Source of the DNA: Chloroflexota bacterium
Lineage (GTDB): Bacteria > Chloroflexota > Dehalococcoidia > Lucifugimonadales > UBA2985
Assembly (NCBI GenBank): GCA_028877205.1
Contig: JAPPHY010000012.1
Coordinates: forward strand, 1 to 64,000
Direction: 5' to 3'
Length of the DNA stretch: 64,000 bases
The stretch's first letter is position 1. Every line of letters starts with the position of its first letter. Positions 1-64,000 of this stretch are shown here, one piece after another. The position numbers and the translations under genes are program-made. The notes below the pieces were generated by a model. That model was not told where the DNA came from and made no database searches. It saw nothing but the letters and a program-made list of their open reading frames with translations.

Positions 1-74
1 TGGGCGGTAGTGGACTCGAACCACTGACCTCTGCCATGTCAAGGCAGCACTCTAACCGGCTGAGCTAACCGCCC
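1..74 (-). tRNA. tRNA-Val (anticodon GAC)
   Basis: Minus strand folds as GGGCGGT...ACCGCCC acceptor, anticodon arm CTGCC-TTGACAT-GGCAG, T-arm GTGGTTCGAGTCCAC. Confidence 0.96.
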
Positions 75-92
75 ACGCTGCGATTGCGGCGC

Positions 93-115
93 GCCGGCAC
101 GGCAAGCATGCCGGC
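93..115 (-). terminator. possible terminator hairpin downstream of rpoC
   Basis: GCCGGCA (93-99) / TGCCGGC (109-115) inverted repeat between the rpoC stop and tRNA-Val; no clear U-tract. Confidence 0.35.
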
Positions 116-124
116 GCCACGTCA

Positions 125-4076
<3,952 letters not shown>

Positions 4077-4093
<17 letters not shown>

Positions 4094-7000
4094 TCTCCAA
4101 CTCCTCTGTGTCGTTACTGCCGTTCACATCGTCTCCCGGGCCCGTGTCTTCATCCTCGCTGCCGTCCGTGAGGAACGAGACATCCAGGTCCACCCGGTTC
4201 TCCGGCTCCGCGTCCACGTCCATCATCCACCCCATGGCGTCCATCTCGCTGAGAATCTCGCCTTCCACGGTGAGCTCGTCTGTGGGCTCAGCGAGCATGG
4301 GCTGCTCCTCCTCCTCGTGCAGCAGCTCTACGGAGAGGCCCAGGCTCTGGAGCTCCTTCACCAGAACGTGGAAGGACTCCGGCACGCCCGGCTGCACCAC
4401 GTCCTCGCCCTTGACTATGGCCTCGTAGGTCTTGACTCGACCCATGACGTCGTCCGACTTTACGGTGAGCATCTCCTGGAGGTTGTAGGCTGCGCTGTAG
4501 GACTCGAGCGCCCAGACCTCCATCTCGCCGAACCTCTGCCCGCCGAACTGCGCCTTCCCTCCCAGCGGCTGCTGCGTGATCAGCGAGTATGGGCCGGTTG
4601 AGCGAGCGTGAATCTTGTCCTCCACCAAGTGTATCAGCTTCAGCATGTAGATGTAGCCGACCGTTACCGGCTGGAAGAACGGCTCCCCTGTCTGCCCGTC
4701 GTACAGGATGCTCTTGCCCAGAGTAGGAGCCGACTTCCCGGTCTCCTTGCTCAGCCGGAGCGCCTCCTGAGACATCTCATCCTCGGTCATGCTGGAGGTG
4801 TCCAGGCCGGCCTCCTCCGACAGCCAAATTCGGAGGCACGCCTGCCTGGCTTCGCCCGGGTGACTGTCGCTAAACACCACCTCGGGATCGAAGCCCCGAG
4901 CGGTGAGCCAATCACTCACCTTGTCCACGTCGGGCTCCGCTTCGCCATTTTGGGAATGTGGCTCGATTGCGCCGGACTGCTGGATTATCCACGCCTTGGC
5001 AAGGCCGTCCTCAATTGCGCCATCCTTCGCCCCGTCGAACACCGGACTTGCCACTCTCATGCCCAGGCTGTGAGCAGCCATGCCGAGATGCGTCTCCAGC
5101 AGCTGTCCCAGATTCATGCGAGAGGGCACGCCGATGGGGTTGAGAATGATGTCAACGGGCGTACCGTCGGCCAGATACGGCATGTCCGCCACGGGCAGCA
5201 CGCGGGAAATCACACCCTTGTTGCCGTGCCGGCCTGCCATCTTGTCGCCCTCGGAGATCTTTCTCGTCTGGGCAATCCAGACGCGCACCATGGTGTTCAC
5301 GCCCGGGGGCAGCTCGTCTCTGCTGTCCCTGGACAGGAACTTCACGTCGATGACCTTGCCGCGCTCGCCGTGGGGCACCCTCAGGGAGGTGTCCTTCACA
5401 TCGCGGGCCTTCTCGCCGAAGATCGCCCTGAGGAGCTTCTCTTCGGCGGTGAGCTCAGTCTCGCCCTTGGGGGTAATCTTGCCGACCAGTATGTCGCCGG
5501 GGCCGACCTCGGCGCCGGGGCGAACTATGCCAAGCTCGTCCAGGTTGCGCAGGCCATCCTCACCCACGTTTGAGATGTCGCGGGTTATCTCCTCGGGGCC
5601 AAGCTTGGTGTCCCTGGCCTCAACCTCGTACTTCTCGATGTGAATGGAGGTGAACTTGTCCCGCCTCAGCAGCTCCTCGCTGACGATGATGGCGTCCTCG
5701 AAGTTGTACCCCTCCCAGCTCATGAACGCCACGAGAACGTTCTGGCCAAGGGCGAGCTCGCCGTTGTCGGTGGACGAACTGTCGGCCAGCGGCTGTCCCG
5801 CCTCCACCTTCTGACCCTTGGTCACGATGGCGCGCTGCGTGATGCAGGTGCCCTGGTTGCTGCGCAGGAACTTGATCAGCGGATGTGACTCAACGTTGCC
5901 TTCCGCGTCCGTGACCTCAATGAGTTCGCCGGATACACTGGAGACCACGCCGGGGTTCCTGGAAAGGACTACCTGCCCGCTGTCCTTGGCCACCCTGCCC
6001 TCCATTCCGGTGCCCACAAGCGGGGCCTCGGTGACCAGCAGAGGGACGGCCTGGCGCTGCATGTTGGAGCCCATGAGAGCGCGGATGGCGTCGTCGTGCT
6101 CCAGGAAGGGTATCAGCGCAGCGGACACGCTCACGATCTGTATCGGAGAGATGTCCATGTACTCCACGTTGGAGGGAGGCTCCATAGTGAAGACCTCTCC
6201 CATTCTCGCTTCCACCCTGTCCGTAATGAACTGGTTCTTGGCGTCCAGGGGCGAGTTGGCCTGGGCGATGCGGAATCTCTCCTCCTCGTCCGCGGCCAGG
6301 TAGTGGATGTCCAGCGGGTCCGCAGAGGCGAACGGCTTCACATTGACCGGGCGCGGCTCCAGGGCGGCGAGGCGCTTGGCCAGCGCCGCCGACACTGTCT
6401 GGCCCCTGCGGGCAATGACCTTTCCATCGTCACCTTCCACCGGCTCCGTGATTGTGCGGCCGCGGAGGTCCGGGTAGTTGCTGAGCACCTCGGTGACCAC
6501 CTTGCGGTACGGCGTTTCGATGAAGCCGAACTCGTTGGTCCTGGCGTACGTGGCCAGCGAGCCGAGGAGGCCGATGTTGGGGCCTTCCGGCGTCTCGATG
6601 GGGCAGATGCGGCCGTAGTGAGAGTGGTGAACGTCTCGCACGTCGAATCCGGCGCGCTCTCGGGACAGGCCTCCGGGGCCGAGCGCCGAGAGGCGGCGCT
6701 TGTGCGTGAGCTCCGCCAGTGGGTTGGTCTGGTCCATGAACTGGGACAGCTGCGACCCGCCAAAGAACTCCCGGACGGCCGCCACCACGGGGCGCACGTT
6801 GATCAGAGTGCCCGGCGTCACCTGAGTGGGGTCCGGCTGCGTGGTCATACGCTCACGTATGACGCGCTCCATGCGCAGCAGGCCGACGCGCATACCGTTC
6901 TGCAGCAACTCGCCCACGGCCCTGATACGCCGGTTGCCCAGGTGGTCGATGTCGTCCGGCGGCTCGAGTCCGTTGTTGACCAGTATCATCTTCCTGACGA

Positions 7001-7931
7001 CCGCCACCAGGTCTTCCTTCGTTATATTGTGCTCGTCCGGGCTGACGCTGATGCCGAGCCTGCGGTTGAGCTTGTACCTACCCACCCGGCCCAGGTCGTA
7101 GCGGCGAGGGTTGAAGAACAGGTTCTCCATCAGGTTGCGGGCGTTCTCCACGTTGGGAGGCTCGCCCGGCCTGAGGCGGCGGTAGAACTCCAGCAGGGCT
7201 TCTTCCTGGCTCAGGACATGGGTATCGCGCTCCAGCGTGGAGCGGATGTACTGGTGCGTAGGATCGCTGTCCACGTCCTGGAACATCGTGAACAGCTCGT
7301 CCTCGCTAACCAACCCGAGAGCGCGCAGCAGCGTAGTTAGGGGCGCCTTTCGCTTCCGGTCCACCTTCACCGAGAGCACGTCCCGGTTGCTGGTCTCGAA
7401 CTCCAGCCAGGCGCCTCGGTATGGTATGAGCTTGCCGGCGCACAGGTCACGGTCGCTTGCAACGTCTCGCTCGACGGTGAGGTACACGCCGGGGGAGCGC
7501 ACCAGCTGGCTGACCACCACGCGCTCCGCGCCGTTGATGATGAAGGTGCCCTGCGAGGTCATCATGGGGATGTCACCCATGAATAGGTTTTGCTCCTTGA
7601 TCTCGCCGGTCTCCTTGATGAGGAGGCTCGCCTTCACGTACAGGGGCGCGGAGTAGGTGACCTCCTTGTCCCGGCACTCCTCCTCAGTGTACTTGGGCGG
7701 ATAGAAGGTGTGGTCGGTGAAGTTCAACTCGAACCGCCCGCCGGTGAAGTCCTGTATAGGAGAGATCTCCTCGAAGAGCGTCTGGAGGCAGTCGCCCTTG
7801 AACCACTCGAAAGATGCGGTCTGCAGCTGGATGAGGTTTGGGACGTCAAGAACCGCGGGAATCCTGGCGTAGGACTTCTGGTCGAGGGGGGCGGTGACGC
7901 TGCTGGGAGAAACGACGGCTAGAGATTCCAT
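4077..7931 (-). CDS. rpoB: DNA-directed RNA polymerase subunit beta
   Basis: ORF with [24 protein letters not shown] (Rif region), [53 protein letters not shown]. Start set at MESLAVVSP inside the longer ORF. Confidence 0.97.
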
Positions 7932-8122
7932 TGTGAGGCACGCTCCTGGTGGGTGAACTTGGTCCGGCTCCCTTCGGGCGCGGGAAAACAGCAACTAGAT
8001 AGTCGCAGGGAAAGAGGTGGAGATCACAGGATGAAGCATAAAATGACAGTATATAACCATAACACGCGCGGACGCGCATGTCAACGGCAAATCCGGGCAA
8101 TTTTTGAGCGGTTCTGCCGCAG

Positions 8123-8431
8123 CTATTCCGTCCCGCGCTCCCGCCTGTCCCGCTCCTCCAGCGCCTCCCGCAGCATCTCGACCTCGCGGCGCAGGCTCCG
8201 CTGACGCTGCGACACGTAGTACAGGTACGCGAAGAAGCCCAGCCACGTCAAGGTGTAGGCCGCAAACAGGTATGGAAGGTTGGCCTCGGGTCCGCTGCTC
8301 TCGGCGGCTACCTCCGCCGACCGGTCGGCGCCGTCCTGCTGAGCGAACACCGCCGTTGAAGCCAGGATGAGCAGCGCCAATGCAGCCAGTGTCGCCACCA
8401 GGGTTCCCGTCGTTCTGCCGATCGCGTTCAT
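8123..8431 (-). CDS. CcmD-like small membrane protein
   Basis: 102 aa: signal/TM segment, then NLPYLFAAYTLTWLGFFAYLYYVSQRQRSLRREVEMLREAL, directly after ccmC; typical CcmD-like topology and position. Confidence 0.65.
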   Translation of the reverse strand: MNAIGRTTGTLVATLAALALLILASTAVFAQQDGADRSAEVAAESSGPEANLPYLFAAYTLTWLGFFAYLYYVSQRQRSLRREVEMLREALEERDRRERGTE

Positions 8432-9147
8432 GTGCCCTCCATCGCCCGGCGTTCCGGCACCGCATACTCGACGCTCACCCGCGCGCGGTCTGTCTCCTCC
8501 TCGCTGCGGCGCAGCGACAGCCGCTCCAGCAGCAGGTACGCGAACAGGAACGTGAACGCTATGGTGGCAACCATCAGCACCGTCCGCATGGACGGCTCCA
8601 GGGCGCCCGTTGCCGCAGGACCGACAACCAGCGGCGGATGGACCGTGCGCCACCACACCACGGACAGGTAGATGATTGGAACGTCCACAAAGCCCACGAT
8701 GCCCAGAACGGCCGCGAATCGCGACCCTTGGTCGCCGGGCGGAGAGTACGCCCGCAGCATCAGGTAGGCCGCGTAGATGAGCCACAGAATGAGCGACGTG
8801 GTGAGCTTGGGGTCCCACGTCCACCACACGCCCCAGGCGGGCTTGGCCCACGTGACGCCCGTCACCAGCATCAGCGTGGTGAATAGCATGCCGATCTCCG
8901 CCGACGAGTAGGCCAGACGGTCACATGCCTGGCTCCGCTTCCACAGGTAGCCCACGCTGCCCACTACCACCCAGAAGAACGCGAAGAATCCGACCCACGC
9001 CTGCGCAACGTGGAAGTAGAATATCCGCTGCGAGATGCCCAGGTTCTTCTCGGTGGGCACCCAGATGAACACCATGTACAAGGTCAGCAGCATCAGCGCT
9101 GCGCTCGTGACGAGCAGTGCGTTCCTGGCCAGCCGGTTCGTAGTCAT
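8428..9147 (-). CDS. ccmC: Cytochrome c biogenesis protein CcmC (heme export)
   Basis: 239 aa multi-TM protein with WGVWWTWDPKLTTSLILWLIYAAYL tryptophan-rich motif. Confidence 0.93.
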   Translation of the reverse strand: MTTNRLARNALLVTSAALMLLTLYMVFIWVPTEKNLGISQRIFYFHVAQAWVGFFAFFWVVVGSVGYLWKRSQACDRLAYSSAEIGMLFTTLMLVTGVTWAKPAWGVWWTWDPKLTTSLILWLIYAAYLMLRAYSPPGDQGSRFAAVLGIVGFVDVPIIYLSVVWWRTVHPPLVVGPAATGALEPSMRTVLMVATIAFTFLFAYLLLERLSLRRSEEETDRARVSVEYAVPERRAMEGT

Positions 9148-9154
9148 TCTCTCA

Positions 9155-9829
9155 TCACTCCTGTATGACGTGCTCGAATGCGAATGCGCAGAAGACCAGC
9201 GCCAGAAGGTCGAAAACGGCCAGCAGCTGGACCCACTTGGCGATCTCGCCCCATGGCCTGCCCTCTAGCACGCCGCCGGAAGCGGCCACGGCGCCAATGA
9301 CAACCGGCACCACGATTGGCAGGAACAGCATCGGCAGCATGATCTCGCGGGAGCGCGTGTTCACCGCAATCGCCGAGAACAGCGTGCCGATGGCGACGAA
9401 TCCCACCGTGGCCAGCAGAATCACGAGCAGCAGCACCGGCTGGAACGGCGACACGTCGAAGAGAACGGCGAAGAACGGCAGAAGCACCGCTTCCGCAGCC
9501 AGCATGAACGCGAGGCCGCCAAGCATCTTGCCCGCGAACAGGGCGTCCCTGCCCGTGGGGGTCAGCAGAAGGCCCTCCAGGTTGCCCCGGTCCTTCTCCA
9601 GCGCGAACGAGCGGGTCAGCCCCAGTACGCCGGCAAAGGTGATCGACACCCAGAGGACGCCCGGCGCAACCACCGGCGTGAACCTCGTCTCCTTGTTCAC
9701 CGCAAAGTTGAGTATCACCAGCGTGAGGATAGCGAAGGTCAGTACGGCTGTGACCACCTCCTTGGCCCGCAGCTCTGTGAGCACGTCCTTCCACATCATG
9801 GTCGCAACCACGCTCCAGAAACCCGTCAC
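9155..9829 (-). CDS. ccmB: Heme exporter protein CcmB
   Basis: 224 aa multi-TM protein with EKDRGNLEGLLLTPTGRDALFAGKMLGG, between ccmA and ccmC. Confidence 0.9.
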   Translation of the reverse strand: MTGFWSVVATMMWKDVLTELRAKEVVTAVLTFAILTLVILNFAVNKETRFTPVVAPGVLWVSITFAGVLGLTRSFALEKDRGNLEGLLLTPTGRDALFAGKMLGGLAFMLAAEAVLLPFFAVLFDVSPFQPVLLLVILLATVGFVAIGTLFSAIAVNTRSREIMLPMLFLPIVVPVVIGAVAASGGVLEGRPWGEIAKWVQLLAVFDLLALVFCAFAFEHVIQE

Positions 9830-10560
9830 GGCGCCACCCTCGTGTGGCGGCCGTAGGTGTCGCGAAGTGTATCCTCGTCCACCATCGCCCGCTCTTCCTC
9901 GAATGCGATGCGGCCGTTCGCGAGAATCGCGACGCGGTCGCCCAGAGCAAGTCCTCTGTCCAGGCTGTGCGTGGCCATGAGAACGGTGCGCCGGCCGCGC
10001 TCGCCGGCGGACGCGATCGCGCTGAGCATCTCCAGCGCCTCCTGGTCCAGCCCCGTCTCCGGCTCGTCGAGCAGCAGGATGGGCGGATCGTGGAGGATGG
10101 CGCGGGCCAGAGACGCCCGCTTCTGCAACCCGTGCGAGAGTGTGCCCACCCTGCGGGACAGGTGCGGGCGGAGGCCCACCATGTCTGCGGCCTGCTCAAT
10201 GCGCTCGTCGAGGTGCTTCAGCCCGAACATCCTGCCGTGGAACCTGAGGTTCTCCCGCGGTGTAAGGTCGGCGTACAGAAGGGGCTGATGGGTGACCACT
10301 CCTATGTTCCTCCTGACGGCCGTGGCTTCCTTCCTGAGATCGAACCCGGCGATAGCCACCTCGCCCTCGTCCGGGCGCGCGATGGTGGCCAGCACTTTGA
10401 TGAGGGTGGTCTTGCCGGAACCGTTGGGGCCGAAGACTGTCAGGAAAGCCCCCCAGGGCAGGCTCAGGTCCAGCCCCCTGAGCACCAAGTGAGGCCCGTA
10501 GGCCTTGCTCAGGCCACTCGCGCGGATGGCAAGGGCCTCGCGGCCGCCCGACTCTGCCAT
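9826..10560 (-). CDS. ccmA: ABC transporter ATP-binding protein CcmA (heme exporter)
   Basis: Walker A GPNGSGKTT, signature LSHGLQKRASLARAIL, Walker B ILLLDEPETGLD. Start set at MAESGG; ends overlapping ccmB by 4 nt. Confidence 0.9.
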   Translation of the reverse strand: MAESGGREALAIRASGLSKAYGPHLVLRGLDLSLPWGAFLTVFGPNGSGKTTLIKVLATIARPDEGEVAIAGFDLRKEATAVRRNIGVVTHQPLLYADLTPRENLRFHGRMFGLKHLDERIEQAADMVGLRPHLSRRVGTLSHGLQKRASLARAILHDPPILLLDEPETGLDQEALEMLSAIASAGERGRRTVLMATHSLDRGLALGDRVAILANGRIAFEEERAMVDEDTLRDTYGRHTRVAP

Positions 10561-10933
10561 GCTACCCCTCGGCTTGCCCGCCATGTTGGCCTGCCCGGCA
10601 ACCCACTTCCGGGGAGCATGATACATCAATTGTGAATTTATGCGCAAGCGGAGGGGCCGGTGCGGCTGGGCATGAGGGCCTTCGGTGTCCCCTTTCGGCG
10701 GCTCCGCGACTGCGATTGCAGCCGCGCACATTCTGGTCTCTTGCGTTGCGAGCGAGTTCATCCACTCGACAAGACTGACGCAACGCATCATAATATCATT
10801 GTGGAGCTTGGCTGTGGCACACGTTCAGCATCCTGGCGCGCAATAATGTGATTCGTAACGTTGGAGACCGAAAGCGCAGCTATCCGCAGAGCGACTAAGA
10901 CACATCCGGGCTAGGTGAGAGGGAGGGTGGCAG

Positions 10934-11950
10934 ATGTACAACGCACAGGCCGGCAGGGTCCTCTACGCACGTAGCGATCTGTCCTCATTTGTCTCTGCCG
11001 CAATCCTGAGCTTCCTGATATTCGGGGGCCTCTTCTATGCCGTTCTTAACTGGTCGGAGCGTCCCGCGGATCCAGCTATCTCCTTCGCTGCCGCCTTCGA
11101 TGTCCTGAACGAGATGGACTCCGTGTACTTCACCGTGGAAGAGGAGAAGGACGGCGGTACGGGCACATTCAGGTTTACCAACCTTGGCGTACTCGGAATC
11201 GAGATTTCTGAGCACTACTTCCCAGCCGACTGGGACGCATTCGAGCAGCAGACCGAGGAAGACTGCATCGTGCAGGACGAGACGTATCGCTATTGTGTCT
11301 ATCGCAAGCGCGGCACCGGCGAGGAGGTTGGGCAGGTCGAATGGGGATACTCGGAGAGCACCACTGTAGAAGGAGCCTTTGTGCGCCCGGATTCAGTCCA
11401 CTACACCGAAACTCGGAAGCCCGACCGGCCCCTACGATTATCGGCGCCGCCAGGCGTCAGTCGGATGGAGCGGCCCCCGGTGGAGCTTCTCTACGTCGAT
11501 GGCGTGACCTGGTCGAGAACCGTTGGCGGTAGCAGGTACTGGCATACATCAAACGCCGATGGGTTACCTGGCCCCATCGGGGTAGACCTCTATACTTGGG
11601 GCTTGTTGGACGCGTCCGGATCGGACCTCTATTTCGAGGGCTTGGCGCATGTGTCCGGCATTGAGGGCACAGGCCTCTTGGATAGATATGACAACGTGAA
11701 GCGCCTTGAAGATTCCGAGCTTGACGGTATCCCGGTTGAGCGCTATCTGGCCGCGAGCAAAGTGGGCAGCGAGGCTTTGGAGATCTGGGTGGGCAAAGAG
11801 GACGGCCTCGTCAGGAAGATAAGCAAGAGGATAGATGGCACCACGAGATGGGACACCTTCTCGTCGGTACGAACCTACACCTTCAGCCGGTTCAATGAGC
11901 CTGCGGAGATTCCGCGTCCGTGGCCCTGCTTTGGGGCGCCGGGCTGCTAG
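10934..11950 (+). CDS. Hypothetical protein, N-terminal membrane anchor
   Basis: 338 aa ORF with one N-terminal hydrophobic segment (FVSAAILSFLIFGGLFYAVL); no recognised domain. Confidence 0.8.
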   Translation: MYNAQAGRVLYARSDLSSFVSAAILSFLIFGGLFYAVLNWSERPADPAISFAAAFDVLNEMDSVYFTVEEEKDGGTGTFRFTNLGVLGIEISEHYFPADWDAFEQQTEEDCIVQDETYRYCVYRKRGTGEEVGQVEWGYSESTTVEGAFVRPDSVHYTETRKPDRPLRLSAPPGVSRMERPPVELLYVDGVTWSRTVGGSRYWHTSNADGLPGPIGVDLYTWGLLDASGSDLYFEGLAHVSGIEGTGLLDRYDNVKRLEDSELDGIPVERYLAASKVGSEALEIWVGKEDGLVRKISKRIDGTTRWDTFSSVRTYTFSRFNEPAEIPRPWPCFGAPGC

Positions 11951-12023
11951 GATCCGCCGGGCGCGAACGCGTCAAGCTGGCCATTTAGGATAGCCTGCCG
12001 GCACTGCCAACGCGCGCGTCAAA

Positions 12024-12053
12024 TTGACACCTCCACGTCTGCACTGCTACAAT
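12024..12053 (+). promoter_or_regulatory. sigma70-like promoter upstream of the SufT/Mrp pair
   Basis: TTGACA (12024-12029), 18 nt spacer, TACAAT (12048-12053). Confidence 0.6.
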
Positions 12054-12100
12054 CGCGGCAAGCGCAGTATGCGCAGCCCCACATCCAAGCGAGGTCCAAC

Positions 12101-12415
12101 ATGGCAACTGCTAAGGAAGTCACACTCGACGAAGTCAAGGAAGCCCTCAGGGACGTCTACGACCCGGAGATCCCCGTCAACGTCTATGACCTCGGCCTAA
12201 TCTACGACATCCAGCTCAACGGCGGCGAGGTCTACGTGCAGATGACGCTCACCGCGCCCGGCTGCGGCATGGGCCCGTACATCGCACAGAACGCCGAGTG
12301 GCGCATCGCAGAGATCGAGGGCGTGGAGGACGTTGAGGTCGACATGGTGTTCGACCCTCCGTGGAACCCGGAGATGATCACCGAGGACGGCAAGAAGCTG
12401 CTGGGGCTGGACTGA
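12101..12415 (+). CDS. MIP18/DUF59-family Fe-S cluster assembly protein (SufT/PaaD-like)
   Basis: 104 aa; VKEALRDVYDPEIPVNVYDLGLIYDI and MTLTAPGCGMGP are DUF59 signatures; upstream of an Mrp ATPase. Confidence 0.92.
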   Translation: MATAKEVTLDEVKEALRDVYDPEIPVNVYDLGLIYDIQLNGGEVYVQMTLTAPGCGMGPYIAQNAEWRIAEIEGVEDVEVDMVFDPPWNPEMITEDGKKLLGLD

Positions 12416-12487
12416 TCTCCCTCCCTACACTCGACGTTTTCCACTCGCGCCCTCCCCTTCAGGGCGCGCCCGGAGGTACATGACCTA

Positions 12488-13300
12488 ATGGCCCGACAGC
12501 TGTCACCCCAAGAGCAGGCGCGCCTGGAGGCCATGAAGCGGAGCTGGCAGCAGCGCCGCGAGATCACCGGCAGGCTGTCCCGCATCCGCAAGAAGATCGG
12601 CGTGTACAGCGGCAAGGGCGGCGTGGGCAAGACCACCGTCGCCGTGAACCTCGCCGTCACGCTCGCGCAGAAGGGCTACTCCGTCGGCCTGATGGACACC
12701 GACATCGACTGCCCAAACGCCACCCGCGTCCTGGGCGCCACTGAGAAGCCCACCATGCAGGACGACATGCTAATCCCGCCGGTCCAGTACGGCGTGAAGA
12801 TCATCTCGATGGCCTTTTTCCAGCAGAACGAGGAGGAGGCGATCATCTGGCGCGGCCCCATGGTGCACAACGCGATCAACCAGTTCCTGCAGACCACCGA
12901 CTGGGGCGACCTCGACTGCCTGGTGGTCGACCTGCCGCCCGGTACGTCGGACGCGCCGCTCACGGTGATGCAGGCGCTCAGCCTGGACGGATTCGTGGTC
13001 GTCACCTCGCCGCAGGCGCTCGCCAAGCTGGACGCCAAGCGCTCCATCAACATGATCCGCAAGCTAAACGTCAACGTGCTGGGCGTAGTGGAGAACTTCA
13101 GCGGCGAAGTGTTCGGCAGCGGCGCGGGCGAAGAGCTTGCGCAGGAGATGGACATCCCATTCATGGGACGAATGGACATGAGAGCCGACTATCGGGACAA
13201 CTCCGCGCCGACCGTCCTCACCAGCCCGCTTGTGGCCGCCGAGTACGAAAGCGTGGCCTTGGCGCTGGAGCCCGCCCTGGCCGCCGACGCGGACGGCTAG
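12488..13300 (+). CDS. Mrp/NBP35-family P-loop Fe-S carrier ATPase
   Basis: 270 aa; deviant Walker A YSGKGGVGKTTVAVNLA; LMDTDIDCPNATRVLG; VVDLPPGTSDAPL. Confidence 0.92.
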   Translation: MARQLSPQEQARLEAMKRSWQQRREITGRLSRIRKKIGVYSGKGGVGKTTVAVNLAVTLAQKGYSVGLMDTDIDCPNATRVLGATEKPTMQDDMLIPPVQYGVKIISMAFFQQNEEEAIIWRGPMVHNAINQFLQTTDWGDLDCLVVDLPPGTSDAPLTVMQALSLDGFVVVTSPQALAKLDAKRSINMIRKLNVNVLGVVENFSGEVFGSGAGEELAQEMDIPFMGRMDMRADYRDNSAPTVLTSPLVAAEYESVALALEPALAADADG

Positions 13301-15147
13301 TCTCCGGTCTCCTCACCACCGCCGCTCTCCGGCGCAGGCAACGCGCCCCTGGCCCGCCGGCGACGACGCCGAATTCGCCTCACCCTGTGCGCAACGTAGC
13401 TCTGCAGGTGTGCGATCTCATGGGTCACAGCAACCCTGAAGTGCGAGCTGTACTCACCCATCTTTCGGTACTTTCGGAACCTGTCCCTGAGCAGCCGCTT
13501 TGACGAGCGCGCCGGCAGTGCATCAAGCTCCCTCTCGATGGACTCTCGAAGCAACAGGGCAAGCGCGTCAGGATTGGCGCGGCTTCCTTCGGGCGGCCCG
13601 TCGATGATGTCGTCGATTATGCCCAGCTCCTGGCAATCGTGGGCCGTCAGGATGAGCGGCGCCTGGGCTCGCCTGCCGCGCGGCGCGTCGCGATATAGCA
13701 AGGCCGCCCTCACGTCAGGCGACGTCACGGAGTAGGTGGCTGTATCCAGCATCAGGAGCCGGTCCGCAACCGACAGCGCGAGCGCGCCCTCGCTTCCACC
13801 CTCGCCGACGACGACGGCAACCGTGGGCACGGGCAGCTGCGCCATCCGCCACATGGCAGAGGCGATTGCGTTGCCCAGACCGCGCTCCTCCGACTCCAGT
13901 CCGTAGTACGGTCCCGGCGTGTCGATGAGCGTGACCAGCGGCAGCCTGAGCTTGGAGGCAAGCCTCATGATCCGCTCGGCCTTGCGAAACCCCTCTGGGT
14001 ACGCCCGGCCCTCGTGTCGTTCCCTCGCGGAGACGTCGTGGCCCCGCTCCTGGGCAATCACCGCGACGGGGCGGCTGCCCAGGCTCCCCAGGCCTGCCAC
14101 CACGCTGGGGTCATCGCCCTGCAGTCGGTCGCCGTGAAGCTCCTCGAAGATCGGCATGGCGCGACGGATGAGGTCCAGCGACGTGGGTAACTGTCCGCCC
14201 CTGGCAACGCGAACCGACTCCCACGATGCCGGCCACAGCTCCTCCAGACGATCTTCATCGTGGGCAGCTGGCCCTGCGGCGTGTTCGGGCGATGCCTCAT
14301 CCGCGTCGTCATGCCTTGGCGCCATCATGTTCAGAAGTCTGACGAGGAGACTGCGCAGGTGCTCCCTGTCGACGGCCCTGTCGATCATGCCGTGGACCAG
14401 GTGTCCCTCTGCGGTGCTCACCCACGAGGCCGCGGCCTTCCGCGCCCCTCCGGCCTGCTGCCCGGACGGCGCGAGTCCCAGGACTGCGCCCGGCTCCGCC
14501 AGGATAACGTCGGCCATGTTGGCGAAGCCGGAAAAGGCCTGGCCGGTGGTGGGATCCGCCAGCACGGAGATAAATGGCAGCCCCGCCTGGTGCAGGCCGT
14601 TCACCGCCACGGAGGTCTTGGCCAGCTGCATCAGGGAGAGCACGCCGTCCTGCATCCTGGCGCCGCCGCTGGTGATGACGGCCACCACGGGCAGCTTGCG
14701 TCGCGTGCCCATCTCGAAGGCGAGCGCAACCTTCTCGCCCATGACGGCGCCCAGCGTGCCTCCAAGGAAGCGATAGTCCAGCACGATGAGAATCACCGGC
14801 ACGCCGCCGATGGAAGCGCGGCCTGTGATCGCCGCCTCAGTCAGTCCGGTCCTGCGCCTGTCGCGCCGTCGCTGCATCTGTGACGACGCGGCCAGTCCAA
14901 GCGATACGATGGAGCGCTGGCTCTCCCGGAACGAGCCGGGATCGGCAAGCAACTCAATCCGCTCCCTTGCAGCGATGGGATAGTGGAAGCGGCACGCTGG
15001 GCAAACGTGCTGCTCCAGATAGAGTGGCTCGTCCACCAGGGACGCCTTGCAGCTGGTGCAAGTCTCCAGGGGCCACTGCTCATCGACGGGAGGGCTGGGA
15101 GTCCTCACCAGGAAGGCGCCCAGCCTGTCCGCGAGACTCCTTACCAA
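13297..15147 (-). CDS. Acetyl-CoA carboxylase carboxyltransferase, fused beta (AccD) and alpha (AccA) subunits
   Basis: 616 aa: N-terminal CTSCK...CPACRFHY zinc ribbon plus VAVITSGGARMQDGVLSLMQ (AccD), then C-terminal VTLIDTPGPYYGLESEERGLGNAIA and VGEGGSEGALAL (AccA). Confidence 0.92.
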   Translation of the reverse strand: MVRSLADRLGAFLVRTPSPPVDEQWPLETCTSCKASLVDEPLYLEQHVCPACRFHYPIAARERIELLADPGSFRESQRSIVSLGLAASSQMQRRRDRRRTGLTEAAITGRASIGGVPVILIVLDYRFLGGTLGAVMGEKVALAFEMGTRRKLPVVAVITSGGARMQDGVLSLMQLAKTSVAVNGLHQAGLPFISVLADPTTGQAFSGFANMADVILAEPGAVLGLAPSGQQAGGARKAAASWVSTAEGHLVHGMIDRAVDREHLRSLLVRLLNMMAPRHDDADEASPEHAAGPAAHDEDRLEELWPASWESVRVARGGQLPTSLDLIRRAMPIFEELHGDRLQGDDPSVVAGLGSLGSRPVAVIAQERGHDVSARERHEGRAYPEGFRKAERIMRLASKLRLPLVTLIDTPGPYYGLESEERGLGNAIASAMWRMAQLPVPTVAVVVGEGGSEGALALSVADRLLMLDTATYSVTSPDVRAALLYRDAPRGRRAQAPLILTAHDCQELGIIDDIIDGPPEGSRANPDALALLLRESIERELDALPARSSKRLLRDRFRKYRKMGEYSSHFRVAVTHEIAHLQSYVAHRVRRIRRRRRRARGALPAPESGGGEETGD

Positions 15148-15150
15148 CGC

Positions 15151-17529
15151 TTATCCTCCTGCGCCGGTTCTTCTGCCTCTGCTCACCAGGACGTCACGAG
15201 ACTTTCCGGGTTCGCCCGGCCCCACCACGCCTTCCTCCTCCAGCAGGTCCATCAGGCGTGCAGCCCGCGGGTACCCGATCCTCAGGCGCCGCTGGAGAAG
15301 CGACGTGGACAGGCGGTTGTGCTGCGTAGCGAGGTCCCACGCCTTGTCCAGAAGGTCGTCGCCGCCGGAGTCCGAATCGAACTGCCCGTTCTCCCTCGGC
15401 GCCTCCGGGCTCTCCAGAGAGATCGGTGGTGGTGGCGGGCCGCTCTGCTTTCGCCAGTGGCTGACCAGATCGCCTATCTCGCGGTCCGAAAGGTATGCTC
15501 CCTGAACACGGGTGGGCTTGGGCGCGTCCGAGGGATGGAAGAGCATGTCGCCTCGGCCAAGGAGACTCTCGGCACCCGCTCCGTCCAGGATGGTGCGGGA
15601 GTCCACTTGCGAAGCCACGGCAAAGGCGATGCGACCCGGGAAGTTGGCCTTGATCAGGCCGGTCACCACATCCACGGAGGGACGCTGCGTGGCAACGACC
15701 AGGTGGATGCCCGTGGCGCGGCCCAGCTGCGCGAGCCTGACGATGGAGTTCTCGATGTCCTTGGAGGCCGTCATCATCAGGTCGGCCAGCTCGTCCACTG
15801 CCACCACGATGAAGGGCATCCTCTCGTGAGGAGCCCGGTCGCGGTTGTAGCTTTCGATGTTGCGGGAGCCGGCCTCTTCGAGCAGCTTGTAGCGCGCCAT
15901 CATCTCCGAGATCATTCCCCTCAGCGCCTGCACGGCCATGTCCACCTCCACAATCACCGGCACGATGAGGTGGGGAATGCCATTGTAGGGTGTCAGCTCT
16001 ACGCGCTTGGGGTCTATCATCAGCAGCCTTGCCTCCCACGGCGAGGTCTGCATGATGATGGAGGTGATGACAGTGTTGACGCACACGCTCTTGCCGCTTC
16101 CGGTGGCTCCGGCGATCAGCAGGTGCGGCATGCGAGCCAGGTCGGCAACGGCTGTCTCGCCGCCGCTCTTGGTGCCCAGACCCAGCGTCAGCTTGGATCG
16201 CTCCAGCATGGACCGGTACTCGTCCGTCTCCATGACGTCGCGCAGGTTGACCGTCGCGGGCTTCGGGTTCGGCACCTCGATGCCCACGAGCGACGCGCCG
16301 GGAATGGGCGCCTCGATGCGCAGGCTCGGGGCTGCGAGGGCCAGCGCAAGGTCCTTCTCCCTCGACAGGATCCTGTCGATGGTCACCCGAGTCGAGGTTG
16401 AGCTGTCCTCGCTCCGTCCCGGCGTCTCGTCCGTACCGTCGCCGCGGCTCCTGGACTGTCGGTTGCGCCTGACCCAGCCGGGCACGAGGCCGAACATAGT
16501 CACTGAGGGGCCGGGCTTCACCTCGGATACGCTCACCTCGATGCCGTAGTCCGCCAGCGTGTTCTCGATTAGCTCGGACGTGGCCTCCTGGTCGATGCCG
16601 GGCTCGTGGCTGCCGGGCGGGGACTCCGCGAGCAGCGTCACGGGAGGCGTCGCCCATCGAGCCAGCTCCTGGGGCGACACATAAGGGATAACGGGTCTCT
16701 CCACGTCCGACGACACCGCAGCCGGTTGCCTGGCGGCAGCCGGCGCCGACGGTGCTTCGGTCGCAGCGGGCTTCGGGCGCGCCTCGGCGGGCTTCTCTTC
16801 GGATGCGCCATCGCCATTCCGGTTGCTTGCAGGATGCGGCGCAAGCTCCTGCATAGCCTGCTGTCTTCGGAGCGCCACAGCCGAGCTGTGCTCGGACTGG
16901 CGAGGAACAGGCGCCTCCTGAACAGATATGGTGGCCGCGACCGGCCTTTCTCTTCGCAGGACGCTGAAGGCTCTGACCACGGTCCTGCCGGCGGCGCGAG
17001 CGCCTCGCCCGACCACGGGCAGAGCGCGCGCGACTTTGCGGGCGGCGCGGCCCGTGAAGTGGGCGGACCTGCGAAGCCACCAAAGCGTACCGGTCGGCGC
17101 GGCGATTCCAAGCGCCAGGGACGCCAGGGCCAGCAGTCTTACTGCGCCCAGGATGTCGGACGGGCCCTTGATCGCCTGCCCGATCGTGCCTCCCAGCGAC
17201 ACCTCCTTGAGGATGCCCTCGTAGCCAACCTGGTATCCCATGCCGCCCCATACCACTACCGCTCCCACAAGAGCACCGGCCCATCGATTCCATTGTCGCC
17301 TGGCAAGCAACTCCCGACGCTTCCAGATCGCTAGTCCAAGCGCGGCGACCCACACAAGGGGCGGGACGAACCCGAAGGCAACTGTGCGAACTACTGAGTT
17401 ACGCGCAGAGATGAAACCGTCAATGATCTGCGCGTGGAAGACGCCCGCAACGGCCGCAACCACGAGCGTCAGGAATACGCCCGCAGAGACCATCTTGTGC
17501 TGACGCATCCATAAGGCAAACCGTTTCAT
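15151..17529 (-). CDS. ftsK: FtsK/SpoIIIE-family DNA translocase
   Basis: 792 aa; N-terminal TM segments; LIAGATGSGKSVCVNTVI; MIDPKRVELTPYNGIPHL; VATQRPSVDVVTGLIKANFPGRIAFAV; C-terminal winged-helix gamma domain. Confidence 0.95.
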   Translation of the reverse strand: MKRFALWMRQHKMVSAGVFLTLVVAAVAGVFHAQIIDGFISARNSVVRTVAFGFVPPLVWVAALGLAIWKRRELLARRQWNRWAGALVGAVVVWGGMGYQVGYEGILKEVSLGGTIGQAIKGPSDILGAVRLLALASLALGIAAPTGTLWWLRRSAHFTGRAARKVARALPVVGRGARAAGRTVVRAFSVLRRERPVAATISVQEAPVPRQSEHSSAVALRRQQAMQELAPHPASNRNGDGASEEKPAEARPKPAATEAPSAPAAARQPAAVSSDVERPVIPYVSPQELARWATPPVTLLAESPPGSHEPGIDQEATSELIENTLADYGIEVSVSEVKPGPSVTMFGLVPGWVRRNRQSRSRGDGTDETPGRSEDSSTSTRVTIDRILSREKDLALALAAPSLRIEAPIPGASLVGIEVPNPKPATVNLRDVMETDEYRSMLERSKLTLGLGTKSGGETAVADLARMPHLLIAGATGSGKSVCVNTVITSIIMQTSPWEARLLMIDPKRVELTPYNGIPHLIVPVIVEVDMAVQALRGMISEMMARYKLLEEAGSRNIESYNRDRAPHERMPFIVVAVDELADLMMTASKDIENSIVRLAQLGRATGIHLVVATQRPSVDVVTGLIKANFPGRIAFAVASQVDSRTILDGAGAESLLGRGDMLFHPSDAPKPTRVQGAYLSDREIGDLVSHWRKQSGPPPPPISLESPEAPRENGQFDSDSGGDDLLDKAWDLATQHNRLSTSLLQRRLRIGYPRAARLMDLLEEEGVVGPGEPGKSRDVLVSRGRRTGAGG

Positions 17530-17538
17530 AAGGACCTC

Positions 17539-19194
17539 TCAGACCTCCTTCACCACCGGTACAATCATGGGCCTTCTACCGGTGCGTTCCCGGAGAAAGC
17601 CCGCCGTCACTTCCTTCACTCGCTCTGCAAGGAAAGCGCTGTCCAGCGGCTGCGAGCCGTTGCCGCCCACCGCGTCCATCACCACCTGCGCAGTCAGGTC
17701 GGCGATTTCGCCCTGCTCCTCCAGGTCGATGAAACCGCTGGAGACCATCTCAGGAAGGCCCAGCAGGTGGCCGGTCCGCGCGTCCTGGGTGACCACGATG
17801 ACCACTATGCCGTCCTGCGACAGGAGCCTGCGATCCCTGAGCACGCCATTCATCATGCCCCAGGTACGCCGGCCGTCCACAAAGACCGGGCCGGCCGTTA
17901 CTCTATCCGTCACCTCTGCCCAGTCGGGGCCGATTTCCAGCACGTCCCCGTCCTCCATCACAAAGCTATTGCCGGGGGCTATTCCTAGTGCGCCCGCAAG
18001 CGCAGCGTGCGCCTTCAGATGCCGGTACTCCCCGTGAACCGGTACGAAGTACCGCGGCTTGACAAGGTTGATCATGAGCTTCAGCTCCTCCTGGCTGGCA
18101 TGGCCGTGCACGTGCACGAGGGCGATCCGGTCGTGGAGGACGTGTGCGCCCTTGCGGAGCAGGTTGTCGATGGTCTTGCTTACCACAGTCTCGTTGCCCG
18201 GTATGGGCGTGGCGGAGATGACGACCGTGTCGCCGGGGATGATGCTCACGTCGCGGTGTTCGCCACTGGCGATGCGCACAAGGGCAGAGGTCGGCTCGCC
18301 CTGGCTTCCGGTGGTCATGATGACCACCTCTTCAGGCGGAAGGTCCCTCACCTCGCGCAGCGTCGCCATGACCTCCGGCGGCGCGGACAGGTAGCCCATC
18401 TTCAGGGTCATGTTCACATTGTCCACAAGGCTGCGCCCAACGAAGGCCACCCTGCGTCCGTGCCTGCGAGCCGCGTCCAGCACCAGCTGGACACGCGAAA
18501 TGAGTGATGCGAAGCTCGCCACAAGCACCCGTCCGTGGGCCGTCGCGATCACCCTGTCCAGCGCCTCGCCCACCACGCGCTCGGAGGGCGTGTAGCCGGG
18601 CACCTCCGCGTAGGTGGAGTCCGACAGCAGGAGCAGCACGCCGTCGCCGGTCAGCGCCGCCAGGCTGCTCAGGTCGGTGGGCCGCCCGTCGACGGGCGTA
18701 TGGTCGACCTTGAAGTCGCCGGTGTGGATCACCAGCCCCAGGGGCGTCTGAATGGCCAGCCCCATAGCGTCCGGTATGCTGTGGCACACGCGGAACCACT
18801 CCACGCGAAAGCAGCCGAAGTCCATGGGCTCGCCCGGTTCTACAACCTCCAGCTGAGCGTCCCGCGTATCCCTGTGCTCCTTCAGCTTGACCTCGATCAG
18901 TCCGGCGGCCAGGCGCGGGGCGTAGACGGGCACGTCCAGCTCCCGCAGCACGAACGGGAGAGCGCCGGTGTGGTCCTCGTGGCCGTGGGTGATGAGGATT
19001 GCGCGGACGCGGTCCCGGTTCTCCTTGAGGTAGGTGATGTCCGGGATGATTAAGTCCACGCCGGGCGTGTCCTCTGCCGGAAAGAGCACCCCGGCGTCGA
19101 TGACGACGATGTCGTCCCCGAACTCCAGGGCCATCATGTTCTTGCCGATCTCGCCGAGACCGCCAAGGGGTATTACCTTCAGATGTGGCGCCAT
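17539..19194 (-). CDS. rnj: Ribonuclease J
   Basis: 551 aa; metallo-beta-lactamase motif ITHGHEDHTGALPF; VHVHGHASQEELKLMINLVKPRYFVPVHGEYRHL. Confidence 0.95.
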   Translation of the reverse strand: MAPHLKVIPLGGLGEIGKNMMALEFGDDIVVIDAGVLFPAEDTPGVDLIIPDITYLKENRDRVRAILITHGHEDHTGALPFVLRELDVPVYAPRLAAGLIEVKLKEHRDTRDAQLEVVEPGEPMDFGCFRVEWFRVCHSIPDAMGLAIQTPLGLVIHTGDFKVDHTPVDGRPTDLSSLAALTGDGVLLLLSDSTYAEVPGYTPSERVVGEALDRVIATAHGRVLVASFASLISRVQLVLDAARRHGRRVAFVGRSLVDNVNMTLKMGYLSAPPEVMATLREVRDLPPEEVVIMTTGSQGEPTSALVRIASGEHRDVSIIPGDTVVISATPIPGNETVVSKTIDNLLRKGAHVLHDRIALVHVHGHASQEELKLMINLVKPRYFVPVHGEYRHLKAHAALAGALGIAPGNSFVMEDGDVLEIGPDWAEVTDRVTAGPVFVDGRRTWGMMNGVLRDRRLLSQDGIVVIVVTQDARTGHLLGLPEMVSSGFIDLEEQGEIADLTAQVVMDAVGGNGSQPLDSAFLAERVKEVTAGFLRERTGRRPMIVPVVKEV

Positions 19195-19202
19195 GTGTAT
19201 CC

Positions 19203-19817
19203 TCAGAACATGCTTAGCTGTTCTTCCTGCGGCCCCTCCTGGGGCTGAGGCGCTGCCTTCAGCAGCTCCGGAAGCTTCTGCATGTCCTCTTCTATGACCT
19301 TGCGGAGCGCCTGCTGACGCAGCGCAGCCGCAGGATGGTAAATGGGATAGACAATTGTCCCGTTCACGTTGCGGGGCCTGCCCCTGGCCTTGCCGATCGC
19401 CTCGCCCGGCAGGAAGCTCGCCAGAGAGTAGCGACCCAGCGTCACGACGACCTTGGGCGAGATCACCTCCAGCTGCCGGTCCAGGTACTTCCGGCAGGCA
19501 GCCATCTCACCGGGGAGCGGGTCTCGATTGTTGAGAGGCCGGCACTTCACCGTATTCGTGATGAATACCTGCCCGCGGCTGAGGCCGGCGTGCGAGAGCA
19601 GCTCCTCCAGCAGACGGCCCGCAGCGCCCACGAAGGGTCTTCCCTGCTGGTCCTCGTTGAAGCCCGGCGCCTCACCGACCAGCACGAAGTCCGCGTCCGA
19701 CGGGCCCTCGCCCGGCACGGCGCGGTTCCTGTTGCGGGAGAGGGCACAGTCGGTGCACGCCGAAATCTCCCTGCCGATCTGGTCTAGGTTCTCCATGGGC
19801 TCCGCGGCTGTCGGCAA
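19203..19817 (-). CDS. Uracil-DNA glycosylase, family 4
   Basis: 204 aa; CTDCALSRNRNRAVPGEGPSDADFVLVGEAPGFNEDQQGRPFVGAAGRLL plus CRPLNNRDPLPGEMAAC, Fe-S cysteines of type-4 UDG. Confidence 0.95.
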   Translation of the reverse strand: MPTAAEPMENLDQIGREISACTDCALSRNRNRAVPGEGPSDADFVLVGEAPGFNEDQQGRPFVGAAGRLLEELLSHAGLSRGQVFITNTVKCRPLNNRDPLPGEMAACRKYLDRQLEVISPKVVVTLGRYSLASFLPGEAIGKARGRPRNVNGTIVYPIYHPAAALRQQALRKVIEEDMQKLPELLKAAPQPQEGPQEEQLSMF

Positions 19818-19881
19818 TGGCTATCCCTAGTCCGCATGATAGCACTTGCCAGGGAGTCGGTCAATTTGGATGGGGCACGCG

Positions 19882-19910
19882 TTGACACCGCGCGGGTGCA
19901 ATGCTATTCT
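19882..19910 (+). promoter_or_regulatory. sigma70-like promoter
   Basis: TTGACA (19882-19887), 17 nt spacer, TATTCT (19905-19910), upstream of the SGNH-hydrolase-like gene. Confidence 0.6.
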
Positions 19911-19960
19911 GCGGCATCGTTGCAGCCTACCGGTGTATGGCCCACGGACATGACGGCTAA

Positions 19961-21100
19961 TTGAACACCCTCAAGACCATCGCCGTTGGGCTTTCGATGT
20001 CGGTTGGCTCGCTTCTGGCACTCTTGCTGGTGCTGGAGGCAGTCCTTCGATTCACCATCGACCAGCCCTCGGAGCTGTACGCCGATCTGACCTACGACCG
20101 CGACCTGGACGCCGAATTCTACCGCCGCAGCTTCCTGGAGCTGTACCCGCGGGACCTGGACTGGCGCCGCGACGTCTACGACCCATACCTGGGTTGGGAC
20201 CAGCCCTACAACTCCAACACGGGCGGGAGCAGGACCGTTGGAACCACCACCTATGACCTGCAGCCCGCAGACGACGTCCTGCGGGTGGTCGCCATCGGTG
20301 ACTCCTTCGTGTTCGGCTCTTACGTGGACTCCGACGAGACCTACCCCGCTTACCTCGAAACGCTGCTGGAGGACGGCGAGGTACTCAACATGGGCGTGGT
20401 GGGATACGGCATCGACCAGGCCGTGCTCAAGTACCAGGCCTACGGAGAGCAGTACGAGCCCGACGTGGTGCTGCTGGGCACCTTTCCCCACAACTACATA
20501 AGGACGGCCCTGCCGTTCTACGGCTACGAGAAGCCCCTGTTCGAGTACGACGAGAGCGCCGGAACCATACGGCTGACCAACACGGACATTCCGCCGCCTC
20601 AGGAGGTGTACGCCGCGCTCGACCGCGAGCTCGACCCGCCGGCCCTCTACTCACTCGCGTTCCTGAGGAACAGGCTGACCCGCGTCTACTGGCGCCTGTT
20701 CGGCCAGGACGTCAAGGAGCGCTACCACCGGGACGTGGACCGCATCGTCGAGCACGTGCTGCTCAAGCTGCAAGAGTCCGCTCAGGCGACTGGCGCGAGG
20801 CTGATTGTGGTGCAGGTGCCGCACGGGACCGGCTTTCGCGGCGAGGAGGCGTGGCAGCGCGCCGCGGAGGATGCCACGCGCACGCATCTGATCGCGCTCT
20901 ACGAGAAGCTGGGCATCGAGTACGTGGACCTGCTGGAGGAGTTCAGGCGGCGCAACTCGTTGGATAGGGTATTCGACGACCTGTACATCCGCGTGTCCGA
21001 GGACCTCACGGGCCACCTGACGCCGGAGGGCAACCTAGAGGTTGCGCGCATCGTCAAGGAGCGCCTCGACGAGCTTGGCTGGGAGCCAAGGGAGCGGTAG
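19961..21100 (+). CDS. SGNH/GDSL-type hydrolase-like membrane-anchored protein
   Basis: 379 aa, TTG start, N-terminal TM; block I VVAIGDSFVFGSYV and late GHLTPEGNLEVARIV. Confidence 0.75.
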   Translation: MNTLKTIAVGLSMSVGSLLALLLVLEAVLRFTIDQPSELYADLTYDRDLDAEFYRRSFLELYPRDLDWRRDVYDPYLGWDQPYNSNTGGSRTVGTTTYDLQPADDVLRVVAIGDSFVFGSYVDSDETYPAYLETLLEDGEVLNMGVVGYGIDQAVLKYQAYGEQYEPDVVLLGTFPHNYIRTALPFYGYEKPLFEYDESAGTIRLTNTDIPPPQEVYAALDRELDPPALYSLAFLRNRLTRVYWRLFGQDVKERYHRDVDRIVEHVLLKLQESAQATGARLIVVQVPHGTGFRGEEAWQRAAEDATRTHLIALYEKLGIEYVDLLEEFRRRNSLDRVFDDLYIRVSEDLTGHLTPEGNLEVARIVKERLDELGWEPRER

Positions 21101-21274
21101 GTAAAGGACGTAACGCGCCTCAACTCGTGGTAGTGCGAGAGCCGCCTCGTCGCGGTCAGTCCGGCTGCCGTATACGTAACTGGCCTGGGAGCGGCTTGCA
21201 CGAATGCGGACAACAGTGTATGTTCTCAACGATTGCTGGTGGAAACGGTTTCAGGAGCAACGGAAGGGGACGTT

Positions 21275-22225
21275 ATGCGAATTCAGGAAGAGTACATCGT
21301 CCCGGGTCTGGGCGTCGTCATTCTGCTTGCTGCTCTTGGCTCAGTGGCAAGCGGCGCATCAATCCTCTACTTCCTGGCCCTGGGCCTTCTCGGACTGGCG
21401 GCGATCGGCACGTACCTCCTGCCTCACGGCGCTCAGGTAGAGGTTCGGGTTGGTATCGCAGTCCTTGGCTTGCTCCTGCTGTTCATCTACTTCAACCACC
21501 TGGCCTTCTGGCTGGCCCTGCTGTCCCTTGGGGCGATGGGTGCGCTGCAGTTTCGTCATAGCGATTCGCTGCAGATTCCGCCACAGCACACTGTTTCGTG
21601 GGTGAAGGAGCTTCTGGACCAGCGGGCCGCGGCGGGAGCGGCCGGCGCTCAATCCGACGGAGCAGGTCAAGCGACGGGAGCCGCCGCATTGCAGGGGCTG
21701 GGTGCGCTGCAAGGAAGATTGCGGGTAAACGTTGGCGGCATTGGAGCTTCCGTCCTTGGAGCGTTGGCATTGCTGTGTGTCCTCGCAATACCCTGGGTCT
21801 ATATTTTCGTAGCCGTAGAGATCGGTGGTGAGACCGCGACAGACGGCTTGGGAGGTTTCACATTGCTGGGCGCGTCAAGCGAGCTGGATGACAACGTTCT
21901 CAGGGGCCTGTTCGTCGTCCAAATTGCGGTTACACTCGTGAGCATTGCACTGGTGGTGTTGCCCAAAGTGGCGGCCATCATCACGAGCGTTGCCGGAATG
22001 GTAATGACCACTGTCTCCTACGTATACACCGTACCCGGTCTCAGCGACTCGATTGGAGAGGTCAATCTGACCGGGGCCTTTGGAAGTCCCAACATTGCGA
22101 TTCTGGTAGTTCCCAGCGGCGCCGCTCTGGCGGGAGTGCTCTTTCTCGCCATGCTGGTGCTCCAGCTCATCCCCGCTCTGAACAGGACGAAAACCGCTGC
22201 CGCGCCCGCAGAAACCGAAGAGTAG
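21275..22225 (+). CDS. Hypothetical multi-pass membrane protein
   Basis: Several hydrophobic segments; ATG at 21275 (MRIQEEYIVPGL) preferred over the upstream TTG. Confidence 0.75.
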   Translation: MRIQEEYIVPGLGVVILLAALGSVASGASILYFLALGLLGLAAIGTYLLPHGAQVEVRVGIAVLGLLLLFIYFNHLAFWLALLSLGAMGALQFRHSDSLQIPPQHTVSWVKELLDQRAAAGAAGAQSDGAGQATGAAALQGLGALQGRLRVNVGGIGASVLGALALLCVLAIPWVYIFVAVEIGGETATDGLGGFTLLGASSELDDNVLRGLFVVQIAVTLVSIALVVLPKVAAIITSVAGMVMTTVSYVYTVPGLSDSIGEVNLTGAFGSPNIAILVVPSGAALAGVLFLAMLVLQLIPALNRTKTAAAPAETEE

Positions 22226-22256
22226 GCCTCTTCTCCCCCATCTCCTGGGAAGAAGC

Positions 22257-22282
22257 ACGTTCCCACGACCCGCTGGGAACGT
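22257..22282 (+). terminator. possible intrinsic terminator hairpin
   Basis: Perfect 9-bp inverted repeat ACGTTCCCA / TGGGAACGT with 8-nt loop, 31 nt after the stop at 22225; no strong U-tract. Confidence 0.4.
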
Positions 22283-22447
22283 TGACTCCAAGCACGGACG
22301 CATTGCGAGCGTATCCCTTCCCTCTACTTTGGGCGACAGTCTGAATGCCCATTGGGCCAACGGCCTCCGGTTGACCACCACGTAAGCATGGCTTAGCATA
22401 CGCAGAGTACCGCCACGGCCGCGGCCGTAGACTAGGAGGTGTCGCGC

Positions 22448-23554
22448 ATGAACGCCCTGGTAATTGGAGGGACCGGCCCGTCCGGCCCGCACATCGTCAA
22501 CGGCCTAATCGAGCGCGGGTACGAGGTTGCCGTCCTGCACGGCGGCCAGCACGAAGCTGAGTTCATCCAGCCCGTCGAGCACATCCACACCGATCCTCAC
22601 TTCGCGGAGACGCTAGAGGCCGCGCTGGACGGCCGCAGCTTCGACCTCTCAATCGCCACGTACGGGCGCATCCGACTAATCGCGGAGGCCCTCAAGGGCA
22701 AGACGCAGCGCCTGATCACCGTGAGCGGCGGGATGCTCTACGCGCCTCGAAACGACCCCCGATGGGGCCCGCTCGGCGCGCCGGCGGCCATCCCGGAGGA
22801 AAGCCCCGTCACGGTAGACCCCGACGGCCCCAGGCTTCCGTACATGATCTGGGTCACGGAGCAGACCGTCCTGCAGGCGCACCACGAGGGACACTACAAC
22901 TCCACAATCTTCCGCTACCCCGGCATCTACGGCCCCGGCGCGCCGGCCAACCCGGAGTGGAGCATTGTTCGGAGAGCGCTCGACGGTCGCAGGCAGCTAG
23001 TCGTGTCCAGCGGCAGGGGCGTGGGTAGGCGCGCGTACGGACAGAACGCGGCGCACGCCGTGCTGCTCGGCGTGGACAAGCCGGAGGAGTCGGCGGGCCA
23101 GGTCTACAACGTCGGCGAGGAGGCGCAGTACTCGCAGACCCAGATTGCCAGATTCATTGGCGGGTTGATGGGCCACGAGTGGGAGCTCGTGGAGCTGCCT
23201 CCGTCGCTGGCGGCCAGGGTGTACCGGGGAGGAAGCGCGCAGGCCGGCCCCGGCACCGAGATGGACATCACCAAGATCAGGGCCGAGCTCGGGTATCACG
23301 ACGTCGTGAGCGTGGCGGAAGCGCTGACCCGCTCGACGGAGTGGCTCATCGCGAACAGGCCGGAGCCGGGCGGCGAGATCGAGCAGCAGCTGGGCGACCC
23401 CTTCGCCTACGATGCGGAGGACGAGCTGATCCGAGCGTATCGAGAGGGCATAGCGCAGGCGGAGGGCGTTGAGTTTCCGGAGGTCAACTCCGGCCACATG
23501 TACCGCCACCCACAGCGGCCCGGCGAGGCGTGGGCGCCGCCGCGGCGTCGGTAG
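22448..23554 (+). CDS. NAD(P)-dependent epimerase/dehydratase
   Basis: MNALVIGGTGPSGPHIVNGLIERGYEVAVLHGG Rossmann start; YPGIYGPGAPANPEW. Confidence 0.88.
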   Translation: MNALVIGGTGPSGPHIVNGLIERGYEVAVLHGGQHEAEFIQPVEHIHTDPHFAETLEAALDGRSFDLSIATYGRIRLIAEALKGKTQRLITVSGGMLYAPRNDPRWGPLGAPAAIPEESPVTVDPDGPRLPYMIWVTEQTVLQAHHEGHYNSTIFRYPGIYGPGAPANPEWSIVRRALDGRRQLVVSSGRGVGRRAYGQNAAHAVLLGVDKPEESAGQVYNVGEEAQYSQTQIARFIGGLMGHEWELVELPPSLAARVYRGGSAQAGPGTEMDITKIRAELGYHDVVSVAEALTRSTEWLIANRPEPGGEIEQQLGDPFAYDAEDELIRAYREGIAQAEGVEFPEVNSGHMYRHPQRPGEAWAPPRRR

Positions 23555-23566
23555 GTTCAGGCCCGC

Positions 23567-24139
23567 TCACAAGTACATCGTCGCTTCTGCCGCCTCGGGC
23601 TTCAGCCGCTCCAGGTACTCCTTGCGGAATTTCGCAACCTTCGGCTGAATGATGACCTGGCAGTACGGCTGGTACGTGTTGTTCCGGAAGTACTCCTGGT
23701 GGTAGTCCTCGGCGACGAAGAATGCCGTGGCCGGCGCAATCTCCGTGACGAGCGGCCGGTCCCACAAGCGCGCCCGCTCGATCTCCGTCATCACTTCTTC
23801 CGCAGTGGCCTGTTGATCAGGCGTGTGGATGAAGATCGCGGAGCGGTACTGCGTGCCCACGTCCGGCCCCTGCCGGTTCAGCGTGGTGGGGTCGTGGATC
23901 GTGAAGAACACCTCCAGCAGCTCGCGGTACGACACCACGCTCGGATCAAACTCGATGCGGACGGCTTCTGCATGTCCGGTGCGTCCGCTGCACACCAGCT
24001 CGTAGCTGGGGTTGGGAACGTGCCCGCCGATGTAGCCGGACTCCACCTTGTGGACGCCCATCAGCTGCTCGTAGACCGCCTCCAGGCACCAGAAGCATCC
24101 ACCCGCAAGCGTCGCAAACTCCGTGTTCTGGTCGCTCAT
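23567..24139 (-). CDS. msrA: Peptide-methionine (S)-S-oxide reductase MsrA
   Basis: 190 aa; [29 protein letters not shown] and GTQYRSAIF. Confidence 0.96.
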
Positions 24140-24261
24140 CTCACCGCACCTCCTGTCGAAGGGTCAGGGCCGCTTCCAGCGGCTCCGTGTTGCCGCTTAC
24201 CTGTGCTACCATTATCGGCAAACGACCGCGAATTGGCAAACGCCGCGGCCTGTTACGCCGA

Positions 24262-24579
24262 ATGGAGCGTCACTTGAACCGACCCGAACTGCTGGACGAG
24301 GCCCGGTGGAGGGAAGCGCTCTCAGCCGCCTCCACGGAGGTTTCCGAGGACCCCATTGCCTGTGAACTCCTAGCGTACAGGCTTGCCGGCCAGTACCTGC
24401 CCGCGCTGTTCTCCGCACGACGACCGGAGGACAGGCAGCGCGTGTGGAACGCGCTCTGGAGCTACATGACGTTGGCCCCCACCAAGGCCAAGCCCTTCGT
24501 GCTGTCCAGCCCGGCGGCCGATGGCCTGATCGCGGCGGTCCAGGAGGAGCTGGGACGTTTGGGTGTGGACGCGGTGTGA
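24262..24579 (+). CDS. Hypothetical protein
   Basis: ATG at 24262 inside the 130 aa ORF (MERHLNRPELLDEARWREAL...); no recognised domain. Confidence 0.55.
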   Translation: MERHLNRPELLDEARWREALSAASTEVSEDPIACELLAYRLAGQYLPALFSARRPEDRQRVWNALWSYMTLAPTKAKPFVLSSPAADGLIAAVQEELGRLGVDAV

Positions 24580-24596
24580 AGAGGTCGCGCGCTCAC

Positions 24597-24832
24597 GCCC
24601 TTCGACAAGCTCAGGGTGAGCGGACTGTCTGGCGAGAGTTGGTTCCCGGCCCGCTCGTGGTGAGCCTGTCGAACCATGCGAGCGGGCCACTCGCCGTCCG
24701 CTCATTTCCTTCGACGGGCTCAGAGCCTGCCCCGTACTTGATACGGGGATGAGCGGACTGTTTGGCCAGTGCCAGTCCCTGGCCCGCTCGTGGTGAGCCT
24801 GTCGAACCATGCGAGCGGGCCCCGGGTAGCGG
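24597..24832. repeat. Intergenic palindromic repeat cluster (two elements)
   Basis: TTCGACAAGCTCA (24601-24613) with TGAGCCTGTCGAA (24661-24673), and TTCGACGGGCTCA (24710-24722) with TGAGCCTGTCGAA (24794-24806). Confidence 0.85.
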
Positions 24833-24833
24833 C

Positions 24834-25652
24834 CTAGCCAACAGAGGCCAGAAAATCCAGAAGCAGCCGGTTGAATTCCTCCGGCCGGTCTCGCTGCACC
24901 TCGTGGCCCGCCCTCTCCAGCACCTCCAGGCGCGAACCCGTTATGGCGGCGTGCATGTCGTGGGCGTGCGACACGTCCACCCAAGGGTCATAAACGCCGT
25001 GGACAATGAGCGTGGGGCACGAAATGCCCTCCAGCGGAGCGCCTATAGGGTCGCCGCCCGCTGCGTACAGCCCTTCAAAGGCATCCACGTATTTCGTGAC
25101 CATCTCCGACCAGTACGGATCGCCGTGGTAGCGGGCTAGCGCATCCCGGAAGCCGGACGCAAGATTCTCGGGCGGCTTCCACTTGCGGGTCATAGACATG
25201 CCCTTCTCGTCCATAACGGGCTGCCCGCCGATGAGTGTAAGCGAGCGCAGTATCTCGCCGTAGTGGGTCGCCACCACCATGGCCACAATGGCGCCGTCGC
25301 TGAACCCGCACAGGTGGACGGGCGACACCCCTATCTGCTCCACTAGCGCCACCACGTCTTCGGCATCGCGCGAGTGGAAGGCTCCGTCGAAGTAGTCCCG
25401 TCGGCCCGAACGTCCGTAGCCCAGGAAGTCCGGCACTATCAGGCGGTAGCTCCGTGCCAGCTCATCGATCTGGCCGCGGAAATGCGCCTCTCCAGTGCCG
25501 AGCGCGCCGTGCAGAAGCACCAGGGGCTCGCCCTCGCCGTGGAGCGTGCAGTGCATCCGACCGTGCCTGACTGTGACGTCCAGTTCCAGGGGCTCAGCAT
25601 TGTTCGTCAAGTGTGCTCCTTCCGCCCCGCGATTCCCTCGCGCATCACGCAT
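24834..25652 (-). CDS. Alpha/beta hydrolase
   Basis: LVLLHGALGTGEAHFRGQIDELARSYRLIVPDFLGYGRSGRRD, nucleophile region CGFSDGAIVAM; N-terminus uncertain. Confidence 0.88.
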   Translation of the reverse strand: MRDARGNRGAEGAHLTNNAEPLELDVTVRHGRMHCTLHGEGEPLVLLHGALGTGEAHFRGQIDELARSYRLIVPDFLGYGRSGRRDYFDGAFHSRDAEDVVALVEQIGVSPVHLCGFSDGAIVAMVVATHYGEILRSLTLIGGQPVMDEKGMSMTRKWKPPENLASGFRDALARYHGDPYWSEMVTKYVDAFEGLYAAGGDPIGAPLEGISCPTLIVHGVYDPWVDVSHAHDMHAAITGSRLEVLERAGHEVQRDRPEEFNRLLLDFLASVG

Positions 25653-25724
25653 CCGGTGGCATCCAGCCTAACCCACCAGGCTCCAATCGTCCAGCGGCGC
25701 GACTAGCTAAACACAGGCGGGCGA

Positions 25725-27100
25725 TGTATGATGGGGCGCATCGCGGTGGCGGGAGGGCCGCTGCGATCGTGTCGCCGACTCGACAGGCTGTCGCCGTCGT
25801 ATCGCTGACGTCGAGCAGCCGCTCCGTTCGAACTATCTTGAGACCACCCGACCAACCGGAATATCCGACCCCGCCTTCGGGCGCGACGGCCGCCCTGGAC
25901 AGGCAGCCGCGATACGCCTGGGTGGTCATGAACAACCTGTGGGGCATGGACCTGGTCAACACCTTGGTGTTCATGTCCATCGGCGTGCTCATACCCATCT
26001 GGCGTGAAGATCTGGGTATGACTGCCGTGCAGGCCGGGTTGATGGGTTCGGCGGGCTTCATGGGCTTCGGCCTGATGGCCCTTCCGGCCAGCATCTGGCT
26101 CACCCGTTATAACCCGAAGCTTGTCACGCTTGCGAGCGCATTTGGCATGGGGGCCGCCGCTCTGCTCCACGCAGTTGCGCCCACGGTCGAGGTGCTGCTG
26201 GCGGCTCGCTTCACCTTCGTCGTGATGGCGGTCTGCCGGATCCAGATGCAGGTCATCTTCATACAGCAGTGGTTCATGGCCAGACTGTACGCGTTGGTAA
26301 ACGGGCTGGACTTCAGCATCCGCTCAATAGGACAGATGGCGGGCACGATGGTGACTCCCGTGCTGGTGTCGCTGCTGGGAGGCTGGCGGGAGGTCCACCT
26401 GTTGATGGCAGCCGCGATGATGGCGATGCTGGTGGTGTGGCTGTTCGCCGGACGCCAACGGCTGCGAACCCAGGCAGAGGGCGGGCCCGCGCCGCAGGTG
26501 GGCAACCCGGCAGGCGTTCTCAGAAGGCAGAAGGTGCTCTGGGTGGTTGCGGGATGCCAGATGGGGGCTGCCTTTGCGTTCGCCTCGTTCATAACCTTCT
26601 ACCCGACCTACGCCATCGACAAGCTGGACATCTCGCTGGAGGCCGCCGGCCTGCTGATGGGCGCCTTCCCCATAGGCGGCATCGCCGGCTCCATGGCGGC
26701 GGGCATTCTCTCGGGGATGATCGGGCGAAGGAAGCCGTTCATATGGGTGCCCGGCCTGATCCTGCCTCCAACCTACCTGGCCCTGCTGATGGTGGACTCG
26801 TACCTGGCGGCGTACGCGCTGCTGTTCGTGGCAGGCATGTGCGCGATGGCGGTGCCGCCAATTCTGGCGACGATCCCGCTGGACATGCGGCTGCCCCCGC
26901 GGGAAGTCGCGGTGACCCTGGGCCTGGTGCGTACGCTTTTCCCGATCGGCGCGACGATGGGGCCGCTGCTGGTCGGATTCATTCTTGAGGACACTGGGTC
27001 GCTCTTCCTCGGGCTCGCCCTGGCCTCGCCGATGGCGCTGACGCTGCTCGTAGGCGGCAGGTTCATTCCTGAGACCGGAGGCCGCGGCCGCGCTGCCTGA
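25725..27100 (+). CDS. Major facilitator superfamily transporter
   Basis: About 12 TM segments, GILSGMIGRRKPFIWVPGL loop; the start within the 25613-27100 ORF is uncertain. Confidence 0.82.
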
Positions 27101-27109
27101 TTTCAGTTA

Positions 27110-28111
27110 CTAGTCTGCGTCCTTGCGCGCTCTCGGATGCGCTTGCAAGTAGACCTTGCGTGAGTTGGCAAGGCTCACGTGCGTATAGATCTGCGTGGTC
27201 GCCGGAGATGAGTGGCCCAGCAGCTCCTGCACTATGCGCAGGTCCGCTCCTCCGTCCAGCATGTGCGTCGCAAAGCTGTGGCGCAGCATGTGCGGGTGCA
27301 CCTTCGTGTCGATCGACATCAGGCCATATCGCTTGACCATCTCCTGCACGGAGCGCTTGGTGAGTCGGCCTCCGGACTTGTTGAGGAACAGCGCATCCGT
27401 CCTTCGACCGCCCTCCAGCCTTGGCCTCGCCTCCTTGACGTACCGCTCCACGGCCTCCTGCGCGGGCCGTCCCATGACCACCTCTCGCTCCTTGGAGCCC
27501 TTGCCCACCGTCCTGACCACGCGGCGGCGCAGATCCACGTCGCCGAGGTCAAGCCCGGATAGCTCGCTCACGCGGAGGCCGGTGGCGTAGAGCAGCTCGA
27601 GAATTGCGCGATCGCGCATCTGGATCTCCGGGGGCTTGGGCTTGCCCATACCCTCCGTCGCATCCGGCGCGCTGAGCAGCTGCTCCACCGCCTCCTGGTC
27701 GACCACCCTGGGCAGCAGCCTCTCCGTCTTGGGTATGAGTGACCGCGACTGGCGGCTGCCCCGCTTCCACAACGGGTCTGCCGGCACCACTCCTCGCGCC
27801 ATGAGGTACCGGAAGAACGACCGGAGCGCCACCAGGTGACGAATTACGCTGGCCCGTTCGTGGCCCGTCCTCGTGCGGGCGCGGCCCTCGCGGATGCGCC
27901 TGCCGGACATGAGCCACGAAATGTAGCGCCTGAGGAAACCGCGATCAACCCGGTCCAGTGACTCGATTCCCTGCTGCTCCAGCAGCTCGAACAGGGGGTT
28001 CAGGTCGTCCAGGTAGTTGCGCACGGTGAACTCGGAGAGATTGCGCTCTCCGGTAAGGTGTTCACGGTATCCTTCGAGGTGCTCCCTCGCCTGCGCGGCG
28101 CCGGCGCTCAC
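27110..28111 (-). CDS. xerC: Tyrosine recombinase XerC/XerD-like
   Basis: 333 aa; LLYATGLRVSELSGLDLGDVD, HPHMLRHSFATHMLDGGADLRIVQELLGHSSPATTQIYTHV; adjacent to topA. Confidence 0.92.
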   Translation of the reverse strand: MSAGAAQAREHLEGYREHLTGERNLSEFTVRNYLDDLNPLFELLEQQGIESLDRVDRGFLRRYISWLMSGRRIREGRARTRTGHERASVIRHLVALRSFFRYLMARGVVPADPLWKRGSRQSRSLIPKTERLLPRVVDQEAVEQLLSAPDATEGMGKPKPPEIQMRDRAILELLYATGLRVSELSGLDLGDVDLRRRVVRTVGKGSKEREVVMGRPAQEAVERYVKEARPRLEGGRRTDALFLNKSGGRLTKRSVQEMVKRYGLMSIDTKVHPHMLRHSFATHMLDGGADLRIVQELLGHSSPATTQIYTHVSLANSRKVYLQAHPRARKDAD

Positions 28112-30432
28112 ACGGCCACCTCCTCCAGATCGCGTGGAGAGTCTGCGTCAACCTCCGCCCCGGGCGCAGCGCCTCTGTAATCGCAGGCGGTGCACCGAAC
28201 TCCGTTGCGGCCGGACACCACGAGCAAACCACCGCACTCAGGGCATGGCTCAGGAATGGGACGCTGTCCAACCAGGAAGTCGCACTTGGGGTAATTGGAA
28301 CAACCGTAAAACACCCTGCCTCGCTTGCGGCTACGCCGCTGGGCCAGGTCGCCTCCGCACCGGGGGCAACTGACACCCGTAGTCACCTGATACGGCTTTC
28401 TACCGCGGCACTCGGGGTAGCCTGTGCACGAAAGGAATGGCCCGTAGCGTCCGGTCTTCACCTCCATGGGTCTTTCGCACTTATCGCAGGCCTCGTCGGT
28501 CACCTGGTCGGCGACTGCAGTGCGATCGGTATTGGAGGACTCCTCGCTGTACGGCTTGCTGTTCCGGCACTCCGGGTAGCCCGTACACGACAGGAACCGC
28601 CCGAACCGCCCCATCTTCACGGCCATCGGCTTGCCGCACTGCTCGCAAGTCTGCTCCGTCAGCTCGTCTGCGACCGGCATGCGCTCGATCTTGAGGGCCT
28701 CCTCCACGGACCGGCTGAACTCGCCGTAGAACTCACCGAGGAACGGCACCCACTTCCGCTCTCCGCGGGCGATCTCGTCCAGCTCGCCCTCCATCTGAGC
28801 AGTGAAGCCGGTGTCCATGATGTCCGGGAAGCTCTTGCGCAGCAGCTCGCACACCGTAGAGCCCAGCGGAGTGATGCGGAAGCTGCCGTTGGCCTTGGAG
28901 ACATACTCGCGGTCCTGAATGGTGGAGATAGTGGGTGCATAGGTGCTCGGCCTGCCGATACCCTGCTCCTCCAGCGTCTTGATGAGCGACGCCTCCGTAT
29001 ACCTTGGCGGGGGCTGCGTGAAGTGCTGCTCCGGCTTCAGGCCAAGGCACTCCAGCGCGCCGCCCTTGGTGAGGTTGGGCAGCGTGGCCTGATCCCCGTC
29101 GTCCGAGGCCTCGTCGCGGTCCTCCATGTAGAGCACCCGAAATCCGGGGAACCTCAGCACGCTACCGCTGGCCCTGAACACATAGGCGCGGCCGGACTCG
29201 GCGCGCGCCTCAATGTCCACGGAGGTGGAATCGAGCACGGCGTCGGCCATCTGGCTTGCCGTCATTCGCTTCCAGATGAGCTCGTAGAGCCGGAGTTGCT
29301 CCCTGGACAGGTGCGGCGCAAGGGACTGCGGGTCGCGCTGGACGGAGGTCGGCCGTATGGCCTCGTGCGCCTCCTGCGCGCCCTTGCTCCTCGTGGCGTA
29401 CGTCCTCGCTGACTTCGGAGCGTAGTCAGTGCCGTACCGCTTGCGCACGTAGGCGAGTGTCTCCTGCAGCGCGGAGGAGGCGACGTTGGTCGAGTCGGTC
29501 CGCATGTACGTGATCAGGCCGACGGAGCCCTCGTCGCCGATGGACAGCCCCTCGTATAGCTGCTGGGCCAGCGCCATTGTCCTGCGCGCCGAGAGCCGAA
29601 GCTTGCGCCACGCCTCCTGCTGAAGCGAGCTTGTGGTGAATGGGGCGGCGGGCCGCTGCTTCACTTGCCGCTTCCTGATCTGCGCCACCTGATACGTCGC
29701 GCCTTTCAGGTCGGCCACAAGGCCCATCGCCTCCGCCTCTGCGGGAATGTCCAGCCTTCGCTTCTCGCCGGCCACGGAGTGCAGGCCGGCCTTGAACACG
29801 CCCGACGGCTCGGAGCCTCCCTTCAGCTCGGCCTCGATCGTCCAGTACTCCCTGGGCATGAAGGCATCGATCTCCTTCTCCCGATCCGCCACAAGCCGCA
29901 GCGCCACCGACTGAACCCTGCCTGCGGAAAGTGACTTGGAGCGCGCGTAGTAGTGAACCACCTTCTGCCACAGCACAGGGCTGAGCTTGTAGCCCACCAG
30001 CCGGTCAAGGATGCGCCGAGTCTGCTGCGCGTTCACAAGGTTCTCGTCGATGTCCCGTGGGTGGTCGAAGGCCTCACGGATCGCCTCCTGGGTGATCTCG
30101 TGGAACACCACACGCTTCACGGACTTGCTGCCCAGGCCCGCCGAGTGCACCAGGTGCCAGGCTATGGCCTCGCCCTCGCGGTCCGGGTCGGTGGCCAGGT
30201 AGACGTTGGAGACGCCTCGCGACTTCTGACGCACCTCCTTCACAACCTTCTGCTTCTCCTTGAGCACCTCGTACTGAGGCGAGAAGTCGCGTTCCACGTC
30301 CACGCCCAGCTCGCGCGGCGGCAGGTCGCGCACGTGACCCAGCGAAGCAAGTACGGTGTAGTCGCCGCCGAGATAGCGGCCGACGGTGCGCGCCTTTGCG
30401 GGTGACTCAACTATAACGAGATTCTTCGACAT
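28108..30432 (-). CDS. topA: DNA topoisomerase I
   Basis: 774 aa; KNLVIVESPAKARTVGRYLG, GLITYMRTDSTNV, four C-terminal cysteine zinc ribbons. Confidence 0.97.
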   Translation of the reverse strand: MSKNLVIVESPAKARTVGRYLGGDYTVLASLGHVRDLPPRELGVDVERDFSPQYEVLKEKQKVVKEVRQKSRGVSNVYLATDPDREGEAIAWHLVHSAGLGSKSVKRVVFHEITQEAIREAFDHPRDIDENLVNAQQTRRILDRLVGYKLSPVLWQKVVHYYARSKSLSAGRVQSVALRLVADREKEIDAFMPREYWTIEAELKGGSEPSGVFKAGLHSVAGEKRRLDIPAEAEAMGLVADLKGATYQVAQIRKRQVKQRPAAPFTTSSLQQEAWRKLRLSARRTMALAQQLYEGLSIGDEGSVGLITYMRTDSTNVASSALQETLAYVRKRYGTDYAPKSARTYATRSKGAQEAHEAIRPTSVQRDPQSLAPHLSREQLRLYELIWKRMTASQMADAVLDSTSVDIEARAESGRAYVFRASGSVLRFPGFRVLYMEDRDEASDDGDQATLPNLTKGGALECLGLKPEQHFTQPPPRYTEASLIKTLEEQGIGRPSTYAPTISTIQDREYVSKANGSFRITPLGSTVCELLRKSFPDIMDTGFTAQMEGELDEIARGERKWVPFLGEFYGEFSRSVEEALKIERMPVADELTEQTCEQCGKPMAVKMGRFGRFLSCTGYPECRNSKPYSEESSNTDRTAVADQVTDEACDKCERPMEVKTGRYGPFLSCTGYPECRGRKPYQVTTGVSCPRCGGDLAQRRSRKRGRVFYGCSNYPKCDFLVGQRPIPEPCPECGGLLVVSGRNGVRCTACDYRGAAPGAEVDADSPRDLEEVAV

Positions 30433-30438
30433 ATCTCC

Positions 30439-31566
30439 TCACGCCGGCGCCGTCTCGTAGAGGGCAGGCGCCTCCCTTGTCCTTACGTAGTTCATGCCGC
30501 CCACCTGCTTCACCAGCCCCCTTATCTCCATCATTGTAAGCGAACTGCTTACCGCCGCAACCGGAAGGCCAGAGGCACGCTGGATCTCGTCGATGTGTAC
30601 CGGCTCGTACGTGATCCACGTGAGCAGCTGGATCTCTCGATTGTCCTGCGGCAGCACCTGCCTGAGCTCCATCTGCTGGCCCAACGCCGAGAAGTTCAGC
30701 TCCTCCAGAACGTCGGCGTATCCGAGCACCATCTTTGCCCCGTCCTGTATCAGGCGGTTAGACTCGCGACTGGCCGGCGAGAGGATGCTGCCGGGCACGG
30801 CCATCACCTCACGGTTCTGGTCGGTGGCATGCCTCACCGTCCACAGAGCGCCGCTGCCTTCGCCCGCCTCAACCACCAGCGTGCCGGGAGTCAGTCCACT
30901 CAGCAGGCGGTTGCGCCGTGGAAAGTTCTTGGCCTCCGGCCGCACACCCGGAGGGTGCTCACTGACCAGCGCGCCGTTGCGCGCAATCTCGCGGGCCATG
31001 TTGGAGTGCTCGGGCGGGTAGATCGTGTCGAGCCCGCTTGCCAGTACCGCGACGGTGCGGCCGCCCGCGTCCAGCGCTGCGCGATGCGCCGTTCCGTCGA
31101 TGCCGCGGGCCAGCCCGCTCACGACCGTGACGCCGTTCTTGGCCAGGTCCCAAGCGATCTGGTGCGCCACCTCACGTCCGTAGGCCGTGGTCTTGCGCGT
31201 GCCGACGATGGTGACGGCGCGCTCGTCATCCGGCTCCAGCTCACCCTTCACGTAGAGCACGGGCGGGTACTCGTAGATCTCGCGGAGCAGGCGCGGGTAG
31301 CCCGGGTCGTGGATGGTGAAGGCGTCGATGCCCTGGCGAGCGAGGCGCTCCATCTCGGCGTCCGGCGAGATGGTCGAGCGGCGGGTGACGAGCGACCGGA
31401 CGGACCGTTGGTCAAGGCCGGCGGCGACCAGCTCGTCCGACGAGGCGCGCCAAGCGCGCTCCATGGAGCCGAAGTGACCCTCCAGAAGGGCGAATCTTGC
31501 CCTGCCTATGGTGGGTATGCGGTTGAACGCTACCCAGTATCCGACTTCTTCTCTGCTCATGGCCAA
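30439..31566 (-). CDS. dprA: DNA-processing protein DprA
   Basis: 375 aa; VTIVGTRKTTAYGREVA, VVSGLARGIDGTAHRAALDAGGRTVAVLASGLDTIYP. Confidence 0.95.
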   Translation of the reverse strand: MAMSREEVGYWVAFNRIPTIGRARFALLEGHFGSMERAWRASSDELVAAGLDQRSVRSLVTRRSTISPDAEMERLARQGIDAFTIHDPGYPRLLREIYEYPPVLYVKGELEPDDERAVTIVGTRKTTAYGREVAHQIAWDLAKNGVTVVSGLARGIDGTAHRAALDAGGRTVAVLASGLDTIYPPEHSNMAREIARNGALVSEHPPGVRPEAKNFPRRNRLLSGLTPGTLVVEAGEGSGALWTVRHATDQNREVMAVPGSILSPASRESNRLIQDGAKMVLGYADVLEELNFSALGQQMELRQVLPQDNREIQLLTWITYEPVHIDEIQRASGLPVAAVSSSLTMMEIRGLVKQVGGMNYVRTREAPALYETAPA

Positions 31567-31809
31567 TGCCCAAATAGCATAGCATAGGGCAGTCGGATGG
31601 CAAGAGGCCGCCGGCGCGCGAAGAGATCACGGCTGCTGATCCGGTTTCCGCTCTTGCAGGACTAATGCCCCGATGGTAATTCTGGTGTTGGCGGGTTACC
31701 ATGACTCTGACTCTTGCCATCAAAGGAATCGACACCGGTGCAGCAGCAGGTGGCCTTGACCATCTTCAGGAGCATCCGCAGCTTGGGTAGGTGTGTAGGG
31801 GTTGAAAAC

Positions 31810-33012
31810 ATGATTGCCAAGGCGAAGCTCAAGCCGGTCTTGACAGGACTGTTTGTGCTGGGCGTCTTGACAGCCGCCGGTGTGGTCATCGTACTCATTC
31901 GCGCGCCGGGAGTCGCCCCAGCGCTCACTGAGACAGCCGGCAGCGATCACGCAGGTGGAGGAAAAGACGAAGATTCCTCCCGTACTGAGACCGTCCCGAG
32001 CACCAACACTCCTGGGGTTGAAAGGGAGGAGTCGGAACCGACTGAAGCGGCGCCACCTGAATTATCACCGCCCGAAATCGACGATCCCCCTAGCCCTACA
32101 GAGCTGGAAGACCTGCAGTTCATCGCTGACCAAAAGGGAATATCCCTTCAGGAGGCAATCGACCGGTATGCGTGGCAAGACAACTTCTCCCTGGCGGTCT
32201 CGAGGATCAGCGAGGCAGCTCCCGAGACCTTCGCCGGAGCGGAGATAGTTGATGGCACCAACGCGTGGATCGCGTTCACAGGCGATCCCCCCAAGGAAGC
32301 GCTCGACATTATCGAAATTTTCACCGGCAGCCACAGCGGCGTTGCAGTCGAAGTTCGCACAGACAAGAGCTTCACCCAGGCGGAGATCAGTGATGCGGTT
32401 CCAGCCGTCCACTACGCACTGAACTATGCGGATGGAGTGAGAATCGCCCATGCCACGTTCAACCGCGATACGGCGCAGATTGAGTCGCGTGTCATGCTGG
32501 AGAGCGCGGATACCGAAACCACCCTGGACGATCTCCGGGCCATCGCGACTGAGCGCCTCATCGCTGTCACCAAGCCGGACATTCTCGACAGCATATCGCT
32601 CTCCATTGTCCTCGTGGATAGACAGCCCTATGGCGTTGTGGATGGCCCGGTGCTGACTTCGCCACCGTCTTCTGAGCTAGTCTGGACGGGTATGGACGCG
32701 CAAATCTCGGGGACCGTGGTGTACGAAAGAGGGACCGGATGTCTGTACCTCGGAGAGGGGGAATCTGGGTCCCCTGTGATATGGCCGTCCGGTACTTCCT
32801 GGCAGGCTAATCCGCCCGCGGTCAAGCTCCAGGGTCATGTGGTCGAGTTGGGCATGCTCGTTCGTGGCGCGGGCGGCACTATGCCATACGAGTGGGTCAA
32901 GAGGCTCGCGGGCGCAGCCGTGGCCGACGCGGCCAAGGCGTGCGCCGAACATACTGACACCAGAGAGGTACTCTGGTTCAACATCGACAGCGAAGTGGTC
33001 GTAGTACCTTAG
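31810..33012 (+). CDS. Hypothetical membrane-anchored protein
   Basis: ATG at 31810 then one TM (LTGLFVLGVLTAAGVVIVLI) and a Pro/Glu/Ser-rich linker; no recognised domain. Confidence 0.75.
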   Translation: MIAKAKLKPVLTGLFVLGVLTAAGVVIVLIRAPGVAPALTETAGSDHAGGGKDEDSSRTETVPSTNTPGVEREESEPTEAAPPELSPPEIDDPPSPTELEDLQFIADQKGISLQEAIDRYAWQDNFSLAVSRISEAAPETFAGAEIVDGTNAWIAFTGDPPKEALDIIEIFTGSHSGVAVEVRTDKSFTQAEISDAVPAVHYALNYADGVRIAHATFNRDTAQIESRVMLESADTETTLDDLRAIATERLIAVTKPDILDSISLSIVLVDRQPYGVVDGPVLTSPPSSELVWTGMDAQISGTVVYERGTGCLYLGEGESGSPVIWPSGTSWQANPPAVKLQGHVVELGMLVRGAGGTMPYEWVKRLAGAAVADAAKACAEHTDTREVLWFNIDSEVVVVP

Positions 33013-33044
33013 ACTGCCAGAGACCCGAGCCGGATGCGCCCTCC

Positions 33045-34472
33045 CTATGCCGCTTCCTCGCGCCACCGGTAGTAGTCCACCAGGCGGCGGATCGCACGGG
33101 CAGCCCGGCTGATAGTCGGGAACACGGCAAAGCCGTCCTTCACGCACTGCCGGTGCAGCTCCGCTGACGCCTTGAGCAGCTTGTCGTTGTCCGGGATGTG
33201 GTCGGCGATCACCAGGGCCACCGGCTTGCCCAACTCGCTGGCGATGGCGGCGGTGTGCTCCAGCATACGGCTCGACCGCGTGGGACGTCTTGAGCGGCGC
33301 CCATTGGATGGTACGGAAGGCGCAACGCCGTTGATCACCACGTGGTAGCTCGGATCGCGGGCGATGAGGGTGATCACCTCGTGGGGCGTCAGCTTGCTGC
33401 CCCCCATGATGGATCCGTCAACGGGGTTGGTGACCCAAGCACCGAAGAACGGGTCCTTGTCCACAAGCTCCCCCCGGACGGAGTCCGGAATCTGCGGCAG
33501 GTGGAGGCCCGCCTCCTCGCACTCGTCTGCCGACATCACGCCCTTCCCCCCGGTGCCGCCTCCGACCAGCAGGTTCACGCCCGTCGCCGCGGGCATCCGC
33601 GCGAAGGCCACCATCGAGTCCAGCAGGTCCTCCATGCTGAACGCGTTCACCACGCCCATCTGCCGGCACATGGCCTCCCACACCTCGTTTGCGCCCGCCA
33701 GCGAGCCCGTGTGCGACGACGCCATGTTGGTGCCGGCGCGAGTCCTGCCGCCCTTCAGTAGCACCACCGGCTTGCGCCGCGACGCGTAGCCGAGCGCCTT
33801 GGCGAACCTGCGTCCATCCTTGACTCCCTCGATGTAGCCGCCGATTAGCCCTGTCTCCGGGTCGTCGGCCAGGTACTCCAGCAGGTCGGCCTCGTTGAGG
33901 TCGAGCGCGTTGCCGTAGCTGATTACCTTGCTGTAGCGGAGGCCCCGCGTTGCGCCCACCGAGATCATCTCGCCGGCGTTGCCGCCGCTCTGCGAGATGA
34001 TGCCCACGTTGCCGTACTCCCAGGGGAACTCCCTGCCCCAGGCGATGCCCTCCTTGGGGTAGTACAGCCCCATGCAGTTGGGGCCAAGAATGCGCATGCC
34101 CGCCGCTCTGGCCTTGGCGAGCATGTCCCGCTCCATCTGCGCGCCCTCCTCAGAGCCCGTCTCGCTGAAGCGGGCGGTGAAGAAGTGGAGCGCCTTCACG
34201 CCCTTGGCGACGCAGTCGTCGACCAGGTCGAGCGCGGCGTTGTTGGGCACGGCGGAGACCACGTAGTCGACTGGGCCGGGCACGTCGCGGACGGAGGCGT
34301 AGGTCTTTTCGCCCAAGATCTCCGTGGCCCTGCCGTTGATGGGGTAGACGGGCCCGGAGAAGTGCTCCAGGACATTCTTGAAGTAGGTGTGACCGAACTT
34401 GTCCGGGGACTCCGACGCCCCGGCCACCGCTATGGAGCGGGGATGGAAGATATAGTCTAGCTCCAGGCCCAT
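33045..34472 (-). CDS. Acyl/acetyl-CoA synthetase (ADP-forming) alpha-type subunit; locally out-of-frame segment
   Basis: 475 aa; DYIFHPRSIAVAGASESPDKFGHTYFKNV CoA-binding start, RILGPNCMGLYYP, ISQSGGNAGEMI; separate downstream partner in the transcript order is the ATP-grasp ORF. Confidence 0.88.
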   Translation of the reverse strand: MGLELDYIFHPRSIAVAGASESPDKFGHTYFKNVLEHFSGPVYPINGRATEILGEKTYASVRDVPGPVDYVVSAVPNNAALDLVDDCVAKGVKALHFFTARFSETGSEEGAQMERDMLAKARAAGMRILGPNCMGLYYPKEGIAWGREFPWEYGNVGIISQSGGNAGEMISVGATRGLRYSKVISYGNALDLNEADLLEYLADDPETGLIGGYIEGVKDGRRFAKALGYASRRKPVVLLKGGRTRAGTNMASSHTGSLAGANEVWEAMCRQMGVVNAFSMEDLLDSMVAFARMPAATGVNLLVGGGTGGKGVMSADECEEAGLHLPQIPDSVRGELVDKDPFFGAWVTNPVDGSIMGGSKLTPHEVITLIARDPSYHVVINGVAPSVPSNGRRSRRPTRSSRMLEHTAAIASELGKPVALVIADHIPDNDKLLKASAELHRQCVKDGFAVFPTISRAARAIRRLVDYYRWREEAA

Positions 34473-34496
34473 GTTCCCTCCGGTAAAGGGCTGCGA

Positions 34497-35201
34497 CTAG
34501 GGGCTTGTCTCCTCCAGCACCACCCTCGCGTCCACCGCTACCAGCCCCTGCGGATAGCACAGGACGGGGTTAAGGTCCAGCTCCCTCACCTCCGGATGCT
34601 CCTCCAGGAAGCGTGACAGGCCGAGGATGGCCTGCTCCAGACTGTCCAGATCGCAGGGAGCGTACTGGCGATAGCCCTGCAGAAGCGGCAGACCCTTGAT
34701 CTCTCGTATCATGGCGCGGGCGTCGCGCGGCTCCACCGGCACCAGCCGCATGGAGACGTCCCTCAGCATCTCGACGAGCACGCCGCCCAGGCCGAACATG
34801 ACCACGTGTCCGAACTGCGGGTCACGCGTGGCTCCCACGATCACCTCGACGCCTGGCTCCGCCATGCTCTGCACTGACACGCCTTCGATCGAGGCCGTGG
34901 GCGCGGCAGCGCGCGAGGAGGACATGATGGAGTCGTAGGCGGAGCGCACCTGGCCGACCGTCTCCAAGCCCACCTTCACGCCGCCAACGTCGCTCTTGTG
35001 GGTGATGTCGGGGGAGACCACCTTGAGCACCGCGGGCAGGCCTATCTCCTGCGCGATGCGCACGGCCTCCGCGCGGGAAGTTGCCAGGCGGGTGGGCACG
35101 ACCGGGATGCCTGCCTCCTCCAGCAGCTGCTTGGACTCAACCTCGCTGAGCAGAGTTCGACCTGCGCGACGGGCCGCCTCGACGATACCCGCTGTGGTCA
35201 T
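34497..35201 (-). CDS. Acetyl-CoA synthetase (ADP-forming) beta-type ATP-grasp subunit
   Basis: 234 aa; LLEEAGIPVVPTRLA, GLPAVLKVVSPDITHKSDVGGVKVGL, VIVGATRDPQFGHVVMFGLGG. Confidence 0.92.
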   Translation of the reverse strand: MTTAGIVEAARRAGRTLLSEVESKQLLEEAGIPVVPTRLATSRAEAVRIAQEIGLPAVLKVVSPDITHKSDVGGVKVGLETVGQVRSAYDSIMSSSRAAAPTASIEGVSVQSMAEPGVEVIVGATRDPQFGHVVMFGLGGVLVEMLRDVSMRLVPVEPRDARAMIREIKGLPLLQGYRQYAPCDLDSLEQAILGLSRFLEEHPEVRELDLNPVLCYPQGLVAVDARVVLEETSP

Positions 35202-35296
35202 GCCATATCACCCCCGGAGCAGGCGTTTGGGACTTCACGAGAGTAGCAATTCGCGATGGCGATGTCAACCTCGAGGAAGGGGCGCCAACCACCGTC

Positions 35297-35316
35297 ACTC
35301 CCGCGCACGCGGGAGT
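35297..35316. repeat. 20-nt palindrome ACTCCCGCGCACGCGGGAGT (followed by CCAG)
   Basis: Same plan as 59096-59115, 59241-59260 and 59298-59317. Confidence 0.8.
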
Positions 35317-35355
35317 CCAGCACCCGGGGACGGGACGTGGGGTGGCTTGCCACGC

Positions 35356-35457
35356 TCGTACTTCGACAGGCTCAGCACGAACGGACTCACGCTCCCGCTC
35401 ATAGCCTGCCCCGCACCACGATGCGGGGGCGAGCTTGTCGAACCACATGAGCGGGCA
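35356..35457. repeat. Intergenic palindromic repeat element
   Basis: TTCGACAGGCTCA (35362-35374) and CGAGCTTGTCGAA (35430-35442) enclosing a CCTGCCCCGCACCACGATGCGGGGG hairpin. Confidence 0.85.
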
Positions 35458-35474
35458 CGTGCGCTGGGAAGCAC

Positions 35475-35696
35475 CTATGCCCACACCGCGACTACCACCG
35501 CATCCCGCGGGTTGGCCGAATCGAAGTGGATGACCGCGCAGGCGCGGCCGACCCTCATCTCCGCGCCGGGGATGCTGCGGGACACCGGCACGCCCTCGAG
35601 CCACGTGGCCAGGCTCCCCGCCACCTGTACGGTCGCAGTGTACATTCCCGCATCGAAGCTGCGCACGCTGCCCTTTCGTATCTCCACGACGGTCAC
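35475..35696 (-). CDS. Small hypothetical protein in phage-structural island
   Basis: 73 aa ORF overlapping the preceding tail-like gene by 4 nt (ATGA). Confidence 0.6.
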   Translation of the reverse strand: MTVVEIRKGSVRSFDAGMYTATVQVAGSLATWLEGVPVSRSIPGAEMRVGRACAVIHFDSANPRDAVVVAVWA

Positions 35697-37684
35697 ACTC
35701 CTCCTAGCCGCAGCACGTGGACGTACTCCGGCTCGCGCAGCCGCGAGTACCTTAGCTCAAGGCCCACCACGCGCCGCCTGGCCGCCGTCAGTCCCGCCGC
35801 GGCGTCGTTCACCTCAATGACGTCGAACAGCTCCTGCCCGCAGTTCGCGGGAACCACTACTTCACCGCCCAGCGCGTCGAGCGCCTGCCGCCGCATCACC
35901 GAGCGGGCCCGGTCCAGAGCCTTCTGAGTCGTATCCATGTTCAGGTCGTGCACCTGGAGGAGGCGCTCGAACACCTCCCCAACCTCGTCCCAGTCAAAGG
36001 CCTCCCCCAGGTGCGCCCTGCCGAAGACCTGAACCCTGTTGTACTCCCTGGCCCCGGACCGATACCTTCCCCGCAGAATGGGGTGGTCTGCGCCATAGAC
36101 GTAGTCCGATGCGTCTGAACCCGCCAGCTCCCGCAGGAGACCTACGTGACCGCTGAACTGCAACACGACCGGCGCCTTCTCCAGCAACCGCCACACTGCG
36201 CTCGCCGCCGTCTCCTCCGGGTGGATTGTGAAGGATGGACGCAGCGCATTCGCCTCGGCGCCCGCGCCGGTGGTGGACGCGCTCAGCCCTCCCCGCGCCA
36301 GCAAGAGCCGCACGATGGCCGACAGTGTGGCATCGCCCGATTTCCATGTGTACTGACGCCTCGCTCGCCACGACTCCAACGCCTGCCACGCGCTGCGGGC
36401 GTGGATCGCCAGCTCAGCCTGGCCGCCGAGCGAGCTGTGCTCGAACCCCTCGATTGAGAAGGCAGGCCCGTTCGACACCTCCCGGCTGGCCGAAGTCTCG
36501 TACCCTGGCGCAACGTTCACAGTCGAGCCAATGCGCAGTGGACTGAGCGATCCTTCACCGATGCCGCCGTATTTGCCGTGGTCGTTCCGCAGCCGGATGA
36601 CCGCGCCGCCGCCCATCGGCTCCTCGCGCGCGGTGAGCCCCACGACGTCCTCAGTCAGGTCTACCGTCGTCCCGCGGCGGTCGCCTCGCCATACGCTGTT
36701 GGGAGTGCACAGCCACAGGTGAGAGGCGGACGCTGCGATGGCTACGCCGTAGGTAGACGAGATGTTGAGGGGAACCGGCTCGCGCCACAGGTTGTCCACG
36801 TAGGACGAGCTTGCCAGCGCGTGGGTGTGCGCCGATCGCTGGTAGTTGGACGTGCCGGTGTATCTCTCCACGAACGCAAGGCGCATGACGTCCGCGCTGG
36901 CAAGGAACGGATGGTGGAAAGAGACGCCGGAACCGGACTTCGCGGTGTTCATCTCGCGCAGCGGCGACCAGCTGCCCTCCCCCAGCGCACCTCCGTCTCC
37001 GTGCACGCAAGTCCACACCTTGGCGTCGCCGCTCGACTGCTCCGTGCCTGCGATGGCCAGGCTCCAGCCGCCAAGGTAGGCGCAGGCCATACCCGTGATG
37101 GACGCTACGCGCTCGCCCCACGACAGCGAGTTGGTCCAGTTTTGGCCTGACTGCTTGATGAAGTAGACCACGTTGGTTGCGGTAGCAAAGAAGAGCCCCA
37201 GCGTACCCCCGTCGTCGACACCGGCGGCGATCTACGAAATTCGGCCCAGATTCGGGTCGCGGACGGTGGTCGGCGAACTCCACGATGCGCCGTAGTTAGT
37301 GCTCTCAAGCCTGTAGATGGATGTTCCTCTAGAGTCCACGTAGAAGATGTTGAGCGTGGCGCCACTGGCCGTCATCGCTACGTTGGCGGTCGCGGAGACG
37401 GAGTTGAGTCGAGTCCAGGACGTGAAGTCGCTTGACGGGCCCGGATTGCTCACCCTCTGGACGTACAGCCTGCTGTCGGACGAATCAACGCGAACGCGCA
37501 CCAGAGAGCCGTCACCCGCGCAGGCGGAGGCGTGGTAGAAGTTGGTTTCGTCACCTGTGTAGAGCCGCCGGAAGACCGGTCGCGCCACTCCCGCCGCCGT
37601 GTCTGACACGGTGACCCGCACGTGAGGGACGGCGCTGCCGCCCCGCTGCGCCGCGAGGAGCGTGGGCGTGAGGCTTCTCATCAC
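35693..37684 (-). pseudogene. Phage tail/baseplate-like protein with N-terminal beta-propeller-like region, split by an in-frame TAG at 37232-37234
   Basis: ORFs 37232-37684 and 35693-37171 are in the same frame, and the sequence between reads GRIS*IAAGVDDGGTLGLFFATATNVVYFIKQ. STNYGASWSSP resembles a BNR/Asp-box; the C-terminal half resembles tail-hub proteins. Confidence 0.65.
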
Positions 37685-37693
37685 CGCCGCCTG

Positions 37694-38329
37694 CTAGCCC
37701 ATGCCCTGCGTACGACCCGCCGCGGGCCGCGACGGCGCGTAGAGGCGAGCGGGCCTGACACGGTTGCGGCTGCCATGGGCCGACAGCCCCTTGACGAACG
37801 AGTCCAGCCGGTCCTGCCCCCACGTGCGGTACTGCCTCCACACCTCCACGCCGCCGACGTTCACGCGGTTGATGGCACAGCTCGACCACTCTAGGGCGGC
37901 GTAGCCGCTCGCTCCCACAGCAACCAGGTCCTCCAGCGCAGCCGGTATGGAGGTGCCGGCAGCGTCCAGCGTGTGCAGTCGGCCGTAGTATACGCGGACC
38001 TTGTCTCCCTGGCTGGGCGCCGGGTCTCCGAGCAGCGTGAGAGAGCCGGCCCAGAGACTGAATGGCTGGTAGGAAGGCGGAAAGAGCTCCACGGGGTGCT
38101 CAACCGCCTCAACGGTCACAAGGTCGGCGAGGGAGGCAAGGGACACCTCGCGGCCGCTTTCTCCTCCCGCAGTGAGCATGACCGCGGCCTCCCTCGGAAT
38201 CGAGAGGCTGAGCTGCCGCACCGCGTGGGAAATGTGCCTGTCCAGCTCGTCGTCCGTCCAGCGCCGGCCGGCAGCGGCCTCGTCGTGGAGGTCTCTTCGC
38301 ACCCTGGTCCTCATGTCGGCAATGTTCAC
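37694..38329 (-). CDS. Phage head-tail adaptor-like protein
   Basis: 211 aa; N-terminal MNIADMRTRVRRDLHDEAAAGRRWTDDELDRHISHAVRQLSLSIP resembles phage adaptor proteins; sits directly downstream of the capsid-like gene. Confidence 0.6.
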   Translation of the reverse strand: MNIADMRTRVRRDLHDEAAAGRRWTDDELDRHISHAVRQLSLSIPREAAVMLTAGGESGREVSLASLADLVTVEAVEHPVELFPPSYQPFSLWAGSLTLLGDPAPSQGDKVRVYYGRLHTLDAAGTSIPAALEDLVAVGASGYAALEWSSCAINRVNVGGVEVWRQYRTWGQDRLDSFVKGLSAHGSRNRVRPARLYAPSRPAAGRTQGMG

Positions 38330-38378
38330 GCTGTCCCTCCCTGCACTCCTTCGCCCCGCGGCTCGGTCGTCGTCGCCC

Positions 38379-39269
38379 CTAGTCCCTCACTCCCGTCAGC
38401 TTGCCGAGCTTGAGGGAGTTGAACACGGCGATGGACACATACCACTTCACGCGGTTGCGGGTTGCATCCTTGACCTCCAGCGACCCGACGCGCTCCACCT
38501 GCAGGCCACCCGGCCCGGTGAGGCCGGACACGCCGCCCTCGCCGTATTGGAGGGCGTAGATGGTGGAGCAGTCGGAGCTTGTTCCCACCGTCTTGCCGTT
38601 CGAGATCCAGTCGTTCACTCCCACGGGGATGCCGTCGTAGTACTGCACCATCTGGCCGAACTCGTTGCGGTCCGTCTCCAGCAGGCCGCTGCCCGTGCCG
38701 CGGGACAGCGACGTGAGCTTGCGCCGGCTCCGGCGGCTCATGAGGAGCACGTCCGGCTTGCCTGCCCTCACCTTGTCGATCAGCTCGTCCAGCTTCTCCA
38801 GCGTAAGGGTGGCCCCGTTCGTGCCCATCGAAACCGTTTGGTCGTCCGCGGCCAGCTTGTCGATGCCGTCGAACGCCTTGCCGTCTGAGTCCACGTCGCC
38901 GTTCACGAAGGTGTCGTCGAACTTCTGCTGAACGGCCTTGGCCTTCAGCTGCACCACCGCCGCCTCCAGGTCCTGGATGTTGGAGCGGGTGGAGCGGAGG
39001 AAGTTGTCCACGTCCGCATCGCCGCCGAGGATCTTGAGCGTGGCCGTCTTCTGAGTGAAGGTTGGAGTTGACTCCGACCAGATGTCGCCGACGTCATAGA
39101 AGGCAGCGCTGGGCGCCGCATTCTCCTGGTTGTAGGTCAAGCCGTTCCCGACGATCTCGATGAAGGGCATTGCCTGCAGAACCGGGCTCTCCTTGACGAT
39201 GGTCTCGATGACCCCGGTGAGGAGCACATCGTTCGAGAGCCTGGCCGCGTCCGTAATGGTAAGTGCCAT
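38379..39269 (-). CDS. Phage major capsid-like protein
   Basis: 296 aa from MALTITDAARLSNDVLLTGVIETIVKESPVLQAMPFIEIVGNGLTYNQE; typical capsid-like body (NFLRSTRSNIQDLEAAVVQLKAKAVQQKFDDTFVNGD, YYDGIPVGVNDW). Confidence 0.8.
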   Translation of the reverse strand: MALTITDAARLSNDVLLTGVIETIVKESPVLQAMPFIEIVGNGLTYNQENAAPSAAFYDVGDIWSESTPTFTQKTATLKILGGDADVDNFLRSTRSNIQDLEAAVVQLKAKAVQQKFDDTFVNGDVDSDGKAFDGIDKLAADDQTVSMGTNGATLTLEKLDELIDKVRAGKPDVLLMSRRSRRKLTSLSRGTGSGLLETDRNEFGQMVQYYDGIPVGVNDWISNGKTVGTSSDCSTIYALQYGEGGVSGLTGPGGLQVERVGSLEVKDATRNRVKWYVSIAVFNSLKLGKLTGVRD

Positions 39270-39422
39270 GTTGCATCCACCCCCTGCGCCTGAATTGGGG
39301 CAAGGATAGAACGGGTGTACGGCTATGGGCAAGCGGCAGTTGGCATCTAGGTCGGACGAACGCGCCCGCGCTGCACCGTGCCCTTGAGAGCGCAGAAGTG
39401 GCTGAGTGGCAGAGACCATCAC

Positions 39423-39461
39423 GCCCGCTCACTTGAGCCCTGTCGGGCCGGCTGAGCGGGC
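39423..39461. repeat. Degenerate member of the intergenic palindrome family
   Basis: GCCCGCTCA (39423-39431) / TGAGCGGGC (39453-39461) enclosing TTGAGCCCTGTCGGGCC. Confidence 0.6.
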
Positions 39462-39495
39462 GCGAGCGATACCGGGTGGGTGTCCTCGTGTGAGT

Positions 39496-40179
39496 CTATG
39501 GGAACGTCAGGTTCAGCGTCTCCACGACCAGCAGCCTGCCGTTGTACCGCGCAGTCTCGTTGGCCTGGACCTCGTTGCCCCTGGCGTCGATGTAGTGGAA
39601 CGTGATCGTCTGGTTGTTCAGGGCATGGTCATTGGGGTCTACGAATATGGTGGTGTACATCCCATTGAAGACCTTGCCCTCAGGCCTGTCCCGGTCAGGG
39701 TTGGACCTCCACCACTGTATCCTGGCCTCCACAAAGGTGCCGTTGGGCGGCGCCTGCCCGCCGACGGTTATGGTGCCACTGAACTGGTTGGGAAGGAGTG
39801 GAAGAACCCCCTGTGGCGTGTTCACGGGCGTGGGTGTAGGCGTTGGGACCAACGTGGGCGTGGGCGTGGCAACGGGGGTGGGCGTAGCCGTGGGTAGGGG
39901 CGTGGGCGTAGCCGTGGGAACGGGTGTGGGCGTAGCCGTGGGAATGGGCGTTGCCGTAGCCGTGGGTAGGGGCGTGAAAGTGGGATACGGTGTATAGGTG
40001 GGTGCGGGAGTCCATGTCGGGACGGGCGTATAGGTCGGAACTGGCGATGGCGTGGGAATCGTCGTCGCAGTCGGACTAGGGGTGTCTGTGGGTTCCGGCG
40101 TTGGTGTGGGATCTTCCTGGCAGGCTGCCACCACCATCAGCAATAGCAGCATCGGGAGTATGTATAGTTTCCTCATTGG
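39496..40179 (-). CDS. Putative lipoprotein with Pro/Thr-rich (PTPTP) repeat stalk
   Basis: Signal peptide [21 protein letters not shown] lipobox, long TPTPxP region, about 95 aa C-terminal domain. Confidence 0.85.
39863..39982. repeat. 24-bp in-frame tandem repeat
   Basis: Near-identical units at 39887-39910, 39911-39934, 39935-39958 and a diverged unit on each side, coding Pro/Thr repeats. Confidence 0.85.
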
Positions 40180-40318
40180 CATCCTCTCCAGAATTCCGGC
40201 AAAACATACCACAAGTTGTGAAGTCCATCAAGCATTCCCAAGAAATTGTATCATAGACCAGGTTCCACCGAAATTAGCGGCGATGGGGCACAACGGGTAG
40301 TATAATTCCGGAGACGCC

Positions 40319-40471
40319 ATGAGAAGAAGAAGGAGGAGAGCGAGACGTGCGCGCATCCGGGCCAGCCGGAGGCAGGGCCAAGGCCGTAGCGGCATTCCCG
40401 CATACGGATGGTGGGCTCTGGCGCTGTTGCTACTCGGAGTGGTCGTTGCAGTCGCCAGGGTGACGCAGTAG
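40319..40471 (+). CDS. Short Arg-rich single-TM protein (50 aa)
   Basis: ATG...TAG reads MRRRRRRARRARIRASRRQGQGRSGIPAYGWWALALLLLGVVVAVARVTQ; below the ORF track cutoff. Confidence 0.45.
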   Translation: MRRRRRRARRARIRASRRQGQGRSGIPAYGWWALALLLLGVVVAVARVTQ

Positions 40472-40565
40472 CGCGGCCCGGGAAGCGAGTACGGCACTTG
40501 GCAAACGGCAAGTGCCTCGGTTACAATGGTCTCGTGCATTGGATGCCCCCGCGGAGGAGATCGGC

Positions 40566-40784
40566 TTGCAGGAATCCATCGTCATATACACGCATCCTGA
40601 TTGCGGGTACTCCGCAACGGCAAAGGACGAGCTTCTGCAGCTGGACATCCCATTCCGGGAAGTGGACTTGAGCGAGACTCCGGACGCGTGGCAGGAGGTG
40701 GAGCGCCTCACGGGCGGGCAGCGCATCACCCCGGTGATGGTGGAGGGGGATCTGGTAACCGTGGGATTCCACGGCGTCGGTTGA
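40566..40784 (+). CDS. Glutaredoxin-like/NrdH-type protein
   Basis: TTG start; ESIVIYTHPDCGYSATAKDELLQLDIPFREVDL, TPVMVEGDLVTVGFHGVG. Confidence 0.85.
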   Translation: MQESIVIYTHPDCGYSATAKDELLQLDIPFREVDLSETPDAWQEVERLTGGQRITPVMVEGDLVTVGFHGVG

Positions 40785-40920
40785 AGCTTCTAGAGGAAGG
40801 CCGTCGGCCTCCACAATAGACTGGCAAACAACCGGCGACTACATCCAACAGGCAACGTTGCCGTGGCGGGCCCGCGCAGAGCCGGGCGATACGGCAAAGC
40901 CGCTGCAAGGCGTAACCAGC

Positions 40921-40999
40921 GGCCCGGTGGTGTAGCATGGTTCAACACGCCGCCCTGTCAAGGCGGAGATCGGCGGTTCAAATCCGCTCCGGGTCGCCA
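40921..40999 (+). tRNA. tRNA-Asp (anticodon GTC), CCA encoded
   Basis: GGCCCGG/CCGGGTC acceptor; anticodon arm CCGCC-CTGTCAA-GGCGG; T-arm GCGGTTCAAATCCGC; ends GCCA. Confidence 0.96.
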
Positions 41000-41055
41000 G
41001 CAACCTGACGAGACCAGGCCGCCCGCGCTTCGCACCCACACGCTCTATGGCTGGC

Positions 41056-41077
41056 CCGCGCCTGTTTCAAGGCGCGG
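41056..41077. terminator. possible terminator hairpin between tRNA-Asp and the RRM gene
   Basis: CCGCGCCT (41056-41063) / AGGCGCGG (41070-41077), 6-nt loop. Confidence 0.4.
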
Positions 41078-41166
41078 CAACACCGACCCACTGCCCTCCG
41101 GGCTGAAATGGATCGGCTGCTAGGTTCGAAAGGACTGGGAAATGCGGCGTGTGAAGCCGGGCGCCT

Positions 41167-41484
41167 CTACCAGCGAGGGCCGCCTCCGCCGAACCCGCCG
41201 CCCGGGCCGCGCGGCTGGCGCGCACGGGCCTCGTTCACGGTAAGCGTACGACCGCCCATCTCCCTGCCGTTGAGGGCGGAGATCGCCGCCTCGGCTTCAG
41301 CCGACGTGGGCATCTCCACAAAGCCGAATCCGCGCGAGCGCCCCGTCTCGCGGTCGCGCACAACGGTCACCTCTTGCACCTCTCCGTGCACCTCGAATGC
41401 CTCCCGGAGCTCCTCCTCCCTGGTCTCGTAGGCAAGGTTTCCTACGTATATCCTCAAAGCCTTCTCCTCCTCTCGGATGGGCAA
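41167..41484 (-). CDS. RRM-domain RNA-binding protein with Gly-rich C-terminus
   Basis: LRIYVGNLAYETREEELREAFEVHGEVQEVTVVRDRETGRSRGFGFVEM (RNP2 and RNP1 motifs), tail RGPGGGFGGGGPRW. Confidence 0.93.
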   Translation of the reverse strand: MPIREEEKALRIYVGNLAYETREEELREAFEVHGEVQEVTVVRDRETGRSRGFGFVEMPTSAEAEAAISALNGREMGGRTLTVNEARARQPRGPGGGFGGGGPRW

Positions 41485-41554
41485 TCATGCCCTGCGCGGC
41501 CGCTTGCCACGCCGGCATGGAGGGAGCAAACCCCCCTCCATGCACCTGGCAATC

Positions 41555-41863
41555 TCACCAGCTGGTCCTGGACGCGGTGCGTCTCTGGCTGAAGCAGTCA
41601 CTGCAATAAACCGGCCTGTCTCCGCGCGGCACGAATGGGACCGTGGTGTCGCGGCCGCACTCGGCGCACACGACCGGATATGCCTCTCGGGCGCCCTGGC
41701 CGAAACCGCCGTTGCGCTCGCTCCGCCGAGACTGACGGCACGCCCTGCACCGTTTCGGCTCGTTCATGAATCCCTTCTCGGCGTGAAATGCCTGGTCCTC
41801 CGCGCTGAACGTGAAGGGCTGTCCACAGTCCACACACGTGAGTGTCTTGTCCTCGTATTCCAT
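41555..41863 (-). CDS. Zinc-ribbon domain protein (two CxxC pairs; CxxC-x17-CxxC)
   Basis: TCVDCGQPFTFSAEDQAFHAEKGFMNEPKRCRACR and CAECGRDTTVPFVPRGDRPVYCSDC. Confidence 0.88.
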   Translation of the reverse strand: MEYEDKTLTCVDCGQPFTFSAEDQAFHAEKGFMNEPKRCRACRQSRRSERNGGFGQGAREAYPVVCAECGRDTTVPFVPRGDRPVYCSDCFSQRRTASRTSW

Positions 41864-42304
41864 CAGCGACCTCCTTTCTTCTGGTAGTTGGCGAGAGAGT
41901 GGTCACCGACACCGAGGAGTTCAAGACAATCCGCTGGGCTCCAGGGACACCAACCATCGGCCGGGCAGGGCTCAAAGGACGCTATTACGAACGGGGCTCT
42001 GGGACTCAAAACGCCGCCACCGCCCGCAAGTATAGCACACTCCGCATACCCGCGCACCATAGTGCGCAGAAGCAGGGTACATTCAGCGATTCTCCTGCAA
42101 GCTCGCTCTACGCGGAAGCACCCGGACTCCTCGCCGTGCGTGTTGCCTTTGCTGTTGCCATCTCCTATAGTGTTACGCGGTAGAGGCACACGAACCGGAG
42201 GCGCGCTCCGACGGCCAAGCCGATTGACGCGCCGCCGCGATGAGCCTGCCGCCGCCGGCTGCGCTCCGGCACTCGCTTGGCGGCCGGTGCAGAAGGAGGA
42301 CGCC

Positions 42305-42850
42305 TTGATACGCAGCTTTGGAGACAAGAGGCCCAGGATCCACCCCACGGCCTTCGTCAGCGAGGCGGCATACGTGGTGGGGGACGTCGAAATCGGCGAG
42401 GGCTCCAGTGTGTGGCCCGGCGCAGTCATCAGGGCTAACCGCTACAAGATACGCATCGGCAAGCACGTCAACATCCAGGACAACAGCGTGATCCACGCCG
42501 ACGAGGACGCCACCTACGGCGACTACATCACCATAGGACACATGGCGCTCAGCCACGCGACGGTTGTGGAGGACCACTGCCTCATCGGCAACGGCGCCAC
42601 GATCAACGGCTACAGCACCATCCGCCACCACTCGCTGATCGCGGCAGGCGCAGTCGTGCTTGAGCGCGTCGAGATCCCGCCGAACTCGCTGGTGGTGGGC
42701 GCGCCGGGAGAGGTCAGGCGCACCGTCATGGAGCGTCACCTGGAGCTGATGGAGCGATACAACACGGACTACCAGCAGTACACGAAGGACTTCAAGGAAG
42801 CTGGCCTCCAGGACCCCGACCAGGAGAAATACGCCGACCCAAACGTTTAG
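42305..42850 (+). CDS. Gamma carbonic anhydrase-like hexapeptide-repeat protein
   Basis: TTG start; VSEAAYVVGDVEIGEGSSVWPGAVIRAN, HVNIQDNSVIHAD, GHMALSHATVVEDHCLIGNGATI. Confidence 0.9.
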   Translation: MIRSFGDKRPRIHPTAFVSEAAYVVGDVEIGEGSSVWPGAVIRANRYKIRIGKHVNIQDNSVIHADEDATYGDYITIGHMALSHATVVEDHCLIGNGATINGYSTIRHHSLIAAGAVVLERVEIPPNSLVVGAPGEVRRTVMERHLELMERYNTDYQQYTKDFKEAGLQDPDQEKYADPNV

Positions 42851-42991
42851 AGGCGTAGACTCGTGATTGGCCTGCTTCTCCAATCGAGTTGAAACTGTGG
42901 TCTAAATGGTGAATGGCCCTTCACAAATCCTTATACTTCTCATAATAGGCTCTAGCCGACAACATCCTTGAACGAATCGAGACCGGAAGAA

Positions 42992-44038
42992 ATGAGAACG
43001 ATTGACCTGCGCAGCGACACGGTTTCCCACCCCTCGCCGGCCATGCGCCGGGCAATGGCCGAGGCCGAGGTTGGCGACGACGGCTGGGGCGACGACCCAA
43101 CCGTAAACCGCCTGCAGGAGCGCGTGGCCGACCTGCTGGGCAAGGAGGCGGCCGTCTTCGTGCCCAGCGGCACCATGGCAAACCTGGCCTCTGTGCTGGC
43201 CCACTGCCGGCGTGGCGAGGAGATTATCGTCGGAGACCAGTCCCACATCTACCTCTACGAATACGGCAGCGTGTCCGCGCTCGGCGGCGTTTCCTACCGG
43301 CAGTTGCCTAACGCGGAGGACGGCACGCTCGACCCCGACATGATGGAGGACGCCATTCGGCCCGTTTCGCCGAGATTCCCCCGCACTGCCGTGGTGTGCC
43401 TGGAGAATACCCACAACCGCTGCAGCGGCCAGCCGCTCACGCGGGAGTACACGGAGACGATTGCGTCCATAGCCCACGAACGCGGCGCCGCACTTCACGT
43501 GGACGGCGCGCGGATCTTCAACGCCGCCGTGTGCCAGGGCGTTCCGGCGGCGGAGTTGGTGCGGGCCGCCGACTCGCTGATGTTCTGTTTCTCCAAGGGC
43601 CTGTCCTGCCCGGTCGGCTCCATTGTCTGTGGCAGCAGCGAGTTCATCGCCACGGTACGCAGGATGCGAAACTCGCTTGGCGGCGGTATGCGGCAGGCGG
43701 GCGTGCTCGCGGCAGCAGGCATGGTGGCACTCGACGAGATGGTAGAGCGGCTTGCGGACGACCACTCCAACGCGCGCAGGCTGGCGCAGGGACTGGCCGG
43801 CATACCGGGCATCCTCATAGACCCAGCCACCATACACACCAACATCGTCATCTTCGAGGTGGCGGACGGTGAACCCGTGGAGTTCATCAGCCGACTGAGG
43901 GAGCACGGCGTGCTCGCGTCCCACACCCACGGCTCCAAGCTGCGCATGGTCACCCACTACGGCATCGAACAGCAAGACATAGACGACGCGCTCAACGCGG
44001 TGGAGTCGGCGGCGAGGGAAGCACTGGGAGTTGCGTGA
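42992..44038 (+). CDS. Threonine aldolase family protein
   Basis: MRTIDLRSDTVSHPSPAMRRAMAEAEVGDDGWGDDPTVNRLQ; LSCPVGSIVCGS PLP-lysine region reads FCFSKGLSCPVGS. Confidence 0.93.
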   Translation: MRTIDLRSDTVSHPSPAMRRAMAEAEVGDDGWGDDPTVNRLQERVADLLGKEAAVFVPSGTMANLASVLAHCRRGEEIIVGDQSHIYLYEYGSVSALGGVSYRQLPNAEDGTLDPDMMEDAIRPVSPRFPRTAVVCLENTHNRCSGQPLTREYTETIASIAHERGAALHVDGARIFNAAVCQGVPAAELVRAADSLMFCFSKGLSCPVGSIVCGSSEFIATVRRMRNSLGGGMRQAGVLAAAGMVALDEMVERLADDHSNARRLAQGLAGIPGILIDPATIHTNIVIFEVADGEPVEFISRLREHGVLASHTHGSKLRMVTHYGIEQQDIDDALNAVESAAREALGVA

Positions 44039-44577
44039 TGACGGGAGTGAGGTCGATCTCCAACGCGCCGGGCATTTCCCCGGTGCGCGCCGGCCTGACA
44101 GCAGGATCGGCGGCGGCTGTCTGCGGCTCGCTGCTGAACCTGCCGCTTCACTCGCCGTCGGACGCTCTGCTGAACAGCGGCACCGTGACCGCCGCATCCC
44201 TCGCGGGTGGACTCGGCGCTGGCCTGCTGTGGCAGGCGCTCGGCCGCACCGCGCGTCGCCCCGCCATCTTCTCGGCCGCCATAGCAGTCGTGTTCATGCT
44301 TGTGACCGCAGCTGCCGCGGCCGGCGAGTCTCAGCTGGAGCGCAGCGTATCCTATCTGGTGCCGCTCGCCGCGCTCACTCTTGGCATCACGGCAGTACTT
44401 ACGCTGCTCCTTATGACTTCCGGCCGCGCGCTGCCGCTGGCCGTGACAATCGTGTCGGTGATTGCAGCGCTGGGCATCGGCGCCGCGCTTGCCGGCATGG
44501 GCGACCAGGAGAGCGGCAGGCTGGAGCTGCCGCCCAGGAGCGCGCCGTGGTCGGCCGCTGGATCCGATCTTGCATGA
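44038..44577 (+). CDS. Hypothetical membrane protein
   Basis: Several hydrophobic segments, start adjoining the threonine aldolase stop. Confidence 0.65.
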   Translation: MTGVRSISNAPGISPVRAGLTAGSAAAVCGSLLNLPLHSPSDALLNSGTVTAASLAGGLGAGLLWQALGRTARRPAIFSAAIAVVFMLVTAAAAAGESQLERSVSYLVPLAALTLGITAVLTLLLMTSGRALPLAVTIVSVIAALGIGAALAGMGDQESGRLELPPRSAPWSAAGSDLA

Positions 44578-44599
44578 TGAACGCTTGGAGAGAACCAAC

Positions 44600-45415
44600 G
44601 TGAGAGTTCACACAGCCAAACTCCTGAAGGCGTCAGTAGCCGCCACACTGACGGTATCGTTGCTGCTTCTGGTCGCCTGCGGCAGCGAACCCGACCCAAC
44701 GCCGACTTCACCACCGGCGCCGACCGCTACACATACGCCATCCCCAACGGCCACCTCTCCCGCTACAGAAGCAGGGGCCACGGACGCACCAGCGGCCACA
44801 GCCACCTCTCCGGCGCCCGCCGCCACAGCCACGGACGAGCCGGTGGCGACCGAGCCGCACCCTACGGAACCCGCCGCTGCGCCCCGGAGCACGGGCGATT
44901 ACGAAGGCTACACGTTCGTTGTGTCGGAAGGCTCGGAGGCCACGTTCACGGTCGAGGAGCAGCTCGCGAGTTTGCCACTGCCTAACGATGCAGTGATGCG
45001 CACAACCGCCCTATCAGGCGAGGTGCATCTGGACGGCAGGCCGTCAGTGGTGGAGGTCGACCTGCAGCGGCTGTCCAGCGACCAGGAGTTCCGTGACAGG
45101 TACGTCCGTAACAGGATGTTCGGCCAGTACCCCGTGGCCGTCTTCACCGTGGAGGACATAGGTGGGATCCCGGACGGCCTGGCCGAGGGCGAGGAGGTCG
45201 CCACGCGGGTGGAGGGTTCGGTCGAGGTCCACGGAGGAGTGTTCCCACTCGAGTTCGAGATTCAGGCGCGAGACGACGGCGACAGCCTGTTCATACTCGG
45301 GCGGACCACGTTCACGTGGGACCAGCTTGAGGTGCCGCGGCCGGAGGCCCGGTCCGTGGTGAGCATAGAGGACGATGTGAGAGTGGAAATACTTCTGGCG
45401 GTCGTTCCGCAATAG
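44600..45415 (+). CDS. YceI-like domain lipoprotein
   Basis: GTG start; lipobox LLLLVACGS; Pro/Thr linker; SEATFTVEEQLASLPLPNDAVMRTTALSGEVHLDG...RNRMFGQYPVAVFTVE. Confidence 0.8.
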   Translation: MRVHTAKLLKASVAATLTVSLLLLVACGSEPDPTPTSPPAPTATHTPSPTATSPATEAGATDAPAATATSPAPAATATDEPVATEPHPTEPAAAPRSTGDYEGYTFVVSEGSEATFTVEEQLASLPLPNDAVMRTTALSGEVHLDGRPSVVEVDLQRLSSDQEFRDRYVRNRMFGQYPVAVFTVEDIGGIPDGLAEGEEVATRVEGSVEVHGGVFPLEFEIQARDDGDSLFILGRTTFTWDQLEVPRPEARSVVSIEDDVRVEILLAVVPQ

Positions 45416-45446
45416 CGGCCGGGCCAGACACCAAGGAGGTATCGCA

Positions 45447-46412
45447 ATGAAGGCAGTCCAGGTATCGCAGACGGGAGGACCGGAGGTCCTGGAGTACAGG
45501 GACGTTGATGACCCGATTGTCGGGCCGGGCCAGGCGATTGTCGACCTGGCCGCTTCGGGCGTGAACTACATGGACGTGTACCTGCGTTCGGGCGCCAATC
45601 AGCCGGCTCTGCCCGTCATCCCTGGTGGAGAGGGCGCGGGCGTCGTGTCCGAGGTGGGCGAGGGCGTCACCGAGGTCGAGGTCGGCGACGTGGTGACCTA
45701 CACCGGCGCCGGCTCATCCTACGCGGAGAGGGTAGCCGTCCCGTCCTGGCGGCTGGTAAAGATGCCGGAGGGCTTGGACGCAGAGGCGGGCGCAGCCGTA
45801 ATGCTCCAGGGCATGACCGCCCACTACCTCTGCCACTCCACCTACCCATTGAAGCCCGGCGACGTCTGTCTGGTGCACTCGGCCGCCGGCGGCGTTGGGC
45901 TGCTGCTGACGCAGATGTCCAAGGCGCTCGGAGCCACCGTCATCGCCACGGTGTCCACGGAGGAGAAGGCGGAGCTTGCCCGCGGCGCCGGCGCCGACCA
46001 CGTGATCAACTACGCAGAGCAGGACTTCGCGGCTGAGGTTGAGCGCATCACCGATGGAGCGGGCGTACAGGTTGCCTACGATGCGGTCGGCCTCTCCACC
46101 TACGAGGGAAGCCTCGCCTGTCTGGCCCCTCGCGGCATGCTCGCTCTCTATGGACAGGCCAGCGGCCCGGTCCCGCCCATCGCAACCGCCATTCTGGGCC
46201 GGAAGTCGCTGTTCCTGACGCGCCCCTCGCTGGGCACCTACACCGCCACCAGAGAGGAGCTTCTCCAGCGCGCGGGCGACGTGCTCGGCTGGATGAAGTC
46301 GGGCACGCTGGACGTGCGCATCCACGACAGGTTCCCGCTGAGCGACGCCTCGGAGGCGCACAGGCAGCTGGAGGGCCGCCTGACCACGGGCAAGCTGCTG
46401 CTGATTCCATAG
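45447..46412 (+). CDS. NADPH:quinone oxidoreductase-like (MDR family)
   Basis: MKAVQVSQTGGPEVLEYRDVDDP; CLVHSAAGGVGLLLTQMSKALGATVIATVSTEEKAELARGAGADHVINY. Confidence 0.92.
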   Translation: MKAVQVSQTGGPEVLEYRDVDDPIVGPGQAIVDLAASGVNYMDVYLRSGANQPALPVIPGGEGAGVVSEVGEGVTEVEVGDVVTYTGAGSSYAERVAVPSWRLVKMPEGLDAEAGAAVMLQGMTAHYLCHSTYPLKPGDVCLVHSAAGGVGLLLTQMSKALGATVIATVSTEEKAELARGAGADHVINYAEQDFAAEVERITDGAGVQVAYDAVGLSTYEGSLACLAPRGMLALYGQASGPVPPIATAILGRKSLFLTRPSLGTYTATREELLQRAGDVLGWMKSGTLDVRIHDRFPLSDASEAHRQLEGRLTTGKLLLIP

Positions 46413-46443
46413 AGCGCTCTCCGCGGGGCCGAAGGAGTCGCCA

Positions 46444-47154
46444 TTGGGCACCAAGCGGGACGACATACGCGAACGCATCCGGTCGCTGAGGGAACGCGTA
46501 GCGCGCGCCGCTGAGCGTGCGGGCCGCGACCCGGCGGCCGTGACGCTGCTCGGCGCGTGCAAGACCGTCGACCGCGACAGGGTGTTGCAGGCGGTTGAGT
46601 TCGGCGTGGACCACCTCGGCGAGAACTTCGTTCAGGAGGCTGAGGCGAAGTTTGGCGGGATGGAGCGCCCGGCTGCGCTCCCCGGTCTCCACCTCATCGG
46701 CCATCTCCAGTCGAACAAGGTGAGGCGCGCCGTCGCCCTGTTCGACGCGATCCAGTCCGTGGACAGCGTTCGCCTGCTGTCGCGCATAGACGCAGCGGCA
46801 AAGGAATTGGACCGGCTGGTGGACGTCTACGTTCAGGTCAACCTGGCGGGAGAGGCCACCAAGGAGGGCGTGAGTCCGAGTGAAGTCGGAAAACTCGCGG
46901 AGCACGCTGCGGCCTGCGGGAGCGTGAGGCTGGCGGGGCTGATGGCCGTGCCACCCCACGCGCAGGATCCGGAGGACGCGCGGCCGTACTTCAGGATGCT
47001 CAGGGAGATGCGGGACGAGGTGTGCAGGCTGGACGCTTGCACCGGCGCATCACTTGGCCTGTCGATGGGCATGACTGCGGACTTCGAGGTTGCCATCGAA
47101 GAGGGCGCCACGCTGGTGAGGGTCGGCTCAGCGATCTGGGGCGCCAGACCATAG
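46444..47154 (+). CDS. YggS/PROSC-family PLP homeostasis protein
   Basis: TTG start; TLLGACKT...VDHLGENFVQEAEAKF; HLIGHLQSNKVRRAV; LSMGMTADFEVAIEEGATLVRVGSAIWG. Confidence 0.92.
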   Translation: MGTKRDDIRERIRSLRERVARAAERAGRDPAAVTLLGACKTVDRDRVLQAVEFGVDHLGENFVQEAEAKFGGMERPAALPGLHLIGHLQSNKVRRAVALFDAIQSVDSVRLLSRIDAAAKELDRLVDVYVQVNLAGEATKEGVSPSEVGKLAEHAAACGSVRLAGLMAVPPHAQDPEDARPYFRMLREMRDEVCRLDACTGASLGLSMGMTADFEVAIEEGATLVRVGSAIWGARP

Positions 47155-47164
47155 CTACCTACCG

Positions 47165-47848
47165 CTAGCCGGGCTGCGACCGTTCGGCGGCCAGGTCTCG
47201 ATAGAGGTCCACCGCGTTTTCGAGCTCTGCTGCGCGCAGGTTTGACCAGTCGATCACGTCCGCTGTTTGGCGCACGAGTCCCACCACCATCGCGGCCTGC
47301 AACTGAGAACTGCCGTCCACGCCGGTGTTCAGGTTGTACCAGAACAGGGTCGCGCTGTCGGCACGCTGGTCGGCGAAGATGCGGCCCAGGATTGCTATGC
47401 TGTAGTTCTGCATAGCCAACCTCGCGGAGTCGGTCGTTGGGTCGAGTCCGTCCACGCGCAGGCCGATTATGGGGTCGGTATCGGAGATTTCGAACTCCGC
47501 GCCAAGGTACTGGGCCTGCCCCTGCGCGCCCCACTCCCTCAGCGCCGAGTCCACGCTCCGCTGCAGCCAGACGTCGTAGGCCGCGGCCTCCTCGGAGAGT
47601 CCGACGGCGGGTGTCACCTCTTGCGGAGAGGGGCCGCCCCGCGGCGACGCCAAAAGAGGAATCATCAGCGACCCAATCAGCGACGCGGCCACGACTCCCA
47701 CCACAACCATCTTGAGCGTGGAGAACCCCTTGCTTTCTGTGCGAGGGCCGTCCACTATGGGACGGTCTGCAAGGTCCTCCACGTCCTTCGGGTCAGGGTA
47801 CTCCCACTCCTCGTATTCGTCGTTGGGGCCGCCTCGGTTGCTCAGCAT
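47165..47848 (-). CDS. Hypothetical single-TM protein
   Basis: 227 aa, acidic N-terminus then one TM segment (MVVVGVVAASLIGSLMIPLL). Confidence 0.75.
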   Translation of the reverse strand: MLSNRGGPNDEYEEWEYPDPKDVEDLADRPIVDGPRTESKGFSTLKMVVVGVVAASLIGSLMIPLLASPRGGPSPQEVTPAVGLSEEAAAYDVWLQRSVDSALREWGAQGQAQYLGAEFEISDTDPIIGLRVDGLDPTTDSARLAMQNYSIAILGRIFADQRADSATLFWYNLNTGVDGSSQLQAAMVVGLVRQTADVIDWSNLRAAELENAVDLYRDLAAERSQPG

Positions 47849-47920
47849 GGCAGCATTCTAGGTGAGAACGAGTTCAGGCGCAAACGGCACCCGAGCCTGC
47901 ATGTGCCTCCACCACCGTTG

Positions 47921-48006
47921 CCGCTCGTGGTGAGCTTGTCGAACCATGAGCGGGAAGACACCGTCGTCGTTCATCCGCCCGCCCTTCGACAGGCTCAGGA
48001 CGAGCG
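47921..48006. repeat. Intergenic palindromic repeat element
   Basis: TGAGCTTGTCGAA (47931-47943) and TTCGACAGGCTCA (47985-47997). Confidence 0.85.
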
Positions 48007-48125
48007 GAGTCGTAGCCGCTGGCCCCCACTCTTGCGCTTCGCTCCGCTCGGATTGACAATGGGGTGCATCCATCGCCGCTTTAGCGGGACGGGCCGCACC
48101 AAAGCCTCGCAGGAGGAGGATGAGC

Positions 48126-48422
48126 ATGACCACAAAGGAGAAGAAGTTCTCGTACCACTGGGGTTCCGGCGTAGTTGCGGAGGAGGCACAGGTGGAGGGC
48201 AAGTACCACCTGCCCACCTTGCAGCTGCTGAGGTACACGGAGGGCGAGGCGGCCGGACAGATTGCCGTTCGGTTCTGCCACTACGGCCACAGCGGCAGCT
48301 TCAATCGCACTCCCCTGCTCATGTCGCCCGACGAGCTGTCGGACATGGGCAAGGCATTGCGGGATACGCCTGAGCTGCTAGTGCTCCTCAGGCGGTTGCT
48401 CGCCGCCGTTCCCGCAGAGTAG
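48126..48422 (+). CDS. Hypothetical protein
   Basis: MTTKEKKFSYHWGSGVVAEEAQVEGKYHLPTLQLLRYTEG...; short, no recognised domain. Confidence 0.65.
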   Translation: MTTKEKKFSYHWGSGVVAEEAQVEGKYHLPTLQLLRYTEGEAAGQIAVRFCHYGHSGSFNRTPLLMSPDELSDMGKALRDTPELLVLLRRLLAAVPAE

Positions 48423-48430
48423 CCGCGCCG

Positions 48431-49120
48431 TCAGCCGCCGGATGCGTGATTGTGGCCGCGCAACCAGCGGTACACAAGCGCGCCTGCCGCGGCTCCGAGA
48501 AACGGCCCCGCCCAGTATACCCAGTGGCTCGACCACACCCAGCCGCTCAGCGCCGGCCCGAACGACCTCGCCGGGTTCATCGACGCCCCCGAAACCGGCC
48601 CGCCGAACGTGGACTCCAGCGCAACCGTCATCCCTATCGCCAGCGCAGCCGCGTGTCCGGCTGCGCGCACGTCCGTGGCCACCGCCATGATGACGAACAT
48701 CAGGATGAATGTCAGCGCCACCTCCATGCCCAGCGACTGCACGTCGCTGCCGGACGGCAGGGTTGAGCCCATGTCGCCCACGCGACCGAAGAGCAGCAGG
48801 TGCCCTCCGCCGGCCGCGGCTGCCCCGGTCAACTGCGCGCCCCAGTACACCGGCACCTCTCGCCAGGGAAAGTGGCGAGTCAGGGCAAAGCCAAGCGTGA
48901 CCGCCGGGTTGATGTGGGCACCGGAGATGTGGCCCGTAGAGTAGATCATGGCGGCAACGATCATGCCGAAGGTGAGTGAGATGCCCAGGTGGCCTATGCT
49001 CCCGCCGGACACCTCGTCGACGATGATTGCGCCTGCGCCCGCGAATACAAGGCCCGCAGTGCCAAGCGCCTCAGCCGCTGCACGCCGCAGGACGGTGTCT
49101 CTGCTGCCCGCGTCCGGCAA
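48431..49120 (-). CDS. MIP-family channel (aquaporin/aquaglyceroporin)
   Basis: 229 aa, six TM; two NPA motifs SGAHINPAVTLGFAL and SGASMNPARSFGPAL. Confidence 0.95.
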   Translation of the reverse strand: MPDAGSRDTVLRRAAAEALGTAGLVFAGAGAIIVDEVSGGSIGHLGISLTFGMIVAAMIYSTGHISGAHINPAVTLGFALTRHFPWREVPVYWGAQLTGAAAAGGGHLLLFGRVGDMGSTLPSGSDVQSLGMEVALTFILMFVIMAVATDVRAAGHAAALAIGMTVALESTFGGPVSGASMNPARSFGPALSGWVWSSHWVYWAGPFLGAAAGALVYRWLRGHNHASGG

Positions 49121-49123
49121 GGG

Positions 49124-49789
49124 CTAGTACCTTGAGACGTTGATCTCGGTCATCTTCCCTGTGACCATAAAGATGACTCGCTCTGCAATGTTGGTGGCGC
49201 GGTCGGCAATGCGCTCCAGGTCGTGGGCCACCCACAACAGGTAGGTGGCTCGCTGAATGCTGTTGGTGTCCTGCACCATGAAGAAGATCAGCTCCCTGTA
49301 CACCTGGTCGTAGAGCGCGTCCACGTCGTCGTCGTCGTTGCAGACGGCCAGCGCCGCCACGGTGTCCCTGTGCACCAGCGAGTCCAGGCTTCGCCGCAGC
49401 ATGTCGGTCACCATCTCTGACATCCTGGGCAGGTCGATGAGCGGTTTCAGTGGAGGCTCACCTTCCATCATCAAGCAGATCTTCGCAATGCCCTCCGCGT
49501 AGTCGCCCATGCGCTCCAGCTCTACGGCTATGTGCAGCATGGTGATGATGCTGCGCAGATCGCCGGCCATCGGCTGCTGCGTGGCGATCAGCTCGATGCA
49601 CTGCTCCTCGAGGTTGTACCTCTTGCTGTCTATGAAGTCGTCCTCGCGAATCACCTGGCGTGCGCCCTCCGCGTCCCTCCGTTTTAGCGCGTCCAGGGAC
49701 TTTGCGATCGCCTTCTCCACCATGCTCCCAAGGATGAGAAGGTCGCTCTGGAGCATCCTCAAGTGCCTGTCGAAGTCCGTTCTAACCAT
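49124..49789 (-). CDS. phoU: Phosphate transport regulator PhoU
   Basis: MVRTDFDRHLRMLQSDLLILGSMVEKAIAKSLDAL; LRSIITMLHIAVELERMGDYAEGIAKI; start set inside the longer ORF 49124-50464. Confidence 0.94.
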   Translation of the reverse strand: MVRTDFDRHLRMLQSDLLILGSMVEKAIAKSLDALKRRDAEGARQVIREDDFIDSKRYNLEEQCIELIATQQPMAGDLRSIITMLHIAVELERMGDYAEGIAKICLMMEGEPPLKPLIDLPRMSEMVTDMLRRSLDSLVHRDTVAALAVCNDDDDVDALYDQVYRELIFFMVQDTNSIQRATYLLWVAHDLERIADRATNIAERVIFMVTGKMTEINVSRY

Positions 49790-49818
49790 GACTCCACCTC
49801 CCTGCGTGCGCCTGTCCA

Positions 49819-50661
49819 TCAGCTGAAGCGGCCCGTGATGTAAGCCTCCGTGTGCTCGCTCTTGGGGTTGGTGAAGACCTCGCTGGTGGGTCCGTACTCC
49901 ACCAGGTATCCGGCCTTGTCCTGGTCCATCATCAGGAACGCCGTGTGGTGCGAGACCCTGGCGGCCTGCTGCATGTTGTGAGTCACGATGATGATGGTGA
50001 CCTCCTGCGACAGCTCGCGAATCAGCTCCTCCACGGCCAGCGTGGCCATTGGATCGAGTGCCGAGCACGGCTCGTCCATCAGGATGACCTCGGGTTCCAC
50101 CGCCAGCGCCCGCGCGATGCAGAGCCGCTGCTGCTGGCCCCCTGAGAGCTGGAGGGCGCTCTGCTTCAGCCGGTCCTTCACCTCGTCCCAGAGCGCAGCG
50201 CGCCGCAGCGACCGCTCCACCCGCTCGCTCGTGTTGCCGCTGATGCCGTTCACCTTCAGCCCGAACGCCACGTTCTCGAAAATCGACTTCGGAAACGGGT
50301 TGGGCTTCTGGAACACCATCCCGATGCGGCTGCGCAGCTCCACGGGGTCGACGCCGGCGCCGTAGATGTTCTCGCCCTGATAAAGCACTTCGCCCTTCAC
50401 GTGGCCGCCGGAGGACATCTCGTGCATACGGTTCAGGCAGCGAACCAGCGTGCTCTTGCCGCACCCGGACGGGCCTATTATGGCGCTAACCCGCCTGGAG
50501 TACAGCGACAGGGAGATGTCCTTGAGCGCACGGTTCTCGCCGTAGTACGCCTGGAGTTCGCGCACGTCAATGACCGACTCAGGTGTCGCGTCCCTGGCAG
50601 GTTCCACCGCTGCCTCCGCCGTTGTAGTCTGGGGCAGATTCAAGAAGTTCTCCGTCACCAT
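49819..50661 (-). CDS. pstB: Phosphate ABC transporter ATP-binding protein PstB
   Basis: [54 protein letters not shown]. Confidence 0.97.
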
Positions 50662-51545
50662 CTGCTTCTCCTAGAGTATATGTTGCGCAGGGTTATCGCA
50701 ACCGCATTCATAAGCATCAGCACCACCAGCAGCACTATGATTCCGGCCGCTGCGTTCTCCCGGAATTCCGGCAGGGGCTTGCTGATCCAGCTGTAAATCT
50801 GCACGGGCAGCACCGTGAACGAGTCCGTTGGGGTGGTGGGGACGAACAGGACGGTGGTGAACGCCCCGATTGCTATCAGGGGCGCCGTCTCCCCCACGGC
50901 CCTTGCAAGCGCGAGGATGAAGCCGGTCAGTATGGTCGGCATGGCCGCTGGAAGCACCTGGAAACGGACGGCCTGCCAGCGTGTGGAGCCGAGCGCCATC
51001 GCCGCCTCGCGGATGGTCGGCGGCACCGACCGCAGACCCTCGCGCGCCGCCACGACTATTATCGGCAGGATGAGCAGCGCCAGCGTGAGCGCACCCGCCA
51101 GCACGCTGCGGCCGAGCCCCATCCAGTACACGAAGATTGCCAGCCCCAGCAGCCCGTATACCACCGATGGCACCCCCGCAAGGTTGTTGATGTTGATTTC
51201 CACGATTCTGGTGAACCAGTTGCGAACGGCGAACTCCTCCAGATAGATTGCTGCCCCTACGCCTGCAACCATTGCGAATACGGCTGTCAGTGACATCACC
51301 CAGAGCGTACCTGCCAGCGCCGACTTGGCCCCGGCCTTCTCCGCCTGGTAGTGCGGAAAGCTGTTTATGAACTCAAGGCTCAGTACGCCGATGCCGTCCC
51401 GGAGAACATCAAGCAGCAACGCCGCCAGGGCCACCATGCCCAGGGACGTCGCCAGTATCGCCAGCAAGATGAAGGCGGTCCCTCGTGCCTTGCGGACTGT
51501 TCGGCTCATGGGGATGGGTCTGTCACGAGCAATCGCGGGAATCAA
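50655..51545 (-). CDS. pstA: Phosphate ABC transporter permease PstA
   Basis: [45 protein letters not shown]-type [15 protein letters not shown]. Confidence 0.95.
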
Positions 51546-52465
51546 TCGTAAATCTCCCTGAATCTCGCCAGCACGGCCTGCGCCAGCATGTTGATCGACA
51601 GCGTAAATATGAACAGCAGCAACCCCACGGCAAAGACGCTTTGGTATTCCACGCCGCCCCGTTCGGTGTCGCCGAAGACCACCTGGGCGATATACGCCGT
51701 CATGGTCTGCATGGGCTCGAGTGGGTTTGCGGAGAAGTTCGCGATGCTCCCGGCCGCGATGGTCACTATCATCGTCTCACCGACGGCCCGCGCAAGCGCC
51801 AGCAGTGCGGCCGCCACGATTCCAGACAGCGCCGCCGGCACCACCACCTTCACCGATACCTGGAAGCGATCCGATCCCACGGCGTAGGCACCCTCTCGCA
51901 GGGACGCGGGCACGGCGCGCATCGCGTCCTCGCTGAGGGACGCCACCATGGGAATCAGCATCACGCCCATCGCCATCGCCGCCCCAAGCGCCGTGAACGG
52001 GGTTTCCGTGGAGAACAAGGGCTTGATGATAGTTGGGTTGATGAACGAGATTGCGAAGTAGCCGAGCACGACAGTGGGAATGCCCGCCAGAACCTCCAGC
52101 ACCGGCTTGACTATCGACCGTACGCCCTCCGGGGCGTACTCGCTCAGGTAGACGGCCGTCAGCAGCCCCACAGGCACTGCTATAGCGAGAGCCGCGAAGG
52201 ATATAACCACCGTGGCCGACAGAAGGGGCAGCACGCCGAACTGCTTGTTCGAGAACAGAGGCGTCCACTCGGTGCCAGTCAGAAACTCGAACACCGGCAC
52301 CTCGCGGAAGAACTGCAGCGCGCCCTCCAGCAGCACGATGACTATACCCACGGTGGTCCCAATGGACGCCAGGGCGCACATAAACAGGAATGCGAGGATG
52401 GGAGCTTCCCGCATCCTCTGCCGGAGGCGCCTGTTCCTCGAATATTCGGCGATGAGGTTCGCCAA
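51542..52465 (-). CDS. pstC: Phosphate ABC transporter permease PstC
   Basis: EWTPLFSNKQFGVLPLLSATVVIS, GIPTVVLGYFAISFI, ARAVGETMIVTIAAG; TTG start at 52465 adjoining pstS. Confidence 0.93.
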   Translation of the reverse strand: MANLIAEYSRNRRLRQRMREAPILAFLFMCALASIGTTVGIVIVLLEGALQFFREVPVFEFLTGTEWTPLFSNKQFGVLPLLSATVVISFAALAIAVPVGLLTAVYLSEYAPEGVRSIVKPVLEVLAGIPTVVLGYFAISFINPTIIKPLFSTETPFTALGAAMAMGVMLIPMVASLSEDAMRAVPASLREGAYAVGSDRFQVSVKVVVPAALSGIVAAALLALARAVGETMIVTIAAGSIANFSANPLEPMQTMTAYIAQVVFGDTERGGVEYQSVFAVGLLLFIFTLSINMLAQAVLARFREIYD

Positions 52466-52466
52466 C

Positions 52467-53501
52467 CTACTGCGTCCTCTCCAGCACGTCTTCGATCGGT
52501 GAACCGGCAGGCACGTCCTTGAACACCGATCCGGTAGTGCGACTGTCCAGCCTGTCCAGTGCCCAGGCGTAGATCTCCGGCGGAAGTGGCACGTAGCCCA
52601 CGGCCGTGACAAGGCTGGGCGCCTGCTCGATGTAGAACCTGACGAACTCCTCCACCTCCGGGCGCTCGTCCAGCGTGTCGCCCCTAACGTAGATAAAGAT
52701 CGCCCTGGCGAGAGGCAGGTAGTCGCCGGCTTCCACCGTCTCCGCAGAGGGCTCTACGCACTCTCCCGTCGCCGGATTCACTATGTGGACTCCCTTCACC
52801 AGCTCCTGGTATTGCGCGTAATACGCCAGCCCAAAGTACCCGATGCCTCCGGGCGAGCCGTTCACGCCCTGCGCTATCAGGGGGTCCTCTTCCGTCGCAA
52901 GGTCCATGTCACCCCTGTGTGCACCGCTCTCGTGCATGATCGCCTCGGTGAAGTAGTCGAATGTGCCGGACGCCGTCGTGGGTCCGTACAACCTCAGCGT
53001 CTCGTCCGGAAACGACGGATCCACCTGGTTCCAGTTCGTGACCACGCCCTGGGCGTCAGGCCCGAAGATCGTCGCCAGGTGCTCCACCGTCAGGCACTCC
53101 GCCCAGTCGTTGCCGGGACTCACCACCACCGACAGTGCATCGAAGGCCACGGGAATCTCTATGACCTCGATGCCGTTCTCCGCGCACGTGTCCAACTCCG
53201 ACTCTTTCGACGGCCTGGACGCATCCCACACGTCGATCTCACCGGCGCACATCGCCCGACCGCCCGCGCCCGTGCCCGTCGACGCCACGTTGACCCGTAC
53301 ACCGGGCTGGACAAAGTTGAACTCCACTGCCATCGCCTCGCTAATTGGGAACACCGTGCTCGATCCGGTCACGGCCACTTCTCCTTTTGGTTCCCCGCAT
53401 GCCGCTGTCAATCCCAGCATTAGTAGTGCCATGAAGAGGGCTCCCGAAATAGATCGGAAGCCCGCAAGTCCAGTCTTGGTTGTCGCGGTTACCAGTCTCA
53501 T
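52467..53501 (-). CDS. pstS: Phosphate-binding lipoprotein PstS
   Basis: Lipobox LTAACG; VAVTGSSTVFPISEAMAVEF; ASRPSKESELDTC; YGPTTASGTFDYFTEAIM. Confidence 0.95.
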   Translation of the reverse strand: MRLVTATTKTGLAGFRSISGALFMALLMLGLTAACGEPKGEVAVTGSSTVFPISEAMAVEFNFVQPGVRVNVASTGTGAGGRAMCAGEIDVWDASRPSKESELDTCAENGIEVIEIPVAFDALSVVVSPGNDWAECLTVEHLATIFGPDAQGVVTNWNQVDPSFPDETLRLYGPTTASGTFDYFTEAIMHESGAHRGDMDLATEEDPLIAQGVNGSPGGIGYFGLAYYAQYQELVKGVHIVNPATGECVEPSAETVEAGDYLPLARAIFIYVRGDTLDERPEVEEFVRFYIEQAPSLVTAVGYVPLPPEIYAWALDRLDSRTTGSVFKDVPAGSPIEDVLERTQ

Positions 53502-53542
53502 CCTTGGTTTATCGAACCTCCGTCCAAGTCTATGGATGCACC

Positions 53543-53581
53543 GTTAACGGCTCGTTAACCTGAGTTTAAGTGACCGTTAAG
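53543..53581 (-). promoter_or_regulatory. PHO-box-like array 1 (four 11-bp-phased units)
   Basis: TTAA cores at 53544, 53555, 53566 and 53577, exactly 11 bp apart; coding-strand consensus (C/G)TTAAC. Confidence 0.75.
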
Positions 53582-53673
53582 CGAATGCTAGAGCGGATTA
53601 AGGTACTCTCCCTCGAGCGGTTCCCCCTACGCCTTGCTGTTGGAGTCATCAATTGCACAGTAGACCCCTCAGG

Positions 53674-53712
53674 TTAACGCCACTTTAGGGCAGAGTTAAG
53701 CCACGGTTAGGA
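53674..53712 (-). promoter_or_regulatory. PHO-box-like array 2 (four 11-bp-phased units)
   Basis: TTAA/TTAG/TTAA/TTAG cores at 53675, 53686, 53697 and 53708, exactly 11 bp apart. Confidence 0.7.
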
Positions 53713-53857
53713 TTTGGTGAAATTCAGGGCGGTGATCGCCCGCCGGTCCGGTGAGCCTGGCAAAGCGACGCCTACCGCATTCGTAACCCTTGCGAAGCCT
53801 GTCACGCTTGCGCGGGGACAAGCTTCCGCAGGAAAGTCGGTGGGGGAAGGAAGCCGC

Positions 53858-53939
53858 CCGCTCAGTCCTTCGACAAGCTCAGGATGAGCGGGCACAGTTC
53901 CCCCGTTCGTGCTGAGCATGTCGAAGCATGAACGGGCGG
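53858..53939. repeat. Intergenic palindromic repeat element
   Basis: TTCGACAAGCTCA (53869-53881) and TGAGCATGTCGAA (53913-53925). Confidence 0.85.
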
Positions 53940-53949
53940 CCGCGCGGCC

Positions 53950-55713
53950 TTACGTCGCGCGTGGCAGCGTGAAGGTGAAGGCGCTGCCCTCACCTTCCCG
54001 GCTCTGCACCGCTACCTCTGAGCCGTGCGCCTGCACAATGTGCTTGACGATGGCAAGGCCCAGGCCGGTGCCTCCGCCCTGCCTCGAACGGTCAGCCTTG
54101 TAGAAGCGCTCGAAGATGTGGGGGAGGTGGTCCTCCGGTATGCCCGCACCGCTGTCCCTTACCCCAACTCTCACCATATCCTCCTCCGGGTACGCCGAAA
54201 GCGTCACCCAGCCTGTACCCGGCGTGAACTTCAGAGCGTTGTCCAGCAGGTTGATCAGCACCTGCCGCAGCCTCTCCTCGTCTCCCACCGCGCGCGGCAA
54301 TCGCTCCGGCGCTATCACCTCAACCCGCACGTTCTTGTTGTCCGCCCGTTCCTGGAAGCTCTCCTTGACCTCGGTCATAAGCAGCCGAAGGTCGACGGTG
54401 TTTAGGGAAAGCAGCCCCTGCCGGCTGTCTAACCGCGCCAGGTCCAGCAGGTCTTCGACCATCCTGCTCATCCTGTCCACCTCCCAGTTGATGCGACGCA
54501 CGAAGTCTCTTGCAACTTCCGCTTCATCCAGCGCGCCATTGTCCAGCGTCTCCACAATGGCCTTCACGGAAGCCAGCGGGCTCCTGAGCTCGTGGGAGAC
54601 GTTGGTGACGAACTCCCTGCGGGTGGTCTCCACCTGGTGCATCCTGGTCAAGTCGTGAATGGTCAGAAGCACCCACGTGGCCTCGGCCTCCACGATCGGA
54701 GTAGCGATGGCGCTGAGGAAGCGAACGGGTTGAAACAGCTCCACCTCGCCGTGCTGTTGCTCCCCGGTCTTGAGGCACGTCGCCACCAGCCGGTTCAGGT
54801 CGGAGTCGCGGACCACCTCCGGGAATCTCATGCCGAGAGGCTGCGGCTCCCGCACGCCCAGCATCTCCAGGCCTGCTATGTTCACCAACTCGGTACGCTC
54901 CTCCGGCCCGATCAGCGCCACGCCGTCTGCCATGGTATCCAGCACCGCCGAGAGCTTGTCGCGCTCGCCGGACAGCTCCTGTACCATGCTCCTGAGTGAC
55001 GAGGCCATGCTGTTGAATGCGTCCGCCAGCTCGCGCGTCTCGTCCGCTGCCAGCGCCTCCACGCGATGCTCCAGGTCGCCGAGGGCCACCTGGCGCGCGG
55101 CTTCGGTCACGCTGCGCACGGAGCGCGCGGTGCGCCGGGCCAGGTAGTAGCCCAGCGCCAGCGAAAGCACCGACACGACCACAGCGGATATGGCTATGGT
55201 GGTGATAATGCGGCTGACGTTGGAGTGGATCGCGGACGTGGGTATCGCCACTCTTGCCACGCCGACCAGTTCCCCGTCAGCCTGGATTGGCGCGGCGGTA
55301 TAGAGCAGCTCCTCTCCCTGCGCGGCGCTCACCCGGGTGCTCCAGCTGATGTCACCCGCTAGCGCCTCCCTCACCTCAGGGCGCTGGGCCTGGTTCTGCA
55401 GCTGGTCAGGCCGCTCCCACGTATCCGCCAGCACTTCTCCATCGCGGTCCATCACGGTGACACGTGCCTCGATGAGGCCTCCTACGCGCTCGCCCGTCTC
55501 ACGCAGGCCGTCCAGGTCGAGCCCCCCGTCCAGGAACGGAGCCAGGCTTTCCGCCGCCAGGACAGCTTCCCGCTCCAGCCGTTCCTCAAGGCCGGATATG
55601 TACGTGTCGCGCACAAAGTTGACAAGGTAGATGCTCACCGCACCCATGGAAACTATGATGAGGACGGTGTAGGAGAGTACGATGCGCCACTGGAGACTGT
55701 GCAGGAGGTTCAT
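53950..55713 (-). CDS. phoR: Sensor histidine kinase PhoR-like
   Basis: 587 aa; two TM, HAMP, PAS; HisKA FVTNVSHELRSPLASVKAIVETL; RLRQVLINLLDNALKFTP; RFYKADRSRQGGGTGLGLAIVKHIV. Confidence 0.93.
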   Translation of the reverse strand: MNLLHSLQWRIVLSYTVLIIVSMGAVSIYLVNFVRDTYISGLEERLEREAVLAAESLAPFLDGGLDLDGLRETGERVGGLIEARVTVMDRDGEVLADTWERPDQLQNQAQRPEVREALAGDISWSTRVSAAQGEELLYTAAPIQADGELVGVARVAIPTSAIHSNVSRIITTIAISAVVVSVLSLALGYYLARRTARSVRSVTEAARQVALGDLEHRVEALAADETRELADAFNSMASSLRSMVQELSGERDKLSAVLDTMADGVALIGPEERTELVNIAGLEMLGVREPQPLGMRFPEVVRDSDLNRLVATCLKTGEQQHGEVELFQPVRFLSAIATPIVEAEATWVLLTIHDLTRMHQVETTRREFVTNVSHELRSPLASVKAIVETLDNGALDEAEVARDFVRRINWEVDRMSRMVEDLLDLARLDSRQGLLSLNTVDLRLLMTEVKESFQERADNKNVRVEVIAPERLPRAVGDEERLRQVLINLLDNALKFTPGTGWVTLSAYPEEDMVRVGVRDSGAGIPEDHLPHIFERFYKADRSRQGGGTGLGLAIVKHIVQAHGSEVAVQSREGEGSAFTFTLPRAT

Positions 55714-56408
55714 GCCTCAAACCGGTAGCCTACGCCCCTGATGGTGATGATCTTCCTGGGTTGCCCTGGTTCCGTCTCGATCTTCTCTCTAAGCCACCGC
55801 ACGTGCACGTCCACCGTGCGGCTGTCGCCGATGTAGTCGTATCCCCAGAGACGCTCCAGAATCTGGTCTCTCGTGAACGCTCGACCCTTGTTGGACACCA
55901 GCAGGGTCAGCAGTTCGAACTCCCTTGGCTTGAGGTCGAGCGCGTTGCCGGCTACCTTGGCCGTGTGCCCGGTCAGGTCGATCTCGACGTCCCCGGCTCT
56001 GACCACGGTGTTGCCGGCGGCCGGTTCGGCAGGCGAGCCCATAGCGGAGCGCCTCAGCATTGCTCGGACTCGCGCCAGCAGCTCTCTCATGCTGAAGGGC
56101 TTGGTCACGTAGTCGTCGGCGCCCAGCTCCAGCCCCACAACCCGGTCAATCTCCTCGCCCTTGGCCGTGAGCATGAGGATGGGTGTGTTGGTCTCGCGTC
56201 GGAGAATGCGGCACACCTCAAGGCCGTCGAGTCTGGGAAGCATAACGTCGAGCAGTACGAGATCCGGCACGCCTTCCCTTGCGAGTTGAAGGCCGCCCTC
56301 GCCGTCGGTTGCGGTGAGGACGGAGAAGCCCTCTCTCTCCAGGCTGTACCTCAGGGCTTCGAGGAGGTTCTCCTCGTCCTCAATGACCAGGACCTTCTGC
56401 TCAGGCAA
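55710..56408 (-). CDS. phoB: Response regulator PhoB-like (OmpR family)
   Basis: KVLVIEDEENLLEALRYSLEREGF receiver; DLVLLDVMLPRLDG; C-terminal RDQILERLWGYDYIGDSRTVDVHVRWLREKIE; TTG start at 56408. Confidence 0.93.
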   Translation of the reverse strand: MPEQKVLVIEDEENLLEALRYSLEREGFSVLTATDGEGGLQLAREGVPDLVLLDVMLPRLDGLEVCRILRRETNTPILMLTAKGEEIDRVVGLELGADDYVTKPFSMRELLARVRAMLRRSAMGSPAEPAAGNTVVRAGDVEIDLTGHTAKVAGNALDLKPREFELLTLLVSNKGRAFTRDQILERLWGYDYIGDSRTVDVHVRWLREKIETEPGQPRKIITIRGVGYRFEA

Positions 56409-56430
56409 GGCGCCTCCCCGCAGGATGGGG

Positions 56431-56506
56431 TGGTCGGGGCGACTGGACTTGAACCAGCGACCTCCACGTCCCGAACGTGGCGCGCTTCCGACTGCGCTAC
56501 GCCCCG
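56431..56506 (-). tRNA. tRNA-Pro (anticodon CGG), CCA encoded
   Basis: Minus strand CGGGGCG/CGCCCCG acceptor; anticodon arm CCACG-TTCGGGA-CGTGG; T-arm CTGGTTCAAGTCCAG; ends ACCA. Confidence 0.96.
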
Positions 56507-56547
56507 ATGTCCCTATTATACGCTCTCGTTGCGACGGATACCACGCC

Positions 56548-57486
56548 CTACGCGCTGCTCCTTGCCTGTGCCTGACCGTCCGACTCCAGAAGCGGTATCC
56601 TGACGCCAAACATATCGTGCAGCACGTCCAGGAAGGCCTGAACGCCGGGGCCGTAGTGCTGGGCGCGGCGTATCATGACCGCGGTCGGCAGCGAAACCGA
56701 ATGGCCCTCACGCAACGGAATCACGCTGAGGCTGCCCCGTTCCAGCTCGTGGCGCATGCTGCTTCTCGGCAGAAACGAGATGCCGATTCCCAGCTCGACC
56801 ATGTGCTTGGTGGCCTCTATGCTGTCCAGCGTCATCTCTACCCTGGGCGATATGCCCGCATCACGGCACACCTGGCCGATGAGCACGAAGTAGGTGGAGT
56901 CCCGGTCGTACAGGATGAGCGGCTCCCGAGCGACGTCGTAGATGCTGGCCTCGCCTGCCTGAGCGAAAGGGTGGGCCGGAGAGGTGACCAGGCAGATGTC
57001 CTCGTCGTACAGGTGGATGGTGACGACCTCCGGGTCAGTGAGCACGCGGCACAGGCCAACCTGCGCCTCCTCGTCCGCCACCATGCGCAGCACGTCGGAG
57101 GACCGGCCGACGCTGATGTGCACCTTGATCTCGGGGTACTTGCGCCGGAACCGATCGAGTATGGTGGGCAGCGTGTAGGTGCCGATGGCCCGCGCCGACG
57201 CTATCTGAAGCACGCCCCCTGACGCGCCACGCGTGGTATCGACCACCTCGCGTCCCTGCCTCAGCGCTTCGATTGCCCGCTCCGTATAGGGGCGGAACGC
57301 CCTGCCCATCTCCGTCAACCGCACGCCGCGCCCCATGCGGTGGAACAGCGGCACGCCAAGCTCCACCTCCAGCGCGTGCACTCTTGCGCTCAGCGACGGC
57401 TGCGACAGGTACAGCGACTCCGCTGCGCGCCGGAAGCTGCCGCGGTCGGCCGCCGCAAGGAACGCCTCGAGTTGTGCAAGCTCCAT
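56548..57486 (-). CDS. LysR-family transcriptional regulator
   Basis: MELAQLEAFLAAADRGSFRRAAESLYLSQPSLSARVHALEVELGVPLFHRMGRGVRLTEMG. Confidence 0.95.
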   Translation of the reverse strand: MELAQLEAFLAAADRGSFRRAAESLYLSQPSLSARVHALEVELGVPLFHRMGRGVRLTEMGRAFRPYTERAIEALRQGREVVDTTRGASGGVLQIASARAIGTYTLPTILDRFRRKYPEIKVHISVGRSSDVLRMVADEEAQVGLCRVLTDPEVVTIHLYDEDICLVTSPAHPFAQAGEASIYDVAREPLILYDRDSTYFVLIGQVCRDAGISPRVEMTLDSIEATKHMVELGIGISFLPRSSMRHELERGSLSVIPLREGHSVSLPTAVMIRRAQHYGPGVQAFLDVLHDMFGVRIPLLESDGQAQARSSA

Positions 57487-57552
57487 GGAGACCACCTCCC
57501 CGGCCCGGAGGCCCAAGTTTGACGCTCGGTGTCGGCCTTCCCAAGTGCCAGC

Positions 57553-57581
57553 GATAGGGAACTTCTATCACTGCTATAGAA
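57553..57581. promoter_or_regulatory. LysR-type operator-like palindrome
   Basis: TTCTATCACTGCTATAGAA (57563-57581) with T-N11-A core, plus overlapping GATAG-N7-CTATC (57553-57569); half-sites at 57554, 57565, 57576 are 11 bp apart. Confidence 0.65.
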
Positions 57582-57591
57582 AACTCAACCC

Positions 57592-57619
57592 TTGTATTAT
57601 ATCTCATGGCGGCTATACT
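57592..57619 (+). promoter_or_regulatory. sigma70-like promoter for isocitrate lyase
   Basis: TTGTAT (57592-57597), 16 nt spacer, TATACT (57614-57619). Confidence 0.6.
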
Positions 57620-57687
57620 GGTACAGAGGCAAAGAACAGTCATCTGTTCAGCAATCTGGGAAAGCAACAGGGATAAGGAGGCAGGAC

Positions 57688-58980
57688 ATGGACAATCACC
57701 ACCGTGACTTCGACCAGCAGGTGAGCGAGCTTGAACAGAGTTGGGCAACCGACCCGCGTTGGAAGGGCGTAAAGCGCGACTATACGGCCCGGGACGTGGT
57801 GAAGCTGCGCAACAGCGTGAAGATCGAGCACACGCTGGCGAAGCGGGGCGCAGAGCGCCTGTGGAGAGACCTTACTAGCGGCGACGGATTCGTCAGGACC
57901 TTCGGAGCATTGACCGGCGCACAGGCCGTGAACATGGTCAAGGGCGGACTCAAGGCCCTCTACCTCAGCGGCTGGCAGGTCGCCGGTGACGCGAACCTTG
58001 CCTCCCACACTTACCCAGACCAGAGCCTCTATCCCTCCAACAGCGTTCCCTCCGTCGTGAAGCGGCTCAACAACGCGCTCATGCGGGCGGACCAGATCCA
58101 GTGCCTGAACGGCAGCACTGACATCGACTACTTCGTCCCCATCGTGGCGGACGCCGAGGCCGGATTCGGCGGCGCCATCCACGCCTTCGAGCTCATGCGA
58201 TGGATGATCGAGGCAGGAGCCGCCGGCGTCCACTACGAGGACCAGCTGTCCTCCGCCAAGAAGTGCGGCCACATGGGCGGCAAGGTGCTCATCCCCTCCA
58301 ACATGTTCATCCACACGCTGAACGCGGCAAGGCTCGCCGCCGACGTTTTGGACGTGCCCACCATCCTCTGCGCCCGCACGGACGCTCGCAGCGCCACGCT
58401 CCTCACCAGCGACATCGACGAGCGCGACGCGGCGTTCGCCACCGGCGAGCGGACTCCCGAGGGCTTCTACATCGTGCGTGACGGCTTCGAGGCTGCGGTC
58501 TCCCGCGGGCTGGCCTACGCCCCATACGCCGACCTGCTGTGGTGCGAGACCTCCGACCCGGACCTCGACGAGGCGATCGCCTTCGCCGAGCGGATTCACG
58601 CCGAGTACCCGGACATGATGCTGGCCTACAACTGCTCGCCTTCCTTCAACTGGAAGAGCCACCTGGACGACGCCACCATAGCGAAGTTCCAGAACGAGCT
58701 TGGCAAGGCCGGCTACAAGTTCCAGTTCATCACCCTCGCCGGCTGGCACATGATCAACCTCAACGCCTTCGAGCTGGCCAAGGCCTACAGCGTGGAGGGC
58801 ATGCCCGCCTACGTGAGGATCCAGGAGCAGGAGTTCGCCCGCGAGGTGGACGGCTACACCGCCACCAAGCACCAGGCCGAGGTTGGCGCAGGCTACTTCG
58901 ACGAGGTGCTGCTGAGCGTGAGTGAGGACCTGGGAGCCACCGCAGCGCTGGCCGGCTCCACGGAGGCCGCCCAGTTCTAG
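57688..58980 (+). CDS. aceA: Isocitrate lyase
   Basis: 430 aa; [47 protein letters not shown] (KKCGH motif); [17 protein letters not shown]. Confidence 0.97.
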
Positions 58981-59095
58981 TCGAGGCTTAGCGCACAAGC
59001 GCTAGCAACCGAGCTACGTTTGGAGGGCGCCTGTCTGTAGCGGACCGGCGCCCTTCTTCGCGCCCGCAACACTTACGACATCCCGCGTACAGTCC

Positions 59096-59317
59096 ACTCC
59101 TGCGAAAGCAGGAGTCCAGGAGTGGGGTGGCGGCCCCAGCCGCTCGTAGCCTGCCCCGTACCCGACACGGGGGTGAGCCTGTCGAACCATTCGAGCGGGC
59201 AATCGCGCGGGCGGAAGGACTGCCGCGCCCCAAACCGTCCATTCCTGCGCAGGCAGGAATCCAGAGGTGGGGAGAGGCCGGAAATCGTGACTCATGGACT
59301 CCCGCTTTCGCGGGAGT
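59096..59317. repeat. Mixed intergenic palindrome cluster
   Basis: 20-nt palindromes at 59096-59115, 59241-59260 and 59298-59317 around a TGAGCCTGTCGAA element (59174-59186) with CCCCGTACCCGACACGGGG hairpin. Confidence 0.85.
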
Positions 59318-59348
59318 GGTACCGTGGGTTGGCGAACGCGGGAGCCCC

Positions 59349-61817
59349 CTACCGCACCACCACGTTCACCAGCCGGCCTGGCACGTACACCACCTGCCGC
59401 ACCTCAGTGCCCTCCAGGTACGGACGCACCCGCGCGCTCTCCAGCGCCAGCTCTCGCGCCTCCGCCTCCTCTATCGACGCGGGCGCCTGTATGCGGTCGC
59501 GGACGCGGCCGTTCACCTGCACCACCAGCGTGATCTCCTCGTCGCGGGCAAGCTCTTCGTCCCACGACGGCAGCAGCTGTGCATGGATGCTGAACGGGCG
59601 GCCCGTCCTCTCCCACAGCTCCTCCGTCACGTGCGGCGCGATGGGCGCCAGCAGCAGCAGCAGCTTCTCGACCGCATCGCTCCAGCTTTCGGAGTTGAGA
59701 CCTCCCTCGTCCCAGGCGCGGCTCATGTGGTTGGTCATCTCCATCATCGCGGCGAGCGCCGTGTTGAACTTGAACCGCTCCAGGTCGCCGACCACCTTCT
59801 TGACCGTCTTGTGGGTCGTGCGGACCATCGTGCGCACCGCCTCATCGTCCGCGGGCTGCGCGTCAAGCGTCGAGGCGTCCCTCTGCGCAATGTCCCACAC
59901 GCGATTGATCCATCGCGCCATGCCGTTGATGCCTGAGTCCGACCAGTCGCCGCCCTGGTCCCACGGCCCGAGGAACATGAGGTACGTGCGAACCACGTCC
60001 GCGCCCAGGTCCTGCACGTACGGGTCGGGCGTGATCACGTTGCCGCGCGACTTGCTCATCTTCTGATGGTCGGCGATGATGATGCCCTGGTTGAACAGCC
60101 TCAGGTACGGCTCGTCGAACTCCACCAGCCCGAGGTCTCGCAGCGCCTTGTTGAAGAACCGGGAGTAGAGCAGGTGCATCACAGCGTGCTCCGCGCCGCC
60201 CGTGTACTGGTCGACGGGCAGCCACTTCCTGGCCGCCTCCGGGTCGAATGGCCCGCTGTCGTAGTTCGGGCTGGCGTAGCGCAGGTGATACCACGACGAG
60301 TCCACGAACGTGTCCATCGTGTCCGTCTCGCGGGTGGCGGGCGCGCCGCACTGCGGACACGGTGCGTTCAGGAACCGCTCGTGGTAACGCAGCGGCGACT
60401 CGCCTGTTGGCCGGAACTGCGCGTCCTCCGGCAGCAGCACGGGCAGCTCCTCCTCCGGCACCGGCACCACGCCGCAGCCGTCGCAGTAGATCACGGGTAT
60501 GGGCGTGCCCCAGTAGCGCTGCCGAGATATGAGCCAGTCACGCAGCCTGTAGGACACCGTACGGCTACCCCAGCCGTTGACCTCTACATACTCGGCTATG
60601 CGCTCCTTGCCGACGCTCGCGGGCATCCCGTCGAACGGCCCGGAGTTCACCTGCGCGCCGTCCTCTACGTGCGCGCTCGACAGCTCGGAGCCGTCCCAGT
60701 CCGGCGGCGCGATGACCACGCGAATCTCCAGGCCGTACTTGCGGGCGAACTCGAAGTCGCGCTCGTCGTGTGCCGGAACGCCCATCACGATGCCCGTGCC
60801 GTACGTGAGCAGCACGTAGTCGGCGACGAAGATGGGCACCCGGTCGCCGTTTAGGTTGTTGACGGCATAGGCGCCGGTGAACACGCCCGACTTCTCGCGC
60901 TCCGTGGACAGCCGCTCCACCTCCGACTGGCGCCGCGCCTCCTCCACGTAGGCCTCCACCTCGGCGCGGCGGTCGTCGGTGGTCAGCGAGGCGACCAGCG
61001 GGTGCTCTGGCGCGATCACCACGAACGTCACGCCGTAGATGGTATCGATTCGAGTCGTGAACGTCCGAATCTCGGTCTCCTCCAGCCCGTACTCCGAGAT
61101 GTCAAAGCCTATCTCCACGCCCACGCTGCGCCCGATCCAGTTGGTCTGCATGGTCTTGATGCGCTCCGGCCAGTCGACCAGGCCGGAGAAGTCCAGCAGT
61201 TCCTCCGCGTACTTTGTGATGCCGAAGAACCACTGCTCCAGGTCGCGGCGGCTGACGGCAGACTCGCACCGCTCGCACTTGCCGTCCACCACCTGCTCGT
61301 TAGCGAGCACGGTCTGGCAAGACGGACACCAGTTGGCGGGCGCCTTAGCGCGATAAGCGAGTCCCGCCTTCAGGAACTGCAGGAATATCCACTGGTTCCA
61401 CCGATAGTACTCCGGCAACGCGCAGATGATCTCCCGGTCCCAGTCGTAGACGGAGCCGATGGACTTCAGCTGCCGCCGCATGTTCTCGACGTTGTCCATG
61501 GTCCACGTGTGGGGGTGAATCCCCTGCTTGATGGCGGCGTTCTCCGCCGGCAGGCCGAATGAGTCGAAGCCCATGGGGTGGATCACGTTGTAGCCCTGCA
61601 TTCGGCGGAACCGCGCGTGTGCGTCGGAGGGGGCCATGGCGTACCAGTGGCCGATGTGGAGGTCGCCGGAGGTGTACGGGTACATGGTGAGCTCGTACCA
61701 CTTGGGACGTGGATCGTCGTCGCGGACGCTGTGGAGGCCGTCCTCCTGCCACCTGGCCTGCCACTTGGCGTCAATCTCTTGAGGGTCGTATCGCCGCTCG
61801 GGCGTGCGCATGGACAT
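59349..61817 (-). CDS. leuS: Leucyl-tRNA synthetase
   Basis: WYELTMYPYTSGDLHIGHWYAMAPSDAHARFRRMQGYNVIHPMGFDSFGLPAENAAI; KMSKSRGNVITPD; editing domain. Confidence 0.97.
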   Translation of the reverse strand: MSMRTPERRYDPQEIDAKWQARWQEDGLHSVRDDDPRPKWYELTMYPYTSGDLHIGHWYAMAPSDAHARFRRMQGYNVIHPMGFDSFGLPAENAAIKQGIHPHTWTMDNVENMRRQLKSIGSVYDWDREIICALPEYYRWNQWIFLQFLKAGLAYRAKAPANWCPSCQTVLANEQVVDGKCERCESAVSRRDLEQWFFGITKYAEELLDFSGLVDWPERIKTMQTNWIGRSVGVEIGFDISEYGLEETEIRTFTTRIDTIYGVTFVVIAPEHPLVASLTTDDRRAEVEAYVEEARRQSEVERLSTEREKSGVFTGAYAVNNLNGDRVPIFVADYVLLTYGTGIVMGVPAHDERDFEFARKYGLEIRVVIAPPDWDGSELSSAHVEDGAQVNSGPFDGMPASVGKERIAEYVEVNGWGSRTVSYRLRDWLISRQRYWGTPIPVIYCDGCGVVPVPEEELPVLLPEDAQFRPTGESPLRYHERFLNAPCPQCGAPATRETDTMDTFVDSSWYHLRYASPNYDSGPFDPEAARKWLPVDQYTGGAEHAVMHLLYSRFFNKALRDLGLVEFDEPYLRLFNQGIIIADHQKMSKSRGNVITPDPYVQDLGADVVRTYLMFLGPWDQGGDWSDSGINGMARWINRVWDIAQRDASTLDAQPADDEAVRTMVRTTHKTVKKVVGDLERFKFNTALAAMMEMTNHMSRAWDEGGLNSESWSDAVEKLLLLLAPIAPHVTEELWERTGRPFSIHAQLLPSWDEELARDEEITLVVQVNGRVRDRIQAPASIEEAEARELALESARVRPYLEGTEVRQVVYVPGRLVNVVVR

Positions 61818-61960
61818 ATCAGATTCTCCGAAGAAGGCTTGAGCCATTATAGGTTCTCAGCAGGCGCGCCGCAACGAGATGACGCCCGCGCGATTGACAG
61901 AAGGCTGCGACGCGGGCTAGCCTAACGGTGCATCCACCGCCCTCACTCCGGAGGAACGCC

Positions 61961-62380
61961 ATGACCTTCCTGAAGCGCCTGGCGGCTCTGTATCTCATAT
62001 TGCTCGGCATCGCAGTCGTAAGCCACTTCCTGGCGACGCAGCTATACGATCCCACGCTCGAGGGCTCTGCGATGGACATCTGGCTGATCCTCGACCCCAT
62101 GATGGTCGCGGGGGCGTTCATATGTCTCCTGGTCGGCTTCATCAGGAAGCTCGAATTCGGCGGCTTCTCCTATGGCCTGGGCGTAAGCCGCGACTACCTG
62201 GAGGCCAACCTTACCTTCTACCTCTCGGCTGTCCTGCTGATCCTGGTCACGTGGAACTGGTTCGGCGTGGCGTTCGTGGAGCCGCCAAACGACGTTGGGC
62301 TGGTCTGGCTCTTCATCGACTCGGTGCTGCCGCTTCTGCTTATATCCACAGGCATACGGCTGATGCGCAGCGAAGAGTAG
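61961..62380 (+). CDS. Hypothetical membrane protein
   Basis: MTFLKRLAALYLILLGIAVVSHFLATQLY...; four hydrophobic segments. Confidence 0.75.
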   Translation: MTFLKRLAALYLILLGIAVVSHFLATQLYDPTLEGSAMDIWLILDPMMVAGAFICLLVGFIRKLEFGGFSYGLGVSRDYLEANLTFYLSAVLLILVTWNWFGVAFVEPPNDVGLVWLFIDSVLPLLLISTGIRLMRSEE

Positions 62381-62522
62381 GCGGCCCAGGCGCCCGCCAC
62401 GTTGCCCTCTGCTCAGGGTGCTGCATTCACTCACCGCGTCTTGAGACCACCTTGGAGTGAGCAGGCACACTCCTTTACAAAGGCCACTGGCAAAACGTAC
62501 AATTGGTAGCCGAGGCGAGAGT

Positions 62523-62551
62523 TTGACACAAACTTCACAATCGCCTATATT
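62523..62551 (+). promoter_or_regulatory. sigma70-like promoter of glnA
   Basis: TTGACA (62523-62528), 17 nt spacer, TATATT (62546-62551). Confidence 0.7.
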
Positions 62552-62563
62552 CTGCACTTTGCT

Positions 62564-63928
62564 ATGACCACCGGAACAAGAAGCGCACTCATGACTGCTG
62601 AGAGGGACGAAGCACGGGAGTACGTGCTTGGAATGGTGCGCGAACACGACGTGAAGTTCATACGCCTGTGGTTCACCGACATCCTGGGCGCGCTCAAGGG
62701 GTTTGCCATCACCGCCAACGAGCTGGAGGAGGCTCTGGAGCAGGGCGTCGGCTTCGACGGGTCTTCTATCGAGGGATTCGCCCGCATCGATGAGAGCGAC
62801 ATGGTGGCCATGCCGGATCCGACCACCTTCCGCATTCTTCCCTGGCGGCCGCGCCAGAACGCCGTGGCGCGCATGTTCTGCGACATCCTCACGCCTCAGT
62901 GGCAGCCGTTCGAGGGCGACCCGCGCCACGTGCTCAAGCGGACTTTGGAGCGCGCTTCCTCGTTGGGCTACACCTACTACGTCGGGCCGGAGCTGGAGTA
63001 CTTCTACTTCCGCAACTCCGACGGCACGGACGTGCTCGACGAGGGCGGCTATTTCGACCAGACGCCCCTCGACCTGGCAACCGAGCTGCGCCGCGAGACG
63101 GTGCTCACGCTGGAGGAGATGGGCATCGCCGTGGAGTTCAGCCACCACGAGGCGGCCACCAGCCAGCACGAGATCGACCTGCGCTACTCGGATGCCCTCA
63201 CCATGGCTGACAACGTGATGACGCAGCGCCTGGTCATCAAGGAGGTGGCCATGCGCAACGGCCTCTATGCCACCTTCATGCCCAAGCCCATCGCCAACGT
63301 CAACGGGAGCGGGATGCACGTGCACCAGTCGCTGTTCAAGGGCGCCACCAACGCGTTCTACGACTCCGACAGCGCTTACCACCTCTCGCCACTTGCCCTG
63401 TCCTTCGTGGCCGGGCTGATGCACCACGCGCCCGCGATCACGGCCGTCACCAACCAGTGGGTCAACTCCTACAAGAGGCTGATTGTCGGCTACGAGGCGC
63501 CGGTCTACATCTCGTGGGCCAGCGTGAACCGGTCAGACCTGATACGCGTGCCCGCCTACAAGGAGGGCCGTGAGGACTCGGTGCGGATCGAGTACCGGGC
63601 GCCTGACCCGGCCTGCAACCCATACCTCGCCTTCGCGGTCATGCTCGCAGCGGGCCTGGACGGAGCGGAGCGCGGCCTGCCCGTGCCGGACCCCGTCCAC
63701 GAAAACGTCTTCGACATGACAAACGATGAGCGCCAGCGCAGGGGCATCGAGACCCTGCCGGGCAGCCTCCGCGAGGCCATCCTGCTCACCGAGAGCAGCG
63801 ACCTCGTGCGCCGGACGCTGGGCGACCACGTCTTCAACAGCTTCATCCAGAACAAGAAGATCGAGTGGAGCCAGTACCAGGCCCAGGTCACCAACTACGA
63901 GCTGAAGAGATATCTGCCTATCCTGTAG
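62564..63928 (+). CDS. glnA: Glutamine synthetase type I
   Basis: 454 aa; GVGFDGSSIEGFARIDESDMVAMPD; PKPIANVNGSGMHVHQSLF; EYRAPDPACNPYLAFAVML. ATG at 62591 is an alternative start. Confidence 0.96.
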   Translation: MTTGTRSALMTAERDEAREYVLGMVREHDVKFIRLWFTDILGALKGFAITANELEEALEQGVGFDGSSIEGFARIDESDMVAMPDPTTFRILPWRPRQNAVARMFCDILTPQWQPFEGDPRHVLKRTLERASSLGYTYYVGPELEYFYFRNSDGTDVLDEGGYFDQTPLDLATELRRETVLTLEEMGIAVEFSHHEAATSQHEIDLRYSDALTMADNVMTQRLVIKEVAMRNGLYATFMPKPIANVNGSGMHVHQSLFKGATNAFYDSDSAYHLSPLALSFVAGLMHHAPAITAVTNQWVNSYKRLIVGYEAPVYISWASVNRSDLIRVPAYKEGREDSVRIEYRAPDPACNPYLAFAVMLAAGLDGAERGLPVPDPVHENVFDMTNDERQRRGIETLPGSLREAILLTESSDLVRRTLGDHVFNSFIQNKKIEWSQYQAQVTNYELKRYLPIL

Positions 63929-64000
63929 GCAAGGAGATTGTCCGTTGCAGACCATGCCCCCACTGCCACAGCATACCCACGGCCTGTATGACCCCAGGTT

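Follow-up and report, generated by a model that had tools for sequence, protein, structure and literature searches.

Two probable tandem Pho promoters built of TTAAC-type repeats upstream of pstS in a Dehalococcoidia-type genome

Two separate arrays of short direct repeats stand upstream of pstS in the bacterial genome studied here, and they raise the question of which regulator, if any, recognises them and whether they represent one promoter with a duplicated operator or two promoters in tandem. The window (the whole stretch of 64,000 nucleotides that was analysed) belongs to a 2.0-Mb, 96%-complete assembly of 22 contigs. Judged by the pst region, its nearest named relative is a MAG of the Dehalococcoidia (Chloroflexota), L066, which is the same as G013 by match of coordinates and identity, and the genome is therefore most likely of that class. 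On the minus strand the genes follow the order tRNA-Pro, PhoB-like regulator, PhoR-like kinase, a gap of 448 bp, pstS, pstC, pstA, pstB and phoU, and both arrays are located inside the gap between the kinase gene and pstS.

Examination of the coding (minus) strand showed that both arrays consist of 11-bp direct repeats of the unit (G/C)TTAAC-N5, each with four clear units and a weaker fifth one, in phase, at the upstream end (TCTAGC and TTTCAC). The initial annotation of this DNA had placed TTAA/TTAG cores at 53544/53555/53566/53577 and 53675/53686/53697/53708, had described each array as exactly phased at 11 bp and had put the arrays about 130 bp apart; we recovered the same cores within one base, exact phasing in both arrays, and a distance of 130 bp between corresponding units. 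Arrays were scored as the number of matches out of 20 to four TTAAC at period 11 on the coding strand, and on this scale the two arrays reached 19 and 17. Periods from 8 to 15 other than 11 never gave a score above 12, none of 300 dinucleotide shuffles of the whole 64-kb window reached 16, and a scan of the whole 2.0-Mb genome with up to 3/20 mismatches, which is pattern matching only, found matches at only these two places and none for the reversed-pattern control. The arrays are therefore far beyond chance. Direct repeats at an exact 11-bp period are one of the properties by which PHO boxes are recognised, and both arrays have it.

Analysis of related genomes showed placement ahead of phosphate-uptake genes together with conservation in relatives, another property expected of a PHO box. 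A pstS gene was found in 37 of 60 related genomes, and among the 29 order-level pstS loci with enough upstream sequence (window included) 21 carried an array significant at 0.01 against shuffles. Arrays with at most 2 mismatches occurred in 47 of 250 genomes of the order, compared with about ten (tallied by eye) for the reversed control, and Thermoflexus as well as Nitrospirota-type and Nitrospinota-type records likewise had arrays of the same core ahead of pstS. Phased arrays in the pstS promoters of relatives, which had been proposed as a check by conservation, are present in most order relatives having pstS. The 136 units collected have T, T, A, A and C at positions 2 to 6 in 85%, 99%, 86%, 93% and 62% of cases, respectively, and yield the consensus (G/C/T)TTAAC(C/A), the remaining positions being mostly variable and ending in C, which is the pattern of about 7 conserved and about 4 variable nucleotides that characterises PHO boxes. 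Two arrays in tandem were recovered by this procedure at three order-level loci (the window, G009 and G034). A possible fourth such locus is L190 (G186), where by inspection the arrays stand 131 bp apart beside pstS without a clear TAnnnT, and in G013, which has the pstS closest to that of the window (75% identity), there is one array only. A near-identical second copy of the pst array of G018 was observed in that genome at C1:1959423 (L189, C1:1957500-1961500, position 1961 minus), in surroundings of repeated sequence with no evident phosphate gene, and was set aside as a working Pho box because it has no sensible target gene.

The distance between the arrays and a -10 element is also conserved. 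When all arrays were aligned on their last unit, 20 of the 32 (18 of 30 if those of the window are set aside) had a TAnnnT starting exactly 16 nt from that unit's first base, against a background of 0.021 per position (binomial P about 7e-26 for offset 16), and the other two-array loci from the same procedure, G009 and G034, have it at offset 16 in both of their arrays. In E. coli MG1655 the -10 elements of pstS and phoB (TATTTT and CATAAT) lie, as counted by hand, 17 nt from the C of the last CTGTCA unit, and because the shared core is preceded by one base more in CTGTCA than in GTTAAC, the offsets of 17 and 16 are in the same register. The E. coli rule places the box 10 bp upstream of TAN3T/A (PMC1906773), and the last unit of both window arrays stands about 10 bp upstream of a TAN3T -10 element, as expected of PHO boxes. 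This geometry fails on the opposite strand, which indicates that the arrays point towards pstS; a reading in the other orientation was rejected, the plus strand having no TA at the required place for either array. An ordinary -35/-10 promoter was likewise discarded, as no consensus one was found in the array region. With a -10 element at the conserved offset for both arrays, and on this strand only, each array seems to serve a separate promoter (Table 1).

Table 1. Features of the pst-pho locus in window coordinates; array units are listed in coding-strand order.
Feature	Position	Strand	Basis
Predicted Pho-box array 1 (proximal): TCTAGCATTCG CTTAACGGTCA CTTAAACTCAG GTTAACGAGCC GTTAACGGTGC (53592 to 53538)	53538..53592	-	19/20, best four units
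Predicted Pho-box array 2 (distal): TTTCACCAAAT CCTAACCGTGG CTTAACTCTGC CCTAAAGTGGC GTTAACCTGAG (53722 to 53668)	53668..53722	-	17/20, best four units
Candidate -10 element, proximal promoter P1 (TAGACT)	53527..53532	-	16 nt from last unit's first base; conserved offset
Candidate -10 element, distal promoter P2 (TACTGT)	53657..53662	-	16 nt from last unit's first base; conserved offset
pstS, phosphate-binding protein, first gene of the operon	52467..53501	-	NCBIfam TIGR02136, 245 bits, above cut-off
pstC	51542..52516	-	TIGR02138, above cut-off
pstA	50655..51545	-	TIGR00974, above cut-off
pstB	49819..50661	-	TIGR00972, above cut-off
phoU	49124..49795	-	TIGR02135, above cut-off
PhoR-like sensor histidine kinase	53950..55713	-	PhoR/PnpS/WalK-type models match, all below curated cut-offs; position kept in relatives
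PhoB-like OmpR-family response regulator, inferred binder of both arrays	55710..56408	-	profile and structure-database matches; recognition-helix residues common with E. coli PhoB

Taking these results together, the arrays are very probably Pho boxes for a PhoB-type regulator. It is likely that both of them are active promoters. The explanation that we favour is probable to a similar degree: the PhoB-like regulator would drive two promoters in tandem, 130 bp apart, and each of these would have a Pho box of its own. Building on the arrays, their conservation, the -10 spacing and the co-occurrence with the regulator, all of them direct observations, we infer binding, phosphorylation, activation and start sites as follows. 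At low phosphate the PhoR-like kinase would phosphorylate the PhoB-like regulator encoded next door, and the regulator would bind each array head-to-tail, one monomer per 11-bp (G/C)TTAAC-N5 unit, towards pstS. Once bound, it would stand in for the -35 element and recruit a sigma-70-type RNA polymerase, which would use the TAnnnT -10 element whose first base lies 16 nt from that of the last unit. P1 and P2 would both read pstSCAB-phoU, with a transcript leader of roughly 20 nt from the proximal P1 and of roughly 150 nt from the distal P2. We counted against this explanation the single array of G013, the score of the regulator below the PhoB cut-off along with the other regulators of its superfamily, and the very short leader that P1 would leave. 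The initial annotation regarded the arrays as operators of the neighbouring PhoB, and the conserved arrays, the fixed -10 distance and the tracking of the regulator support that claim; its description of them as duplicated operators should probably give way to one of two complete promoters.

The same locus could also be read as having only one promoter, driven by the proximal array, with the distal array as an auxiliary PhoB platform (for cooperative loading or looping) or as a decaying duplicate. Such a reading would fit the single array of most relatives, including the nearest pstS relative, as well as the weaker score of the distal array (17 against 19 of 20) and the two-array locus L190, in which inspection found no TAnnnT at the expected place. 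The distal array of the window has, however, TAnnnT at the exact conserved offset, like both arrays of G009 and G034, and we consider it rather unlikely that only the proximal array drives transcription.

The protein encoded at 55710-56408 has the receiver and winged-helix domains of the OmpR/PhoB superfamily. Comparison with the NCBIfam PhoB equivalog TIGR02154 gave 234.8 bits, below the curated cut-off of 296.2, and we therefore name it PhoB-like and not formally PhoB. Its closest PDB entry is the full-length RegX3 of M. tuberculosis (2oqr, 6.8e-68), other full-length regulators matching too, and its effector domain matches the PhoB-DNA entry 1gxp. Its identity with E. coli PhoB is 41%, and in an alignment that relied on the rows of the window, G009 and E. 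coli its recognition helix (the third helix, RTVDVHVRWLR) is identical at 9 of 11 positions to residues 193-203 of E. coli PhoB (RTVDVHIRRLR).

Binding of the arrays by another OmpR-family regulator, for example a WalR-like one, is highly improbable in our estimation. The genome has eight regulators of OmpR-family kind, at least seven others of the same superfamily being encoded besides the neighbouring one; WalR boxes also have 11-bp phased units; and the best NCBIfam match of the neighbour is WalR/YycF (NF040534), although its 269.9 bits are below the cut-off of 340. Against this, the presence of the array tracks close relatives of the neighbouring regulator: among the 34 genomes in which the region upstream of pstS could be read, it was found in 21 of 23 genomes with such a relative and in 1 of 11 without (Fisher 5e-6), where a close relative means E <=1e-70, a cut set once the data had been seen (drawing it at 1e-60 gives P = 2e-4), and the counts are raw genome counts uncorrected for kinship. 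Several relatives have phoB-phoR directly upstream of the pst genes, and the match of the recognition-helix residues to E. coli PhoB points in the same direction. Finally, it is hardly credible that the arrays have no operator role and are an AT-rich repeat arisen by chance or an RNA element in the leader of pstS. The repeats of TTAAC are indeed short, with a partly palindromic sequence (GTTAAC), but the shuffles and the genome-wide control rule out a chance repeat, the phase and the -10 spacing are conserved, and a structured RNA leader is ruled out by the lack of an Rfam match and a folding that is not unusual (z 0.21).

Comparison of the predicted promoters with known Pho boxes places them within a familiar family. 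The E. coli PhoB boxes of pstS and phoB resemble those of the window in having 11-bp units on the strand of the gene with the -10 element at the same fixed distance, but their core is CTGTCAT whereas it is GTTAACC here; the CTGTCA-type units of E. coli pstS occur in more than one group. The PhoP boxes of Bacillus subtilis (Firmicutes) are TTAACA-like, about 11 bp apart and in four units, so that their unit and their number of units per array, as generally described, are like those of the window. The SphR box of the cyanobacterium Synechocystis PCC 6803 is built of CTTAACCT copies in tandem and in the same direction, joined by linkers of 3 bp to give an 11-bp period, and stands ahead of pst, sphX and phoA genes, with binding demonstrated (PMC1906773). 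It has the TTAAC core and the 11-bp period in common with the window arrays, but the SphR sites have been reported to hold at least three units each, whereas here there are two arrays with four to five units apiece, and SphR binding was shown in Synechocystis, while for the window arrays binding is predicted. The novelty suggested by the difference of the TTAAC unit from E. coli CTGTCAT is accordingly weak, the published SphR box being CTTAACCT + 3 (PMC1906773). In Streptomyces, the PHO boxes of PhoP are 11-nt direct repeat units of GTTCACC-N4 in several unit arrangements (PMC4415409, PMC6283541), and their core differs from that of the window in one main base (TTCAC against TTAAC), TTCAC variants being present here; the S. 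lividans pstS promoter has two 11-bp units (PMC2605767), in contrast to the two arrays of four to five units in the window.

A literature search found no paper on Pho boxes of Chloroflexota or Dehalococcoidia. What we describe is for the most part ordinary biology, from a bacterial group that has received little study; its mildly unusual point would be the two complete Pho promoters in tandem, and it leaves the view of the mechanism unchanged. The range of the TTAAC-type Pho box and its exact -10 spacing would come to include a Chloroflexota order that is largely uncultured, for which there is now a usable motif to predict Pho regulons, namely four TTAAC at 11 bp and a TAnnnT that begins 16 nt from the first base of the last unit. 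The core common to cyanobacteria, Chloroflexota and Nitrospirota-type records, as opposed to CTGTCAT of E. coli, also bears on the evolution of the box.

The genome-wide scan that had been suggested as a way to find further phosphate targets returned, as a pattern scan, none that was convincing. Relaxing the search to three units with at most 2 mismatches gave one further place in the genome (C14:292609), against one match of the control, and nothing around that place points to a phosphate gene. A third genomic match at C14:292598 was rejected as a Pho box, as it lies about 630 bp from a MarR-type gene, is built of a 22-bp repeat and has no phosphate gene nearby. On that contig (L195, G000 C14, position 3136 minus) we observed TTAACCCG(C/A)ATGTTAC in two copies of 16 bp at a distance of 22 bp, which at about 630 bp from the MarR-type gene resemble an alternating half-site array. 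A tentative and speculative possibility is that some bacteria of this Dehalococcoidia order run pstSCAB-phoU from two complete tandem PhoB-type promoters whose near-consensus proximal and weaker distal arrays switch on at separate thresholds of active regulator and so grade the response; in this genome they would serve what seems to be the sole phosphate importer, and hardly anything else in the regulon.

Searches of the genome (G000) for Pit (PF01384) and for the Na/Pi cotransporter (PF02690) gave no family match, so that the organism may import phosphate through Pst only. No pstS match was obtained in four genomes of the same family (G001-G004, 87-92% complete), even though the best matches of LeuS from this contig are in genomes of that family (80%), and the pst-pho cassette (49124-56408) therefore seems to be patchy within the family, through loss or gain; by the same LeuS result the contig fits its genome, and a mis-binned contig was rejected. 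An aquaporin-like gene at 48431-49120 adjoins the pst genes of the window, and G186 has an aquaporin 54% identical to it (L190 2271-2942), divergent beside pstS and with the Pho arrays in between. The genome also contains a dispersed repeat with the core CTTCGACAAGCTCAGGA, of which there are 39 copies at no more than 1 mismatch (control 0), those in the window being at 53868-53884, 47984-48000 and 24600-24616; one copy lies between phoR and pstS and is followed by the near-inverse CTGAGCATGTCGAA.
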